Of a stretch of 64,000 bases of DNA, positions 1-64,000 are shown piece by piece. The translations under genes and the position numbers were made by a program. The stretch spans positions 62,001 through 126,000 of the forward strand of contig JAEUIH010000002.1 in assembly GCA_016795105.1 (NCBI GenBank), read 5' to 3'. The notes beneath the pieces were generated by a model. The model saw only the letters and a program-made list of their open reading frames with translations, searched no databases and was not told the origin of the DNA. The DNA is from Planctomyces sp. GTDB taxonomy: Bacteria; Planctomycetota; Planctomycetia; Planctomycetales; Planctomycetaceae. Numbering within the stretch: the stretch's first letter is position 1; each line of letters starts with the position of its first letter.

Positions 1-275
1 TCCTCATCAGTGACTGCGGTCCCCAACTGAATCCGTCCGTGTGAAGTGAGCGGGCTATTCACACCGGCAGAATCATCAAGTGTCTCCAGATGCCAGACTG
101 CCAGAGCATCGCGAAACACGGACCTCGCTTTCGAACCGGGCTCCTGTCCCTGTGCTGAACTTGAACACCCTGCATCAGGAGAACCTGTCAGGACAAGGCA
201 GGCAACACATCCACACAACAACGTCCGGAAAAGCTGAAATCGGAGATGCCTGATCGAAGCAATTCGGTTCGCCAT
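1..275 (-). CDS. Secreted protein, N-terminal part, cut by left window edge
   Basis: Reading the minus strand from the ATG at 275 gives an open frame that runs off the left edge (91 complete codons). The start has a purine-rich GGGAG about 10 nt upstream. Residues 1-12 are basic (MANRIASIRHLR). A hydrophobic stretch with LLCGCVACLVLTG follows, then a Ser/Gly/Gln-rich linker, so it is an exported protein, possibly a lipoprotein although the lipobox is poor. The mature part begins with ALAVWHLETLDDSAGVNS. From memory this resembles the start of planctomycete secreted LamG/sialidase-type proteins (VWHxxxLxDSxG), but too little is visible to name it. It is divergent from the S41 protease gene. 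Confidence 0.7.
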   Translation of the reverse strand, partial: MANRIASIRHLRFQLFRTLLCGCVACLVLTGSPDAGCSSSAQGQEPGSKARSVFRDALAVWHLETLDDSAGVNSPLTSHGRIQLGTAVTDE

Positions 276-513
276 ACTCGTCTTCTCCCTGAATGCCACC
301 TGACCTCATTGATTCTGTAATCCCGATCATCCGGCAGGAATGAGCGGTTGTGTTGCAGCACCAGCATAATCTGCCGACCGGGGAACGGGAAACCGCTCGG
401 ACTACTGGTATTCCTCTCAGGAACCTCTGTGCTGTTTCCGCAGTGGGCATTGATCCTGACAAGCACCGACAGTTATCGTCCTGGAAACCGGATCGATCTG
501 TCAGGAAGACGCC

Positions 514-2535
514 ATGTTCAACGCTTCGAAACTCCTGGTGACAACGATTGCAATCGTGTCCACGATACTGTCAGCCCTTGCGGTGCGCGACCGGTCGTTA
601 CACGAACCCGCCAGTGCCATGGAGACGCGAAGCCCGTACTATGAGGCTGCATCTATCAATGGAGCTTCGCCCGTTCGTGTGTCGCGGTCGGCTGTGAGAC
701 AGCCTGTCGAAATTCGGCAGGTCAGCAGCTCATATGGCAGCAGAATCCAAACGGCAAAACACTCAGTTGTCACGGCCACTGTCTCACGCATTGAACACAA
801 CACTGCAGAGTTCACTTCCGCAGAATTGACCCATGCAGAATCAGGTCATGCAGAAGTCAATCAGCCTGAATTCAATGGTACTCGTTCGGGAAATCTGCAT
901 CGAATCGGAGAAGCTCCGTATGCTGATCAGCGTGTGCTTAGGGAGATTCACGATCCGTTTATTCCGGTGCCACTTCCACGAACGATGTGGGCGTTTGCAA
1001 CGTCCGATGAATTCGCTCAGGTTCGCATCGGGACCCCGGTCGATGACGGGCCGATGATTGATCGCTCAATCACTCTGCGATACAGCGATCCGATCAATCT
1101 GCGAGCTATTCGAGCGATTGATCGAGATCATGCAGAACGACTATTCATGGAAGTCTCACGCCGGATCGACGAGCGGTCGTTGCGGCCAACAAGTTACGAC
1201 GTTCGAGTCCGTCGCGGACTGAGGAATCTCACGATTGCGCTCGACAACCCGAAGTTCGCTGAACAATTCTTTTCGAAAGAGACAACATTCAGAATTGACG
1301 CCTTTCGAAACTCGCTGTCCCGAACCGCAGATGCGATGGTGTGCAGAGATTTTTCGGATGCGGAGCAAATGCTGAGTCGAGTGATCGATGATGCGAGTCG
1401 AGCAGGAGTTTTGAGTCCCGGAGTTATCGGGGTCGAGTTTTCTGCCGCCAGCCTTGATACGCTCGATGAATATTCCGGTCTCGACCTCGCAGAGCCTGAG
1501 CCAGGGACCGGTGAGAGTTTCGAAATCCGGATGACAGGAGTCCTTGACGAAGAGATTACAGGGATTGGGGTTGAGGTGCGAGAGCATCCCGAAGGGATGG
1601 TCATTGTGCGGACACTTCGCGATGGTCCGGCCCGCGAAGCTGGAATCGAGCCTGGGGATATTGTCACTCAAATCGGCAGACAACCGATTGCGGGAATGAC
1701 ACTTGCCCAGATCGTGGATCTGATGCATGGCCCTGCAGGCAGTCGGCTTGAGATTGAAATTACACGACCTGGGTCCGAGTCAAAGAAGATGACACTGATA
1801 CGCCGCAGGATTCGAATGTGGACTGTCAACGACGCTCGCCTGCTGAATGGAACGCAGACAGCGTACTTCAGCCTGAGTCGATTTTCTCAGAGTACTGTAG
1901 ACGAGATCGATGAGACGTTAATTGACCTTCATGCACAAGGGATGACATCGCTGATTATTGACTTACGTGGCAACCCCGGTGGACTGTTATCTACCTGTGT
2001 GGAAGTCTGTGATCGCTTTATCGCCTGCGGAACAATTGTTTCGACGAGGGGCAGGCTGAGTTCGGACAATATGACTGAAGACGCTACGTATCCAAGAACT
2101 TGGAAAGTGCCGCTGGTTGTGCTGATCGACGAGCATAGTGCGTCAGCAAGTGAGATCTTTGCTGCTGCAATTCAGGAGAACCTTCGAGGTCTGATTGTTG
2201 GAAATCGGTCATATGGAAAAGGAGCAGTCCAGACTCACTTTCAGCTGGAGTCTGTACCTGGAAGTCTTCGGCTGACAACGGCGCTTTTCTACTCGCCGAA
2301 TGGGCACAAAATGGCGGGACGCGGCGTTCTTCCGGATTCGTTAATCTCTGACGACGATGGAGTCCAAAACGGCGATCGGGTTCTGGACGAGGCGATTCGG
2401 CTGGTGAAAAGTTCATCTGTTGCAGAGATGGCTCGAGCATCCGGGTTGTGCCAGTCGTACCAAAAGTCGCCGGGGCGGAGTTCTCTGTTGCGTGAGATCG
2501 TGGATCCACATCATTCCGGGACCACTATCTTCTGA
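514..2535 (+). CDS. S41 family C-terminal-processing-type serine protease with PDZ domain
   Basis: A 673-aa exported protease of the CtpA/Prc class, which cleaves envelope or secreted proteins near their C-termini. The ATG is preceded by AGGA 8 nt upstream. Residues about 5-25 form a signal peptide or membrane anchor. Residues about 40-280 are family-poor and include a short His-Ala-Glu-rich run. A PDZ domain lies at about 345-430 (GDGPAREAGIEPGDIV-like region). The S41 core follows, with DLRGNPGG near 483, SASASEIF at 542-549 and SYGKGAVQ at 566-573. By family spacing the nucleophile is Ser544 and the general base Lys569, 25 residues apart as in E. coli Prc. Both are present, so it should be active. 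No partner gene is obvious. Confidence 0.92.
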   Translation: MFNASKLLVTTIAIVSTILSALAVRDRSLHEPASAMETRSPYYEAASINGASPVRVSRSAVRQPVEIRQVSSSYGSRIQTAKHSVVTATVSRIEHNTAEFTSAELTHAESGHAEVNQPEFNGTRSGNLHRIGEAPYADQRVLREIHDPFIPVPLPRTMWAFATSDEFAQVRIGTPVDDGPMIDRSITLRYSDPINLRAIRAIDRDHAERLFMEVSRRIDERSLRPTSYDVRVRRGLRNLTIALDNPKFAEQFFSKETTFRIDAFRNSLSRTADAMVCRDFSDAEQMLSRVIDDASRAGVLSPGVIGVEFSAASLDTLDEYSGLDLAEPEPGTGESFEIRMTGVLDEEITGIGVEVREHPEGMVIVRTLRDGPAREAGIEPGDIVTQIGRQPIAGMTLAQIVDLMHGPAGSRLEIEITRPGSESKKMTLIRRRIRMWTVNDARLLNGTQTAYFSLSRFSQSTVDEIDETLIDLHAQGMTSLIIDLRGNPGGLLSTCVEVCDRFIACGTIVSTRGRLSSDNMTEDATYPRTWKVPLVVLIDEHSASASEIFAAAIQENLRGLIVGNRSYGKGAVQTHFQLESVPGSLRLTTALFYSPNGHKMAGRGVLPDSLISDDDGVQNGDRVLDEAIRLVKSSSVAEMARASGLCQSYQKSPGRSSLLREIVDPHHSGTTIF

Positions 2536-3073
2536 AACGAACCGTGGCATCAGATGTGCGGCATCAGATGTTAAGATTTGACGGCCGAATTGGACGGACC
2601 TGGAAAGAAATACGGGCGGGATTGAAACCGGATTCAGAATCTGTGGTGCAACTTTCGGATTGTTGATCAGGAGGATCGGCAGAATTCGCCGATGTGGGAG
2701 CATCCTGGGTCGTGAACAAGGTCCGCGTTCGGAATTTGCGATACCGGGAACTGGATTCGGCAGATGCAGTTCCGGCTCATTTGCCGAATTCTGGGGTCTG
2801 GCAACGTTGCAAGTGCTTTATTCACAGCGGTTTATGTGACGACAGGATTCTCTCTGCTGTGGTGAACTCTGCTGGACTTTGGCCGAGCAATTCGCTATAA
2901 GGCGCGGTTCGCAAAAATTCGAGGAATCCACGGAGTGTTTCGTGGACGGGGGTTTGCATCACTTTTTTTAGCGATGGCAGAGACTCAGAAGGACCTGAAG
3001 GTCACCAAAATTCTTTTGGTATGGCCTTGCTGCAGGCGACTGAGAATCCCATCAGATCAGGCGGATTTGGACC
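2536..3073. other. Gap before rpsA: no supported gene
   Basis: This 538-bp stretch has only short ORFs without ribosome binding sites or recognisable motifs. A 12-nt direct repeat (GGCATCAGATGT, twice) lies just after the protease stop, around 2546-2573. A small perfect hairpin, ACCAAAA-TTC-TTTTGGT, lies at 3004-3020. It is probably in the rpsA leader and has no U-tract, so it is not an obvious terminator. The promoter of rpsA must lie here, but I could not pick out a convincing -35/-10 pair. Confidence 0.4.
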
Positions 3074-4873
3074 ATGGTTGATCGACATTTGCTGCGAGAA
3101 TTCTCTGTTGATGAGAGTGAACTTGATGCCATGATGGCTGCATCGTTTCCGGAACTTTCCGGTGACGACGACGCAATCAGTGATCTTTATGACCAAAAGG
3201 CTCAGGCCTACGATATCAATCAGATTCTGACCGGGACAATTGTCCGGGTCGACAACGAAGAAGTTGTTGTTGATATTGGTTATAAGAGTGAAGGTGTCGT
3301 TCAGCGAGATGAATGGTCGGAAGAAGAAGAGCAGCCACAAGTCGGTCAAAGCATCGTGGTCCTTCTGGAAGAATTTGAGGACTCAATCGGGCTGATCGTT
3401 CTGTCCAAGCGTAAGGCAGATCGCGTCCGAGAGTGGGAAAACATTATTCGCACTCACAAAGAGGGCGATATCGTCAAGGGCACCGTGGTTCGAAAGATCA
3501 AGGGTGGCCTGTTGATCAATATTGGTGTCAACGTGTTCCTGCCTGCCAGTCAGGTTGATATCCGCCGTCCATCCGACATCGCGGATTACATCGGGCAGGA
3601 AATTGAATGCATGATTCTGAAGATCGACGAAGCGCGCCGCAATATTGTGGTTTCTCGCCGACGTCTGATCGAAGAAGAACGCGAAAAGATGAAGAAGGCG
3701 CTTCTTTCCGATCTTCAGATCGGTCAGGTTCGCAAAGGTACCGTCAAGAATATCGCCGACTTCGGCGCATTCGTGGATCTCGGCGGAATCGACGGCCTTC
3801 TTCACATTACCGACATGAGCTGGGGACGTATCAGCCATCCAACAGAAATGGTCAAGATCGACGACGAAGTCGAAGTCATGGTCCTCAATATCGACTATGA
3901 CAAAGAAAAGATTGCTCTCGGCCTGAAGCAGAAGTCTGCAAGCCCCTGGGCGAACATCAGCGACAAGTACCCGGTTGGATCCAAGGTTCAGGGAGAAGTT
4001 GTCAACGTTCTCTCTTACGGTGCCTTCGTGAAGCTCGAAGACGGCATCGAAGGACTCGTCCACATCAGCGAAATGTCATGGACTCGCCGAGTCAACCACC
4101 CAAGCGAACTTGTGGCAATCGGCGACAAGGTTGAAGTGATGGTTCTGGGAATCAATCAGGAAAAGCAGGAAATTTCCCTGGGAATGAAGCAGACCCAGCC
4201 CAATCCGTGGGACGAAGTGGCTGCCAAGTACCCACCAGGAAGTCTCGTCAAAGGTACCGTTCGCAACCTCACCAATTATGGTGCGTTTGTTGAACTTCAG
4301 GAAGGCGTCGATGGCCTCCTTCACATCAGTGACATGTCATGGACTCGCAAGGTTTCCCATGCCAATGAAATGCTGAAGAAGGGTGATCCAATCGAATGCC
4401 AGATTCTGTCCGTTGACGAAGATCGACGACGTATCGCACTCGGCCTGAAGCAGCTGACCGAGGATCCGTGGGAAACTCGAATTCCGGAAAAGTATGCACC
4501 GGGCAGCCTCGTTACCGGCAAGGTCACCAAGATCACAAACTTCGGTGTCTTCGTTCAACTAGAAGACGAACTCGAAGGATTGCTCCACGTTTCCGAACTG
4601 GCGGACCACAAGGTTGAGCATCCGGAAAGCCTCGTCACTGTCGGACAGGAATTGGAAGTTCGAATCCTGCGAGTTGATACGGCTGATCGAAAGATTGGTC
4701 TAAGCCGACGTGCTGAGCCTGAAAAGTCTGCAACTACAGAAACAACAGAAAGCACAGAAGATACTTCAGCTGGTTCAGGTGCTCCAAAGGCACGCGAAGA
4801 ACTGAAGGGCGGAATGGGTTCATCATCCGGCCCATTGTTTACTCTTGGTGGTGGACAGGGCGAAGAGAACTGA
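3074..4873 (+). CDS. rpsA: 30S ribosomal protein S1
   Basis: A 599-aa protein with six consecutive S1 (OB-fold) RNA-binding domains. They begin near residues 50, 135, 216, 301, 388 and 475 and are recognisable by repeats such as GAFVDLGGIDGLLHITDMSW and GAFVKLEDGIEGLVHISEMSW. S1 binds mRNA at the small subunit and helps initiation. The length and the presence of six domains agree with E. coli S1 (557 aa). The tail, about residues 550-599, is Thr/Ser/Gly-rich and acidic and is probably disordered. The ATG at 3074 has AGGCGG about 9 nt upstream. The gene stands alone and ends at a strong intrinsic terminator. Confidence 0.97.
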   Translation: MVDRHLLREFSVDESELDAMMAASFPELSGDDDAISDLYDQKAQAYDINQILTGTIVRVDNEEVVVDIGYKSEGVVQRDEWSEEEEQPQVGQSIVVLLEEFEDSIGLIVLSKRKADRVREWENIIRTHKEGDIVKGTVVRKIKGGLLINIGVNVFLPASQVDIRRPSDIADYIGQEIECMILKIDEARRNIVVSRRRLIEEEREKMKKALLSDLQIGQVRKGTVKNIADFGAFVDLGGIDGLLHITDMSWGRISHPTEMVKIDDEVEVMVLNIDYDKEKIALGLKQKSASPWANISDKYPVGSKVQGEVVNVLSYGAFVKLEDGIEGLVHISEMSWTRRVNHPSELVAIGDKVEVMVLGINQEKQEISLGMKQTQPNPWDEVAAKYPPGSLVKGTVRNLTNYGAFVELQEGVDGLLHISDMSWTRKVSHANEMLKKGDPIECQILSVDEDRRRIALGLKQLTEDPWETRIPEKYAPGSLVTGKVTKITNFGVFVQLEDELEGLLHVSELADHKVEHPESLVTVGQELEVRILRVDTADRKIGLSRRAEPEKSATTETTESTEDTSAGSGAPKAREELKGGMGSSSGPLFTLGGGQGEEN

Positions 4874-4909
4874 TCTCTTCTGTCCTGCGAAGACTCTGAA
4901 GAATGTCTG

Positions 4910-4944
4910 AAGCGGTTCGGGACGAAATCCCGAACCGCTTTTTT
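4910..4944 (+). terminator. Intrinsic terminator of rpsA
   Basis: A 13-bp perfect stem (AAGCGGTTCGGGA / TCCCGAACCGCTT, 4910-4922 and 4928-4940) closes a CGAAA loop. The 3' arm runs directly into a six-T tract. It lies 37 bp after the rpsA stop. Confidence 0.93.
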
Positions 4945-4978
4945 ATTTCCCCCAGTTCTCGAACCAGAGTGGGCCAGT

Positions 4979-5190
4979 ATGTAGCTTTGGGATTCCTCCC
5001 CGAGCACATCCCTGCGCAAAATGTAGCTTGGGCATTCCTGCCCGAGCACATCCCTGCGCCAAATGTAGCTTGGGCATTCCTGCCCGAGCACATCCCTGCG
5101 CCAAATGTAGCTTGGGCATTCCTGCCCGAGCCGCCCCTGCGCCGAATGTAGCTTGGGCATTCCTGCCCGAGCCGCCCCTAGGCCGCTGCA
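4979..5190 (-). repeat. Tandem hairpin repeat array A1, five copies, about 42-nt period
   Basis: Five direct copies start at ATGTAG at 4979, 5021, 5063, 5105 and 5146 (spacings 42, 42, 42, 41). Read on the minus strand each copy is GTGCTCGGGCAGGAATGCCC followed by AAGCTACATTTGGCGC. The core GGGCA-GGAA-TGCCC is a 5-bp hairpin with a GNRA-type tetraloop. The first copy has the GGGGA form instead. The same family recurs at 5211-5367, 19479-19682 and, decayed, at 39692-39725. The overlapping minus-strand open frames encode only the repeated peptide and are not treated as genes. Confidence 0.9.
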
Positions 5191-5210
5191 GTGCTCGAAC
5201 CAGTGCGTGA

Positions 5211-5367
5211 ACGGGCAGGAATGCCCATCCTACATTTGGTGACGGGCAGGAATGCCCATCCTACATTTGGTGAACGGGCAGGAATGCCCATCCTACATTT
5301 GGTGAACGGGCAGGAATGCCCATCCTACATTTGGTGACGGGCAGGAATGCCCATCCTACATTTGGGT
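5211..5367 (+). repeat. Tandem hairpin repeat array A2, five copies, 31-32-nt period, opposite orientation
   Basis: Five copies of ACGGGCAGGAATGCCCATCC followed by TACATTTGGTGA start at 5211, 5242, 5274, 5306 and 5337. The hairpin core is the same as in array A1 but lies in the opposite orientation and has a shorter unit. The last copy overlaps the 3' end of the DUF1573 gene and supplies its stop codon. There are no variable spacers between units, so it is not a CRISPR array. Confidence 0.9.
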
Positions 5368-6447
5368 TGGCCAGTGGAATTGGACGGGGACGGAAATCAT
5401 GTGTTGGCCTTCGTCGGCGATGAGATTGATAACACCGTCGAGGATTTTGGAGGGCGGTAGTGATGAGAGGTTGGTGGTCACCTTGAGGGTTTTCATGCCG
5501 GGATTTGTTGTCGGAAGTTCCTCGTAGGTTGCAGTCAATTCCAACGGTGAAGTGTCGATACGGGAGACATTCCATGTGGCTGGGAACGTGATTTCAACAG
5601 ATTTGTCTGCGGACGGATCAGCGATGGCGTTCATCGATATGAGTTCCGGCTTTACAAAAATCGGCTCTGAAGTCGGGCGTTCCTTGCCTCGTGCCATGAT
5701 GGGGATTTGAAGCAATTGGTTTTCAGGGTCAGAAGTTCTGACCTGGATGATTCCGCGGTGAATTCCATCCGGCAGGTTTTCTGTGATACGGACCCCGATC
5801 GTTGAGACGCTGCTGCCATTTCGAGATTCTGAGGGCTTCAATTCGGCGGTGAACAATTCACTGGAACTCTGCACTTCTTCAACCTGCATTGGTTGCTCAC
5901 GGTAGTCCGTAATGCGGATGGAGTGTTCTACAGCTCGATTTGTCCCGCTGCCGATGATCCAGAGAGCTCGGGGTTCGATCAGCACTTGTTTCTCAGGAAG
6001 AACGATCTTCACGGTTAATGTGACTTCCTGAGGATGTGGATCCTTATACTCCACTGTGACAAGGTACTCGTGTGGACCCGGTGACTCTTTAGAAACAGCA
6101 ATGGGAATTGTCAGGCGACCGCCGTCTCCTGGAACCACAATGTTTTTGCTAAGACGAGGAGAGAGACAGCCGCAGCTGGGGCTGAGTTTTCCGAATTCAA
6201 CGGTTTCGGTACCGGCGTTATGAAAGAAGAACGTTGCTTCTTCAACGGCTTTGGCTTCAACGGGATCCGGGCCATAATGAATCAGGTATTCGCTGAAGAC
6301 GAGTGCCGGGCGTCGGGAGGTGATCGCAAGTGGTGGGGCCGTACCTTCGTGCAGGACTGCCACCAATGAAGCGGGAATGGGCAACAGCAAAACACACAAC
6401 AGGATCGCGTGGACCGCTGAACGCAGACGTGGAGGCCGAAGTTGCAT
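5356..6447 (-). CDS. Exported DUF1573-containing protein
   Basis: A 363-aa protein starting MQLRPPRLRSAVHAILLC. A basic N-terminus is followed by a hydrophobic segment ending near residue 30, so it is exported or anchored. Residues about 65-160 are a DUF1573 (immunoglobulin-like) domain with the typical FFHNAGTETVEFGKLSPSCG run and the CGC pair. A similar second half follows. The biochemical role of DUF1573 proteins is unknown. The frame is open to 6525, but the N-terminal signal makes the ATG at 6447 the likelier start. The last codons, CAA ATG TAG, are part of repeat array A2. It is divergent from the metallophosphoesterase. Confidence 0.82.
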   Translation of the reverse strand: MQLRPPRLRSAVHAILLCVLLLPIPASLVAVLHEGTAPPLAITSRRPALVFSEYLIHYGPDPVEAKAVEEATFFFHNAGTETVEFGKLSPSCGCLSPRLSKNIVVPGDGGRLTIPIAVSKESPGPHEYLVTVEYKDPHPQEVTLTVKIVLPEKQVLIEPRALWIIGSGTNRAVEHSIRITDYREQPMQVEEVQSSSELFTAELKPSESRNGSSVSTIGVRITENLPDGIHRGIIQVRTSDPENQLLQIPIMARGKERPTSEPIFVKPELISMNAIADPSADKSVEITFPATWNVSRIDTSPLELTATYEELPTTNPGMKTLKVTTNLSSLPPSKILDGVINLIADEGQHMISVPVQFHWPTQM

Positions 6448-6801
6448 CACTTTCGGGAACCCTGAAGAAAAGTGGAATTGCAGCAAAGTTTGGCTGTAAA
6501 GCAATTTGCATCGCTGGCGAACCATATGTGTGTATCAGACGAGTCGTAATTCCAGCAAGGTCAGTTCGAATTGCATCACAGACCGCAGGACTCGGAAAAC
6601 CCGCGACTTATGAGCGAGCTTCGATTTGAAGGACGCGAATTTGTAGAATTCTGCGGAATCTGCTGAGAAACAGTGTCGAAAAGCAGGCGATGGAGTGGTC
6701 AAAAGGCAGCTTTTTGTTCAAATTTCCCACAACGGTATCGCCTTCTATCGGGAGGGCGGTACGTTCTGGTGATTTAGGCGATTTACCTGAGGATTTCTGA
6801 C
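6448..6801. other. Divergent intergenic region, no gene seen
   Basis: A 354-bp region between two divergent genes. It must hold both promoters. I see no convincing promoter, hairpin or small gene. The plus-strand open frame 6330-6629 overlaps the DUF1573 gene antisense and has no supporting features. Confidence 0.35.
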
Positions 6802-7548
6802 TTGCGAGCCCTGATCAGCGATATTCACGGCAACCTTGAGGCGTTGCAAGCCGTTCTGGCCGACATTGAATCCAAAGGAATCAAGGAAATCTTTTGCCTT
6901 GGGGATGTTGTTGGTTACGGCCCGAATCCGGCAGAGTGCATCGATCTCGTGATGGATCTGGACATGTGTCTGCTCGGAAATCACGACTCAGCGGCACTCT
7001 TCGACCCTGAGGGATTTAACGCCGGAGCCGAACGAGCCATTTTTTGGACTCGGTCTGTTCTCGAACGGGGAACAGGATCCAAGGCAGAACGACGCTGGGA
7101 TTTTCTTGGAGAACTGTCACGACGCTATCGTGACGAAGCATCCAGAACGATTTTTGTTCATGGTTCCGCCCGGAATCCACTGAATGAGTATGTCTTCCCG
7201 GATGACATTTACAATCAGGTGAAGATGGAAAAGATCTTTGCTCTGATCGAACGCTACTGCTTTCAGGGCCATACCCATATTCCAGGCGTGTTTACAGAGT
7301 CACTGGAATTTTTCTCCCCTGAAGAAATTGGATTTCGATATCAGCTGGATCATCAGAAAGTGATGATTAACGTAGGTTCAGTCGGGCAACCTCGAAATAA
7401 CGATCCTCGATCGTCCTACGTCACCGTTGACGGCAATGAAGTCCAGTTCCACCGCGTTTCGTATGATATGGAAAAGACGATCGAGAAGATCTACGCAATT
7501 CCGGAACTCGATAACTTCCTCGGTGACCGACTTCGAGAAGGGCGATAG
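6802..7548 (+). CDS. Metallophosphoesterase (calcineurin-like)
   Basis: A 248-aa protein with all metal-binding blocks of the family: [10 protein letters not shown] at residues 6-15, GDVVGYGP near 35, GNHDSA near 58, and GHTHIPGV near 155. It should hydrolyse a phosphoester with two bound metal ions in the cytoplasm; the substrate cannot be told. The [10 protein letters not shown] signature is typical of the YfcE/MJ0936-like branch. The start is TTG, preceded by a GAGGA box about 9 nt upstream. The ORF cannot be extended usefully. It stands between the DUF1573 gene (divergent) and yidC (same strand, 125 bp downstream). Confidence 0.9.
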
Positions 7549-7673
7549 ACTGTTTCCGAAGGGCCGATACCGGATCAAGCGATTGTGAAGTCGATTGATC
7601 AGTCCCCGATTCTTGTTTTCATCCAGTGTTCTGCTCTCATTGTTGGCACCCTCTCGGCCACGCCAGGTCTCTC

Positions 7674-9866
7674 ATGGAAAATCGCCGTCTTTTTACATTT
7701 CTGATCGTTTCAGTTGTGACCTTGTATTTGTGGGGATCGTTTGTTGCACCGATCCTGTTTCCCCCGGAAAAGACCAAGCCTCCTGTCGCTGCTGAAAAGA
7801 CGGAACCGACGGAATCGACAGAGCCCCCTGCTTCGGTAGCGGGCACTACCTCGGCGGCGGGAACCGACAATGCCGCTGCGCCCGCAGAAGTGAAGGTCGC
7901 CGACTATCCCGCCGAGCAGGTGATTGTCGGATCACTCAGTGCAGACAGCGGTTTTGCTCTTGAAGCAGTACTCAGCTCAAAAGGCGCCTCGATCGAGAGT
8001 GTTCGACTTGCTGATCCACGCTTTCGAGACCTGAAGCAACTGGACCAGCAGATTCAGATTGTTGGAAACAACGATACAACAGACCGGTCATTTTCGACTT
8101 CGGTGGACTTGATTGATCGACAGCTAAAGCCGTTCGGTCAGACGCTGGAATCTACGAACTGGAAGTTAGAAGGGCGTACCGACGACGAAAGCGGAACGAG
8201 AGTCGAGTTCTCATATGAATCTCCCGACCATTCACTGCGAGTCATAAAGTCATTCCTCGTCCGCAAGCTGAAGGCATCTTCCGGCAGCGAGGCGTCGGAT
8301 GAGGTATTTCGAAATGATCCAACCGCGCACACGATTGAAGTGGAGCTGAAGCTGATCAATCTGTCGGACAGTGCCAAGTCTGTGGCCTATGAGCTTCAGG
8401 GACCTGTGGGCGTGATTCTGGAGAATGCCGAGCATACCAGTAAGTACCGCGACATCAAACTGGAATTCCTGGGTGATGAAAAAGGTGCCACGATGACCGC
8501 TAAGGAAATCGCTGGCTTTGTTGATGATTTGCAGGAAGAGTTTGGTAGTCTGGACCGCGATGGTCTGCGACGAAAACTCAGCGATCAGGAGCCCTGGACC
8601 GGGGTCTTTCGATATGCCGGGATTGACGTTCAGTTCTTTGCTGCACTGGTCGCTCCGCTGGATAGTCGTACGGAAGAAGAACGGCTTGCGAATAAATGGA
8701 TTGATCGAACCTATCCAGTTTTGATTCAGCCGAATGTGCAGGACAAACGGCTGAGCGATATCAGCTTTCGTATGGCGAGTCGTCCAATTGACCTTGCCGC
8801 TGCGGGCGCCGTGGCAACTGCACCCGAAGCGGGTCCGGAAGGCGGAACTGCCGCCCAGTCCGCCGGTGCAGCGAATGAAGTTTCACACAAGTATGCATTC
8901 TTTGTCGGCCCCAAACGCCGTGAATTGCTTGATCCTGAACCGCTTGCGGCTGCTCGAGTTCTTGATTACGGCGACTGGTTTGGCGTGATTGCCCGTGGGA
9001 TGCATCGAGTACTCGATCTGTTCCACCAGCTTGGACTACCCTATGTGCTGTCCATTATTTCGCTCACGGTGCTGGTCCGTGGATGTATGTTTCCGCTGTC
9101 TCGCAAACAGGCGATCAGCGCTGCGAAGATGAAGGATCTTCAGCCGAAGCTGACGGAGCTCAAAGCCCGATTTGGCGATGACAAAGAGAAGCTCGCTCGG
9201 GCGCAGATGGAATTGTGGCGGAAACACAAAATCAATCCGTTCGGTGGATGTCTTCCACTGTTCTTTCAATTGCCAATCTTTATCGGGCTCTACACGTCTC
9301 TGAACACGGCCGTTGACCTTCGATTGGCCAGCTTTCTTTGGATCGACAATCTGGCCGCACCTGATGCGCTGGTGCGACTGCCGTTTGAGATTCCCTATCT
9401 GGGGCGCGACTTCAATATTCTGCCGTGCATTACGGTGGTGCTGTTCCTGATTCAACAAAAAATGTTCATGCCTCCGGCTGCTGACGAACAGCAGGAAGCT
9501 CAGCAAAAGATGATGAACTTCATGACAATCTTCATGGGGGTCATGTTCTGGCACCAGCCAGCCGGGCTGTGCGTGTACTTTATTGCCTCGAGTCTCTGGA
9601 GTATTGCAGAACGTAAGCTTCTCGGAGCAACCACAAAAGCGCCATCCGGGCCGGATGTCAGTGTTGATGACCTGGTGGCTGCGGAATCCAGTTCCAGTAA
9701 GCCCGCCCGCGAGACGACTCGTGATCAATCCAAAGAAAAGGGCTCACCCTCACCTCAGGACAAAGTTCCGCCGTTCTTCCGAAGACTGCTTGATGCCGCA
9801 AATCAGGACCAGGCACGTCTGGGGAAGGCCCGAGGCGAAGACGATCGAAAGAAGAAAAAGAAATAG
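7674..9866 (+). CDS. yidC: Membrane protein insertase YidC/Oxa1
   Basis: A 730-aa inner-membrane insertase that folds and inserts membrane proteins alone or with SecYEG. The ATG at 7674 gives MENRRLFTFLIVSVVTLYLW, an N-terminal membrane helix. A Pro/Ala/Thr-rich linker and a large periplasmic beta domain (about 75-400) follow. The conserved C-terminal Oxa1 region (about 450-650) has the conserved intramembrane Arg in LTVLVRGCMFPLS, the coiled-coil hairpin (KMKDLQPKLTELKARFGDD), then NPFGGCLPLFFQLPIFIGLY and three further helices. The tail is Lys-rich (RKKKKK), as in many YidC proteins that contact ribosomes. It is longer than E. coli YidC (548 aa), mainly because of linkers. An upstream GTG at 7626 is less likely. 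Confidence 0.95.
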   Translation: MENRRLFTFLIVSVVTLYLWGSFVAPILFPPEKTKPPVAAEKTEPTESTEPPASVAGTTSAAGTDNAAAPAEVKVADYPAEQVIVGSLSADSGFALEAVLSSKGASIESVRLADPRFRDLKQLDQQIQIVGNNDTTDRSFSTSVDLIDRQLKPFGQTLESTNWKLEGRTDDESGTRVEFSYESPDHSLRVIKSFLVRKLKASSGSEASDEVFRNDPTAHTIEVELKLINLSDSAKSVAYELQGPVGVILENAEHTSKYRDIKLEFLGDEKGATMTAKEIAGFVDDLQEEFGSLDRDGLRRKLSDQEPWTGVFRYAGIDVQFFAALVAPLDSRTEEERLANKWIDRTYPVLIQPNVQDKRLSDISFRMASRPIDLAAAGAVATAPEAGPEGGTAAQSAGAANEVSHKYAFFVGPKRRELLDPEPLAAARVLDYGDWFGVIARGMHRVLDLFHQLGLPYVLSIISLTVLVRGCMFPLSRKQAISAAKMKDLQPKLTELKARFGDDKEKLARAQMELWRKHKINPFGGCLPLFFQLPIFIGLYTSLNTAVDLRLASFLWIDNLAAPDALVRLPFEIPYLGRDFNILPCITVVLFLIQQKMFMPPAADEQQEAQQKMMNFMTIFMGVMFWHQPAGLCVYFIASSLWSIAERKLLGATTKAPSGPDVSVDDLVAAESSSSKPARETTRDQSKEKGSPSPQDKVPPFFRRLLDAANQDQARLGKARGEDDRKKKKK

Positions 9867-9871
9867 CCCGG

Positions 9872-10627
9872 TCAGTCGAGCCCTGAATTCTGCGTGAGTA
9901 ATGCAGACAGGAGTTGGCTCGATTTCTGGAGAGCAGTCACAGGGATCGTGTGTTGGCCGGCGAATTCCATGAATTCAATCGGGAAACCACTTTCCCGAAG
10001 GAGTGCTTCAAGTTCCTTAGCCGGGCTGAACGGCAGAATCGGATCGTACAGTCCGTGCGACTGGAAGACTTTGCAGCCTTCGTGGTGGGCCGCCAGTTTT
10101 CGCCATTCGTCGCGACAGATGAGGGTTCCGGAAAACAGCAGCAACAGTGCGGGCTGGATTCCGTGTCGCAGAGTCACGTCGGTACTGACCATCGCACCTT
10201 GAGAGAATCCCCCCAGAACCGTCCGTGAATCCGTGACGCCATACGTTCTCTGGAGTTCTCGAATGGCTTCGGCAAGTTGTTGACTGGCTTCAAGTAATCC
10301 GTCTGGCTTGAGATTTGTTAGTTCCCCAAAATCCTTCGTTTGATTGATCTCAGCCAGTCGGGCCATATTGATTTGCCACCATGCTCTGCCACCCGGCATA
10401 CCCATTGGGCCGAGATCGACAGGGGCTGCCGGAAAGACGAATGTGCATTGCTCGCCTAACTGGTCGTTGCTTTCGCTGAGCCATCCGCCGATATCAACTA
10501 GGTCATCCCCCGGGGCTCCAAATCCATGGTTCAGGATCACCAGCAGTCGAGACGTTCCGGGGCGAGCTCCGTCTGACTCGAGTATTCTGCACTTTAATCC
10601 GGAAAATGTTCGTAGTTCAATGTGCAT
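9872..10627 (-). CDS. Alpha/beta hydrolase, phospholipase/carboxylesterase type
   Basis: A 251-aa (from the ATG) serine hydrolase. It has NHGFGAPGDDLVD (oxyanion-hole region), FPAAPVDLGPMGMPGGRAWW and the nucleophile elbow GGFSQGAM (G-x-S-x-G). A late HGLYDPILPF block would carry the acid Asp, and GQHTIP the catalytic His. This is the pattern of the carboxylesterase/lysophospholipase family (YpfH/EstB-like). It is probably cytoplasmic, since no signal peptide is seen. The frame is open upstream to a TTG at 10702 without a ribosome binding site. The ATG at 10627 fits the family length better, but the start is uncertain. It converges with yidC, with 5 bp between the stops. Confidence 0.85.
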   Translation of the reverse strand: MHIELRTFSGLKCRILESDGARPGTSRLLVILNHGFGAPGDDLVDIGGWLSESNDQLGEQCTFVFPAAPVDLGPMGMPGGRAWWQINMARLAEINQTKDFGELTNLKPDGLLEASQQLAEAIRELQRTYGVTDSRTVLGGFSQGAMVSTDVTLRHGIQPALLLLFSGTLICRDEWRKLAAHHEGCKVFQSHGLYDPILPFSPAKELEALLRESGFPIEFMEFAGQHTIPVTALQKSSQLLSALLTQNSGLD

Positions 10628-10753
10628 CACGCGGCTTTCTTTCTGAATCACGGTCCACTCGATATGTTGTACATCGGAGCGGCTCTGTTTGCCATCGCTC
10701 AACTTGTTCGATCATCGTGCATGATTCAGCCAGTGTGATCAGGAAACGGTCTG

Positions 10754-11326
10754 ATGACAGGACAACCGCTGGAATTTCTAAGCCCTGAGTCGCCACCGAG
10801 TGAAGGTCAGGCTTCCCAATCGAGACTCAGTAATCGCTCCACTGCTCCGGCAGACTGGTCTGCGTGGTTGCCGGACTGGGGAAGATCGGTCGTGATCGTC
10901 CTGGAATCCGGGACGGAACTCTCGTGTTGTCTGGGAACCGAACTGCATCTGCGACAAAAGCAATGTGAGGTTCGCGGAGAATCATGTCCGGTTCAGTTGC
11001 CGGAATGCGTATCAGTTTCCACAGTCGCCAGGGCAATGCAGTTGATCGAAAATCGCTCGGTGGATGCTTTGGTTCTGAATCTGGAATCGCATTGTCGCGA
11101 ATCGCTGGTGTTGATGCGGCAGAAGTTGAAGGTCACTGTGTCTGGTCCCGTTGCAGCAGTCGGAAATGTGTCGCACAGTGAACTCCGAGGAATTCTGCTG
11201 GAGGCCGGGTGTTCTCTATTGGTTACCGATCTGCCAGCAGATGTACCTGTTGCGAATTGGCTCTGGAAAGTTCTTGAGCACCGATTCAGCCGAGAAGAAT
11301 CAGGAAAGTCACAAAAGACCCGGTGA
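10754..11326 (+). CDS. Unrecognised 190-aa protein
   Basis: I do not recognise this family. The ATG has AGGA about 9 nt upstream. Residues 1-40 are Ser/Pro-rich. Residues about 44-175 alternate hydrophobic strands and helices: SVVIVLESG, VSTVARAMQLIENRSVDALVLN and GPVAAVGNVSHSELRGILLEAG. This order resembles a flavodoxin-like or degenerate receiver fold without the phospho-Asp motif. There is no signal peptide or membrane helix. Its 3' end overlaps the convergent membrane protein gene by 41 bp. Codon use looks like that of its neighbours, so it is probably a real gene. Confidence 0.6.
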   Translation: MTGQPLEFLSPESPPSEGQASQSRLSNRSTAPADWSAWLPDWGRSVVIVLESGTELSCCLGTELHLRQKQCEVRGESCPVQLPECVSVSTVARAMQLIENRSVDALVLNLESHCRESLVLMRQKLKVTVSGPVAAVGNVSHSELRGILLEAGCSLLVTDLPADVPVANWLWKVLEHRFSREESGKSQKTR

Positions 11327-11729
11327 AGAACGACAGCCCCAGTCCCATCAGTGGCAGAAGTCGTGGGGATCTGCGGAGTCCAAAATAGAGGCAGATGAAC
11401 ATTGAAGTGATGGTCAGGAAGGTACTTCCGCCCAGAAGTCCGATGATCACCCATGCTCGACTGTCTTCGCTGGTCAGCTGCTTCGCTTCTCCGGAATTGA
11501 CGAGACTCTGGACCATCACAAACCATGCGATATGCCCAAGCAGCTGCAGAACACTGAGCGAAAAACCAATTCTGCCAGGGCGATTTTCACGGAGCAGCAT
11601 GCGGCCGTATTCGGCAGGTGTGAGATCTGTACCCGTAGATCCCGTCGAAGACGACTTACCGGCTGTACCTTCAGATGTTCCCCAGGCACGCTTTTTTCTG
11701 TGGGGCATCGACTTCTTCGAACGACTCAA
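11286..11729 (-). CDS. Small membrane protein, three predicted helices
   Basis: 147 aa, family not recognised. Residues 1-40 are basic and then Ser/Thr/Gly-rich, probably cytoplasmic and disordered. Membrane segments follow at about residues 56-77 (FSLSVLQLLGHIAWFVMVQSL), 92-115 (WVIIGLLGGSTFLTITSMFICL) and 123-146 (LLPLMGLGLSFFTGSFVTFL). The start is either TTG at 11729, with AGGA 10 nt upstream, or ATG at 11708. The gene ends inside the convergent 190-aa gene and lies just downstream of the sigma-54 activator gene on the same strand, 39 bp from its stop. Confidence 0.65.
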   Translation of the reverse strand: MSRSKKSMPHRKKRAWGTSEGTAGKSSSTGSTGTDLTPAEYGRMLLRENRPGRIGFSLSVLQLLGHIAWFVMVQSLVNSGEAKQLTSEDSRAWVIIGLLGGSTFLTITSMFICLYFGLRRSPRLLPLMGLGLSFFTGSFVTFLILLG

Positions 11730-11768
11730 TGAACCAGATCCTTTCAGTATTGTTTTGAAGCCTGGACT

Positions 11769-13751
11769 CTATTCGGTCCCACCGACTTCCTTCATTTCGA
11801 GTTGCTTCATTTTTCGATAGAGATTTGAACGATGGAGACCAAGGAGGCGGGCTGCATCTGTCATATTGTCGCTGACCTGCCGCACACTTCGGCGGATAAA
11901 GTCTCTTTGAAACTCTCTGGTCGCTTCTTCCAGCCCCAGATCCAGAGCGAGGCTTTTGGGACCGTTGGAATCAGGGTTTAGAATAAATGCCAGATCTTCG
12001 GCTTCGACGCGGTCCGACGACGCAAGAAATGCCAGTCGCTCCATCAGATTCCGAAGTTCACGAATGTTACCAGGCCATGCATGTGACTGCAGACGTCGTC
12101 TGGCTTCGGACGAAAGCTGAAGTTGCGGGCGTCTGGCCTGCGTTGCAAATCGGCGAAGGAAGAATTCGGCAAGAGGCAGGATATCCTCCGGCCGTTCCCT
12201 CAACGGAGGCAGGTCAAGAGTGACGACACTCAGCCGATAGTAAAGGTCTTCGCGAAACTTGCGGGCTCGCACAGCTTCACTCAGGTTTGCATTGGTGGCG
12301 GCAATAATTCGGACATCAACCGGAATTGGCTGAGAACCTCCAACGCGCGTGATCACCTTTTGTTCAAGAACTCTCAGGAGTTTCGCCTGACCTCCGGGGC
12401 TCATGTCCCCGATTTCATCGAGGAACAATGTGCCGCCATCGGCCACTTCAAACTTCCCTGGTCGTGCTTCACGGGCGTCCGTGAATGCTCCTCGTTCGTG
12501 ACCAAACAACTCACTCTCGAGCAGCGACTCTGTGAGTGCTGCACAATTTACGGGCACAAATGGGCATGATGCGCGAGTGCCTCCATAATGAAGCGACTGC
12601 GCGACGACTTCTTTTCCTGTGCCGCTTTCGCCGAGGACAAGCACGGGGAGATCGGTTGACGCCAGTCGGCGTACTGTATCACGAAGGGCTGTGATCGCCG
12701 CACTCTCTCCAATTATAGAGACTCCTCGTGTCATCTGTTCGGCAAGCTGACTATGGCTTCGACTGAGCAGATTACGTTCCTGAAGATTCCTGAGCGCCGC
12801 TGCCGCCTGAGTTCCAAGCTCGGTCAAACACTCAATGTCATCTTCTGTAAACGGCAAGCCCTCGTTCTGGTTGATCGCCTCAAAGGCCCCAATGATTGTT
12901 CCACTGGATTCCTTCAGCGGTACACACACCAGATTTCTCGTGCGATATCCGCTCTTGCGATCGACGTCCTGATTGAATCTGGGGTCGTCATAGGCATCGT
13001 CAACACGAATCGGCTTGCCGGTGCGCAGAGTCTCTCCAACGATTCCTTCGTTTGCGGGTATCCTTAGCGACGCCCCCTTGACTCCCAGTGCAGGACGAGC
13101 CTCAACTTCATTGCGTTCCCGATTCCACAGGAAGATACTGCTCCGGTCACAGTTCAACAGCCGCGTGGCCTCCTGTGCAATCAACTCCAGTAATGGTGTC
13201 GTGTCTTCAGCCAACAGCATTTTTGAAGCAATCCCCAGCGTTGATCGCAGGCGATCCACATGTCTTCGAGTCCGTGTCTGACGATCGAGGACTGAAAGAG
13301 CGAGCGACGCGCAACGTGCCGCAAGCAGACCCGTGTCCAGCAAATCGGCATCTGCGTTTCTGGCAGCACAAACGATCAGGTCGGACAGTGGTGTTCCGTG
13401 CTGCAGGGGAAACGCAGCAATTGTCCATCCCTGAGCGACCGTCTGCGTTCCCGCAGCCTCGCGTTCGAGGGACTGATCCCAGTGAGTCACCTGGCTCACC
13501 GTCACTGCATGCTGACCATGCTCCGCCATCGTCTTCCATGAAGGACCCGGAACTCGCTTGACCAAAGCGATCCACTGCACAGAAAGCTCGACGGCAATGT
13601 CCGACAACGCACTGCGCATCCAGCTTTCGGGGGTTCGTGCGTCGAGACTATCCGCAAGAAGTTTTCCACAGAGCTGTATGAGTGTTGAATGTGGTCCGCC
13701 GGCACCAACACCAGGAACCTGATTCCACTTCTTCCATTCCGTTGGAGCCAA
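11769..13751 (-). CDS. Sigma-54-dependent activator with GAF sensor and Fis-type HTH
   Basis: A 660-aa transcription factor. The N-terminal 180 residues are unassigned. A GAF domain lies at about 185-335 (EATRLLNCDRSSIFLWNRE ... NEGIVGETLRTGKPIRVDDA) and a AAA+ domain at about 350-590. The AAA+ domain has Walker A GESGTGKE, the L1 loop GAFTDA (D425 where most have G), Walker B GGTLFLDEIGDMS and the arginine-finger region YYRLSVVTLDLPPLRERPED. The C-terminal helix-turn-helix is MTDAARLLGLHRSNLYRKMK. It should remodel RNAP-sigma54 at -24/-12 promoters in response to a ligand of the GAF domain. The TTG start has AAGGAG 6-7 nt upstream. Target genes cannot be told. Confidence 0.92.
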   Translation of the reverse strand: MAPTEWKKWNQVPGVGAGGPHSTLIQLCGKLLADSLDARTPESWMRSALSDIAVELSVQWIALVKRVPGPSWKTMAEHGQHAVTVSQVTHWDQSLEREAAGTQTVAQGWTIAAFPLQHGTPLSDLIVCAARNADADLLDTGLLAARCASLALSVLDRQTRTRRHVDRLRSTLGIASKMLLAEDTTPLLELIAQEATRLLNCDRSSIFLWNRERNEVEARPALGVKGASLRIPANEGIVGETLRTGKPIRVDDAYDDPRFNQDVDRKSGYRTRNLVCVPLKESSGTIIGAFEAINQNEGLPFTEDDIECLTELGTQAAAALRNLQERNLLSRSHSQLAEQMTRGVSIIGESAAITALRDTVRRLASTDLPVLVLGESGTGKEVVAQSLHYGGTRASCPFVPVNCAALTESLLESELFGHERGAFTDAREARPGKFEVADGGTLFLDEIGDMSPGGQAKLLRVLEQKVITRVGGSQPIPVDVRIIAATNANLSEAVRARKFREDLYYRLSVVTLDLPPLRERPEDILPLAEFFLRRFATQARRPQLQLSSEARRRLQSHAWPGNIRELRNLMERLAFLASSDRVEAEDLAFILNPDSNGPKSLALDLGLEEATREFQRDFIRRSVRQVSDNMTDAARLLGLHRSNLYRKMKQLEMKEVGGTE

Positions 13752-13959
13752 ATCGCTCTCCTTGTCCTGTAATCATTCAGAATGTTATAGGCGCCATCCG
13801 TATGACGGCAGTCGCACGGTAGAACGTTGCGGTTCAGATGTCAACCGCAGGTTCCTGTATCATTTTTGTTGAAGAGGCTCTCAGGCAGAATGGCAGTAAA
13901 AACACTGAATTTCTAGGATTGCAAAATGCGATCCGGATTTTCATGGCAAATCCACGTTC

Positions 13960-15123
13960 ATGGATGTTTTGAGCGGAGACCTGAAATTGAGATGCCTGAG
14001 TTTCATCGCCATTATCGTATTGAGTCTGCACCCGTCATTCGCAGGTGAAGAATTAGAGCGATTTGTGATTCGAGAATTGAAATCTTCCAGGACGATTGAG
14101 GGGCGACTGGTCTTTGAAGGGGTGGACGGCGGGATTTGGGTCGAGGATCGCGCTGGTCGATTAATTTCAGTTCCTGGCGATGAAATCGAGAGCCGCGAGG
14201 TCACATCCGAGGCGTTCGTTCACTTCACAGCTGATGAACTTGCATTGAAGCTGAAGCAGGAAGCCGGACCAGACTTTGAGATCCTGCAGACTGATCACTA
14301 CGTAATTTGTTCATCGGCGAATTCTGTTTACACGGAGTTTTGCGGCAAATTGCTGGAGCTGGTTTTTCAGGAGTTCTTTGAGGAGTTTGCAAAGAGTCGA
14401 GGGCTGTCGATCCGGGAACCGAGTTACAAGCTTCCCATCGTGATTTTTGCAACGCCAAAGGACTTTGGGGCTTACGCCTCACGTCAGCACCCGGAAGTCG
14501 ATTTTTCAGACACGCCCGGTTATTACACTGTTCGTGACAATCAGGTGTTATTGCTGGATCTCAGTGGTGATCGGTCGATGAAAACGGTTGCCGCCATTCG
14601 TCGCAAACTGGCGGAGAAGCCACTGCAGATAGCAACAGTTGTTCATGAAACCGTTCATCAGCTGTGCTTTAATTCGGGTTTGCAGGTTCGAATGGCTGAT
14701 AATCCGTTATGGTTGTCGGAAGGAATAGCGCTCTGGTTTGAACAGGGGTCATCGCGAGCCAGCCTGTTGTGGAGCCGACCAGGGCAGGTCAGTGTTCGGC
14801 ATCATCCGGTTTTTGTGCAAATGAGTCGTGCGGCAGCATTAGAACCGACTCTGCAGAGCCTTCTGAATAATGACCGATTGCTGCAGGAGGCGGCGACTGC
14901 GCCCGCCGCATATGCCGAAAGTTGGGCGCTTGTCACATGGTTGATGAAGCAGCACCGTGAGGGCTTTGACAAGTATCTGAAAGTGATTTCGGAGCGGAAG
15001 CCCTTCGTACGAGTATCCGCGGAGGAGCGAACTGCGGAATTTGAGGCGGCAATTGGAAAATCGCCAGACGAAATTGAGAAGACCTTGATTCCTTTTATCA
15101 GCAGGCTGCGGCCTGCGCGATGA
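13960..15123 (+). CDS. Secreted DUF1570 metallopeptidase-like protein
   Basis: A 387-aa protein with a signal peptide (hydrophobic LSFIAIIVLSLHPSFAG, cleavage near residue 29). The C-terminal half carries a gluzincin-type zinc site: H229-E-T-V-H233 and, 21 residues on, E254 in WLSEGIALWFE. These are the residues expected of an active zinc peptidase of the DUF1570 type. Residues 35-75 form a small strand-rich module (RTIEGRLVFEGVDGGIWVED) like those often found before DUF1570. Activity and substrates of this family are unknown. The stop overlaps the alternative ATG of the next gene (ATGA), so the two may be cotranscribed. Confidence 0.85.
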   Translation: MDVLSGDLKLRCLSFIAIIVLSLHPSFAGEELERFVIRELKSSRTIEGRLVFEGVDGGIWVEDRAGRLISVPGDEIESREVTSEAFVHFTADELALKLKQEAGPDFEILQTDHYVICSSANSVYTEFCGKLLELVFQEFFEEFAKSRGLSIREPSYKLPIVIFATPKDFGAYASRQHPEVDFSDTPGYYTVRDNQVLLLDLSGDRSMKTVAAIRRKLAEKPLQIATVVHETVHQLCFNSGLQVRMADNPLWLSEGIALWFEQGSSRASLLWSRPGQVSVRHHPVFVQMSRAAALEPTLQSLLNNDRLLQEAATAPAAYAESWALVTWLMKQHREGFDKYLKVISERKPFVRVSAEERTAEFEAAIGKSPDEIEKTLIPFISRLRPAR

Positions 15124-15167
15124 GCCGTGCGTTTTTCGCGAAACCAAACTCTGAGGGGAGACTGACA

Positions 15168-15710
15168 ATGCAATGGGTAACAGAGAATCCATGGCCGATC
15201 ATGATTCTGCTGCTGACTGCCGCGGTCGTTTCTGCACTGATGATTGAGCGAAAAGGGCGGCTGATTGCCGCAATTCTTGCTGCGATGGCGGCAGGAGTCT
15301 GGTTGATCGAACAGTCCACTGTGACAACTGCTGAAGAAGTGCAGGCAGCTGCTGAGGACATGCTGAACGGATTCATTACGAGAGACCTGAATGTCGTCCA
15401 GGGGCGGATTTCAGAAACCAAACCCGAACTGCGGGAAACCGCACAAAAGGGGATGGACCTTGTGAAGCTGGGTGAGTCGTTTCATATCAAGGATGTTGAA
15501 GTCGCTGTCAGTGACAACGGAACGCAGGCCACTATGAAACTTCGAGCGAACGGTCCAGTGACACTGGAACGTGAAGGTTATGTTCAGAACGCGGCGACTC
15601 GCTGGAACACCACGTGGGTACTTGAGTCTGGTCAGTGGAAGCTATCCGCATATGAACGACTGAGTGTGATCAACAATAAACCAATCGGTGCATTTGATGC
15701 GGCTCAATAA
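15168..15710 (+). CDS. Membrane-anchored protein with NTF2-like domain
   Basis: 180 aa from the ATG at 15168, which has GAGGGGA about 8 nt upstream. An alternative ATG at 15120 overlaps the previous stop. There are two hydrophobic segments, at about residues 6-24 (PWPIMILLLTAAVVSALMI) and 30-46. A soluble part with the pattern of an NTF2-like/DUF4440 fold follows: TAEEVQAAAEDMLNGFITRD, then alternating strands ending in WVLESGQWKLSAYERL. No catalytic residues can be named. It probably forms an operon with the DUF1570 gene. The domain call is by pattern only. Confidence 0.7.
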   Translation: MQWVTENPWPIMILLLTAAVVSALMIERKGRLIAAILAAMAAGVWLIEQSTVTTAEEVQAAAEDMLNGFITRDLNVVQGRISETKPELRETAQKGMDLVKLGESFHIKDVEVAVSDNGTQATMKLRANGPVTLEREGYVQNAATRWNTTWVLESGQWKLSAYERLSVINNKPIGAFDAAQ

Positions 15711-15758
15711 GTCCAGCGGATGATCGCGGCGATCGAATCCGGTACCAGCAAAATGTTT

Positions 15759-16568
15759 CTAAACATCACTCTCAGATGCAGCCGTGAATTCGCTGACGTG
15801 CGCAGCGATGATTGATCCTGTCAGAAACAGGCCTGTCAGTCCCAGCAGCCAGACAATCTGAACAGAACTGACTTCTTCAGCAAACACATATTTGAAGAAA
15901 AGATTTTCCATCAGTTCGCGTCTTCCCTCGGGCGAAATCTCAATCCACTGAATCAACAGTGATCTCAGCCGATACTGAATTGTAAAACGGTTAATAATTG
16001 CCGGAATCAGGCTCAGGACGACTTCAACGAGTGCAGTGTAGGTCACGCTGAAGACCATCGCACGCTTTGGGAAGAGAGCCCCAATCATCAGGTAGAGAGC
16101 TGCATAGGCCATTGAGGACAGCAGTGAAATACTGCAGATCGTAAACCACATTTTGGTATGGTCCTGCGATTCAATCAGTGGAATGGCCAGCGATGCACTG
16201 ACGATCGCGGCTGAGGACGCCCACACAACGGCAATAATGTATTTGCCCACCAGAAGCCAGAAAATGCCCCATGGTCGGGTTGCGAGATAGACCCAGCTTC
16301 GCTGTTCCAGCTCTCCTGCAATCGCAGGAGCAGCGTTTAGAAACACTCCGAGACAACAGCAGACACAGGGGATCAGCATGTAGAACATCAGCGTCCAGAC
16401 CGTCTCAATCTGTGGCTGCTCCATGCCAACATCACGGAAATTTGCTTCCGCTCGAACCAACAGAGTGATGAGTACCGGAAACGCGGTGAGAAGGAACCAC
16501 CAGCTGATACGGCCAAATGTCAGCGTGCGTTTCCATTCATAAAAGAAGATTGCTCGAAGCTGGTTCAC
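15759..16568 (-). CDS. ABC-2 type transporter permease
   Basis: A 269-aa integral membrane protein with about six helices: near residues 20-38, 60-85, 105-130, 140-170, 175-200 and 240-262. It has the ABC-2 pattern of a cytoplasmic N-terminus (FFYEWKRTLTFG) and a short coupling region after the second helix (ELEQRSWVYLATRP). The GTG start overlaps the stop of the ATPase gene by 4 bp (GTGA), so the two are translationally coupled and form one exporter. The substrate is unknown. It could move a lipid, polysaccharide precursor or drug. Confidence 0.85.
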   Translation of the reverse strand: MNQLRAIFFYEWKRTLTFGRISWWFLLTAFPVLITLLVRAEANFRDVGMEQPQIETVWTLMFYMLIPCVCCCLGVFLNAAPAIAGELEQRSWVYLATRPWGIFWLLVGKYIIAVVWASSAAIVSASLAIPLIESQDHTKMWFTICSISLLSSMAYAALYLMIGALFPKRAMVFSVTYTALVEVVLSLIPAIINRFTIQYRLRSLLIQWIEISPEGRRELMENLFFKYVFAEEVSSVQIVWLLGLTGLFLTGSIIAAHVSEFTAASESDV

Positions 16569-17509
16569 AGTTCACCTCGATGGATCTTCATCAGGGAATT
16601 AAACAGCGACTGTAGTGAGTCATCTGCGGTCTTCATCTCATAGATCTGTATGCCTGAATCCCGGACCCAGTCAGGAATTGCCGAAGCCAGCTGGGTGGTG
16701 CTGCGTGTTGACACAACAAGAAGCTCGTCCCCTGAATCTGTGCGGCCCATCTTTGCACTCTCGGCCAGCGAAGCGGCAAGGATCATCCCGGCCAGCTGTC
16801 GCGGCTCGTTGGCTCGGATATGAATTTCCATTGGAACGTTATTCAGCAGTTCGTGCACTTCTTCTGCCGTCCCCGATGCAAGCAGGCGGCCACCGGAGAT
16901 CAGCAGAAATGACTGTGTCAGTGCTTCAATTTCGTAGAGCACATGGCTGGCGATGATGAGGCTCTTTCCCGATTTGATCCAGTCACGAAGCAGATTTGTC
17001 ATTTGTGATCGCCCAATTGGATCGAGACCGCTCAGGGGCTCATCGAGAATAAGGAGCTCGGGTTCATGGGAAATCGCCTGTGCAAGCTTGACGCGTTGAC
17101 GCATGCCACGCGAATAACTTGAAATCGGACGCGTCATCGCGTCCGTCATCCCAACACGCTCCATACATTCTTCGGCACACTTCCTTGCCTGTGCCGGACG
17201 AAGCCCCTGCATTTCGAGGAGAAACACGACCCAGTTGAGTCCACTGATGCCGGCATACATCCCTTCAAAACTGGGACAAAAGCCAATTCGTCGGAAGAGT
17301 TGCTGGTTGTTTCGCGGATTCATCCCGAGAACTTTAACGGTGCCGCGGGTTGGTTTGAGCTGCCCGGTGATCAGATGCAGGAATGTACTCTTTCCGGCAC
17401 CATTGGGGCCAAGCAGCCCATAAGCACCGGGCGGAAGAGCGAGGCAGATATCGTTCACACCCAGCACTCTGCCGTAGAGGCGTGTCACATGGTCAAATTC
17501 TATCATCAT
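16565..17509 (-). CDS. ABC transporter ATP-binding protein
   Basis: A 314-aa ATPase. It has Walker A GPNGAGKST near residue 34, the Q-loop at RIGFCPSFEG, signature YSRGMRQRVKLAQA (SRGMR in place of SGGQ) and Walker B LLILDEPLSGLDP. The H-loop is IASHVLYEIE. The last 90 residues are an extra domain of the kind found in ABC-2 ATPases (NatA/CcmA-like). It powers the adjacent permease. The start is the first of two adjacent ATG codons and has no good ribosome binding site, so the second ATG is equally possible. Confidence 0.9.
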   Translation of the reverse strand: MMIEFDHVTRLYGRVLGVNDICLALPPGAYGLLGPNGAGKSTFLHLITGQLKPTRGTVKVLGMNPRNNQQLFRRIGFCPSFEGMYAGISGLNWVVFLLEMQGLRPAQARKCAEECMERVGMTDAMTRPISSYSRGMRQRVKLAQAISHEPELLILDEPLSGLDPIGRSQMTNLLRDWIKSGKSLIIASHVLYEIEALTQSFLLISGGRLLASGTAEEVHELLNNVPMEIHIRANEPRQLAGMILAASLAESAKMGRTDSGDELLVVSTRSTTQLASAIPDWVRDSGIQIYEMKTADDSLQSLFNSLMKIHRGEL

Positions 17510-17533
17510 GGTGGAGATTGACTTGCTGGGAGA

Positions 17534-18070
17534 TCAGGGAAGGAAACCTCGATCGCGGAGTTCCTGGATATTGTCAGGAGCACTCGACATCACCTTTTCG
17601 GCTGCGTACTTCAACAGAGCAAATCCGGCGAGTTCAGCGGGGGCCGACAATATGGCAACTCGATCTTCGCCCTCGGAATCCAACTGACGATTGAGTCGAT
17701 CAACGGCTTCTTCGATCGTGTCGGTGACAATCTTGTCAGGGCCGGACTGGTTGCTGAGTTTCAGGCTGGAGAATGCCGCGGTCCGCGACATCAGAAAGGC
17801 CGCAAACCCTTCTGTCGCAGAATCTTCGAAGAAGTTCTGAAACTCCGGATGAAGCGAGTCCGGCGTGATAATGCGTGGTCGAGTGACCTTCACTTGACCC
17901 TGGCGAATGCGGACCAGTTCCTCACGGTCCGTCGAACGCGTGACAAGGAAATATGGGAGATCAGAGTCGCCAAACGTGAAAAGACCGCATTCGACGGGAC
18001 GTTCAATTCGAACCTGGCTCCAGGCCTCCTGAAATCTCCGGAACTGTTCAAATTCGTCAAAAACCGACAT
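17534..18070 (-). CDS. Unrecognised 178-aa protein
   Basis: The family is not recognised. The frame stays open to 18283, but that extension lies in rnpB. The first plausible start outside it is ATG at 18070 (MSVFDEFEQFRRFQEAW). The protein is acidic and soluble, with no signal or membrane segment. It looks like a short alpha/beta N-terminal domain (VECGLFTFGDSDLPYFLVT) followed by helices. It sits 24 bp upstream of the ABC ATPase gene on the same strand and about 100 bp downstream of the rnpB 3' end, so it may be read from the rnpB promoter or lead the ABC operon. Confidence 0.65.
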   Translation of the reverse strand: MSVFDEFEQFRRFQEAWSQVRIERPVECGLFTFGDSDLPYFLVTRSTDREELVRIRQGQVKVTRPRIITPDSLHPEFQNFFEDSATEGFAAFLMSRTAAFSSLKLSNQSGPDKIVTDTIEEAVDRLNRQLDSEGEDRVAILSAPAELAGFALLKYAAEKVMSSAPDNIQELRDRGFLP

Positions 18071-18166
18071 AAAGAATAGTCCGATCCGAGTCGGAGAAAG
18101 AAAAAGTAAATCTGTCGCGTGTGAATCGTTTGCGTTTTCGAATGGAAAGTCAAAGGAAATGAGAAT

Positions 18167-18553
<387 letters not shown>

Positions 18554-18969
18554 GTGGTTCATGTTAACAGAAGCTGCAGCAGAATGAATCACCGCTCGTC
18601 GCGCACTGCAGCATTCTGACGCATATAACCGCACTCCCGACAAGAATGCCTGAAAAACCGTCTGGAGACAGGCAAAGGGTTTGACCACCCTGGCCTTGTC
18701 CATTAGGCTCCTCCTGGCCTTTTGTTCCGGCGCCCGGAACCTCAACAACATACTGATTAATGCGGGAATGGAACAGAAAATGCCATTCAGTCGAACTGTT
18801 GTGCTGGTCGAAGTACCGGAAAATGGTCGTATCCTTCATTGATTTCTCATCTCCTGTCCTGAAACTTTTCTTAGCTTCCATTCTGAAACTTTCCGAAACT
18901 GATTCCTGAACGCCTCGTTTCTGTGTTCACCGAATCAGCATTTGAACTTTGACGGAGACCTGGTTCACA
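18554..18969. other. Region between rnpB and the FHA gene, promoters only
   Basis: This 416-bp region separates divergent rnpB and the FHA gene. A weak -10-like TAACAT on the minus strand, about 7 nt before the rnpB 5' end, could be its promoter, but the -35 is poor. A minus-strand frame of 105 codons (18564-18881) has no family features and runs into the rnpB promoter area, so I do not call it. Confidence 0.35.
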
Positions 18970-19443
18970 ATGCTTGGCGAATTGATTCCCTGCGGTGGCG
19001 GAGATTCCATCCCACTTCTAAAACCACGTTTGATGGTTGGACGCCGAACGTCGTGCGACATCGTGCTCGCATTTCCAAACGTCTCGTCGAATCATTGCGA
19101 GCTGGAACTCAAGGAAGACTACTGGCACATCCGGGACCTGGGCAGCAGCAACGGTGTTCGAGTCAACGGGGAACGTTGTCAGTCCAAAATGATCATGCCA
19201 GGCGATGAAGTTCAGATTGCCAGGCAGCGTTACATTCTGCATTACAAGTTGAAAGGGAATGCGGCCCCCCCGGAAGAAGAAAACCCGTTCTCAATGGGAC
19301 TGCTCGAAAAAGCGGGGCTCCAAAAAGACCAGGCCACCATGGGCCGCCTGCCTCCATCGTCCCGCCCAAAATCAAGATCCAAAGATGCCCGCCGCGGCAG
19401 CTCGGAAGACGACTTTATCATGGACTGGCTCAACGACGAATAA
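18970..19443 (+). CDS. FHA-domain protein
   Basis: 157 aa. An FHA phosphothreonine-binding domain covers residues about 5-95, with the signature residues GRRTSCDIVL, SSNHCEL and GSSNGVRVNG. The conserved Gly-Arg, Ser-x-x-His and Asn needed to bind phosphothreonine are all present. The C-terminal 60 residues are basic, Ser/Pro-rich and disordered, then acidic (DDFIMDWLNDE). It probably reads Ser/Thr kinase output; a kinase gene lies at 32979 but is not adjacent. The ATG at 18970 is preferred over an in-frame TTG at 18949. Hairpin repeats follow the stop after 35 bp. Confidence 0.9.
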   Translation: MLGELIPCGGGDSIPLLKPRLMVGRRTSCDIVLAFPNVSSNHCELELKEDYWHIRDLGSSNGVRVNGERCQSKMIMPGDEVQIARQRYILHYKLKGNAAPPEEENPFSMGLLEKAGLQKDQATMGRLPPSSRPKSRSKDARRGSSEDDFIMDWLNDE

Positions 19444-19478
19444 CCGTCTGAGTGCAACGGGCATTCCTCCGTCCCGCT

Positions 19479-19682
19479 CTGGTTCGAGTACTGTCGAGGC
19501 GCCAGGGACGGCTCGGGGAGGAATCCCCAAGCTACATTTTGTGCAGCACTGGTTCGAGTACTACCGCGGCGCCAGGATCGGCTCGGGGAAGAATCCCCAA
19601 GCTACACTTTCGTTCCGCACTGGTTCGAGTACTACCGCGGCGCCAGGGACGTGCTCGGGGAAGAATCCCCAAGCTACATTTT
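19479..19682 (+). repeat. Hairpin repeat array B, three copies, about 70-nt period
   Basis: Three copies share GGTTCGAGTACTACCGCGGC, then GCCAGGGACGTGCTC, the hairpin CGGGGAAGAATCCCC, and AAGCTACATTTT. GGTTCGAGTA begins at 19481, 19551 and 19622. The flanks (GTGCTCGGG, AAGCTACATTT) match array A1, so it is the same family. The stem here is GGGGA/TCCCC in place of GGGCA/TGCCC. Confidence 0.88.
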
Positions 19683-19953
19683 TACAGCACAGGAGAACGA
19701 GCGGACACCCGTTTTTTTCATTTCCGGGAAAATTGTCGTCTGGAAGAAATCGGCGGCACAGATTCCAGCGTCTGCTTTGCGTAAAGTTTGTCTCGACTTC
19801 TTGACAACCTGATATCGGGGCTGTAACACTTAATTTCAAGGATTTGCGCCGGCTTGAGATGTCGGGCAGGTCGAGAGATTCCCTCCTTGATTTTCCCGCC
19901 TCCTCGTTACGATTAATGTTGCATACTTGCAACTACCCACCCGGAGAACACGA
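19683..19953 (+). promoter_or_regulatory. Putative promoter region of the DUF1501 gene
   Basis: A consensus -35 TTGACA (19801-19806) is followed after 17 nt by TAACAC (19824-19829). This gives a possible start about 115 nt before the gene. A second weak pair is TTGATT (19887) with TACGAT (19908). A 6-bp inverted repeat, GTTGCA-TACT-TGCAAC (19918-19933), lies in the leader close to the ribosome binding site GGAG. It could be an operator or leader hairpin. Inference from sequence only. Confidence 0.4.
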
Positions 19954-21252
19954 ATGCGTCGTATGACATCGCGAAGGGATTTCCTCCACGTTGGATTTTG
20001 TGGAGGAATTGGCCTGACACTCGCTCAATATCTGAAGTTTCAGGCAGCCCAGGCGGACATCAAGCAGTACGAAAGTAAGGAAGGCACTGCAAAGTCAGTG
20101 ATTTTCATCTTCCTTCCGGGCGGTATGGCTCATCAGGAGAGCTTCGACCCCAAGCCGTATGCTCCGATTGAGTATCGTGGTCCAATGAACTCCATTGAGA
20201 CCAATGTACCGGGCATTTTCATTAACGAACGTTGGGTCCAGACCTCGAAGGTCATGGATAAAATCACGATTTGTCGGTCCATGACTCATGGCGAGGCAGC
20301 CCATGAGCGAGGGACTCACAATATGTTCACAGGATATCGCCCGAGTCCGGCGTTGTCCTATCCGAGCATGGGAAGCGTCGTTTCGCACGAGTTTCCACCA
20401 CGAAACGACGTGCCTCAGTACATCTGCATTCCCGGCCAGCCGAACGAATTTGCAGGGACTGGTTACCTGAGTTCCTCATTTGCACCGTTCAGTCTTGGCT
20501 CCGACCCGGCTGACGGGAACTTCACAGTCCGCGACCTGAAGTTGCCAGGTGGTGTCACGGATGAGCGGTTTTCACGTCGCCGCAAGGCACTCGATGCGGT
20601 GAATGATTACTTCCTCACCAAGGAAAAGGCTGATTCACTCGACGCTGTCGATACGTTCTATCAGCGTGCCTACGGAATGTTGTCTTCCCAGACCGCTCGC
20701 GAAGCGTTTGATCTCAGCAAAGAGCCGGATGCGTTGCGAGACGAATACGGTCGTAATCAGGCGGGAGCCCGCATGTTGATGGCTCGCCGACTTGTGGAAG
20801 CTGGTGCAAGATTCGTGACCCTGACCTACGGTGGTTGGGACATGCACGACAATATCGCAGCCGGTATGAATGGTCAGGTTCCACCACTGGATCAGGCCTT
20901 TGGACGCTTGATTCGTGACCTTGATGAACGCGGTCGTCTGAAAGACACACTGGTATGTATTGCCAGCGAATTCGGGCGAACACCGAAGATTAATGGCACG
21001 GCCGGTCGCGATCACTGGCCAAAGGTATTCAGCGTAGTGATGGCAGGTGGCGGGGTTAAGGGTGGATTTGTGTACGGCACATCAAATTCGACTGCCAGCG
21101 AACCTGAAGACAATCCATTGAACGTGGAAGACTGGGCAACCACTATTTATAGTTGCCTTGGAATTGTTGCAGACAAAGAATTGATGGCACCTGGCGATCG
21201 GCCGATCGAAATTGTCGATGGTGGTAAAATTCGCACAGACCTGCTTGCTTAG
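19954..21252 (+). CDS. DUF1501 protein, Tat-exported
   Basis: 432 aa. The N-terminus MRRMTSRRDFLHVGFCGGIG has a twin-arginine signal (SRRDFL) and a hydrophobic region, so it is exported folded. The rest is a DUF1501 domain (sulfatase/alkaline-phosphatase-like fold). It includes FIFLPGGMAHQESFDPKP, THGEAAHERGTHNMFTGYRP, TLTYGGWDMHD and SEFGRTPKINGTAGRDHW. The last has the Glu/Asp/His set often conserved in this fold. DUF1501 genes are abundant in planctomycetes and usually sit beside DUF1549/DUF1553 genes, as here, but the reaction is unknown. The ATG at 19954 has GGAG 7 nt upstream. A longer frame to 19927 lacks support. Confidence 0.93.
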   Translation: MRRMTSRRDFLHVGFCGGIGLTLAQYLKFQAAQADIKQYESKEGTAKSVIFIFLPGGMAHQESFDPKPYAPIEYRGPMNSIETNVPGIFINERWVQTSKVMDKITICRSMTHGEAAHERGTHNMFTGYRPSPALSYPSMGSVVSHEFPPRNDVPQYICIPGQPNEFAGTGYLSSSFAPFSLGSDPADGNFTVRDLKLPGGVTDERFSRRRKALDAVNDYFLTKEKADSLDAVDTFYQRAYGMLSSQTAREAFDLSKEPDALRDEYGRNQAGARMLMARRLVEAGARFVTLTYGGWDMHDNIAAGMNGQVPPLDQAFGRLIRDLDERGRLKDTLVCIASEFGRTPKINGTAGRDHWPKVFSVVMAGGGVKGGFVYGTSNSTASEPEDNPLNVEDWATTIYSCLGIVADKELMAPGDRPIEIVDGGKIRTDLLA

Positions 21253-21273
21253 TGAATTTGACGAAAAACATTT

Positions 21274-21317
21274 CAACGCTGCGGATCGCCTGATGGCTGA
21301 TCTTCAGCGTTGTTTTG
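21274..21317 (+). terminator. Probable terminator after the DUF1501 gene
   Basis: CAACGCTG (21274-21281) pairs with CAGCGTTG (21305-21312), an 8-bp perfect stem with a 23-nt loop, followed by TTTTG. The long loop and short T-tract make it weaker than the rpsA terminator. Confidence 0.5.
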
Positions 21318-21514
21318 CAAAACGGCCGGCGCATTTCAGATGCCGGTCAGCTGTGGTGACGCTTGTTGATGGTATCCGGTACTGAGAGCGGAAGTATCAG
21401 GGTCAAAGAGTTTATAAATCGACGTGCTCCGTCGGAACGCTTCAGGATTGATTGCGTTCGGGGGGAATTGCAGCACGAATTTTTCGCAGTGAGTCTGCGG
21501 GAACAGGTTCTTCC

Positions 21515-23977
21515 ATGAGGACGATCTTTTCAGCGTTGTTGGTATTCGTGATTGGCGTGACGAGCCATTCAGCTTTAATTGCGGCTGATCCGGAATTGAG
21601 CATCATTCTCCCGAGGGGAGCTCAACGCGGAACCGAGCAGGTGTTTCAGTTCTCGGGAGCCCGCCTTGACGATGCTCAGGAGATTTTCTTCTACGAACCT
21701 GGCTTTGAAGTTCTTGAGATCACTCCCGTCAATGCGAATGCGATCAATGTCAAAGTGCGGATCGCCGCTGACTGTACTCTGGGAGAACACACCGCGCAGG
21801 TGAGAACCAAAAGTGGTGTTTCGGACTACCGAACATTCTTTGTTGGAGCTCTTCCTGTCATTGATGAGAAGGAGCCGAACACGGAGTTCTCAACACCTCA
21901 GCCGATCGCTCTGAATACAACAGTGCAGGGCGTCGTCGAGAATGAAGATGTCGATTACTTTCTGATTGAAGCAAAGAAGGGGCAACGCATTTCGGTAGAA
22001 GTTGAAGGTATGCGATTTGGTCAAACCCTGTTTGATCCCTATATCGCGATACTCGACGAAAAACGATTTGAGTTATCCGCTGTTGATGATGCTCCGCTGG
22101 TTCGTCAGGACGCTGCAACCTCAATCGTTGTTCCGGAAGACGGCAAATACATCGTTGAAATGAGAGAGAGTGGGTACGGTGGCAATGGCTCATGCCGTTA
22201 CCGGCTTCACGTTGGCACGTTTCCACGCCCGATTGCTGTCTTTCCACCAGGAGGCAAAGCAGGTGAAGAAGTTGAGCTCACGTTTCTTGGAGACGCACTT
22301 GGTCCGGTAACTCGTAAAGTGACTTTGCCGTCGGATGGTTCCGTTGAGTCGATTGTGTTTCCGGAAGATGAACAGGGAATTGCGCCGTCCGGACATTCGA
22401 TTCGCGTGTCTACTGTGCCGAACTCTGTTGAAGTGGAGCCAAACGCATCGTTTGAACAGGCGACTGTGGTCGAGTTTCCGTCGGCATTCAACGGCGTTCT
22501 TCAGGAGCCGGGTGACGTCGACGTATTTCGATTTACCGCGAAGGCTGGTCAGGTCTTCGAGGTGGAGTGCCTTGGTCGGCGAATTCGATCCGCAATCGAT
22601 CCGGTTGTAAATTTGTATAAGGGGAATGGTGAGGGAATCACAGGCAACGACGACAGCCGCGGACCTGACAGTTACTTTCGGTTTCAGGTGCCTGCTGACG
22701 GCGAGTATCTTCTAAGAGTGACCGACCATCTTGGTCGCGGCGGCCCGGAGTTCACTTATCGTGTGGAATTTCAGGATGTCAAGCCATCTCTGACGGTCGG
22801 TATACCTCGAGTCGCCCGGTATTCTCAGTCTCGCCAGCAGGTTTACGTTCCTCGAGGAGGGCGATTTGGAACTCTGGTGTCAGCGGAGCGACTGAATTTT
22901 GGTGGAGAGTTGACAATCGATGACATGGTTCTGCCACCTGGCATCAAGATCGTTGCTCCACCAATGCGTGCAGATCAAAACGTGATGCCGGTTGTCTTTG
23001 AAGCCGCAGCGGACGCTCCGAATGCCGGTGCTTTGGTAGACTTCCGCATGAAGACGACCGACCCGAATCTGCCTTTGTCCGGACGATTCACAAATCGTGC
23101 AGACTTCGTGATCGCTGGTCCTGGACAGTCGTTGTATGTCTGGAAAGATGTCGAACGCCTTCCAGTTGCGGTGGTTGATGAACTTCCGTTTTCGATTGAA
23201 ATCATTCAGCCAAAGGTACCGATTGTTCGCGACGGATTGTTGAACCTCAGGATCATTGCAAAGAAGAAAGAAGGCTGGGACGAAGAGATTCAGGTTCAGT
23301 TCCCTTATCGTCCCCCGGGAATTGGTGCGAATAGTGCGATTTCGATTCCCAAAGGACAGACCGAAGGGCTCTACCAGCTGAACGCGGCGGCGAATGCAAC
23401 AATCGGCAAGTGGCCGGTATTCGCTCTGGCAAGTGCCAATGTCAATGGTGCTGCCTGGGCATCTTCGCAGATGGCTGAACTGGAAGTCGCTGAACCGTAT
23501 ATTGGGATTACTCTCAAACGGGCATCGGTTGAAATCGGGCAGGCCACGGAAGTGATTGCCGAAGTTCAGGTTCTCAAAGAATTGAAGACGCCAGCGACCG
23601 TGACATTGCTTGGGCTTCCTCATAAGGTGACCTCAGAACCTCTTCAGATTACCGGTGAGACAAAGGAACTCGTATTCAAGGTTGCAACCGGTATGGAGAG
23701 CCCTGAAGGGACTCATAAGAACGTGTTTTGCCAGGTGACGGTCACCGAGAATGAAGAGCCCATCATTCATGCACGGGTTGGCGATACCGAACTTCGAATT
23801 GACAAGCCGATTCCAAAGCCCACTGCGGCTCCAATGCCTGCTCCTGAGGCAGTTGCAGCTGCTCCGGCAGCACCAGCACCTGTTGCCCCTCCAGCAGAAA
23901 AGCGTTTGACTCGACTGGAGAAACTGAGACTGGAAGCTCAGCAGCGAGCCGGCACGGCTCCGGCTGCTCAGCCATAG
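21515..23977 (+). CDS. Secreted protein with pre-peptidase C-terminal (PPC) domains
   Basis: 820 aa from the ATG at 21515 (MRTIFSALLVFVIGVTSHSA, signal peptide cleaved near 22-26). The body is a chain of beta-sandwich domains. An IPT-like N-terminal domain (LPRGAQRGTEQVFQFSGARL) is followed by two PPC-type domains. These have the EPNxxxxxA...G.....DVDYFxxxAKxGQ signature at about residues 125-235 and 310-430. Further Ig-like domains follow, and the tail (about 760-820) is Ala/Pro-rich. No catalytic site was seen. It lies between DUF1501 and DUF1549/DUF1553 genes on the same strand, a common planctomycete arrangement, and may act as a cell-surface partner of those proteins. An upstream frame to 21452 is ignored. 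Confidence 0.87.
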   Translation: MRTIFSALLVFVIGVTSHSALIAADPELSIILPRGAQRGTEQVFQFSGARLDDAQEIFFYEPGFEVLEITPVNANAINVKVRIAADCTLGEHTAQVRTKSGVSDYRTFFVGALPVIDEKEPNTEFSTPQPIALNTTVQGVVENEDVDYFLIEAKKGQRISVEVEGMRFGQTLFDPYIAILDEKRFELSAVDDAPLVRQDAATSIVVPEDGKYIVEMRESGYGGNGSCRYRLHVGTFPRPIAVFPPGGKAGEEVELTFLGDALGPVTRKVTLPSDGSVESIVFPEDEQGIAPSGHSIRVSTVPNSVEVEPNASFEQATVVEFPSAFNGVLQEPGDVDVFRFTAKAGQVFEVECLGRRIRSAIDPVVNLYKGNGEGITGNDDSRGPDSYFRFQVPADGEYLLRVTDHLGRGGPEFTYRVEFQDVKPSLTVGIPRVARYSQSRQQVYVPRGGRFGTLVSAERLNFGGELTIDDMVLPPGIKIVAPPMRADQNVMPVVFEAAADAPNAGALVDFRMKTTDPNLPLSGRFTNRADFVIAGPGQSLYVWKDVERLPVAVVDELPFSIEIIQPKVPIVRDGLLNLRIIAKKKEGWDEEIQVQFPYRPPGIGANSAISIPKGQTEGLYQLNAAANATIGKWPVFALASANVNGAAWASSQMAELEVAEPYIGITLKRASVEIGQATEVIAEVQVLKELKTPATVTLLGLPHKVTSEPLQITGETKELVFKVATGMESPEGTHKNVFCQVTVTENEEPIIHARVGDTELRIDKPIPKPTAAPMPAPEAVAAAPAAPAPVAPPAEKRLTRLEKLRLEAQQRAGTAPAAQP

Positions 23978-24078
23978 ATTCGGCGAAATCCTTTTCTCGA
24001 GGACACATCCCGGGATTGAATGCTCATACCTCAAACAGAATATTTTCAACCACTGACATTAAGTGTGGATTGGTTACT

Positions 24079-26511
24079 ATGAGAACTCTGGCTTCGACCT
24101 TAACCGTAATGCTGTGCAGCCTGCTGAGCGCTGCTGCGTTCGCTCAGGATCCGGCCCCTGCTTCAATTTCCGTGGCTCCTGGCGACATTCACCTGTCTGC
24201 TGTGAGAGATCGACAACTGCTGATCGTTCAGGCAGTGATGCCGAACGGTTTGACGCAGGATGTAACGGATCAGGCAACACTGGTGATTGAGAATGAATCG
24301 CTCGTTCGTCGCGAAGCAAATCTGTTTCTTCCTGTTGCCGATGGAGCCACAAAAGTCACGGTTTCGTACGGTGGCCATTCAATTGATGTGCCGGTGACAG
24401 TTCAGAACTGTACGGTCGATCCTCCAATCAGTTTCCGAATGGATGTCATGCCGGTCTTTATGAAGACCAGCTGCAATAACGGCAGTTGTCATGGAGCGGC
24501 TCGTGGCAAAGATGGATTTCGCTTGTCTTTGTTTGGGTTTGATCCCGAAGGCGACCACTATCGCCTGACACGCGAGATTCCTGGCCGTCGAATCAATCTG
24601 GCTCTGCCAAAAGAGAGTCTGCTCGTCGAAAAGGGTGCGGGAGTCGTTCCTCACACTGGCGGAAAGCGATTCGATGTTGGTGGAGAACACTACAATACGG
24701 TTGTTCGCTGGCTGGAGTCCGGAGCACCGAACGATCCAGGTCCGGTACCGGCTGTTGTCGCAGTTGAGCTTTATCCCAAAGAGGCCGTGATGGACGGCGA
24801 AGGCGCTACTCAGCGTCTGACGGTTCGAGCGAAGTATTCGGATGGGACTGATCGCGATGTCACGTCACTCGCCTACTTTAGCTCGAACAACGAGAACTCG
24901 GCAGAGATTGATCAGAAGGGACTGGTCACTGCTCACGTCCGCGGCGAAGCCTTCATCATGGCTCGATTCGACACGCACACGGTCGGCTCTCACTTTATCG
25001 TTCTGCCCAAGGGACTCGAATACACCGATCCAAAGACTCCGGAGTTCAATTACATCGATACTCTGGTCCACAACAAGCTGCGAAAGCTGAGAATCATTCC
25101 TTCGGAGGTCTGTTCAGACGAACAATTCCTGCGTCGAGTGTTTGTAGATATTACAGGGACTCTTCCTTCGGCTGACGAGCACAATCGATTTGTTGCGGAT
25201 ACGGATCCGGCAAAGCGAGAGAAGGTCGTGGACGAGCTTCTGAAACGCAAAGAATTTGTAGACATCTGGGTGATGAAGTGGGCCGAGTTGCTTCAGGTTC
25301 GAACGATTGACAATCGAGTTGCCACAAAGCCAATGTTGTCCTACTTCAACTGGCTTCGTGAGAAGATTGCCAGCAACACTCCTTCAAACGTGATGGTCAA
25401 AGAAATCATTTCGTCTCGAGGCGGTTCTTTTGCGAGTCCTGCTACGAACTATTATCAGACAGAAACCGAGACGCTGAAAGTTGCCGAAAACGCGGCTCAG
25501 GTATTTCTCGGAATGCGAATCCAGTGTGCACAGTGTCACAACCATCCGTTTGACCGGTGGACCATGGACGACTACTACGGATTCGCGGCTTTCTTTGCAC
25601 AGATCGGACGCAAGCAGGGTGAAGACCCGCGAGAGACGATCATCTTTAATTCCGGCGGTGGCGAAGTCAGACACCTCGTGGATGGTCGTAATATGGCGCC
25701 CAAGTTTCTTGGTGGCATCACGCCCGATCTTCAGGGACGTGATCGTCGAGAGATGTTGGGTGAATGGCTGGCATCGCCGGAGAATCCGTACTTTGCAAAA
25801 AATCTCGGCAACATTGTCTGGGCACACTTCTTCGGACGTGGAATTATCGACGAAGTCGATGACGTACGAGTCTCTAACCCACCATCGAACGCAGAGCTGC
25901 TTGATGAGCTGGGAAAACGATTCACCTCCTACAACTATGATTTCCGCGCTTTGGTAAAAGACATTTGTCTGTCGCGAACTTATCAGCTTTCGACTCAGGC
26001 AAACCCAACCAACGAGATGGATCAAAAGAACTTTGCTCGAGCAGAATTGCGTCGAATGAGGGCCGAAGTGCTTCTCGACTGTATCAACACAGTGACATCG
26101 ACTCAGGAGAAGTTCCCGGGGCTGCCTGTTGGTGCTCGAGCTGTCCATATTGCTGACGGAAATACATCAACATACTTCCTGACAACATTTGGTCGTGCAA
26201 AGCGTGAGAGCGTCTGTTCATGCGAAGTGAAAATGGAGCCAAACCTCTCTCAGGCTCTTCACCTGATCAACGGTGAAACGACAAACAGCAAGATTCAGCA
26301 GGGCGGACTGGTTCCAAAGATGCTGAGCGAAGGGAAGACTCCAACGGATATTATCAATGAGTTGTATCTCCGTTGCTTCTCACGTCTGCCAACCGAAAAG
26401 GAACTTCAATCACTGCTCGGAATCGTTGCTGAACAGCAAAATCCTCAGGAAGCTCTTGAAGATATTTTCTGGTCGATGCTGAATTCCCGCGAATTCCTGT
26501 TTAACCACTGA
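24079..26511 (+). CDS. PSCyt2/PSD1 (DUF1549/DUF1553) protein with Ig-like domain
   Basis: 810 aa. A signal peptide (MRTLASTLTVMLCSLLSAAA) precedes a BIG2-like domain near residues 30-110. A cytochrome-like segment follows with CNNGSCHGAARGKDGF, where CxxxxCHG replaces a standard CxxCH. A second Ig-like domain (LTVRAKYSDGTDRDVTSLA) comes before DUF1549 (about 330-530), which includes CAQCHNHPFDRW (a CxxCH heme site). DUF1553 (about 580-800) follows with WAHFFGRGIIDEVDDVR and SCECEVKMEPNLSQ-like cysteines. The protein is probably a periplasmic heme protein of unknown reaction. It is cotranscribed with the PSCyt1-WD40 gene downstream and is a paralogue of the gene at 36097. Confidence 0.92.
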   Translation: MRTLASTLTVMLCSLLSAAAFAQDPAPASISVAPGDIHLSAVRDRQLLIVQAVMPNGLTQDVTDQATLVIENESLVRREANLFLPVADGATKVTVSYGGHSIDVPVTVQNCTVDPPISFRMDVMPVFMKTSCNNGSCHGAARGKDGFRLSLFGFDPEGDHYRLTREIPGRRINLALPKESLLVEKGAGVVPHTGGKRFDVGGEHYNTVVRWLESGAPNDPGPVPAVVAVELYPKEAVMDGEGATQRLTVRAKYSDGTDRDVTSLAYFSSNNENSAEIDQKGLVTAHVRGEAFIMARFDTHTVGSHFIVLPKGLEYTDPKTPEFNYIDTLVHNKLRKLRIIPSEVCSDEQFLRRVFVDITGTLPSADEHNRFVADTDPAKREKVVDELLKRKEFVDIWVMKWAELLQVRTIDNRVATKPMLSYFNWLREKIASNTPSNVMVKEIISSRGGSFASPATNYYQTETETLKVAENAAQVFLGMRIQCAQCHNHPFDRWTMDDYYGFAAFFAQIGRKQGEDPRETIIFNSGGGEVRHLVDGRNMAPKFLGGITPDLQGRDRREMLGEWLASPENPYFAKNLGNIVWAHFFGRGIIDEVDDVRVSNPPSNAELLDELGKRFTSYNYDFRALVKDICLSRTYQLSTQANPTNEMDQKNFARAELRRMRAEVLLDCINTVTSTQEKFPGLPVGARAVHIADGNTSTYFLTTFGRAKRESVCSCEVKMEPNLSQALHLINGETTNSKIQQGGLVPKMLSEGKTPTDIINELYLRCFSRLPTEKELQSLLGIVAEQQNPQEALEDIFWSMLNSREFLFNH

Positions 26512-26682
26512 TACGAAGCGACACCTGATGGAGCTGCTGGAACTCCGTCAGGATCGTGAAGAAACATACAACCCGAAAACATTGTGAAAGTTGGCAAGCT
26601 GCAACGGACTCTGCCGATCAATTCGGTTGGTGAACCCTCGGTTAGCTTGTCGTTTGAATCGGATCTTGGGGGGCTGTGGAAA

Positions 26683-29376
26683 ATGAAACGTCTCACGCTT
26701 TTGTCAATGTTTGCTATGCTGACCGTCAGCGGACTAAGTGCCAGCGGACAGGAGAAAGTGAACTTTGAAGATCATGTGAAACCGATCTTCAGAGACAAGT
26801 GTCTTTCCTGCCATAACACCAATAAGAAATCTTCTGACCTGGACCTGTCTTCATACTCCAGCATGATGCAGGGTGGGGCTTCCGGGGCTGTGATAGAACC
26901 CGGAAATTCAGGTAACAGTTATCTGTACATGTTGATGTCTCACCAAAGTGAGCCATACATGCCACCAAATTCGGACCGTGTTCCGGATGAGATGCTGGCA
27001 ACTGTACAGAAGTGGATTGATGGAGGTGCACCTGAAACCGCAACTTCTAAAGTGATGTTGCCGAAGAAGCCGGGTGCAGACCTGAGCGTGAGTGTCACGG
27101 CTGGTGTTCGTCCTGAAGGTCCCCCACCACTGCCGGATGTTCTTAATCTTGAACCTGTCGTAAAGACAACTGCAACCACCGCCGTGTCTGCGATTGCCAC
27201 AAGTCCCTGGGCGAAACTGATCGCGGTCGCCGGCCAGAAGCAGGTGATTCTGTATCACAGCGAAACCATGGAGCCACTCGGCGTTTTGCCATTCCCTGAA
27301 GGGCAGGCTCGAGTCCTGAAGTTTAGCCGCAATGGCAGTCTGTTACTGGCGGGCGGTGGACACGGTGCCTCAAAGGGGCTTGCCGTCGTCTGGAATGTGA
27401 AGTCAGGTGAACGAGTCATGGAAGTTGGTGACGAGCTGGACGAAGTTCTGGCGGCCGACATTAGTGCTGATCAACAGCTTGTGGCCGTTGGAGGCCCGGG
27501 AAAGATTGTTCGAGTCTACAACACGAACACTAAGGAACTCGTTTACGAAGTTCGAAAGCATACTGACTGGATCTATTCGCTTGAGTTCAGCCCTGACAGT
27601 GTGTTGCTCGCAACATCTGACAGAAACGGGGGCGTTCATGTCTGGGAATCTCATACGGGGCGCGAATATCTGACTTTGCCTGGCCACACCGCAGCTGTGA
27701 ATTCTGTGTCCTGGCGGTCGGACGGCAATGTGCTTGCAACCGGAAGTCAGGACACAACGATCAAGTTATGGGAAATGGAGAACGGTGGTCAGATTAAATC
27801 CTGGGGAGCTCATGGTGGCGGAGTGTTCTCTGTCGAGTTCTGTCGGGATGGTCGAATCGTTTCCAGTGGACGTGATCGAGTCACAAAGCTTTGGGACCAG
27901 AACGGGGCAGCTGTTCGTGATTTCGAAGCCTTCAATGATCTTGCCCTTCAGGCGACTCATTGTGATGAAACAGATCGCGTCATCGCAGGGGACTGGACCG
28001 GGGAAATTCGAGTCTGGAATGCGGCCGACGGAACTCGGCTTGGGACTCTGAGTACCAATCCGCCACTGCTTGAAGAACGTGTTGCAATGGCTGAAGCACT
28101 CGTTGCGCCAGCTCAGCAGAAACTAACAGAAGTACAACAGCTTCATCAGACAGCCGCTGCGGCAGTTGCAGCTCAGCAGGCCAAAGTTGATGTTGCCACC
28201 AAAGTCATGGCGGACACTGCAAAGAAGGCAGCTGATCAGGCAGCAGTTGTTGCAGCCTACGAACCAAAAATTGTTGCTGAACTACAGAAAGAGAAGTCTT
28301 TAGTCGAATCGTCTGCCGCATTGGAAAAGGCAATTCCGGAGATCAGGGCCGCCGCGGAAAAAGCAACCGCCGCATCCGGAACTACACCTGCGGACGAAGA
28401 ACTCAGGAAGCTGGCTGAGACATTGACGGCTCAGGTCGCTGCAAGGACAACGTCTCTGCAGGAAATGACAAAGTCTCTGGAGGTCACCAAGGCTGCCATC
28501 GTCGCACTGAACGCTGAACTGGAGACTCACAAACAGACTCTTCAGGTGGACGAACAAGCCGCGGTTGCTGCCAAAACCGCTGCCGATACAGAATCCGCTG
28601 CAATCGTGCCTCTTCAGCAGGCTGCAGCGATGACAGAAGCAAATGTTGCGACTGCAACGGCAGAAGCCAATCGAGTGAACGGACTTGTGTCCCGATGGCG
28701 AAATTATGTGGCTCTGCGAGATGAACTGGCATCACTGAATGCCGCTGTCGCAGCAAGGGATCAGATACAGCTGAAGTCACTCGAAACAGAAGCAGTCGTC
28801 ACCGAGAAGACTCAGCAGATCGTGACTGCAGAACAGACGGTTCAAACAGCAGCAACCACGATGACAGCAGCTGATCAGATGATGAAAGCTCTGTCTGAAA
28901 AAGCTGCAGAACTAGAACAGCAAAAGCTGGTTCAGGAACAAACGCTCGCGAAAATTGAGATGGCACTCCCAATGATCAAGTCGGCTTTTGCTCAGGCTCA
29001 GGCGGCCGTAAATCTGCTGCCGGGAGATGTTGAAATTAAGACATCCGCAGATGCATTGGCAGCTGTGGCCGACAAACAGGAAAAGGGCATTGCCGCAATC
29101 AAAGAGCAGGTTGTTGTTCTTGCGGACGGAATGCAGAAAGCGAAAGCTGAAATGGAGACGGCGGCCCAGACAATCACAGCAGCTCAGCAACAGATCGAGC
29201 AGGCTGAGCAGATGGCTGCAAATCTGAAGACCGAAGTCACTCCACTTCAGGAAGAATTAAAGGCCCGACAGTCAGAACTTGCAGCCGCCGAACAGATTGT
29301 TCAGCAGGCCCAGCAGGTTGTGGAAAGTCGAAAAGAACAGATTCGTCCGCAATTGCAGCTGTCGAGCGTCAAGTAA
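26683..29376 (+). CDS. PSCyt1 cytochrome, WD40 propeller and long coiled-coil fusion
   Basis: 897 aa from ATG 26683 (signal MKRLTLLSMFAMLTVSGLSA). A planctomycete cytochrome C (PSCyt1) domain is first, with C40-L-S-C43-H44 and the distal IEPGNSGNSYLYMLM...MPP block. A WD40 propeller covers about residues 155-460, with repeats such as VNSVSWRSDGNVLATGSQDTTIKLWE. From about 465 to the C-terminus lies a 430-residue Ala/Gln/Glu/Lys-rich helical region predicted to be coiled coil. PSCyt1-WD40 fusions are known in planctomycetes. The long coiled coil suggests a stalk or multimerising rod in the periplasm. It follows the DUF1549/DUF1553 gene on the same strand and ends before a terminator. Confidence 0.92.
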   Translation: MKRLTLLSMFAMLTVSGLSASGQEKVNFEDHVKPIFRDKCLSCHNTNKKSSDLDLSSYSSMMQGGASGAVIEPGNSGNSYLYMLMSHQSEPYMPPNSDRVPDEMLATVQKWIDGGAPETATSKVMLPKKPGADLSVSVTAGVRPEGPPPLPDVLNLEPVVKTTATTAVSAIATSPWAKLIAVAGQKQVILYHSETMEPLGVLPFPEGQARVLKFSRNGSLLLAGGGHGASKGLAVVWNVKSGERVMEVGDELDEVLAADISADQQLVAVGGPGKIVRVYNTNTKELVYEVRKHTDWIYSLEFSPDSVLLATSDRNGGVHVWESHTGREYLTLPGHTAAVNSVSWRSDGNVLATGSQDTTIKLWEMENGGQIKSWGAHGGGVFSVEFCRDGRIVSSGRDRVTKLWDQNGAAVRDFEAFNDLALQATHCDETDRVIAGDWTGEIRVWNAADGTRLGTLSTNPPLLEERVAMAEALVAPAQQKLTEVQQLHQTAAAAVAAQQAKVDVATKVMADTAKKAADQAAVVAAYEPKIVAELQKEKSLVESSAALEKAIPEIRAAAEKATAASGTTPADEELRKLAETLTAQVAARTTSLQEMTKSLEVTKAAIVALNAELETHKQTLQVDEQAAVAAKTAADTESAAIVPLQQAAAMTEANVATATAEANRVNGLVSRWRNYVALRDELASLNAAVAARDQIQLKSLETEAVVTEKTQQIVTAEQTVQTAATTMTAADQMMKALSEKAAELEQQKLVQEQTLAKIEMALPMIKSAFAQAQAAVNLLPGDVEIKTSADALAAVADKQEKGIAAIKEQVVVLADGMQKAKAEMETAAQTITAAQQQIEQAEQMAANLKTEVTPLQEELKARQSELAAAEQIVQQAQQVVESRKEQIRPQLQLSSVK

Positions 29377-29425
29377 ACGACGGTAAAGAAGCCGCTTGCT
29401 TCAGGCGAGGGAGCAATCATTCATA

Positions 29426-29462
29426 AACGCCTGCTGGAGTCCTCTCTATCAGGCGTTCTTTT
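29426..29462 (+). terminator. Probable terminator after the PSCyt1-WD40 gene
   Basis: AACGCCTG (29426-29433) pairs with CAGGCGTT (29450-29457), an 8-bp stem with a 16-nt loop followed by CTTTTA. It lies between convergent genes and may serve both, since the opposite strand has a TTTA run. Confidence 0.55.
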
Positions 29463-29507
29463 ACAGTTGAATCCGCGATACCACTGATTCCACTGCGGAA
29501 GCCACCC

Positions 29508-31166
29508 CTATTGAACTCGGTCGACCGCTATCGCCGCTCGATAATCAGCCCTCGACTCATGGTAAAGCCTCAATGCTTCAACAGATTTCTCCGCGGATTC
29601 CACAGAGTACTGTTCACGCAGAGTGACTTTAAGCATATCCGAAGCACCGGCATCCAGCAGTTGTCGCTCACGGATCGCAAGGTCTTCAGCTTTATCAACG
29701 GCCTCTTCTGTGAACTGAACCTGTTCCCATGCCGAAATCAACGCGGCATATGCCATTTGGACATCGACAACGATCTTGTCCTGAGTAATGCGGCGTTTGG
29801 CCGCGATTTGAGCAACCTTCGCCTCAATTTCGGCCATCTTGCCGCGAGCCTTGCGTCGCTGCAGGGGAACGTCCACGTAAATGCCGGCCTCACCATCAAA
29901 CTGTGATTTATCGCGTTTGCTGCTGGTGGGTTGTCCGACATCCTGCGAGCCGACCAGTAGGGCATCAACTTCCGGCTGCATCTGATTGCATGCTTCGGTG
30001 TAATCGATATCGAGCTGACGGCGTGTCAGATCAAGGTATCGAAGTTCGGGACGATTTGAAACGGCTTCATTCACATCTCGCTGAAATGCTTCTTCGTCAA
30101 TCTCATTTGCAACTGGAAACCCTGGGGTCTGATCTTCGCGAAGCAGAATGGGGTTTCCGGCTGAATCTCTCCAGAATACGGATAACTTCGCAGCGGTCTG
30201 CTGAACTTTGCGACGAGTATCTGCAACTTTCGCTTTGCGGATAGCCACGAGTCGTTCGTTATCGATCTTCTCCTGGGGATCGATCAGGCCTTCCTTCACC
30301 TGTGCTTCAATTCGCTCCGTACGTTCTGAGGCCAGATCGAGGATGCGCATTGCAATCTTGTGATTTTCGCCGGCGGCAACCCAGTCCCAGTATGAATAGG
30401 AAGCATTCTGAACGAATGTTATCAACTGAGCCTGAATTTCAGGTTCAGCGAGTTGGCGTTCAAGATTCGCTTTCCACAAATCCGCGCGACGCTGGTCGAT
30501 CCCGCGATTCCTTGCCAGCGGAATCTGCACGCCTGTCTTGAACTCACCACCGTCGTTTGTGTTTCGTTCGAGGTACCAGGGCTCGAAGGAACCGCGGCCA
30601 ACTCGATATCCGGCAAAGACTTCACCGCCCCACATGGTTGGCTGAACAATTCCAATACTGTTGCGATAGTTTTCGTAGAATCCTGTTGGACTGTTTTCAG
30701 TCGCGGCCTTCAGTTTCGTATCGAATGCCCCTGAAGCTCCGATCTGCTGACCAATCGCAATGTTACGCGCAAACATCGCGGATCGAAGCAATGGATAGCT
30801 GCTATAAACTGAACCGAGTACATCGTCGAGACTCACAGTTTCTGCATTCAAATCTGCGGGAGACGCTGGCTTCTCAGTATTCGGTGGTGTCTCAGTATTC
30901 GGTGGTGTCTCAGGCGAGTTCCGCAACTCGACTTCTTCTGACGAGCCATTCTCCTGAAACGTGGCTGCAGTCAGGGTGATCTCGCCACGTTCTTTCGATT
31001 CGCTATTGGGGGCATCGTCCTCTGGAACAGTGCCATGAGCCACCGCGCTCACGGACGAAGTCGACTCGTCGTGCTTCGTGAGCTTCTGCGTCGCAGATTG
31101 ACACCCTGTGCAGACGATCGCAAAGGCAATGCATATTGAAATTAGATTCTTCATCAAATCAGTCAT
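29508..31166 (-). CDS. TolC-family outer-membrane lipoprotein
   Basis: 552 aa. The N-terminus MTDLMKNLISICIAFAIVCTGC ends in a lipobox-like VCTGC, so it is a lipidated outer-membrane protein. A disordered Ser/Glu/Thr-rich region follows, including the sixfold residue run NTETPP twice (an in-frame 18-nt tandem repeat at 30873-30908). The C-terminal 400 residues are the paired helices of the outer-membrane efflux (OEP/TolC) family, for example RADLWKANLERQLAEPEIQAQ and NEAVSNRPELRYLDLTRRQLDIDY. It would form a trimeric channel. No adaptor or pump is adjacent; the second TolC gene is 21 kb away. An in-frame ATG at 31154 is an equally good start. Confidence 0.87.
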   Translation of the reverse strand: MTDLMKNLISICIAFAIVCTGCQSATQKLTKHDESTSSVSAVAHGTVPEDDAPNSESKERGEITLTAATFQENGSSEEVELRNSPETPPNTETPPNTEKPASPADLNAETVSLDDVLGSVYSSYPLLRSAMFARNIAIGQQIGASGAFDTKLKAATENSPTGFYENYRNSIGIVQPTMWGGEVFAGYRVGRGSFEPWYLERNTNDGGEFKTGVQIPLARNRGIDQRRADLWKANLERQLAEPEIQAQLITFVQNASYSYWDWVAAGENHKIAMRILDLASERTERIEAQVKEGLIDPQEKIDNERLVAIRKAKVADTRRKVQQTAAKLSVFWRDSAGNPILLREDQTPGFPVANEIDEEAFQRDVNEAVSNRPELRYLDLTRRQLDIDYTEACNQMQPEVDALLVGSQDVGQPTSSKRDKSQFDGEAGIYVDVPLQRRKARGKMAEIEAKVAQIAAKRRITQDKIVVDVQMAYAALISAWEQVQFTEEAVDKAEDLAIRERQLLDAGASDMLKVTLREQYSVESAEKSVEALRLYHESRADYRAAIAVDRVQ

Positions 31167-31564
31167 CCATGACTCAAGCGATCTAACGATTAGCCATCGT
31201 TGGAATTCGTCTGTTCGTTTTCCGCCGCTGAACCGAGATCATCGTTGTGACCGGTGTTTCCCGCGTGATCCTGAGCGATCATTGTATTGGCCGAATATTC
31301 CATACAGATTGCCACGGAACTGCGTTGGAATTCCGATGGAATAGCACCAAAAAATAAGATCGTGCTTCTTTTTCAATGGCTTCCGAATGGGCTCTCAATA
31401 TGTGATTCCCGGTTCAGTCTGAGCGGCAGAATGCGCCGAATCTCGCGCTCTGGTTGATCCAGTCGCAAGATTGAGGCACAGTATGTTGTGTTTGTTCTGG
31501 ACTTGAGTACAAAATAGGCGATTTGATTTACAGGGGATCTGGTCTTGACTAAAGTCCCTCCCGT
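31167..31564. other. Intergenic region, no gene seen
   Basis: About 400 bp upstream of both the TolC-like gene (minus) and the glutamine-amidotransferase-like gene (plus). Only short open frames without supporting features are present. AT-rich patches around 31345-31370 and 31490-31545 are likely promoter positions, but no clear hexamer pair stands out. Confidence 0.3.
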
Positions 31565-31669
31565 CTTCAGGGGATCAATGATTTGATTCCCTGAAGAATG
31601 CCTGTGATTGGGGGTAGAAACAGTTTAAGACACCTGAAAATGGTGTCCCGACTTTTTGGACGAAGTCGG
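31565..31669 (+). promoter_or_regulatory. Structured leader: three consecutive hairpins before the GATase-like gene
   Basis: Hairpin 1 (31565-31596) has a 14-bp stem (CTTCAGGGGATCAA / TTGATTCCCTGAAG, one G-T pair) with loop TGAT. Hairpin 2 (31629-31647) is GACACC / GGTGTC with a 7-nt loop. Hairpin 3 (31648-31669), directly abutting, is CCGACTT / AAGTCGG with an 8-nt loop. The ribosome binding site AAGGGAAGGA follows at once, 22 nt before the start. There is no U-tract after hairpin 1, so it is not a plain terminator. It could be a regulatory leader or riboswitch-like element; no known class is recognised. Confidence 0.55.
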
Positions 31670-31691
31670 ACTTAAAGGGAAGGAACCTATA

Positions 31692-32558
31692 ATGAGTACA
31701 CGTCGACCAGTGATTGGGATTACCGGAGACTTTCGCCCTGAACGATATGACGGGGCGGCACTCAGCTGGTTTAATACCGGCTACTATGACAGCATAATCG
31801 CCGCAGGCGGCATGCCTGTGCTTCTTCCGCCGTTTGATTCGGAAGAACTCATCGTCCGCGCAATGGATATGCTCGATGGCATTGTGCTGGCAGGTTGTAA
31901 TCTCGACCTCGATCCATCTCGCATGAAGATGCATCCACATCCAGCGGTCAAGATTATGCCGAAACGCCGCGAGGACTTTGATCGTCGAGTCACTGAGATT
32001 GCCATTGAACGAAGAATGCCAATCCTGGCCATCGGTTCAGGTATGCAGCTGGTCAATGTGTTGTGCGGCGGAACGTTGTTCCAGCACATCCCTGAAGAAC
32101 TTCCGCGAGCACTCCACCATCGTGACCCGGTTGAAAAGAATCTACGGCACGTGCTGGAAATCGTTCCGGGTACGCGAGTTGACATGATTTATGGTCCGGG
32201 TGAAGTCCGTGTGAACAGCAATCATCACATGGCGATCAATGATCTGTCTTCTCGATTCCGAGTTTCAGCCACATGTCCTGATGGTGTGATTGAGGCCTAT
32301 GAATCCGTAGATGACAACTGGTTTTGTCTGGGCGTTCAGTGGCATCCGGAAAGCAACACAGCATCAGCCCTCGACCTTCAGATTTTTGAAGCATTTGTGG
32401 AATCAACTGTCCCTCAGGAAGCTGGCGTTCCGCTGCCTGTTGCGGCAGTATCGGTTGCGACCGTGTCGGAAGAGACTTACGAAGACGGCCCGCAAAGTGA
32501 GTCTGGGGACATGCCGGATGTAATTCCAATGTCTGCCTACATGCCACGGGCCGCATAG
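31692..32558 (+). CDS. Class I glutamine-amidotransferase-like protein (peptidase C26 fold) lacking catalytic Cys
   Basis: 288 aa with the fold of gamma-glutamyl-gamma-aminobutyrate hydrolases (PuuD-like): RPVIGITGDF at the start, GYYDSIIAAGGMPVLLPP, then DGIVLAGC, a block ending in GTLFQ, NSNHHMAI and finally GVQWHPES. The His and Glu of the catalytic triad are in the last block. The nucleophile elbow, normally G-I-C-R-G, reads A-I-G115-S-G (codon GGT at 32034), so the Cys is replaced by Gly. The protein is probably not an amidase and may be a binding or regulatory relative. The last 50 residues are Val/Ala/Glu-rich and unique. The ATG has a strong AAGGGAAGGA site. A terminator follows. Confidence 0.85.
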   Translation: MSTRRPVIGITGDFRPERYDGAALSWFNTGYYDSIIAAGGMPVLLPPFDSEELIVRAMDMLDGIVLAGCNLDLDPSRMKMHPHPAVKIMPKRREDFDRRVTEIAIERRMPILAIGSGMQLVNVLCGGTLFQHIPEELPRALHHRDPVEKNLRHVLEIVPGTRVDMIYGPGEVRVNSNHHMAINDLSSRFRVSATCPDGVIEAYESVDDNWFCLGVQWHPESNTASALDLQIFEAFVESTVPQEAGVPLPVAAVSVATVSEETYEDGPQSESGDMPDVIPMSAYMPRAA

Positions 32559-32613
32559 TGTTCAGAAGGGTTCACGGCGAACGGTCGGGATTTTTACAAA
32601 AGCAAGCGATTTC

Positions 32614-32643
32614 AGCCTCGGTTTTGAAAACCGAGGCTTTTTT
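32614..32643 (+). terminator. Intrinsic terminator after the GATase-like gene
   Basis: AGCCTCGGTTTT pairs with AAAACCGAGGCT around a central G (32614-32638; the real loop is probably TTTGAAA), followed by six T. The stem is GC-rich at its base. Confidence 0.88.
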
Positions 32644-32978
32644 CGTTATTTAGGAACTGAAAAAAACGATGGTGTGAGGAAAACGGTATCGATCGGGCGG
32701 GAAAGTCGACTCATGATGCCGTTTAAACCAGTCAACCTGAAACCTTTGCACAAACCTGGGGTGAAAATGTTGAACAGGGAATCAGGGGTGATACGATTCC
32801 AGTCCTGACCGGTGTAGCCAACTAAACAGATTCGGAATCGAAGTTGCATTGACTCGGATTTCACAATCAGAGTCCGAGTGATGTTGTATTTTGAATCTGC
32901 AGGTAGATACCGGTGAATCATTCTGCCACAGTTGGAAACGTTCCATTTCAAACTCATAGTCGATGTCAGACCAGGTCC
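32644..32978. other. Upstream region of the kinase gene with a 7-bp inverted repeat
   Basis: No gene is seen. A perfect inverted repeat, ACTCGGA (32852-32858) and TCCGAGT (32873-32879), with a 14-bp centre, lies about 100 bp before the kinase start. It could be an operator or a leader stem. An AT-rich TGTTGTATTTTG follows it. An in-frame GTG at 32913 with AGGT upstream is an alternative start for the kinase. Confidence 0.35.
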
Positions 32979-34427
32979 ATGCCGCCGATCAAATCGAAAG
33001 ACGGGCTCAAGAGTTACCTGCTGACCAGTCGGCTGTTGTTACCGAAAGAGTGGAACATCGCTGAAGGTGAGATTGCGGGTGTGCAGGGTGTTCCAGAGGC
33101 ACTGCAAATCCTGGAGCGTCGTCAGTTATTGACTCCGTTGCAGTCCGGACGGATTCTGAAGGGCGAAACGGAAGGGCTCGTCCTTGGTCGCTATAAGTTG
33201 CTGTATCGGAACGCCTCCGGAAGTTTTGCGAGGGTGTTCCGAGCGTCAACGGTGGATGACAACAAGGTCGTTGCCTTAAAGCTTTTGCGGGAACGCTGGG
33301 CAGACGATCCGAGGACGGTTGCCAGTTTCGAGCGGGAAGCCAGGATTTGCAAGAAGTTCGTTCATCCGAATATTGTGCCGATTTATGAGATTGGCAATGA
33401 GGGGCGATTTCACTACTTCACAATGGAATTTGTTGAAGGTGGAAATCTGCGCGATTTTCTGAAGATTCGTCAGCAACTCTCGCCAGTCGAGGCGACTCGC
33501 AGCATTTATCAGATTTGTTCAGCACTCGAGTACGCCCTGACGCTTGGGGCAACTCATCGCGACCTGAAGCTGACAAATGTGCTGATGAGCAGCACCGGAA
33601 TTGCAAAGCTGGTGGATTTCGGGCTGGCTGGCGCAGAATCGCCAACACAGGCTGGAACGAGTGATGATGTACAGAGAGCGCTGGAATATGCCTCGCTGGA
33701 ACGTGGCACAAATGCTCCACGCAACGATCCGCGCAGCGACCTCTTCTTTGCTGGTGCAATTTACTATGAATTGTTGACTGGTGTTTCACCATGGCCGCGA
33801 ACGAGTGATCGGGAGGAGCGGCTGCAGCTGAGTCGGTATGCAAACTATCGGCCCTTGCATCAGGTGGCTCCTGCTCTGCCTGCTTCGCTGGTGAAAGTCT
33901 GCCATCGGATGATGGAGATCAGCCCGGCATCCCGGTTTCAGTCGGCGGCAGAAACGAATCGTGAGCTGAGAGCAGTACTGGCGGAACTGGGCGAGCCGGT
34001 TGCAGAGCAGATCGGTCAGGGAGGTAAGCTTCAGATTGGTTTGAAGCCGGACTTCCACTTGTTGATCGCGGACGGAAACCGTAAGCGAAATGAGATTCTG
34101 CGACAGTACTTCGAAAAGCACGGGTACGACGTCACATTTGTAAAAGATTCGGAATCGGCCTTTAGTCGTCTGAAAGGCAACAAGCCGCCTGACGGTGTTC
34201 TCTTCCTGGCTGACGACGATGCCCTGCCAGTGCTCAATATCTTCCCGCAAATTCAGGCATATGCTCGATCTCTTAAGGTACCGTGCGTTGCGGTATTCTC
34301 GGCAGAAGATGCAGACGCCGTGAAATCCAAAGTGACGTCGACAAAGTACGGGGCGACCATGTTTCAGCCCACAACGGTCCGGGATATCCGATTGCACTTC
34401 GATGAAATTGGTGCAGTCACACGGTAA
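32979..34427 (+). CDS. Ser/Thr protein kinase with C-terminal degenerate receiver domain
   Basis: 482 aa from ATG 32979. The N-terminal 60 residues form a small helical module (SRLLLPKEWNIAEGEIAG ... LQSGRILKGE) often seen before planctomycete kinases. The kinase domain covers about 66-335. It has a degenerate glycine loop (NASGSFARVFRA), the VALKLL lysine, the catalytic loop HRDLKLTNVL, DFG in LVDFGLAGAES and a weak APE region. The essential Lys, Asp and Asn are present, so it is probably active. Residues about 360-480 have a receiver-like fold (LLIADGNRKRNEILRQYFEK ... YDVTFVKDSESAFSRL), but the phospho-Asp position reads Leu in DGVLFLADD. No membrane helix is seen, so it is cytoplasmic. 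Confidence 0.9.
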   Translation: MPPIKSKDGLKSYLLTSRLLLPKEWNIAEGEIAGVQGVPEALQILERRQLLTPLQSGRILKGETEGLVLGRYKLLYRNASGSFARVFRASTVDDNKVVALKLLRERWADDPRTVASFEREARICKKFVHPNIVPIYEIGNEGRFHYFTMEFVEGGNLRDFLKIRQQLSPVEATRSIYQICSALEYALTLGATHRDLKLTNVLMSSTGIAKLVDFGLAGAESPTQAGTSDDVQRALEYASLERGTNAPRNDPRSDLFFAGAIYYELLTGVSPWPRTSDREERLQLSRYANYRPLHQVAPALPASLVKVCHRMMEISPASRFQSAAETNRELRAVLAELGEPVAEQIGQGGKLQIGLKPDFHLLIADGNRKRNEILRQYFEKHGYDVTFVKDSESAFSRLKGNKPPDGVLFLADDDALPVLNIFPQIQAYARSLKVPCVAVFSAEDADAVKSKVTSTKYGATMFQPTTVRDIRLHFDEIGAVTR

Positions 34428-34537
34428 TTTGACGGATTCTTTGCGTTCTTTTGTCCACCATGTTACGCTGCGGTTCTCCGAAACGGGACGTCGTCCTCAG
34501 TTTCGGTGTTGGAACCTTCCCACTTCCCGCCCAGCTG

Positions 34538-35998
34538 ATGGTGACATTGATGCCCTGCCTTCAATCCAGCCCTGCTGTTTTTGCTGCTGTCATTTGTTTC
34601 ACAATTCATGCAGCATTCTCCGCACCCTCTGTGAATGCTCAAAACTCCGCACCAGGTGAATCTCACGGAGTGAGTTATTACCGCTCGGTCAGGCCGATCC
34701 TGCAACGCCGCTGTTCCGGCTGTCACTTTGCCGGAAAACGCGAAGGTGGACTGTCTGTTGTCAACGTCGCAGATCTGTTAACAGGTGGTGAAGGCGGTCC
34801 TGCACTCGTCGCTGGAAAGCCGGACGACAGTCACCTGGTCAGTTATGTTTCGGGCGAGAAGCCTGAAATGCCGTTGAACGCCGAACCGTTGAAGCCAGCA
34901 GAAGTTGAAACACTTCGAACATGGATCGCTCAGGGAGCTGAAGACGATACTCCAGCGTCGCTTGGAAATCCGATCTCTGCAGAAAACCCACCGGTTTACA
35001 AGTCACCTCCAGTCATCACTTCCATTGACTATTCACCGGACGGTCAGTGGATTGCGGTATCCGGCTACCATGAAGTTCTGCTTCATCAGCTGAGTGGAGC
35101 CGGTGAAACGGCAGTTCGAAGACTGGTTGGCCGGTCTCAGCGAATTGAATCGCTCAGCTTTTCACCAGACGGCAAACTGCTCGCTGTGGCGGGTGGGACT
35201 CCATCATTGTTTGGCGAAGTTCAAATTTGGTCCCTCGCGGATGGAAAACTGCTGCAGTCGGTCACCATGTCTCACGACACACTTTTTGGGATTTCATTCA
35301 ACGCAGATTCCACACTTGTCGCTTTTGGCGGGGCCGACAATCGTCTCAGAGCAATGGAAGTAGCGACCGGGAAGGTGGTCATGCAGATGGATGCTCATAG
35401 TGACTGGGTTCTCGGAACAACGTTCTCGCTGAAGAACGACCATCTGCTGAGTGTAAGCCGCGATCGATCGATGAAGCTGACCATTGTTGCAAATGGGCAG
35501 TTTGTGGATAACGTCACAAGCATTACTCCGGGAGCATTAAAGGGAGGACTTGTGGACGTTCAGCGACATCCGACGGCAGAAGAAGTACTGACCGCGGGGT
35601 CAGATGGCGAACCTCGTCTATATAAGATTTTCAGAACTCAGGCTCGCGTCATCGGCGACGACTTCAATCTCGTTCGAGCGTTTCCTGCCTTGCCTGGACG
35701 CGTTTGTGACCTGGATTTTTCTGCAAGCGGCGATAAGTTCGTCTGTGGTTCAAGCACTGCGCTCGGCGGTGCTGCCAGAATCTACACAACAACAGACGCT
35801 GCAAAAACCATTGATCTGCCGGAAATCAAAGTTCCAGTCTACGCCGTTTCCTTCCGACCTGACGAACAGCAGGTTGCAGTGGCCGGTTTCGATGGAATTG
35901 TGCGACTCTACAATGCCTCAAACGGACAACTGGAACGAAGTCTTGTGTCTGTGCCGGTCCCGGCCGTGACTGCTCAGGCAACTGCCGAGTCGAATTAG
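34538..35998 (+). CDS. PSCyt1 cytochrome-WD40 fusion
   Basis: 486 aa from ATG 34538. The next ATG at 34550 is also possible, and the frame is open to 34451. A hydrophobic signal (FAAVICFTIHAAFSA) precedes a PSCyt1 domain with C59-S-G-C62-H63 and the MPLNAEPLKPAEVETLRTWI block. A WD40 propeller then runs to the end, for example ITSIDYSPDGQWIAVSGYHE and VYAVSFRPDEQQVAVAGFDG. Unlike the paralogue at 26683 it lacks the coiled-coil rod. It is followed after 98 bp by a PSCyt2/PSD1 gene on the same strand, so gene order is reversed relative to the 24-29 kb pair. It is probably a periplasmic heme protein. Confidence 0.9.
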   Translation: MVTLMPCLQSSPAVFAAVICFTIHAAFSAPSVNAQNSAPGESHGVSYYRSVRPILQRRCSGCHFAGKREGGLSVVNVADLLTGGEGGPALVAGKPDDSHLVSYVSGEKPEMPLNAEPLKPAEVETLRTWIAQGAEDDTPASLGNPISAENPPVYKSPPVITSIDYSPDGQWIAVSGYHEVLLHQLSGAGETAVRRLVGRSQRIESLSFSPDGKLLAVAGGTPSLFGEVQIWSLADGKLLQSVTMSHDTLFGISFNADSTLVAFGGADNRLRAMEVATGKVVMQMDAHSDWVLGTTFSLKNDHLLSVSRDRSMKLTIVANGQFVDNVTSITPGALKGGLVDVQRHPTAEEVLTAGSDGEPRLYKIFRTQARVIGDDFNLVRAFPALPGRVCDLDFSASGDKFVCGSSTALGGAARIYTTTDAAKTIDLPEIKVPVYAVSFRPDEQQVAVAGFDGIVRLYNASNGQLERSLVSVPVPAVTAQATAESN

Positions 35999-36096
35999 TA
36001 CCCTTTCAGCCAACAGTCTCTGACTGGCTGATATGCCAGTCATTCAGTGACCTGATGACAGATTCCCTGATCGAAGGATCGGAGTATTCGCGAACT

Positions 36097-38598
36097 ATGA
36101 AACGATATGCTGTCTGCAGTTTGTTAAGAGTTACGATGCTCGCGGCATCACTGTTTGCCTGTAAGCCATCAGTTGGCCTGTCGCAGGATCCACCGCCTGC
36201 TGCCGAGGCAGGGAGTGAGTCCGTTGCCGGGCAGGAACGAGTATTTCAGTCGCTGGAGATTTACCCATCCCAGGTCAATATCAGTTCGATTCGTGATTCT
36301 CGTCGGATTGTAGTCACTGGAATTCTGGCAAACGGTGATCGGGTTGACCTGACATCCGACGCTGCTCTAAGCACTGACGCGCCCCAGGTTCGGATTTCTG
36401 CGGATTCTTACATTGAACCCGTGCAGGTCGGAACATGTGTGGTGAAAGTCTCTGCCGCCGGGTTGTCCGCCGAAGTGGCTGTGTCGGTTCAGTCCGTTGA
36501 TCCGATTGCGGTCGATTTTATCCGCGAAGTCAATCCGATTCTGAGTAAAGTCGGATGTAATCAGGGAACGTGTCACGGTTCTCAGGCTGGCAAGAATGGC
36601 TTTAAGTTGTCGCTTCGCGGATACGACTCGGTCTATGACTACAGGGCGCTCGTGGACGACATTTCCGGACGAAGATTCAATCGGTCGGAGCCTTCGCAGA
36701 GCCTCATGCTGCTGAAGCCGACACAGGGTGTGCCTCACGAAGGTGGTTTCCTGTTTGACGAGGAGTCTCGTTATTACAGGATTTTGGAACAATGGATCGC
36801 CGAAGGTTGTCAGTATGAGGGAAATCCTGCTCGAGTTACGAGAATCGACGTCTACCCGCCAACACCGCTGCTTCAGCGTCGCGGAGACCGTCAACAGTTG
36901 ATTGTGATCGCAACGTACTCGGATGGGTCAACTCGCGATGTAACTCGCGAGTCAGTATTTGAGACAAGCAATTTTGAAGTTGCCACAGTGTCAAAACAGG
37001 GGCTCATCAACGCTGTGCGTCGAGGCGAAGCTGCTGCTCTTGTAAGATTTGAAGGTAATTATGCGGCTGCACCCGTCTCGATCCTGGGCAATCGAGAAGG
37101 TTATCAGTGGGTTCCTTCTGAGGAATATAATTACATCGATGCTCTGGTGAATGCCAAGCTTCAGAGAATGAAAATTCTCCCATCGGCAGTCGCAGATGAT
37201 GCGGAGTTCCTTCGCCGTGTGTACCTCGACATCACCGGGTCAACACCGTCGATCGAAGAAGTGAATGCCTTCCTGACAGACCCGACAGAGACAGTCGCAA
37301 AACGAACTGCACTTGTTGATCGACTTCTGAATAGCCCGCTGTATGTGGAACACTGGACTCTAAAGTGGAGTGACCTGCTCCTTAGCCGACGAAAGACGAT
37401 CACCGAGAAGGGTGTTTGGTCATTCAGAAACTGGATTCGAAATGAGATTGCTTCCAATCGACCTTACAACGAATTCGCCTCAGAGCTCATCACAGCATCC
37501 GGCAGTACATTTGAGAATCCGGCTGCGAACTACTATCGGATCGCTCGTGAGCCGAAACTGGTTATGGAAAACATGACTCAGGTGTTTCTCGGAACACGCT
37601 TTAACTGTAATCAGTGTCATGACCACCCCTTTGAACGCTGGACTCAGCGACAGTACTACGATCTTGCAGCCTATTTTGCTGATGTCGGTCGAAAACCAAT
37701 TGGCGATGGTGATGAGATCATCTTTACACTGGCAACACCGGATGCCGTGATTAATCCGGACACGAATCAGCCTGTTGATCCTCGGTTCCCGTTCCAGCAT
37801 GAAGGCGCGGTAAACTCCACGGCCAGCCGTCGTACTCAACTGGCTCAATGGCTGACCTCCGGCAACAATCCGTACTTTGCAAAGAGTGCTGTCAATCGCT
37901 ACTGGAGTTACTTCCTCGGACGCGGGATTATTGATCCCGTCGACGACATTCGCGCCAGCAATCCGCCATCAAATCCCGAGTTGCTGGATGCACTGACGAA
38001 GGATTTTATGGAGAACGGGTACGATATCCGTCGTTTGATTCGAACCATTTGTCTTTCTGCCACGTACCAGAGAAGTCTGACGTCAAACGAATGGAACGAT
38101 GACGACAAGACCAATTTTTCTCATGCATTGCCTCGCCGATTGGCCGCTGAACAATTGTTCGATGCAATTATTCAGGCAACCGGAGCACCTAGAAACCTGC
38201 CAGGCGTGCCAGAGGGCTTCCGAGCAGCTCAACTGCCCGATCCTCAGGTTGAAGTCGCGTTTCTTGACATGTTCGGACGTCCGCCTCGTGAGTCTCCATG
38301 CGAGTGCGAACGGAACAGCGATGTCAGTCTTGGCCAGACGCTGAATATGATCAATGGACCAACCATCAGTGATGCGATTGTTCATCCTGAAGGTGTGATC
38401 GCAACCACAATTCGCAGTGGTGCAACCAACGAAAAGCTGATCGAAACAATCTACATGTCAACATTGTGTCGAAAGCCGTCGGCTGAAGAACTGCAGAAGA
38501 CAGTGGAGTACTTCAACTCGGTGAATCAACCATCGGAAGCCGCCGAAGACTTGATGTGGGCCTTGATCAATAGTCCTGGATTTCTCTTCAATCGATAG
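36097..38598 (+). CDS. PSCyt2/PSD1 (DUF1549/DUF1553) protein with Ig-like domains
   Basis: 833 aa from ATG 36097 (MKRYAVCSLLRVTMLAASLF, signal peptide). Order: BIG2-like domain (about 50-135), a cytochrome-like segment with CNQGTCHGSQAGKNGFKLSL, a second Ig-like domain (LIVIATYSDGSTRDVT), and DUF1549 (about 350-560) with the heme motif CNQCHDHPFERW. DUF1553 (about 600-830) has YWSYFLGRGIIDPVDDIR and PCECERNSDVSLGQTLNMI. It is close in layout to the 24079 gene, so the two are paralogues. It probably works with the PSCyt1-WD40 protein encoded just upstream. A longer frame from 36055 lacks a signal at its start. Confidence 0.92.
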   Translation: MKRYAVCSLLRVTMLAASLFACKPSVGLSQDPPPAAEAGSESVAGQERVFQSLEIYPSQVNISSIRDSRRIVVTGILANGDRVDLTSDAALSTDAPQVRISADSYIEPVQVGTCVVKVSAAGLSAEVAVSVQSVDPIAVDFIREVNPILSKVGCNQGTCHGSQAGKNGFKLSLRGYDSVYDYRALVDDISGRRFNRSEPSQSLMLLKPTQGVPHEGGFLFDEESRYYRILEQWIAEGCQYEGNPARVTRIDVYPPTPLLQRRGDRQQLIVIATYSDGSTRDVTRESVFETSNFEVATVSKQGLINAVRRGEAAALVRFEGNYAAAPVSILGNREGYQWVPSEEYNYIDALVNAKLQRMKILPSAVADDAEFLRRVYLDITGSTPSIEEVNAFLTDPTETVAKRTALVDRLLNSPLYVEHWTLKWSDLLLSRRKTITEKGVWSFRNWIRNEIASNRPYNEFASELITASGSTFENPAANYYRIAREPKLVMENMTQVFLGTRFNCNQCHDHPFERWTQRQYYDLAAYFADVGRKPIGDGDEIIFTLATPDAVINPDTNQPVDPRFPFQHEGAVNSTASRRTQLAQWLTSGNNPYFAKSAVNRYWSYFLGRGIIDPVDDIRASNPPSNPELLDALTKDFMENGYDIRRLIRTICLSATYQRSLTSNEWNDDDKTNFSHALPRRLAAEQLFDAIIQATGAPRNLPGVPEGFRAAQLPDPQVEVAFLDMFGRPPRESPCECERNSDVSLGQTLNMINGPTISDAIVHPEGVIATTIRSGATNEKLIETIYMSTLCRKPSAEELQKTVEYFNSVNQPSEAAEDLMWALINSPGFLFNR

Positions 38599-38613
38599 AA
38601 TGCGACGGCAGTC

Positions 38614-39036
38614 ATGGAATTGATTCGAGCGGCGGACTCCGGGTTCGTACCGGCCTCACATGAGGACCCCCGTAACCCGGGGGTTCTTAAACGAGTCATC
38701 GCGACTGCAGCCCGATTTCAGGACGGCCACGTGCAAATGCTGAACTGGGCCAGACTTCCGGCAGGTTCATCGTTTCGCCCCCACTACCACGAAGATATGC
38801 AGGAAGTGTTTGTTCTCGTGTCCGGTCACGTAACAATGACCGGGCAGAACAAAATTACCGGCGACGACAGGAACTCCATTCAGGGCTTTTCCGTCGAGAT
38901 GTGGCCAGGCGATACAGTGATCGTTGATCCCCGTGAAGTGCACCAAATGACGAACCCTGCGGAGACAGATGCGGAGTATCTGGTGTTTGGGATTTCCTCC
39001 ATGCAGGGCGGCAAGACAGTTCTTTCAGAGATGTAG
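38614..39036 (+). CDS. Cupin-domain protein
   Basis: 140 aa, a single small beta-barrel. The metal-binding cupin motif 1 reads FRPHYHEDMQEVFVLVSGHV (two His, a Glu), and motif 2 is PGDTVIVDPREVHQMTNP with the third His. All metal ligands are present. Such proteins are dioxygenases, isomerases or sensors, and the substrate cannot be told. The gene starts 15 bp after the DUF1553 gene and may be cotranscribed. It is followed by a VOC-family gene. Confidence 0.88.
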   Translation: MELIRAADSGFVPASHEDPRNPGVLKRVIATAARFQDGHVQMLNWARLPAGSSFRPHYHEDMQEVFVLVSGHVTMTGQNKITGDDRNSIQGFSVEMWPGDTVIVDPREVHQMTNPAETDAEYLVFGISSMQGGKTVLSEM

Positions 39037-39188
39037 CCGCCAGGTCACGCAGTAAACTCGTTTATCTCCCAGTCATTTTTTGCATTCGATGTCGATTGGC
39101 TGAATGTCCGATCGATCAATGGCTGACTCGACGAACGTACGATTCCGAACATAACCGACGCCTCCGGAAAAATTCTCAGGAGCCCACT

Positions 39189-39623
39189 GTGAAATCAGCT
39201 CAAATTACCCCCTATCTGTTCTTTGCCGGCCGCTGCGAAGAAGCCATCGAATTTTATGGCAAAACGCTGGGTGCCGAGAAGTTATTTCTGATGTACTTTA
39301 AGGAGAGTCCTGATCCAACGCCGCCGGGTGTCCTTCAGGACGGCTTTGAAAACAAAGTGATGCATGCCACCATTCGGATTGGCGAGAGCCTCGTCATGGC
39401 GTCCGATGGGTGTGATGACAAAACAAAGTTTGAAGGATTCAGGCTTGCTGTCTCGTTTCCAACAGAAGCAGAGGCTCAAACAGCCTTCGAATCGCTGTCG
39501 GCCGGAGGACAGATTGAAATGCCTCTGACAAAAACCTTCTGGTCCCCCTGCTTTGGTATGCTGACGGACAAATTTGGCGTCGCCTGGATGGTGTCCATGG
39601 CCGAACAGCCACCAGAAAAGTAG
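39189..39623 (+). CDS. VOC (glyoxalase/PhnB-like) superfamily protein
   Basis: 144 aa starting with GTG at 39189, which has AGGAG 7 nt upstream, a good reason to reject the longer frame to 39096. The sequence follows the PhnB/DUF1428-like pattern: ITPYLFFAGRCEEAIEFYGK at the N-terminus, HATIRIGESLVMASD in the middle and FWSPCFGMLTDKFGVAWMVS at the end. The paired beta-alpha-beta modules normally form a metal site, but a full ligand set is not obvious here. The function is unknown, and these proteins are often annotated as 3-demethylubiquinone methyltransferase-like on weak grounds. Confidence 0.88.
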   Translation: MKSAQITPYLFFAGRCEEAIEFYGKTLGAEKLFLMYFKESPDPTPPGVLQDGFENKVMHATIRIGESLVMASDGCDDKTKFEGFRLAVSFPTEAEAQTAFESLSAGGQIEMPLTKTFWSPCFGMLTDKFGVAWMVSMAEQPPEK

Positions 39624-39691
39624 CCATCACGCTTCGCGGGATGAACGACCGCCTGGTCCGTCCATCGCAAACGCTGCCTCGATCGCATCCA

Positions 39692-39725
39692 GATTTAGCC
39701 TGGGCATTTTTGCCAGAGCACAATC
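39692..39725 (-). repeat. Decayed solitary copy of the hairpin repeat
   Basis: GATTTAGCCTGGGCATTTTT followed by GCCAGAGCACAATCC matches the array A1 unit (TGTAGCTTGGGCATTCCTGC, CCGAGCACATCC) with several changes. The stem has shrunk to GGCA/TGCC with a changed loop. It lies between the VOC gene and the 3' end of the large heme protein gene. Confidence 0.6.
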
Positions 39726-39793
39726 CGGTGTTGAATCGCTGCGCTGAACGGAGCACAAAGTTGCCATTTCGACAGACTGGCAGTTTCGACAAG

Positions 39794-42700
39794 CTATAGA
39801 GACAGCAAATACGCGTTGAGATCTGCCAGCGCCGCAGGATAAGAGTCTTTCAGAAGTCCCGCTGGCATTAACGAGGCTCGCTGAGCATGACGGGATTCAA
39901 TGTCTCGAGCCTCAATACGGTACGTCTTGTGTTCCGCATCTCGCAGCAGCATTCCGTCCACGGATTCATAGACGATCAGGCCGGAGAACACTTTTCCACT
40001 GGTTGTGACCACAGAGGTTGTCTGATACCTCGGAGAGATGTCGCGATTGGGATCTACAATAGCAGCAAAGAGATCATCTCGAGAGAATCGTTTTGTGACG
40101 CCCGTCAGGTCCGGGCCGAGAGCTCTGCGGCCGCCGTGGCATTTTGCACAGGACAGCTTTTCAAACAGCTTCTTACCTCGTTCAAGGTCACCATTCTCCC
40201 AGGTGACCTTTGGCAGCATTTCGAATGTCTTCTTTGCAGTGTCATCTGCCGTTGTCGGGACGAAGTCCGGAAACCGTTCCTTCAAAACCTGCTGCCACGC
40301 CTGCATTGACTCAGGCTGAGGTTTGTGTCCATCCGGACCAAAAACAAAAGCGGGACTTTTACCGGTGTTGTTCTGAAGCAGTCGAATGACAGACTCACGG
40401 ATTTGAAACTCACGAGTATCGTTGATCAGTCTGCGAGCAGTTGCCAGCAGAAGGTATTGCTCTGCCGGATCGTTACTTCTGGGCAGCGTCTTGAGAGCGG
40501 TAACGCAGGCATCAACCGCATTGATCTGAGTCGATTCCAGACCACTGACGAACAGCGGACGATCTTCGCGAACGGGCTTCTCTGCCAGAACCATGAGCAC
40601 GGAGCTGCGAACCGAAAGATTATCGAGTTGACTTCGGAGCAGTTGCTGATGTTCAGGGTTCTGTGATTCCCCGAGCAGGAATACAACATCGTTACTCCAC
40701 GCATAGTCAGGATCTGCCTGAATGGCTGCCACGAAGGAGTCGATCACTTTGGGGACGAGAGGTTGCGGAATCTGAGACAGGTAAATTGTGTGTCCCGGCA
40801 GGCCAAGTCCCGGCTGTTCCGCGAGAAACGAAGGCATTGCCGGGTCTACAACACACAGTGCATTGTAAAGTTCTCCCATGCGATCATCCCAGTTCGTGTC
40901 CTGCCGGAGTCCCAATGCCTTAATCTTATGGTCAATTCCGAGAAGGGATTTCGCAACAGCGCGACTGTCGTCCGCTGTACGATCCAGTTCAAACCGTGAC
41001 AGAGCTGCGAGTCGATGAATATCGTCAGCCGGTGATGACTGATCAGTGATTCCCGACAGAATTGACGTCAGCAGATCTCGGTTGAGGGGCGTCGTCATGG
41101 CAAACAATCGAATCAGCTCCGTATCCAGCGCACTGTCCCCGGACGGAAAGACAGACGCCAGTTCTGTGCGAATCGGATTCAGTTCAAGATCATACCTGCT
41201 GAGTGATGCTCGAGGCGTGTAGCTGTCAAACATTGGTGGATGTGTGGCGGCAGGTCCGACATCACCAAGAGCAAGCTGAACGACACGCAGAGCATCGCGG
41301 CGAAGTTCTATGGGTTGTTCCGATGATGCCACCACCGCTGCGGCGAATTTTGCTGCGTCGAGATTTACCTGATCTGTTCGTAACTGGATTCCAAGGAAAG
41401 TCCAGATTGTGGCTCGCGGGTTGCCGGTTGTGAGTTTAATCAGGTTCTTCTGAAGGTCGGGAGACATTCGTGCAATCAGGTAAGCAGCGGCTCGGCGGAC
41501 ATCCCTCGACTCAGAACTCAGTGCTGCCGAAATCTGCGGAGTCAGCTGTTGATAGACTGAGTCTGCAGTCACTGACGTCAGCGCCTCCAATGAGACACGT
41601 TGAACGAATGGATCCCGATCGGCCAGCAGCTTCTTCATCAGAGTCAGGTCGGGAGTTTCCGGCTGTGACCGGCCCAGAGCCCAGGCGGTTCTGGCACGAA
41701 CAAGTGTTGAGCCCGCAGATGTGAGTTTCGTAGCGGTTGCAGGATCAAGCCCTTTGAAGACTTCAACAAGAATTTCGATGGCACGGACGCGTTCTGTTAC
41801 CTTTCGAGTCTCTTCGAGAGCGGCCGTCCTGAATGGTTCGGCTCCGAGTTTCACGGCGATCGGCGCCCAGGTCGCTCTCGACCAGCTGCTCAGAGGTTGA
41901 TGAGCCTGCAGCACCTGATCGACGGGCTGTGGCGATTCACCGGATTTCAGGGAGTCATTGTCCTGCTCTGTTCCATCCCAGACGATGCGGAATACGCTTC
42001 CTCGCGTACCACGTCCTCCAACACAGACGAACAGGCTGCCATCCGGTGCGACTTCGATGTCCGTGGGTGCGAACCCGAACTGGTTTTGCCCGACTGCAAA
42101 CTCTTCCGGTTCAGACTTCCAGACGGCATTCTGGATCGTCAGTGGGACTGTGTGGATTCGACCAAGAGTCCAGTCAAGGACGAACAGTGCGTTATGATAC
42201 TTTGGTGGGAACTTAGTGTGCTGGTAGCAGACAACACCGGTGGGTGACCCTCGTCCAAATGCTCCATAGACCGGAGGCATGTCGGGGTAATTTTCGGGTC
42301 GTTTCCAGCCTGTGCTGACCCACCCCGCGTCAGACATCGGCAGTACGTGAAATACTCGAGTCGGCAGATACCATGGGAGTGAAATGTCTCGTTCGTCATC
42401 ACTGTCGTAAGTGAAGAATTCGCCGAATGGTGAAATTGCAAAATCGTACGCATTTCGGAAACCATCTGCGACAATCTCGCCTCCTGTCAAATCGGGCTTC
42501 AGGCGGATCAGTGTCCCATTAACAGGTTTGCGAATCGGAGATGTTGGCATCGTGGCATACGTTGATGTTACACCTGCAAAGTTGCCCGCGATGATGTACC
42601 ACCACCCGTCCGGGCCTTTTTGAATCGAATGGACATGATGTTCGCCTCCTGCTGCAATCCTGAGAAACACTTCCGGCGGACCATCGGCAATATCATTGCG

Positions 42701-43081
42701 ATCGTCATCCCGAAAGATCTGCAGACCTTCGTCACCGGAGCACATTAAACTCCGGCCCAGCCAGAACATACCCTGGGAGCCAGTGACTGGCTTATCGGAA
42801 AACTGTTGAAAAGACTCTGCCTTTCCATCTCCGTCTGCATCAATCAGAATTCGGATATATCCAGGTCCTGACACAACGACTCGACCCTGCGAATCGATTG
42901 TCATGCTGTGAATGTCGTGGGCCAGTTCATCGTCGGCGAAGAGCTCAACATGGAAGCCTTCCGGGACTCGAATCCCGCTTTCATCTGCTTTGGCGGTTGG
43001 GATGCAGGCGACGACTGACATGACGAGAAAAAGCAGGGCCGACGCCTGATTTGTCCCGACGGAAAAGGAATGCTGTTTCAT
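39794..43081 (-). CDS. PVC-type heme-binding CxxCH protein with propeller and HEAT repeats
   Basis: 1095 aa from the ATG at 43081 (MKQHSFSVGTNQASALLFLV, signal peptide). An N-terminal six-bladed beta-propeller (about 30-370) has the membrane-bound-dehydrogenase pattern GIRVPEGFHVELFADDELAH, GPGYIRILIDADGDGKAE and FAISPFGEFFTYDSDDERD. A long helical region with HEAT-like repeats follows (about 390-900). The C-terminal cytochrome c domain has C978-A-K-C981-H982 and GPDLTGVTKRFSRDDLFAAI. The family is a hallmark of Planctomycetota/Verrucomicrobia and is thought to oxidise sugars or alcohols in the periplasm, but few members are characterised. A GTG 27 nt upstream is a less likely start. It is divergent from the GT39-like gene. 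Confidence 0.92.
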   Translation of the reverse strand: MKQHSFSVGTNQASALLFLVMSVVACIPTAKADESGIRVPEGFHVELFADDELAHDIHSMTIDSQGRVVVSGPGYIRILIDADGDGKAESFQQFSDKPVTGSQGMFWLGRSLMCSGDEGLQIFRDDDRNDIADGPPEVFLRIAAGGEHHVHSIQKGPDGWWYIIAGNFAGVTSTYATMPTSPIRKPVNGTLIRLKPDLTGGEIVADGFRNAYDFAISPFGEFFTYDSDDERDISLPWYLPTRVFHVLPMSDAGWVSTGWKRPENYPDMPPVYGAFGRGSPTGVVCYQHTKFPPKYHNALFVLDWTLGRIHTVPLTIQNAVWKSEPEEFAVGQNQFGFAPTDIEVAPDGSLFVCVGGRGTRGSVFRIVWDGTEQDNDSLKSGESPQPVDQVLQAHQPLSSWSRATWAPIAVKLGAEPFRTAALEETRKVTERVRAIEILVEVFKGLDPATATKLTSAGSTLVRARTAWALGRSQPETPDLTLMKKLLADRDPFVQRVSLEALTSVTADSVYQQLTPQISAALSSESRDVRRAAAYLIARMSPDLQKNLIKLTTGNPRATIWTFLGIQLRTDQVNLDAAKFAAAVVASSEQPIELRRDALRVVQLALGDVGPAATHPPMFDSYTPRASLSRYDLELNPIRTELASVFPSGDSALDTELIRLFAMTTPLNRDLLTSILSGITDQSSPADDIHRLAALSRFELDRTADDSRAVAKSLLGIDHKIKALGLRQDTNWDDRMGELYNALCVVDPAMPSFLAEQPGLGLPGHTIYLSQIPQPLVPKVIDSFVAAIQADPDYAWSNDVVFLLGESQNPEHQQLLRSQLDNLSVRSSVLMVLAEKPVREDRPLFVSGLESTQINAVDACVTALKTLPRSNDPAEQYLLLATARRLINDTREFQIRESVIRLLQNNTGKSPAFVFGPDGHKPQPESMQAWQQVLKERFPDFVPTTADDTAKKTFEMLPKVTWENGDLERGKKLFEKLSCAKCHGGRRALGPDLTGVTKRFSRDDLFAAIVDPNRDISPRYQTTSVVTTSGKVFSGLIVYESVDGMLLRDAEHKTYRIEARDIESRHAQRASLMPAGLLKDSYPAALADLNAYLLSL

Positions 43082-43258
43082 ACGGAAATTCCGAGGTAAA
43101 CTTCTCACGCTGGTTGCAATTCAGGCGTCTTATATACGGAATTGTGTTTTAGAGGGCAGACCAACATCGAATAAGGCTGTTTCTCTGAGTGCTGTTTTTC
43201 CGACTTCTCAGAAAAACCGTTGAAATGTTGTGTGGCTGGATTACGGAGCGATTTCTCA

Positions 43259-44851
43259 ATGCGTTTGTTCTGGGTTTCGATCTTGCTGGCGACTGCGGCT
43301 TTTGTCTGTTCAGCGATGGTCATCGATCCCGGCTATGCAAATTCCGGGCTCCTTCCCGGCCCTGGTGTAACACTCGACGAACCCATTAATCTCAATCAGA
43401 GCCTGTTTCTTGCAGATGCAATTGGCCAGCACGGTCCTCTGCTGTTTTCGCCAACAGTGGCGCGTGAGGTCTTTGGCAGTGATGACTACATGTCGGACTA
43501 TCCTCCGCTGGGGCGCACAATCTCCGGCCTTTCTCACCAGTTCTTCTCCGGCTGGTTTCCCGGTGTCGAACAGTCGCCCGTCTGTTTACCGGCAGCTCGC
43601 ATGGGTAGTTGTCTGGCTTTTGGCTTTTGCGTGTTCATTGTCTTTCGATGTGTGCTTCGGGGCGATGGATTTGCAACGGCAATGACCGCAGCTGTGGGGC
43701 TCATCTTGTTCCCGCAATTCATCGGACACGCTCGACTCGCCAATGTTGATATGACAACAGCAGTCACCTGGTTTCTGGCTTCTGCGGCGATCTGCAGATG
43801 GTGGCTCGACGAATCCGCACCACGCACTCATCACTCTCTTATCAGCGGCGTTGCATGGGGAATGTTGATGCTGACCAAGATGCAGGGACTTTTGTTTCCG
43901 CCAGTGTTGGTGATCTGGGCATTTTGGCGATTCCGGTCAGGAGCCATTCGTCCGCTGATCAGTTTTGGGATCGCGGGAGGAATGACGTTCTTCTGTTTGT
44001 GGCCCTGGTTATGGTTGGATCCAATTGCTCATGTCAAAGCCTATCTTGGTACGGCATCCGAGCGTCAGACAATTTATGTGTGGTATCTTGGAGAACGCTT
44101 TGCAGATCGTGATGTACCGTGGCACTACTCGTTCATCATGTTGTTTGCTGCAACGCCATTGTATGTGGTGCCCGGACTGCTCAAGCAGTGTATAGTTCGA
44201 GACTGGAACCGCATGGATGGATGGTTGTTGATGTCATCGGTCTGGCCGCTGGTTGTATTCGCGCTTCCCGGAGTCCCTGTTTACGACGGAATTCGGCTGT
44301 ATCTTTGTGTGGTTCCTGGAATGGTGATCCTTTCTGCCAGAGGACTGTGCCGGAAAAGCCGTTCAACCCTGCTCGATCGTGGTGCCTGGACGATTTCCGC
44401 AGCCGGCATCATCCTGACTTTGTCGTTCGCCGATCCGTTTTCTCCATTTGCCGTGAACCAATACAGCGAACTGATTGGACGTGGATCCGGAGCTGCCTCA
44501 CTGGGAATGGAATCAGACTTTTGGGCAGATGCAATGAACGGCCCGTTCTGGGAGCAGGTTCCTGAAGATTCAACCATCTACGTTGCACCCGTGCTTCATC
44601 GTATTCAGCTTTCAGGTGCGGAGCTCATGACGCCCATGATTTCACAACGCCGAATTCGATTGGTTCCGTTCGAGTACGATCCTCGTCAGCAAAAAGGACT
44701 GTTGCTTTCAATTCATCGACTCGCCGACCTGAGAATGTCGTTGAGAGACATTCCGGACGGCGGCCGAATGATTGCCGAGGTCAGGCATGACGGCGTCGTT
44801 CTTGCCCGACTGATTGACACTACGTATGCCACATGGCAGGAGACTCCGTAA
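43259..44851 (+). CDS. GT39-like integral membrane glycosyltransferase
   Basis: 530 aa from the ATG at 43259; an in-frame TTG at 43220 is less likely. About ten membrane helices are present. After the first helix an extracytoplasmic loop carries TLDEPINLN (Asp-Glu-Pro, as in GT39/ArnT-type lipid-phosphate-sugar transferases). Then SDYPPLGR precedes the second helix and VDMTTAVTWFL a later one. Such enzymes move a sugar from a polyprenyl-phosphate donor to protein or lipid on the outer face of the membrane. The acceptor is unknown. The soluble C-terminal part (about 420-530) is short. No other glycan genes are adjacent. Confidence 0.82.
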   Translation: MRLFWVSILLATAAFVCSAMVIDPGYANSGLLPGPGVTLDEPINLNQSLFLADAIGQHGPLLFSPTVAREVFGSDDYMSDYPPLGRTISGLSHQFFSGWFPGVEQSPVCLPAARMGSCLAFGFCVFIVFRCVLRGDGFATAMTAAVGLILFPQFIGHARLANVDMTTAVTWFLASAAICRWWLDESAPRTHHSLISGVAWGMLMLTKMQGLLFPPVLVIWAFWRFRSGAIRPLISFGIAGGMTFFCLWPWLWLDPIAHVKAYLGTASERQTIYVWYLGERFADRDVPWHYSFIMLFAATPLYVVPGLLKQCIVRDWNRMDGWLLMSSVWPLVVFALPGVPVYDGIRLYLCVVPGMVILSARGLCRKSRSTLLDRGAWTISAAGIILTLSFADPFSPFAVNQYSELIGRGSGAASLGMESDFWADAMNGPFWEQVPEDSTIYVAPVLHRIQLSGAELMTPMISQRRIRLVPFEYDPRQQKGLLLSIHRLADLRMSLRDIPDGGRMIAEVRHDGVVLARLIDTTYATWQETP

Positions 44852-44880
44852 CCTGTTGGTGCGGGAGCTGGCGGAGTCGC

Positions 44881-46560
44881 CTACTTCTGCTGTTCCTTTG
44901 CCCATGCATCCTTCAGTGTCACGGTTCGATTGAATACCGGTCTGCCAGGCTGACTGTCCTTGTCCGCGCAGAAATAACCCATGCGTTCAAACTGAAAGCG
45001 ATCACCTGCCACTGCTGTCTTCAATGATGGTTCCAGCATCGCATTTGAAATAATCTGCAGTGAGTTGGGATTCAGATTAGACTTCCAGTCCAGTGACGGA
45101 TCATCCACAGCATCCGGATCTTCCTTCATGAAGAGATGATCATACAGCCGAACTTCCGTCGGAACCGCATGTGAGGCGGAAACCCAGTGCAGCGTCGCTT
45201 TGACTTTCCGTCCATCAGGTGCATCGCCGCCACGGGTCGCCGGATCATAGGTGCATCGGATTTCCGTGACGTTCCCGCTGGCATCCTTCACGACATCGGT
45301 ACATGTGATGAAATATGCCCACCGCAGGCGGACCTCACGGCCTGGAGCAAGTCGGAAAAACTTCTTTGGCGGTTCTTCCATAAAGTCTTCCGCTTCGATG
45401 TATAGCTCTCGAGAGAACGGAACTTTTCGACTGCCCGCGGCCGGATCTTCCGGATTGTTGATGGCATCCAGCTCTTCAATCTGTCCTTCGGGATAATTTG
45501 TGATAACAACGCGGACCGGATTCAGGACAGCCATCCGTCGTTCCGCACGCTTATTCAGGTCTTCACGAATATGGTTTTCGAGAACGACCATATCCATCGT
45601 CGCGTTGTGTTTGGTCACGCCAACCGAAGCGCAAAAGCTGCGAACGGCTTCCGGCGTGTAGCCCCGCCGTCGCAGACCACAAATAGTTGGCATCCGCGGA
45701 TCATCCCATCCGGTGACCGTCCCTGCCTGAACGAGCTCCAGCAGACGCCGTTTGCTCATCATCGTGTAGGTCAGGTTTAAACGGTTAAATTCAATCTGCT
45801 GCGGATGATGAATCCCAAGTGCGTCACAGTACCAGTCGTACAGAGGTCTGTGATTCTCAAACTCAAGAGTGCATATTGAGTGAGTGATCTTCTCGAGCGA
45901 GTCCGACTGACCGTGGGTGTAGTCGTATGTTGGATAGATGCACCACTTGTTTCCGGTTCGATGATGTTCAGCGAATCGAATTCGGTACATGATCGGGTCA
46001 CGAAGCAGCATGTGCTTGTGAGCCATATCGATCTTGGCTCGGAGAACATGAGCACCTTCGGGAAATTCTCCTGCTCGCATTCGGCGGAACAAGTCCAGAT
46101 TCTCTTCCACCGAGCGATCACGATAAATGCTGTTCGCGCCCGGTTCAGTGGGAGTGCCTCGCCCCGAGCGAATCTCTTCCAGAGACAGCGAACAAACATA
46201 CGCTTTGCCGTCGCAGATCAGCTTTTCGGCCCACGCATACAGCTGTTCAAAATAGTCGGATGCATAAAACAGCCGGTCTTCCCAGTCGAAGCCAAGCCAT
46301 CGAACGTCTTCCATGATTGAATCGACATACTCGACGTCTTCCTTCTCCGGATTGGTGTCGTCGAATCGAAGATTGCACAGCCCCCCATACTCCTTTGCGA
46401 TTCCGAAGTTGAGGCAAATCGACTTGGCGTGACCAATGTGCAAATATCCATTTGGCTCCGGTGGAAAGCGAGTATGCACGCGGCTACCCCATTTTCCCGA
46501 AGCATTGTCGTCTTCGATGATCTGTCGAACAAAGTCACGATGTTCAGAAGGCGGCGTCAT
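44881..46560 (-). CDS. glnS: Glutaminyl-tRNA synthetase
   Basis: 559 aa from ATG 46560 ([18 protein letters not shown]), close to the 554 aa of E. coli GlnRS. The class I signature HIGHAKS follows [10 protein letters not shown], and the KMSKR loop reads MMSKRRL. GlnRS-specific blocks include [31 protein letters not shown] and [20 protein letters not shown]. The last 220 residues are the two anticodon-binding beta-barrels. It charges tRNA-Gln directly. The frame continues to 46611 without better support. The convergent GT39-like gene ends 29 bp away. Confidence 0.96.
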
Positions 46561-46719
46561 GTCCGTTTGTCGTTTTCTCTGGTGAAGGGCAAGGTCTCCG
46601 AAGTGATACATGCACTTTCAGATGTCGTGAACAGTAATCAGGATCGGCAAACTCGAAAAGGTTATCTGCCCATCGAACAGGGGAAAAACCGACTGTCTCA
46701 CTCCTGAAACGTACGTTCG

Positions 46720-48921
46720 TCAACGAAATGTGACCTTTAAGTAGTCCGTCAGACGCCGGATCGCGGCCTCCGGTTCGGTCCAGATCCGAATCCGGCCTTC
46801 AGAATAGAGCAAAGGAGGAGTCTCACCTTCGGCAATTGAGATCTCCATCTTGACGCGCCAACCCGTCCCCGACTCGCCGTTTCCCGCCGTCGAACGTTCG
46901 AGCCTGTCAATCTGCGAGATTATCCCTCTGTACTGGCGTCCAGCGGCACCGATTGGCTGGAATTCCGCGTGCTGCCCGACTCGAATCCTCGAAATTTGTG
47001 CCGGATCGATCTCGAATTCTGCAAAGATATCAGTCGCGTCACCTACATATCCGAGCAGAGTTCCGGCTTCGATGTGCGCCCCGCGGTTGATCGATTGTAG
47101 TGGAGTTCCATCCCACTTCGGCAACCCGACATTCGAAGGTGTCCCGCGGCTGGCCAGCCTTGTACTGGTCGTTGCTCCGGCAGCAACGACCCAGCGGCTG
47201 CGAGGTGGCAATAGGATCCCCCGGCCCGGGCTGGTAACGGAAAGTCGGCTGGACTCTTGCTCAAATCGCCTTAACCTTTCCTCAGCGGCCGTTAGAGATG
47301 CCGCCGTTTCCGCATACCCGGACTCTGCTGTGACCTTGCCTCGTACCTGCATGGACTTCACAAGAATCTGCAGTTCATCTCTGCGAGACGTCAGACGGAG
47401 TCGCTCCAGTTCAACGTCATCATTTTCAAATTGGCATAGCACTTCTCCAGCATTCACGGAAGTACCATAGGGGACAGCATCCTCGAGTTGGCCGCTCAGT
47501 GTGGTGTAGATCGCAATGCCGGAACTCTCAACTCGCCCCACCGACAGGACTTTGCGTGGAAACGGTACAAACAAGAGGGCCAGAATCAGACCGCCGAACA
47601 CTGCGGCACGCAGCACCGAAGATCGTTTGTGTTTGGCCTCAGAGATCTGAGCCGCGTAGATCAGGAGGGTCGACGCCGCCGGAATTGCGAACTGTGATGC
47701 CGCGATGATCAGATTCACGAGGCGACCTGCCATCTGCAAATGCAGCTGATCAAACAGGTGGCCAATGAAGATCATAATCGAGATCGTAACGAGACAGCGA
47801 TACACCATCGACATCAAGGCGTAGCTCAGCAGTCCGATATAGAACACAGGCTGAAAGTTGCTGGTGTGCATCACTTCGCGTCGTGATTCGCCCCCGAGTA
47901 GAAGCAGGTGGCCTGCTGCTCTTCGCAGGAGAGTACCTGACTGTTGCATCAGATTCGGAAAACGAATCGCATCTGAAAGCAGATAATAACCGTCATAGCG
48001 AAGCAGGGGATTGGCGTTGAACAGAATTGTGCCAACTGAACAGATGGCAAAGAGATTGGCGAGTATCAGCCTGGTGATTCCTGGATTCGCCAGAGACCAG
48101 AGAGTTCCCGCAATGCCGGCAATGATGAGTTCCATGCCGATTCCTGCCGACGTGATCATCATTCGAATTCGTCTTGATGCAGTCCAGGCGTCTGTGACAT
48201 CCGTGTAAGGCAAAGGAAATCCAAGGATCAGTTGAACGCCAATTTCCGGTGTGGCTACTCCATAGTGTCCTGCAACCACTGCGTGGGCCGTCTCGTGCAT
48301 CATCTTTGCGAACACAAGGCAGACGATAAGCCAGGGCAGCGTATCTGAATGCACGATTGCCGAAAGAGAATTGAACTCGCGAGTATATTCATCGAATCTG
48401 GTCAGGACCGCAGAGAACCCCGCGATACAGATGACAACGGCAATCGTCAAACTCCATGGAGAAAGAAGTCGACTTGTGACCGGATGTATTGCCGCAATGA
48501 ACCTGGTGGGGTTCATCAGTGGGATGCGGATTGATAAGAGGGCTCGAACCATCGTCAGCAGTGTGGCGATCATTGTCAGCAGACCGGACCGACGGCTCCG
48601 TTGCTGCTGGTGAGCCGGGGGCAGAACGGCTGATGGTGGATTCGTCGAGATAATCATCCGATTCTGACGCAGTTGTTCGAGCAGGTTCAGCACATCAGCC
48701 GGTTCCCAGTTCTGTTCAGGGAATTCCTGTTGAAGACGCTGGAGGATTCCTGTGAGCGTTGATGTTCCACGCAGTTGCTCTACAACACACATCTCCTGCG
48801 GGCGCATGAGCATGTGTACTCTTGAGATCGGGTCTCGAAGAATCCAGCCGTCTTCATGAGCATGGACCGCAATGTCCGATCGCAGTTTCCATGTCAGCAC
48901 TTCGGTGCCTGTGGATGCCAT
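46720..48921 (-). CDS. PqqD-like / M50 zinc metalloprotease / HlyD-like fusion membrane protein
   Basis: 733 aa. Residues 1-95 resemble a PqqD-type peptide-chaperone domain (IAVHAHEDGWILRDPISRVH ... LLEQLRQNRMII). Several membrane helices carry the M50 (site-2 protease-like) zinc site H209-E-T-A-H213 and the distal FNANPLLRYDGYY block with its Asp. More helices follow, and from about 455 a periplasmic HlyD-like part: a lipoyl-type half (LSGQLEDAVPYGTSVNAGEV), a short coiled coil and a beta-barrel (DPAQISRIRVGQHAEFQPIG). This layout is that of 'peptide zinc metalloprotease' proteins found near peptide or protein exporters. It is the last gene of a three-gene operon, 14 bp after the adaptor gene. 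Confidence 0.88.
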   Translation of the reverse strand: MASTGTEVLTWKLRSDIAVHAHEDGWILRDPISRVHMLMRPQEMCVVEQLRGTSTLTGILQRLQQEFPEQNWEPADVLNLLEQLRQNRMIISTNPPSAVLPPAHQQQRSRRSGLLTMIATLLTMVRALLSIRIPLMNPTRFIAAIHPVTSRLLSPWSLTIAVVICIAGFSAVLTRFDEYTREFNSLSAIVHSDTLPWLIVCLVFAKMMHETAHAVVAGHYGVATPEIGVQLILGFPLPYTDVTDAWTASRRIRMMITSAGIGMELIIAGIAGTLWSLANPGITRLILANLFAICSVGTILFNANPLLRYDGYYLLSDAIRFPNLMQQSGTLLRRAAGHLLLLGGESRREVMHTSNFQPVFYIGLLSYALMSMVYRCLVTISIMIFIGHLFDQLHLQMAGRLVNLIIAASQFAIPAASTLLIYAAQISEAKHKRSSVLRAAVFGGLILALLFVPFPRKVLSVGRVESSGIAIYTTLSGQLEDAVPYGTSVNAGEVLCQFENDDVELERLRLTSRRDELQILVKSMQVRGKVTAESGYAETAASLTAAEERLRRFEQESSRLSVTSPGRGILLPPRSRWVVAAGATTSTRLASRGTPSNVGLPKWDGTPLQSINRGAHIEAGTLLGYVGDATDIFAEFEIDPAQISRIRVGQHAEFQPIGAAGRQYRGIISQIDRLERSTAGNGESGTGWRVKMEISIAEGETPPLLYSEGRIRIWTEPEAAIRRLTDYLKVTFR

Positions 48922-48935
48922 CCGTCACTCCCGGA

Positions 48936-50033
48936 TCATTTCTTAACTCGCACTGGTATTCGCAGAACCGCAGGAAGACCGGGGCGAATGCGGAGTTCCG
49001 GATTATCGAAGTCTGCCCGGAATCGAACCTGCTGATTGACGGGGTCGACCTCCATGCTGACAAACGTCACGACTCCCTCAACCTCAGGCAATTCCGGATT
49101 CTGCGGAAAGTGAATCTGCACGACACTTCCCTTCAGATCGGCTGGCAGTGTCTGTACAGAAACAAAACCTTCAACTCGCAGGCGATCCATCTGGACCAGT
49201 GTGCAGATCTCCGTTCCAGGTTCCACCCACTCTCCGGGTTGTCGATCGATCGTTGTGATGACTCCAGCGTATGGGGCCACGAGGATGCGACGACTGAGCT
49301 GATGGGCTGCAAGATCTCGCTGAACAGCAGCAGACTCGATGGTTCTTTCGGCCAGCCGCTTTTTATGTTGTTCCAGTTCAACCCGCAGCTTTGTTCGATC
49401 AATAACGTGTTTCTGAACAGCGACAGCGGCGGAATCCATTTCTGCTTTCAACGTCGCGAGCTGTCGATCTTCTTCGGCCTTTTGGAGTTCGAGTACTCTT
49501 TGTTCAAACACAATCTGCAGGCGATCCAGCTCCGCATTGGAGATGCTTGCTGGAAACGCTTCACGGGACTTTTGAGCACGGTTCAATTCCAGCTCAGCGG
49601 CTGCTCGGGAGTTCTCTGTGACATTGAGTGCAATCTGACTCTCTGCCTGCTTCTTCGAAATTTCAGCAGTCTTCATCAGACGGGCGAGTTCCTGTTCCGC
49701 TTCAAGTACTTCTGATGCAGCCGTTTTGAATGGGACTTCGTTCTGCGACTCCATGATGGCTCGGGTCAGTTCCAGCGACGCAGCTTTCAGAGCCAGTTGT
49801 TGTCGTTCATTGTCCAGGGAGACCAGAGATTCCCCCTTTGAAACAGGTTGACCTGCAGTGACGTGAATCGTGTCAATGGTTCCCGCTTCTGCGGCGGAAA
49901 TTCGAGACTGCTGGATGATCACCGTTGTGAGTGACGAAAGCTCGATATATTCGCTCTTCGTGCCATCCTGATCATTGAAACCGCTGGTGAGGGATAAAGT
50001 GAGCAGGATTTCCGAGATCATATTCAAAACCAT
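48936..50033 (-). CDS. HlyD/RND-type periplasmic adaptor protein
   Basis: 365 aa. A short N-terminal hydrophobic segment (MVLNMISEILLTLSLTSG) acts as signal or anchor. Next comes a lipoyl half (AAEAGTIDTIHVTAGQPVSK), a long coiled-coil hairpin of about 170 residues rich in Glu/Lys/Ala, the second lipoyl half (LVAPYAGVITTIDRQPGEWV) and beta-barrel/membrane-proximal domains ending KVKK-like (PVRVKK). Such adaptors link an inner-membrane machine to a TolC channel. The ATG overlaps the end of the upstream gene by 10 bp, showing coupling. No pump gene is present in the operon. Confidence 0.9.
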   Translation of the reverse strand: MVLNMISEILLTLSLTSGFNDQDGTKSEYIELSSLTTVIIQQSRISAAEAGTIDTIHVTAGQPVSKGESLVSLDNERQQLALKAASLELTRAIMESQNEVPFKTAASEVLEAEQELARLMKTAEISKKQAESQIALNVTENSRAAAELELNRAQKSREAFPASISNAELDRLQIVFEQRVLELQKAEEDRQLATLKAEMDSAAVAVQKHVIDRTKLRVELEQHKKRLAERTIESAAVQRDLAAHQLSRRILVAPYAGVITTIDRQPGEWVEPGTEICTLVQMDRLRVEGFVSVQTLPADLKGSVVQIHFPQNPELPEVEGVVTFVSMEVDPVNQQVRFRADFDNPELRIRPGLPAVLRIPVRVKK

Positions 50034-51982
50034 GCGAATGATTTCCTTTGAAGAAACTCAATGACTTCCCGGAACCAAACAAATCCCCGCATGCGCCGAC
50101 CGCAGTGAACACTGGCACGGATCTCCATCCCAGGACGGAGTTTTTGGCCAGCGGAACTGTCAACAGTGGCGGTTGCCGTTCTCACCGGGCCGATTTCTGA
50201 ATCGCTGGCAGAGTGCGACAGTGTTTGCAGAGTTGCTCGGAGGGGCGCTTCGGGGGAATCAGAAGGCGCAAAATTGACCACAAGCTGCTGAGAATTGGCG
50301 ATCGCCTGCTGAAGGTAGCCGGAATGTTGATCCTGAACAATCAGTTCCAGCGTCCATATCGCTTCGGGAGATGAATCAACAATTTCCAAAAGAACTTCAC
50401 CCCGATTGACGGGCCTCGCGAGCAATTCATCCAAAGGAGTTCGCTGATAGACACGTCCGGCAAACGATGATGTCACGTTCAGTTGCGACCGCTTTTCGAA
50501 TGCCAGCGCCAATTCGGCCTGGAGTCGCTTCAGTTGAGACTCTGCCTGTTGCTCCTCCGTACTCAGATCGACTCCTGTCTCTCGGCTCGCAGAATTGCCG
50601 GCCGGGCTGACGGTTCGCAGTGTGCGGAGCGACCTCAGACGAACTTCGACTGTTTCAATTTCACCTTCCAGCCGGCTGATACTGAGGTCGAGTTCCGGAC
50701 TCCGCAGGCTTAGAATTTCTGTATTGGCTTCGACCAGCTCGTCCGGCGCGACCTTGATCTTCTCCACTATGGCATCAATCGGTGCAAAGATCCGACGTCT
50801 TTGTTCCGGAAACGCCTGACCATTCAGTTCAATATCAAAGTCGGTCGGAAGCAGCATCCAGATGAACACTGCAACAAAGGCACCGGCTGTAATCCAGTGC
50901 CTTGCAATCGAATGAATCAAACCCTCCTTCGACGTGGGACATTCAAAAACACTGAACGAACTCCTGATCCAGCTCAATACCTGCTGATACTCAGATTCAG
51001 ATGGTACTGCATTCTGTTCATACACCTCGAACAAGATCTGAAACGCATTTTGACGATCAGCCGTTTGAAGACGCTCAATTCGCACGAAACACGTTCTGCG
51101 TTCTTTCGTGATCTGGCTTGCCTCAATCCAGCCGGCATCTGGATTCTTCGAGCTCGCAAATTCTGCAAGTTGCTTCAGGAAAACAGCTGTTGAATTCTCT
51201 TTCGGCAATTCTGAATAACCGGTAACTCCGAGTACTTTATCAGGTGAATTGTTCCCTGAGACAGTTTGCAAACCAGGAGAGCAGGCTTCGGACAGGACAG
51301 AAACGCGGCCTTTGGTCAGCCAGGTGACTCCCAGAGCAGTGACCTGATCAACCCACTGCGAAAGCGTGCCGACAGCCCGAAGTCCATCGGAGATTGTTTG
51401 AAGGCGTATCGCTGCTTTTGCGTGCTGTGCCAACGCCAGCAATATAAATCGAATGACAAAACTCGAAAGGCATTCTACTGTTGCCTGAAACGCGGCTCTC
51501 ACGTCCGTTGTCAGTTCGCCAGGAGATTGGCTGATGATCAACAGGACATATTTGAAGTGCTGTTGACGTGAATTATCATCGGGGTTAGGAAGCTTCAGAG
51601 TACCGGGACAATAGACTCCGCCGGGAATCCACAATTGTTGTTGTTGGGTCGTCCCGCCGACCATCGTGATTTCGTCACGTGCAGCGACTTTAGATAATGC
51701 TGCCGCGTTCAGTGTTGGGATCTTGTCGGTGGTGTTGCCAGCATCAGGTAACAGTATTTCGCCGTCAGTACTGATCCATCGATAAATCTGTTCCTGCTCG
51801 GGACTGGTCTCATGGTCTATACCCGGATTCTGAATCCAGAGCTGAACCCGAGAAGCCGAGCAAAAGCAGCGGACGGAGTTGAGAACAAGAGGTCTGATCG
51901 CTATCCAGTTGTCGCCAGCCTCAATAGCAGCATCCAGCTGCTCGATGGCCTTACGAAAGTTTGTGATACGATCCTGAGACAT
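50024..51982 (-). CDS. Cytoplasmic sensor-like domain fused to HlyD-type adaptor
   Basis: 652 aa. Residues 1-355 have no signal and look cytoplasmic: two alpha/beta modules with GAF-like pattern (VLNSVRCFCSASRVQLWIQN; VTALGVTWLTKGRVSVLSEA). The assignment is by pattern only. One membrane helix (ITAGAFVAVFIWMLLPT) lies at about 365-382. The periplasmic part is HlyD-like: RRRIFAPIDAIVEKIKVAPD, a coiled coil (about 430-520), then SSFAGRVYQRTPLDELLARP and a beta-barrel ending SVHCGRRMRGF. It is the first gene of the operon. A sensor on the inside tied to an adaptor outside is unusual and suggests signal-dependent assembly of the envelope complex. Confidence 0.83.
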   Translation of the reverse strand: MSQDRITNFRKAIEQLDAAIEAGDNWIAIRPLVLNSVRCFCSASRVQLWIQNPGIDHETSPEQEQIYRWISTDGEILLPDAGNTTDKIPTLNAAALSKVAARDEITMVGGTTQQQQLWIPGGVYCPGTLKLPNPDDNSRQQHFKYVLLIISQSPGELTTDVRAAFQATVECLSSFVIRFILLALAQHAKAAIRLQTISDGLRAVGTLSQWVDQVTALGVTWLTKGRVSVLSEACSPGLQTVSGNNSPDKVLGVTGYSELPKENSTAVFLKQLAEFASSKNPDAGWIEASQITKERRTCFVRIERLQTADRQNAFQILFEVYEQNAVPSESEYQQVLSWIRSSFSVFECPTSKEGLIHSIARHWITAGAFVAVFIWMLLPTDFDIELNGQAFPEQRRRIFAPIDAIVEKIKVAPDELVEANTEILSLRSPELDLSISRLEGEIETVEVRLRSLRTLRTVSPAGNSASRETGVDLSTEEQQAESQLKRLQAELALAFEKRSQLNVTSSFAGRVYQRTPLDELLARPVNRGEVLLEIVDSSPEAIWTLELIVQDQHSGYLQQAIANSQQLVVNFAPSDSPEAPLRATLQTLSHSASDSEIGPVRTATATVDSSAGQKLRPGMEIRASVHCGRRMRGFVWFREVIEFLQRKSFAWF

Positions 51983-52345
51983 GCAGTTTCAGCCGGTTCA
52001 AATCTGCCGGTTCGGAGAAGTTCCGTCGACTCTCGTCAGGATATTCAGTTTTGAAGACTGTCACCATAAGCAGTCGGCAAAGTGGCAGGTTGTGAAGGAG
52101 GATACTGCCTGCTGGGGACTTCTGGCAGAGTTTTCCGACTGATCCAGTACTGCACGCTCTGTGTGTTGCAACAGCAAATGCTATGGATTTCCTGTGAATT
52201 CGAGTGATCAAGGCGGTTGTGCCGGGGAGATCGCTGATAGTGGAGACGATGACTACAACAGTCAAACGTAAAAAAGCAACCGGCTCCCGCTTATGGTCAG
52301 GGATCGATCAGGGCGGGAGTCGAATGTCGTTTCCTGAGGACACGG
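51983..52345. other. Divergent promoter region between adaptor operon and TolC gene
   Basis: 363 bp separate the two transcription units, which probably belong to one export system. The plus-strand open frame 52204-52509 overlaps the TolC gene in another frame and is not supported. No clear operator or promoter hexamers were found. Confidence 0.35.
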
Positions 52346-54244
52346 ATGTCACACACGAACCACAGACCATCGCGGTGCGGTGCACAGAAGGTGCAGCAGG
52401 CATTCGCTCGACTTCGAAGCGTCAGGCTTCGACGGTGGTTCGCTGCTGTTGTGTCCGCCGCCGCACTTGCGGCGCCGACAGGCTGCAGGACTCAGCCCAC
52501 GTGGCGTGAAACTCTGAAGAACGAAACTTCTCAGATTGACTCCATCGAACGAAGAATTGAGTCTCCTTCGGTTGAGATCCATACGGTGGCGCTTTCATCG
52601 GCACCTGTGACAATTCGTGATCGGGTACAACTGGAATCACTTCAATACAGAGAAGTTACACTCGCAGAAGTGCTGGCGACCGCGATGGAGAATTCGGAAG
52701 TCCTCCGAGAACTCGGCGGTGTCGTTCTGCGGAATCCGGACACGATACAGACAGAGTATGTCAACGGTATTCGGACGACAGATCCTCGCTACAGTAAGGA
52801 AGCAGCATTAAGCGCCTTCGACGCACAACTTGCTGCAACGGCATACTTCAACAATCGCGATCAGACGTTTAATAACCCCTTCTTCGCAGGGGGGACAAAT
52901 ACATTTCAACAGGACCTGAATGATTACACTGTGGAGCTGAGCAAACGCACTGCAACTGGTTCCCGGCTTGCTCTCCGCAGTGTCACGAACTACGACGCTA
53001 ACAACGCTCCCAGCAATACGTATCGTTCAGCGTGGGACTCATTTGTTGAAGGCGAGGTGCGTCAGCCATTATTCCAGGGTGGGGGTGTCGAGTTCAATCG
53101 AATCGCGGGGCCTGGGGCAACTCCCGGCGTCTACAACGGGCTGCTGATCGCACGCGTTAATGAAGATATCTCTCAGACGGACTTTGAAATCGCAGTTCGT
53201 GACTACGTAAGCAACGTCGTAAACTGTTACTGGGATCTCTATTTCGCGTATAGAGATCTTGACGCCAGAACTCATGCCATGAACCGATCACTGGAGGCCT
53301 GGAACAGACTGCAGGCTCTTGCGGAAAATGACATCGAATCTGCTGCGCGGGTTGCACTCGCTCGAGAACAGTACTTTCGATTCAAATCCGATGTTGATGA
53401 TGCGATCACCGGACGGGTCGTTCAGGGAACACAAAATCGGAACGGAAGTACCGGAGGAACTCTGCGAGCCTCCAGCGGAGTTCAGGTCGCCGAAAGAAGA
53501 CTCCGTCTGTTGATCGGCATGCCCATCAACGATTCCGAGATGCTTCGTCCTGCCGAAGAACCGTGTGAAGCCGATATTCAGTTTCACTGGGATGCCATCA
53601 TGCATGAAGCTCTCTCGCAACGTCCGGAACTGAAGAAGCAGCAGCTCAATATCCATAAACGGCAGATGGAGCTGCTGGCGGCAAGGAACTTCATCAATCC
53701 GCGACTTGATACCGTGGGCCGCTATCGGTTTCGAGGCTTTGGTGATGATCTGATCGCCGACGGCTCTCAAACGTCAGCGTTGAGAGATCTCTCCGGCGGT
53801 GACCTTCAGGAATGGTATGTGGGGCTTGAATACACAGTGCCGCTCGGGTATCGCAAAGGCCATCTGGCACTGGCAAATGCCGAAATCGCACTGTCACGAG
53901 AACGAGCATTGCAGCGAGAACAGGAACGTGAAGTGATTCATGACCTGAGCAATGCAGTGTCTGATGCTGCTCGCGCTTACGAGAACTGCCAGAACAGCTG
54001 GAATCGTCTGGATGCCGCGAACGAAGTGTTAAAAGCTTACCAGGTTCAGGAAGAAAACGGTCGCGATATCGACATCGATCGAATGCTCGATGCACAACGT
54101 CGCGTTGTCGAAGCCGAGATCCGATATTTTCAGGCACGCACAGAATATGCAATCGCCCTGAAAAATGTACATCTCGAAAAAGGAAGCCTGATGTCCCACA
54201 ACGGTGTCAGTGTCTTTGAAGGGACCATCCCGTTTAACGGCTAG
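52346..54244 (+). CDS. TolC-family outer-membrane channel lipoprotein
   Basis: 632 aa. The ATG has AGGA 6 nt upstream. An arginine-rich N-terminus (RSVRLRRW) leads into a hydrophobic segment ending in a lipobox-like APTGC near residue 47, so it is a lipoprotein. Two OEP repeats follow: the first from about 200 (DISQTDFEIAVRDYVSNVVN) and the second from about 400 (ALSQRPELKKQQLNIHKRQM). Long helices such as AEIALSRERALQREQEREVI alternate with beta strands (YTVELSKRTATGSRLALRSV). It should form the outer-membrane channel for the divergent HlyD/M50 operon. The stop codon lies in the left arm of an inverted repeat. Confidence 0.9.
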   Translation: MSHTNHRPSRCGAQKVQQAFARLRSVRLRRWFAAVVSAAALAAPTGCRTQPTWRETLKNETSQIDSIERRIESPSVEIHTVALSSAPVTIRDRVQLESLQYREVTLAEVLATAMENSEVLRELGGVVLRNPDTIQTEYVNGIRTTDPRYSKEAALSAFDAQLAATAYFNNRDQTFNNPFFAGGTNTFQQDLNDYTVELSKRTATGSRLALRSVTNYDANNAPSNTYRSAWDSFVEGEVRQPLFQGGGVEFNRIAGPGATPGVYNGLLIARVNEDISQTDFEIAVRDYVSNVVNCYWDLYFAYRDLDARTHAMNRSLEAWNRLQALAENDIESAARVALAREQYFRFKSDVDDAITGRVVQGTQNRNGSTGGTLRASSGVQVAERRLRLLIGMPINDSEMLRPAEEPCEADIQFHWDAIMHEALSQRPELKKQQLNIHKRQMELLAARNFINPRLDTVGRYRFRGFGDDLIADGSQTSALRDLSGGDLQEWYVGLEYTVPLGYRKGHLALANAEIALSRERALQREQEREVIHDLSNAVSDAARAYENCQNSWNRLDAANEVLKAYQVQEENGRDIDIDRMLDAQRRVVEAEIRYFQARTEYAIALKNVHLEKGSLMSHNGVSVFEGTIPFNG

Positions 54245-54403
54245 CCGCAGGCGCAGGAGTGCGTGCTGGTTCGAGTGTAGGTGTGCGCGAAGTTCTGAGC
54301 GCAGATGTGCGCGATGTTTTGAGCGCAGATGTGCGCGCCGGATTGACCGCAGTTGCTGACGATGGTGGGAGAGTTCTCCGACGCCTGCGGCTCGCCGTTA
54401 AAC
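54232..54403. repeat. Foldback element: 22-bp inverted repeat enclosing 24-nt hairpin units
   Basis: The left arm GTTTAACGGCTAGCCGCAGGCG (54232-54253, split here as GTTTAACGGCTAGCC and GCAGGCG) matches the right arm (54382-54403) in inverse orientation at 21 of 22 positions. The left arm contains the TolC gene's last sense codons and its TAG. The 128-bp centre holds two 24-nt direct repeats (54283-54306, 54307-54330) and a partial third. Each has TGCGC pairing with GCGCA. It lies between convergent genes. It could be a MITE-like element or a large termination/processing hairpin. Confidence 0.75.
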
Positions 54404-54424
54404 TTGTGAACGCTGACGACTGTA

Positions 54425-55765
54425 TTACTTCCGAATGCAGTAGATCGAATCAAGTCCGCGCAGAATGATGTTCCCATCGGTGACGGCTGGCGTTGCCCAG
54501 AATGTATCGGCAAGCGAACCTTCGCCGATCACTTCAAACTCGGGACCAGTCCTGACCACACACGACTTTCCGTTTTCATCCACCAGCAGCAACAACTCGC
54601 CTACCAGAATCGGACTTGCTGCGACCAGTTCCATTGATGGCAGTCGCGTTTGATACAGGCGCTCGCCCGATGCAGCGCTGAAACACTTGAGAATATTGCT
54701 GTCGGTCGTATAAACAAATTTCCCTGACGAGACCGGTGATGCCATTCCGGGTCCCTGTCGTTCCTGAAGCCACGCGCACCTTTCAAACGAAGCGTTTTCC
54801 TTTTCAGGCGAAATATCTCCGGATGCCCCGGAGCGGACAGCGAACAGAGGACCTTTTGAAAACGGATCACTGCCGCCGAAATACAGCTGATCACGATCGG
54901 CGCAAGGCGTGCAGGCGGTCGCGGCTTTGACGTTGGATAGGGTCCAGAACTGTTGGCCAGTCGTGGGGTCAAGCGACTCAATCTGTTGACCACCTGAGAT
55001 AATTAGTTCTACGCGACCTGCATTTCGCCATACCAGCGGTGAACTCCATGAAGTCAGATTCTTCGATCTCGAATGATTCCATTTCTCGGAGCCAGTGGAG
55101 CATTCGAAGGCGGTAACTCGAGCAGACTCTTCAGTGAGTTGCTGGCAGAATACGAGTCCTTCATGAATTGCGAGTGAGCTGCCGGTGCCAAAGTTGCTCG
55201 ACGTCTTAAAGACACCCAATTCCTTTGACCAACCCACAGTGCCATCATGAGCAACGCTCGTCAACGTTCCGGTGGCTCCAAAGAACACATAGACTCCCCG
55301 CTCGTCTGCGACTGGTGTTTCTGTCGCCCATGAGTTCGACGGATGAATCGGTAGTTTCGGTTTGCCAGTCGAAAGGGTTCTGTCCCACAGCAGTTGCCCG
55401 TCATGGAGACTCAGGCAGAACAACTTCCATTCAACCTCCACGTCTGGCGGCTTCGCAAACAATGTAACTCCCATACTCTGCGGAGATTTGAGCCCGTCCG
55501 CGAAATTTGCAGGACGCAGATCAATTTCCGATACGGCTCCTGAAACGTAGAGTCGATCTTTCCAGACAACTGGCTGGGACCAGCCTGCCCCTGGGTTCTT
55601 CACTTTCCAGACGACATTCGAGTCCTCAGACCATGAAGTTGCAATGTCCTGAGGAGGGACGACTCCGTTTCCGGCAGAGCCTCGAAATTGAGCTACGTCT
55701 CCTGCGAATGCAGATGAGGCAACGACAAACGCCGAAATGAAGAAACCAAAACAAAGATTGAGCAT
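54425..55765 (-). CDS. Secreted PQQ-type beta-propeller protein
   Basis: 446 aa. The signal peptide is MLNLCFGFFISAFVVASSAFA. The body has PQQ-like propeller repeats, for example VVPPQDIATSWSEDSNVVWK, WSQPVVWKDRLYVSGAVSE, LHDGQLLWDR, CSTGSEKWNHSR and SGKFVYTTDSNILKCFSAAS. It has the size and repeat style of the many planctomycete 'PQQ-binding-like' proteins. Whether it binds PQQ is unclear; the catalytic residues of quinoprotein dehydrogenases are not evident. The ATG has AGGA 7 nt upstream. It converges with the TolC gene across the foldback element. Confidence 0.88.
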   Translation of the reverse strand: MLNLCFGFFISAFVVASSAFAGDVAQFRGSAGNGVVPPQDIATSWSEDSNVVWKVKNPGAGWSQPVVWKDRLYVSGAVSEIDLRPANFADGLKSPQSMGVTLFAKPPDVEVEWKLFCLSLHDGQLLWDRTLSTGKPKLPIHPSNSWATETPVADERGVYVFFGATGTLTSVAHDGTVGWSKELGVFKTSSNFGTGSSLAIHEGLVFCQQLTEESARVTAFECSTGSEKWNHSRSKNLTSWSSPLVWRNAGRVELIISGGQQIESLDPTTGQQFWTLSNVKAATACTPCADRDQLYFGGSDPFSKGPLFAVRSGASGDISPEKENASFERCAWLQERQGPGMASPVSSGKFVYTTDSNILKCFSAASGERLYQTRLPSMELVAASPILVGELLLLVDENGKSCVVRTGPEFEVIGEGSLADTFWATPAVTDGNIILRGLDSIYCIRK

Positions 55766-55928
55766 TCGAAGTCCTCAGGCGGAGTCAGCATATAATCTCG
55801 AAAGGTTATAGGCTGATCTCAGGAAACGTCCACCCTTGTCGACTCTGCTGCACCTTCAACGAACAGCGTGGCCGCTCCGATCGGATTCCTTCCGTTTCAC
55901 AACCGCAATTTATTGGCTCGCATGCCTG

Positions 55929-56174
55929 TCACTGAGGTTGCTGATCTGTCGTTACCGGTGGCACTCGATCTTCGTACCATGCATGGAGCTCGGCCGTATC
56001 TCCGTCGCGCGACACTGGGACGATGCACACCATCCTGAGATTGGGTCGATCTCGAAACCAGTGAGTCAGTGAATCCGACAGGTAGCCAGCGGTCTCTCCA
56101 GCCGGTTCGCCGCGTCCAAGATAAACCCTCACCCAGCCGCCCATATCATTGATGTAGATTTCACAGCGGTTCAT
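55929..56174 (-). CDS. Small unrecognised protein, 81 aa
   Basis: The family is not recognised. It starts MNRCEIYINDMGGWVRVYLG at the ATG at 56174, with AGGGG about 9 nt upstream; the frame is open to 56207. It is soluble with several aromatic residues and no signal or membrane segment. The sequence reads as a compact alpha/beta fold (SLTHWFRDRPNLRMVCIVPV). Neighbours are unrelated. It is short but has coding character and a reasonable ribosome binding site. Confidence 0.5.
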   Translation of the reverse strand: MNRCEIYINDMGGWVRVYLGRGEPAGETAGYLSDSLTHWFRDRPNLRMVCIVPVSRDGDTAELHAWYEDRVPPVTTDQQPQ

Positions 56175-56380
56175 TGTGTTGCCCCTGAGGTGATTCGTTG
56201 AGACCACCCTCGAAAGTGGTCATAAAGAAGTCTTGTTGAAAAATCATCACCGTTTTTGCTCAGTTTTCCTTCCATGATCTTGAGTCACATCGAGGAAACC
56301 GGTAGTTTCCCAAAGAACATCCTTAGTTTCACTTCATTAGTCGGCATGATCCGGAAATATTCAGCGGGTTAAATGAAGAC

Positions 56381-58750
56381 ATGAATGCGTCTGCCAGGTA
56401 CATCGGAATTGTATCGCTGCTGGTGTTGATCGGCGGAGGCGGATGGTGGCTGTTTTCAGCTCCGGCGGTCATTCTAAGCGAAGACAAACAGGTTCGCATC
56501 TGGGAACTGGAACACGCCACGTTCGAGCTGGAAACAAATCTTGGTGGCGCGATTACTTCAGCAATCAAGAAACGAGATGCCGCTGCCATCCAGAAGCGAC
56601 TTCGGGAAGATTTCAAAGCAGCGGTGGTGAATGAGTCTGCATTGAAGCGACGCGAATCGAGGATTTGCACAGAAGATTCGGCCATTACAGAGGCACCGAC
56701 TGAGATCCCAGCGCAGCAATTCGGGGAGTATCTGACGAGTCTGGTGAATTCGTTTGATAAAATCGAATCTGTTGGACTGCGAATCTTATCGATTGATCGC
56801 GACGATCAGCTTTTGAACGACGGTATGAGGCGGTGGACGTTGAAGGTATTGCTGTCTGCCCGCGGTTCAACGGCTGACAAGTTGCCGGTTGAGTTTGAAT
56901 CCACGGCCTTTGTCACGGCTGTGTTTGCTCGTGATGAAGACATCATGTCGACTCCGGTGATCGAAACATGGAGTTCGCGGTCGCTTGTACGCCGTTCACT
57001 GACTCAACGCTTGTTTCGCGATGGAACTGCCGGCTGGGGATTAACAGGCCTGAAACTTCCGGATAACTGGGCTCTTCCCAAAGAGAAATCAAGCACATTG
57101 TGGACGTCTGCCGCCGTCGAAGACTTCGACCTTGACGGTTTCCTGGATCTTGCCCTTCACTGTGCAAACGGCAAGCGATATCTGCTGCGAAATAACAATG
57201 GCGAAGACTTTGAAGATGTCACCCAGGCCGTTGGAATAGAGCCAACCGACAACATTCAGCCGAACATGGTTGTCCAGTGGTTCGACTACGACAACGATGG
57301 AGACCCCGACCTTCTGCTTGGCCCCATGCTGTACCGAAACGAAGGCGGCAAGAGGTTTACCAACCTCCGAGAGATGACAAAAGATGTGCTGCCTGGAGAC
57401 ATGATGTCGGTGTGTGTGGCCGACTATGACCAGGATGGCTGGCTGGACTTCTATGTCCTTCGGGAAGACGGCCCCGGCCAGATCGATTCCGTTGGATTTC
57501 TGAATGACGAAGAATCAGGTCAGGAGAATATACTCGTTAAGAATCGCGAGGGTCGAGGGTTTCTAAAGACGACTGAAATTGCTGGGGTTGCGAATGGGCT
57601 GAGGCGTTCGTTTGCCGGGCTTTGGTTTCACGCCAATGACGACAATCATCCAGACTTGTATGTAGTGAACGACTTCGCATCAAATTCTCTGTACATCAAT
57701 CGTGGTGATGGAACATTTGAAGACATTGCCGAGAAGACTCTGGTTGCGAATTTCGCAAACAGCATGGGGGCCGCAATTGGCGACATTGACAACGACGGCC
57801 GCAGTGAGATTTACGTAGGCAACATGTTTTCCAAGATGGGGCGAAGGATCATCGAACACGTTTCTGCCGCTGACTACCCTCCAGGAGTCTACGAACAGAT
57901 CCGTGGTGCATGTGCCGGGAATCAATTGTACCGACTGAGTGCTGACGGAACGAAATACGAAGAGTACAGCGAAAAGGCTGGAGTCAACGCTGTTGGCTGG
58001 GCATATGCTCCTGCCATGGTTGACTTTGATTCTGACGGGAGACTGGACCTGTATGCGACCGCCGGCTTCATTAGCCGTAGTCGCACCAGGCCCGATGGCT
58101 GAACATGCCTTTGGAGGGCTGTCGTGTCACAGCCCATGGACCGGTGTTGCACCATTGAAGCCAAGGGCGAAGTCAATGAGGCTGCGGGGGAATTCTGGAC
58201 TGAGAATCCCTTCCAGATGCTCAATAGCGGCGAGAATTTGAGCGCGTACGAACGCAATCGCATGTTTCTGAATTCGGGCGAAGATCAGTTCTTTGAAATT
58301 TCTCATGGGTCAAACACAGACATCGATTCAGATTCGCGAGGCGTGATTGGAGCCGACTTTGATCGCGATGGTGACGAAGATTTGTTGGTCATCAATGCTG
58401 GTGGTGGTCCGTTAAAGCTATTCATCAACGAAATCCCTCAGCAAAACCGCCTGAAGATTCGACTGAAATCTGAATCCAGCGGCAATCGCAGCGGGATCGG
58501 CGCTAAGATCGTAGCCACCATTGGAGGGAAGAGTGTCCACCGGGACTGTTTCGCAAGTGACGGATTTGCGGGACAGAGTCCTCCGGAAGTCCTGATTGGT
58601 ATGGGCGATGCTGCGAAGGTCGACGTGCTGACAATTACATGGCCAAACGGCAAGGTTTCGGAAATTCGAGACCTTGACGCTAATGCACAACTGCTCATCA
58701 ATGACAGCGGTGAAGTGACACGCACGGAGTTCCGGGCGGCAACTCCCTGA
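56381..58750 (+). CDS. FG-GAP/UnbV (CRTAC1-like) protein with in-frame UGA: candidate selenoprotein
   Basis: Two open stretches (56381-58102 and 58103-58750) are in the same frame, separated only by TGA at 58100-58102. Read through, they give 789 aa with U574. An N-terminal membrane anchor (IVSLLVLIGGGGWWLF) and an NTF2-like region (about 30-200) come first. FG-GAP/VCBS repeats follow with Asp-rich calcium motifs: DFDLDGFLDL, DYDNDGDPDLLL, DYDQDGWLDF, DIDNDGRSEI and DFDSDGRLDL before the UGA, and DFDRDGDEDLLV after it. A C-terminal ASPIC/UnbV domain ends with TITWPNGKVSEIRDL. The UGA context is PDG-U-TCLWRAVVSQP, giving U574-x-C576. A SECIS-like hairpin follows. Alternative: a nonsense mutation (pseudogene). 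Confidence 0.75.
58103..58135 (+). promoter_or_regulatory. Candidate bacterial SECIS element
   Basis: Directly after the TGA (58100-58102) the mRNA can form a perfect 7-bp stem, GGGCTGT (58116-58122) with ACAGCCC (58129-58135), closing a 6-nt loop CGTGTC. The loop begins 20 nt after the TGA and has G as its second base. Both agree with the general bacterial SECIS rules as I recall them (loop 16-37 nt from UGA, a G in the first two loop bases). No U bulge like that of E. coli fdhF is evident. Confidence 0.6.
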
Positions 58751-58858
58751 ACCAGGGAACTCGATGCAGGTCGATTGATGTGGATTGAACGAAATCGGAG
58801 ACGATTGTATTCTCGAGCGTTCAAAATCCCTGTCGATTTCGTCCAGATTTGAGTATTC

Positions 58859-60457
58859 ATGTTGTTTCGAATTACGAACCTGCGAGTTCCGGTTGAGAGG
58901 CCGGAAAGTGAACTGACGGAAATTGTTTCGCAGCGTCTGGGGCTGGGAAGTGGCGAAATCCGGTCCCTGAAAATACTGCGAAAGAGCCTCGATGCGCGTC
59001 AGAGAGACAGTCTCGACTTCGTCTACACGCTGATCATTGACGGCTTTGAACGTGGGCCTGTGAACGTTCGCGGCCGTGATGGTCTGCAGGTTGAGGCATA
59101 TTCCCCCCCGATTTTTGAAGAATTGCCTCGTGGCACGGCGCCGATGCCCTATCGACCTGTGATTGTTGGATCAGGCCCCGCAGGAATTCTGGCCGGATAC
59201 TTCCTCGCACTTCAGGGATATCGGCCGATCATCCTTGAACGAGGAAAGGCGGTCCGAGAGCGTGTTCCTGCGATTCGGTCATTCGATTCCGGCGGTGAAC
59301 ACGACCCGGAGAATAACTATCTGTTTGGTGAAGGCGGAGCCGGTTGCTTCAGCGACGGAAAACTGACCTGTCGCATTACGGGACCCGATGTGGACTGGGT
59401 ACTGGAGCGATTCGTTGAGTGTGGTGGACGCCCATCGCTCGTGTATGAGAATCGGCCCCATCTCGGCAGTAATAAGCTTCCGATGATCTGTCGCAATTTT
59501 CGTCGCAAGACAGAAGCTCTCGGCGGCGAATATCGGTTTGACTGCCGAATGGAGGGGCTCCAGTTTTCCAGCGGCCAGTTGACCGGCATTGAAACCTCAT
59601 CCGGATTTATACAGACTCAACATTGTGTCATTGCGATTGGCCATAGTGCTCGCGACACCTATGAGATGCTCGTGCGAAGCGGACTTCCTCTGCAGCCCAA
59701 GGCGTTTCAACTGGGATTAAGAATTGAACAGCCTCAGGATGTGATCAACCGGCACAAGTACGGCCGCCCGGAATATCTGCAGTTACTGGGCGCTGCGGAC
59801 TATTCACTGGTAGCGAAGGGACAGAGAGATCTGTTCACATTCTGCATGTGTGCCGGTGGCATTGTGATCCCCAGTATCTCCGAACCGAATATGTTCTGTT
59901 CGAATGGTATGAGTAATTCGCGACATGATACGCCCTTTGCAAACAGCGGACTGGTCGTAACGTTGGAGCCGGATCAGTTTGGATCGGATCATCCTCTGGC
60001 AGGAGTGCGGCTGCAGCAGAAATATGAAGCAATTGCCTTCCGGATGACGGGAGGCAACTATCTGGCTCCCGTTCAGCGAGCCCGCGACTTTCTGGCAGAT
60101 CGAACACCCGATCCGAAGGAACAATTGCCGTCGTCGTACCCCCGAGGGACTCAGAGTCATAACCTTGCCGCTGTGCTGCCGCCGCCAATTCTTCAGGCAA
60201 TGAAGGCCGGACTGCCGGTCATGGATCGGCAATGGCGCGGCCAATATCTGCCGGATGCCGTGTTGGTGGGGCCGGAGATGCGAGGAAGTTCGCCGGTGCG
60301 AATTGACCGTGACCGTGTCTCGTGGGAGATACCCGGACTCAAGGGCGTCTATCCGGTTGGGGAAGGAGCCGGTTACGCGGGAGGAATTGTCACTGCGGCC
60401 GTTGATGGTCTGCGAGCTGCAAGAAAAATTGTGTCTGTGTATCGCAGCCCCGACTAG
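58859..60457 (+). CDS. FAD-dependent oxidoreductase, COG2509 type
   Basis: 532 aa. A small N-terminal domain (LRVPVERPESELTEIVSQRL) of about 95 residues precedes the Rossmann FAD site VIVGSGPAGILAGYF at about 101-115 and the acidic end ILERGKAVRERV. Other blocks are FGEGGAGCFSDGKLT, CVIAIGHSARDTYEML and, near the C-terminus, GVYPVGEGAGYAGGIVTAAVDG, the second dinucleotide/FAD block. These identify the COG2509 'FAD-dependent dehydrogenase' family, whose reaction is unknown. It is cytoplasmic. Its TAG stop shares the bases CTAG with the TAG of the convergent diguanylate cyclase gene. Confidence 0.92.
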   Translation: MLFRITNLRVPVERPESELTEIVSQRLGLGSGEIRSLKILRKSLDARQRDSLDFVYTLIIDGFERGPVNVRGRDGLQVEAYSPPIFEELPRGTAPMPYRPVIVGSGPAGILAGYFLALQGYRPIILERGKAVRERVPAIRSFDSGGEHDPENNYLFGEGGAGCFSDGKLTCRITGPDVDWVLERFVECGGRPSLVYENRPHLGSNKLPMICRNFRRKTEALGGEYRFDCRMEGLQFSSGQLTGIETSSGFIQTQHCVIAIGHSARDTYEMLVRSGLPLQPKAFQLGLRIEQPQDVINRHKYGRPEYLQLLGAADYSLVAKGQRDLFTFCMCAGGIVIPSISEPNMFCSNGMSNSRHDTPFANSGLVVTLEPDQFGSDHPLAGVRLQQKYEAIAFRMTGGNYLAPVQRARDFLADRTPDPKEQLPSSYPRGTQSHNLAAVLPPPILQAMKAGLPVMDRQWRGQYLPDAVLVGPEMRGSSPVRIDRDRVSWEIPGLKGVYPVGEGAGYAGGIVTAAVDGLRAARKIVSVYRSPD

Positions 60458-61443
60458 ACGCCATTCGCGACATGCGGCGAGTGCTTCGGGGGAGCCTGTT
60501 GCGAGACAAATGGATCAGCACCGATCTCCGTGGTAAAGGATCGATTTCGTCCGCCCCGTTTCGAGAAATACAGGCACTCATCGGCATAGTTCAGCATTTC
60601 GTCCGGACCTGAAACAAGATCCATATCATGGACAACACAGGCTCCTATTGACAACGTCGGAGCGGGTTGCGGAATCGTCGGGTCGCTTAAAGCTGAACGG
60701 ACTCGACGACGGATGCGATTGATGGGCCCTTCTATTTCTCCGGGGCGGCATCCACAGCAGATCACTGCAAACTCGTCGCCACCGAAACGCGCCACAAAGT
60801 CGTATGATCGCAGACTTCTGCGGAGAACTCGTGCAACTGTCGCAAGGACTCGATCCCCGGCCGCGTGTCCGTGCTTGTCGTTGACATCCTTAAAGTGATC
60901 AACATCAATCAGGATCATGCCAACAGAATACAATCCTCGACTAGCCCTCGCACATTCGGCAACCAGATGAGAATCGAGCGCGGCACGGTTCGGAAGGTCA
61001 GTCACATGGTCATGCTGAGCTTTTTTCAGTGCTCGTTCAAGGCATCGCCAACTGACGAGAACATCGTCTTCGGTGGAGATCGCGACAAGGCGATCGTCAT
61101 GAAAGATCGCCGCTCCATCGATTGACTGGGGCCGTGAAGTCCAGACGCCGATCGGATTTGACTTCGGTTCCGGAAGCAGCATTCTTGCCGTAATGACTGT
61201 TTCAATCGGCATATTCAGCCATCGCCGACGTTCCGCAGCATTCGGTGTATCAATCCGTCGTAAAACGTCGGCCGCTTCAACGACACCAATCGGACACCCT
61301 CGTTCATCTTCGACAATCAGATATGAATACGGCGAGGTTGCATACTGATGAACAAAGTCCGAGATCAGTGTTTTTGCAGAAACGGTGCATGCATTGCATG
61401 GCTTACCAGAGTTCGTTCTGATTTCAGCAGTATTAGAGAGCAT
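60454..61443 (-). CDS. Diguanylate cyclase with CBS-like N-terminal region
   Basis: 329 aa. Residues about 20-155 look like a CBS-pair sensor (SPYSYLIVEDERGCPIGVVE; DGAAIFHDDRLVAISTEDDV). The GGDEF domain (about 165-320) has DHVTDLPNRAALD, the metal Asp block ILIDVDHFKDVNDKHGHAAG, and the intact active site GGDEF in ARFGGDEFAVI. Five residues before it lies RSYD, an intact inhibitory I-site (RxxD). It should make cyclic-di-GMP under product inhibition. The CBS region may bind a nucleotide. There is no membrane segment. The start ATG at 61443 is preceded by about 430 bp without a gene. Confidence 0.92.
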   Translation of the reverse strand: MLSNTAEIRTNSGKPCNACTVSAKTLISDFVHQYATSPYSYLIVEDERGCPIGVVEAADVLRRIDTPNAAERRRWLNMPIETVITARMLLPEPKSNPIGVWTSRPQSIDGAAIFHDDRLVAISTEDDVLVSWRCLERALKKAQHDHVTDLPNRAALDSHLVAECARASRGLYSVGMILIDVDHFKDVNDKHGHAAGDRVLATVARVLRRSLRSYDFVARFGGDEFAVICCGCRPGEIEGPINRIRRRVRSALSDPTIPQPAPTLSIGACVVHDMDLVSGPDEMLNYADECLYFSKRGGRNRSFTTEIGADPFVSQQAPPKHSPHVANGV

Positions 61444-61873
61444 GGCAGATTGGCTCCTGAACTGCGAACAACGGCACCACAGACAAAAGCAAAACGCAGG
61501 TTCGAGCGGAACAAACTTCGACGTCCGCGAACCCGAAATGGCGTCGCATTTCCTGTGGTTGATTGTGTTTTTTGAGGCACCGCATTACGAACTCCAGGGA
61601 GATCATCCTTGGCAATGGGGGAAGTTTAGGCCATGAATTCTCGTTGTGTTGAGAAAAACAGACGGGTTTTGAGTGATCTACGAGACTCCTGGTGAGGGAA
61701 TAATCAGGCTTGCTGGAGCGAACGGTACGGGAAACACCCGACTTTCATCAGAGACATCGTTTTACAACCGACGACTTGAACCGTAAGTGTTTTGAAGCGA
61801 GAATGTTAAGTCCTGTCAGTTTTCATTTGCGGCATCGCCGAACGAGTTGCTAACGTCGTGAGGAGATTGTTCT
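61444..61873. other. Divergent intergenic region, no gene seen
   Basis: 430 bp between the diguanylate cyclase and VWA genes. Short open frames on both strands lack ribosome binding sites or recognisable motifs. Promoters for both genes must be here. No strong hairpin or repeat was found. Confidence 0.35.
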
Positions 61874-63799
61874 GTGATTGCGATGGTTCGAAATCTCCCT
61901 TCAGTCGTCATTTCACTGTCCGTCCACGCGGGCGTCATTCTGCTTTTGATGCTGGTGCCGGTGTACGTACCGGAACTCATGCCGGAATTGATGCTGGAAT
62001 CTGTCCGCACAGACGAGAAGCCGCAGGAAGAACTGACGCGGGAACTGGATCTGCAGACCACAGCGGCGACCTCCCTGAATGTCATCGCGGGAGGTACTCC
62101 GTCAACATCTGTTGGTGCTGCCAACCAGCCAGCCGCCGCTCCAGTCAATGTCCAGAAGGCGAACGTCATGCGGGAAGTCGATGTACGTCCCGCTGTCTCC
62201 GATGTCTATTTGCCCTCCGATGAACTCATCAGTATGGAGCTCGGCGAAGGTGAGATCACCGGGGAAGTCGGATCGATGGTGGAGGGCTACGGCAATGCCA
62301 TGGGGATCGTCACCCAGGAATTGCTCCGAATGATGCGAATTCAGAAAGTCACCGTTATCTGGCTGTTTGACGAATCTGAAAGCCTTGTGGATGACCGACA
62401 GGAGATCAAGGAAAATTATCTTCGGGTCTACGATGAACTCGGCATCGCAGCAAATCAGGATGAAGACCTTCGCAAGGGAAGTGAGTTGCTTTTAACAGTC
62501 GTTGCCAGTTACGGTTCCACTGTGCATCAGTTGACGCCGCGACCAACAGCAGATGCAACCCAGATTCGCAACGCGATTGACCTGATTCCAGTCGATGAAT
62601 CCGGCCAGGAAAACATGTGTCAGTCGATTGCGGCTGTCATTAACGAATACAAGCAGCAGGCGATTCGAGGAAAACGTAAGCTCGCTGTGATTGTGGTCTC
62701 GGACGAATCCGGTGACGATGGTGGTGCCGTGGAAGAAGCCATCGTAGCGGCTCGCCAGGCGAAGGCGCCTGTATATTTCATGGGTCGTGAAAGTACGTTT
62801 GGCTATCCCTACGCCCATCACCGCTGGATTCACAAAGAGAGCGGAGAACATTTCTGGATTCAAATTCGGCGTGGTCCGGAAACTGCGTTTCCTGAATGTC
62901 TGCAGTGGAACGGTCTGCACGCTCGATGGGACGTTCAGGTTGCTGGATTTGGACCCTATGAACAGGTGAGAATCGCGAGGGAGACAGGAGGGATCTACTT
63001 TGTGCTTCCCGGTGAAGAAGAAGCCTTGACCGGTGACGGGGCAAATGACAAACGCAAATACGATTTTCTGGCGATGCGGGAATATCAGCCGACGCTGACT
63101 TCGCGTCCCGAATATGTGCGAGAGCGAGCGGCCAGCAAGTTTCGCGAGACTCTTTGGGCCGTCATCAGTCAGCTCAATCCAACGAACAATGATATTCTGT
63201 TCCAGTCACATGATCCGGAACTCAATATCCAGCACGAGCATTATCCTTTGCTGCCGGATGCATTCCGTCAGACGGCACAGGTCCAGATTGACCGAGCTGC
63301 CAGAGCCATGATTCTGACCAACCGAGCCATCGCAATGCTTGAAGATGTGAAGAGTCTGCGAGCATCGGAAGCAAGCCAGAGATGGAGAGCGGGCTACGAC
63401 CTGGCTCTCAGCCAGCTCTATGTGTTCCGACTTCGCCTCTACCAGTTTCTGCTCACAATCGACAAGCACGCGAACGGTATGCCGAAACTTGAAAACCCAA
63501 TGTCCAATGAGTGGAATATCTGGTGGAGTCCCACCAAGCTGGAGCCGGATGAACAGCAGTACAAGCGGCTTCAGGCTGCATTTGCATTGAAGATGTCAAG
63601 GGACGAATATCTGGCGATGGTTGTTGAAGAAGAGAATCGATCGATTGAACGACTTCAACAGGTCATCAAAGATCATCCGGGGACTCCCTGGGCTTATCGT
63701 GCTCAAAGGGAACTGAATGATGGATTTGGCTTCCGAGTGGCCGATCGTCTCTGGGACCCAAAGGGTGTTCGCAGTACAATCAAGGTCCCCAACTTCTAA
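61874..63799 (+). CDS. Membrane-anchored von Willebrand factor A-like protein
   Basis: 641 aa. The GTG at 61874 has AGGAG 8 nt upstream; the in-frame ATG at 61883 is too far from it. A membrane anchor (VVISLSVHAGVILLLMLVPV) is followed by a Glu/Thr/Ala-rich linker. A VWA-like domain covers about 155-390. Its first block is TVIWLFDESESLVDDRQEIK, where the MIDAS motif DxSxS reads DESES, and later KRKLAVIVVSDESGDDGG. The C-terminal 250 residues are mostly helical, including LDLALSQLYVFRLRLYQFLL-like segments. It probably binds a metal-dependent ligand on the outer face of the membrane. A zinc-ribbon gene follows after 23 bp. Confidence 0.85.
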   Translation: MIAMVRNLPSVVISLSVHAGVILLLMLVPVYVPELMPELMLESVRTDEKPQEELTRELDLQTTAATSLNVIAGGTPSTSVGAANQPAAAPVNVQKANVMREVDVRPAVSDVYLPSDELISMELGEGEITGEVGSMVEGYGNAMGIVTQELLRMMRIQKVTVIWLFDESESLVDDRQEIKENYLRVYDELGIAANQDEDLRKGSELLLTVVASYGSTVHQLTPRPTADATQIRNAIDLIPVDESGQENMCQSIAAVINEYKQQAIRGKRKLAVIVVSDESGDDGGAVEEAIVAARQAKAPVYFMGRESTFGYPYAHHRWIHKESGEHFWIQIRRGPETAFPECLQWNGLHARWDVQVAGFGPYEQVRIARETGGIYFVLPGEEEALTGDGANDKRKYDFLAMREYQPTLTSRPEYVRERAASKFRETLWAVISQLNPTNNDILFQSHDPELNIQHEHYPLLPDAFRQTAQVQIDRAARAMILTNRAIAMLEDVKSLRASEASQRWRAGYDLALSQLYVFRLRLYQFLLTIDKHANGMPKLENPMSNEWNIWWSPTKLEPDEQQYKRLQAAFALKMSRDEYLAMVVEEENRSIERLQQVIKDHPGTPWAYRAQRELNDGFGFRVADRLWDPKGVRSTIKVPNF

Positions 63800-63822
63800 G
63801 GAATTGTGTCAGGAAGTCTGTT

Positions 63823-64000
63823 ATGCCAATGTTTGAATTCGCCTGCGAAAAGTGCGAAAAAGAATTTGAGATGCTGGTTGACCGAAACGAATCTCCGGTA
63901 TGCCCACATTGCGGCTCGACTCGACTGGAGAAACTCATGAGCGTCTCCTCAGGCCGTGTCGCAGGTTCAAAGGCCCTCCCCATTGCCAGCTCATGTCCTC
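63823..64000 (+). CDS. FmdB-like zinc-ribbon protein, cut by right window edge
   Basis: 59 codons are visible from the ATG at 63823, which has AGGA about 8 nt upstream. It begins MPMFEFACEKCEKEFEMLVD and continues with a CPHCG pair, giving a four-cysteine zinc ribbon (CxxC...CxxC) of the FmdB/CxxC_CxxC_SSSS family. This is followed by the usual Leu-Met-Ser-rich stretch (EKLMSVSSGRVAG). Members are often called putative regulatory proteins, and the function is unproven. The frame is still open at 64000. Confidence 0.85.
   Translation, partial: MPMFEFACEKCEKEFEMLVDRNESPVCPHCGSTRLEKLMSVSSGRVAGSKALPIASSCP

Follow-up and report, generated by a model that had tools for sequence, protein, structure and literature searches.

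FG-GAP proteins of the CRTAC1/ASPIC-UnbV kind, such as murine CRTAC1 (PDB 9etn), combine a propeller with a UnbV_ASPIC domain, and the gene described here encodes both. With selenoproteins of the SelA/SelB/SelC-bSECIS system it shares a UGA in bSECIS geometry, Sec machinery in the genome and a predicted selenocysteine (Sec) beside a Cys. In most selenoprotein families, Cys is found among the homologues that lack Sec. The accessible text of a 2026 review (PMC13188914) limits the bSECIS hairpin to a loop of 3–9 nt, a stem of 4–16 bp, a G in the first two loop positions, a distance of 16–37 nt from the UGA and an MFE of at most −7.5; its Table 1 tabulates 119 prokaryotic selenoprotein families and subfamilies and, as accessible, contains no FG-GAP, UnbV or propeller family. 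We found no description of an FG-GAP/UnbV selenoprotein in the literature searched, including the accessible parts of PMC13188914, PMC4807772, PMC2398784, PMC12013277 and PMC3123361, although Table S9 of PMC4807772, which gives selenoprotein candidates of two planctomycetes, may hold an earlier listing. NCBIfam returned no match for the protein studied here and, among the matches listed for other members, none above cut-off (for L107, the best 25 of 43). An earlier sequence-only reading of this DNA knew of no described selenoprotein in the FG-GAP/UnbV family, which holds for NCBIfam, the accessible review table and the literature searched.

In the window, by which we mean the whole 64,000-nt stretch of DNA analysed, a plus-strand frame running from 56381 to 58750 is interrupted solely by a TGA at 58100–58102, giving an ORF of 573 residues (56381–58102) followed by the rest to 58750. 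The sequence-only reading had proposed two same-frame halves of one protein split by this TGA alone, and the ORFs and domain matches bear it out: the read-through product of 789 residues passes the Pfam cut-offs for FG-GAP_3, FG-GAP and UnbV_ASPIC, the last at residues 705–771 (58493–58693). Its AlphaFold model (pLDDT 87.5, pTM 0.89) has the CRTAC1 fold, with murine CRTAC1 (9etn) as best structural match (VIA-align Z 36.2, 454 residues, rmsd 2.5), and residues 207–777 (56999–58711) align to it as a CRTAC1-like propeller and UnbV part. Ahead of these, the secondary structure of the model suggests an alpha+beta domain at residues 34–210 (56480–57010), possibly NTF2/ketosteroid-isomerase-like given a weak Foldseek row (3hx8, E 4.2e-4). 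A Pfam domain search found no thioredoxin fold with CxxC in the window protein. Its hydrophobic N-terminus, read by eye, suggests export.

Beginning 108 nt past the gene on the same strand, the window carries an ORF (58859–60457) for a 532-aa protein that by eye looks like an FAD/NAD(P)-dependent oxidoreductase. It is not among the recurrent neighbours of homologous genes, and a role for it as reductant is only a guess. We saw no fixed partner among the gene neighbours of homologues, most of the recurrent neighbouring ORFs overlapping the gene itself, and no recurrent thioredoxin gene among the neighbours examined in the window's subfamily. In 11 named loci, among them L126 (819–2823), a second FG-GAP protein is encoded near the Sec gene, at a median gap of 87 nt.

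The UGA site among homologues

Across a set of 99 genomes that includes the window's own, we recovered full-length homologues that contain a single TGA, at the same column, and this whole-length homology supports annotating 56381–58750, terminal UGA included, as one putative Sec-containing FG-GAP/UnbV (CRTAC1-like) gene. The loci of our protein searches in Planctomycetota, Verrucomicrobiota and Acidobacteriota gave 205 spans; once 4 that covered a gene already counted or were identical in DNA had been set aside, 201 distinct sites were left, with U in 147, E in 12, C in 8, N in 7, A in 7, D in 5, S in 4, G in 4, Q in 4 and R in 3; since the collection took strong rows without a stop plus most rows with one, these counts describe a chosen set and are not frequencies. 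One Ser row (L073) has a loop type without the site, so it is no real replacement. UGA thus fills the column in 147 of the 201, with both flanks conserved, as the sequence-only reading had expected of an alignment across a true Sec codon, and this supports reading the UGA at 58100–58102 as Sec at residue 574. Mapped onto a tree built with FastTree from all 205 spans, the site switches between U and non-U at least 10 times.

UGA-bearing loops fall into four types: a, the window's (PDG-U-xC-[LIVF]-W-x-AVVSQP); b (DL-U-SFFWRQVV and near variants); c (DL-U-SLWWRSVV); and d (DL-U-LPF). The window's U-x-C and DL-U-SFFWRQVV are the two dominant subfamilies, hereafter families a and b. One adjoining pair of homologues (L039 and L070, G017:C1191), in a genome with selA, has a divergent DL-U-LPF loop, and L039 alone of the two entered the site count. 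In a 19-row alignment of the window's subfamily, U574 and C576 are both invariant, which together with the structure model sustains the U-x-C motif (U574-T575-C576, 58100–58108) singled out in the sequence-only reading; the Cys pair of its MDRCC motif lies outside the invariant columns.

When genomes of named species were scanned with a DNA pattern, at least 115 stretches matched; 115 of the 116 matches listed encode a UGA-bearing protein of this kind (type a, 34; type b, 81). Going by the phylum labels of the records themselves, they belong to Planctomycetota, Verrucomicrobiota and Acidobacteriota, apart from one labelled Proteobacteria (L111) and one labelled Candidatus Aminicenantes (L160). 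In A2 profile searches of each phylum, in which the best 5 or 6 candidates per genome were scored, matches at E 1e-30 occurred in 119 of 392 genomes from Planctomycetota, 13 of 337 from Verrucomicrobiota and 83 of 347 from Acidobacteriota, UGA forms being part of these. At least 74 of the 392 sampled Planctomycetota genomes had one or more UGA matches, and among the matches listed the UGA rows of the Verrucomicrobiota sample came from the seed genome G471 only (six). That genome holds at least six UGA-bearing paralogues (L371, L372, L320 and three more places). Plasmid records yielded distant CRTAC1-like proteins only.

The suggestion in the sequence-only reading that related proteins might carry Cys near the site proved half right: Cys occupies the Sec column in 8 of 8 genes of one subfamily (DY-C-TxFW..DIY), a distant sister to which it is confined. 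These genes are L041, L067 and L068 (G018), L321 and L361 (G784), L359 and L365 (G1108), and L367 (G1084); a selA match is present in G1108 and G1084 and missing from G018 and G784. In the context x[FY][FYLV]WR[QRH]V, the 26 non-UGA genes hold E (5), N (4), G (4), Q (4), S (3), A (3) and D (3), with Cys in none, a result that stands although the search profile held C at the Sec column and hence favoured Cys. This absence of Cys departs from most selenoprotein families and counts among the points against the explanation proposed below. Homologues with Ser or Ala, which the sequence-only reading would have counted against Sec, do exist, but they have also lost the hairpin, with flanks conserved.

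The hairpin and the decoding machinery

Downstream of the UGA, a perfect 7-bp stem (GGGCUGU, 58116–58122, with ACAGCCC, 58129–58135) closes a 6-nt loop (CGUGUC, 58123–58128) that begins 20 nt past the UGA, and the hairpin (58116–58135; −11.1 kcal/mol) lies within every bSECIS limit given in the accessible text of PMC13188914. The sequence-only reading had the stem, the loop size and the early loop G right and the distance wrong, as it is the loop and not the stem that begins at 20 nt. The terminal UGA of the same gene (58748–58750), which would serve as its stop, is followed by no comparable hairpin, the best reaching −2.7. Taken alone, the window hairpin is weak evidence for a SECIS, because single-sequence folding ranks the 61-nt stretch no higher than shuffled versions of it (z 0.18), an Rfam search of the region matched no family, and perfect-stem hairpins within bSECIS limits follow 48 of the 1457 UGAs on the window's plus strand (~3%).

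The comparative evidence lifts it far above chance. We scored the hairpin by a fixed-register test of six pairs in 146 of the 147 UGA sequences (28 of family a, 118 of family b), leaving out L039, which has no Trp at +4. Because the pattern of the DNA scan required UGA, a Trp codon and GTCGTGTC, that set was kept out of the hairpin statistics; its CxxC counts are unaffected. All six pairs were intact in 26/28 family a and 105/118 family b sequences, and a G stood within the first two loop positions in 28/28 and 118/118. Family a was 98.8% paired with 9 double-change cells (shuffle mean 1.5), U-A giving way to C-G at two positions; family b was 94.2% paired with 58 double-change cells (shuffle mean 14.0), its pairs changing jointly via synonymous and non-synonymous codon changes; in neither family did any of 1000 shuffles score as high. 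The Ser codon after the loop that closes the stem in family a is TCA in 18 of 18 cases, compared to 17 of 343 surrounding Ser codons. Non-UGA homologues kept a mean of 3.13 of 6 pairs (n=53), and within the same peptide context the mean was 3.35 without UGA (n=26) versus 5.89 with UGA (n=76, p=3e-19). Most of the eight genes of the Cys subfamily kept one to three of the six pairs, and one kept five. This pattern of covariation indicates that the hairpin is under selection as RNA. One Ser form (L340, G1150) appears to have lost Sec recently: it retains 5 of 6 stem pairs and the CxxC, and its genome also holds selA and UGA forms.

The window's genome (8.9 Mb, 391 contigs) carries selA on C375 (508 bits, above the family cut-off), selB on C325 (a 695-aa ORF; 282.8 bits with its neighbour, above cut-off) and a single tRNA-Sec match (68 bits, above cut-off) with anticodon TCA (UCA) by ARAGORN. 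Lack of selB or selC was one outcome that the sequence-only reading had said would undo its proposal; both are there, as is selA.

Across Planctomycetota, selA (E 1e-40) was found in 246 of 392 genomes, and in 70 of the 74 with a listed UGA match versus 176 of the 318 others (Fisher p=5e-12, with related genomes counted as independent and with unlisted UGA forms possibly present among the 318). In the 99-genome search, 12 of 13 genomes with a UGA homologue had selA above cut-off, the exception (G002) being 66% complete, and in the named genomes of the DNA scan selA was matched in 30 of 32, above cut-off in 29. For Acidobacteriota, selA was found in 23 of 24 UGA genomes versus 6 of 16 non-Sec genomes named beforehand; our prior prediction that the latter would lack selA was true in 10 and false in 6, and these six mean that losing the Sec form does not require losing the machinery. 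Of the genomes with the UGA form, 4 of the 74 from Planctomycetota, 1 of the 24 from Acidobacteriota and 2 of the 32 named ones gave no selA match, and all of these assemblies may be incomplete. We regard the internal UGA as almost certainly a Sec codon, and the window gene very probably encodes an exported selenium-containing protein.

A possible redox role

Family b proteins run from an FG-GAP propeller through UnbV to an AhpC-TSA/TlpA-like domain and then TPRs. Of the 71 family b UGA genes that extend 430 residues or more beyond the Sec, 69 have the CxxC of that domain and two have CPVS instead; all 6 UGA genes checked from other b types have CxxC too. Among homologues with neither Sec nor Cys it is kept in 2 of 32 (L380, L381), the rest having an altered motif or no such domain, and it is absent from both Cys-subfamily genes checked. 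Independent tree pairs placed CxxC with Sec in 5 of 7 cases, against in 0 and without difference in 2; this tree test alone is not significant (sign test, p=0.06), and Sec and CxxC probably form one functional unit. UGA rows without a fused CxxC make up 18 of 62 judged and belong to types a, c and d, including the window's subfamily, where the motif is U-x-C. Lipobox-like starts, noted by eye in several family b proteins, and the TlpA-like domain suggest export here too.

In the window protein model, helix 574–583 begins at U574. The family b model (pLDDT 85.9) has Sec506 at the start of helix 505–515, with a local pLDDT at the Sec of only about 66–69, and C774 at the start of helix 775–786. 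Sec is thus predicted at a helix start, inside a loop absent from ordinary CRTAC1-like proteins.

We propose that SelB and tRNA-Sec decode the internal UGA as Sec under direction of the hairpin just downstream, and that the product would be a CRTAC1-like FG-GAP propeller of calcium type, exported or anchored in the membrane, whose Sec would act outside the cytoplasm as a redox-active selenol. In proteins of the window's subfamily, Sec would pair with C576 as a selenenylsulfide; in family b, its reduction would fall to the TlpA/AhpC-like CxxC domain fused to the same chain. As a whole, the explanation by Sec decoding, an exported CRTAC1-type propeller and a selenol with a redox role seems to us highly probable. 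Taken singly, the redox role is likely; reduction of an oxidised thiol, sulfoxide or peroxide is the likeliest reaction class, held tentatively and at less than even confidence. We give about even chances to the broader proposal of a large, multi-copy exported selenoenzyme class whose calcium-type propeller bears the selenol, which in the commoner branch would be recharged in cis by a thioredoxin-like domain of the same protein; in this proposal Sec and CxxC are gained and lost jointly, and Cys is no substitute.

The competing account that survives best accepts Sec and denies it a redox role, making it a structural residue or metal ligand replaceable by many residues. It fits the replacement of Sec by A, G, S, N, D, E, Q or R, and never by Cys, in the DL_SFFWR[QRH]V context, as well as the placement of the site in a propeller and not in a thioredoxin fold. 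Because this account sits poorly with a fused CxxC domain that is lost along with Sec, with the invariant U-x-C of the window's subfamily and with the helix-start position of Sec in both models, we consider it unlikely. Very improbable is a conserved regulated readthrough or truncation, in which the UGA would mostly end translation after the propeller and the hairpin would tune readthrough by a near-cognate tRNA with no Sec involved: UGA plus hairpin by themselves fit it equally well, and varied residues in non-UGA homologues are to be expected were the exact residue unimportant, but co-occurrence with selA, the sister subfamily with Cys in all its genes and the joint loss of CxxC and Sec all argue against it. 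A pseudogene, frameshift or assembly error, which one genome by itself could not rule out, is refuted with negligible residual probability by the recurrence of the in-frame UGA with conserved flanks in independent assemblies, some single-contig (G045, G890, G939), and this recurrence in many genomes likewise excludes the sequencing error or indel considered in the sequence-only reading.

Significance and comparison with known systems

These genes make up a large and apparently undescribed family of very probable selenoproteins in three phyla, common in Planctomycetota and present in Acidobacteriota and some Verrucomicrobiota, with at least six UGA copies in one genome (G471). We know of no earlier propeller-borne Sec active site; if the proposed selenoenzyme class is true, this would be the first known, adding one more fold to those using selenium. 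Gene finders that stop at UGA would split these genes. The joint loss of Sec and CxxC offers a direct handle on the role of the selenol, and the replacement of Sec by residues other than Cys makes the question of why Sec is used rather than Cys testable.

By comparison with the described selenoproteins considered here, the decoding system appears standard, and the protein family and its architecture appear to lie outside them. Unlike in most selenoprotein families, Sec loss here goes to non-Cys residues. The DYC-type FG-GAP homologues share a similar loop with Cys aligned to Sec, and differ in having no UGA, few stem pairs and, where checked, no CxxC. Family b carries a domain like those of the TlpA/ResA/AhpC-like thiol-disulfide oxidoreductases, including their CxxC, but as part of a fusion in which it comes after a Sec propeller and before TPRs; the window protein is without this domain. 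What distinguishes the window protein from the CRTAC1/FG-GAP homologues is a helical loop predicted to bear Sec, missing from the other FG-GAP homologues aligned, together with an extra N-terminal domain and an internal UGA with its hairpin.
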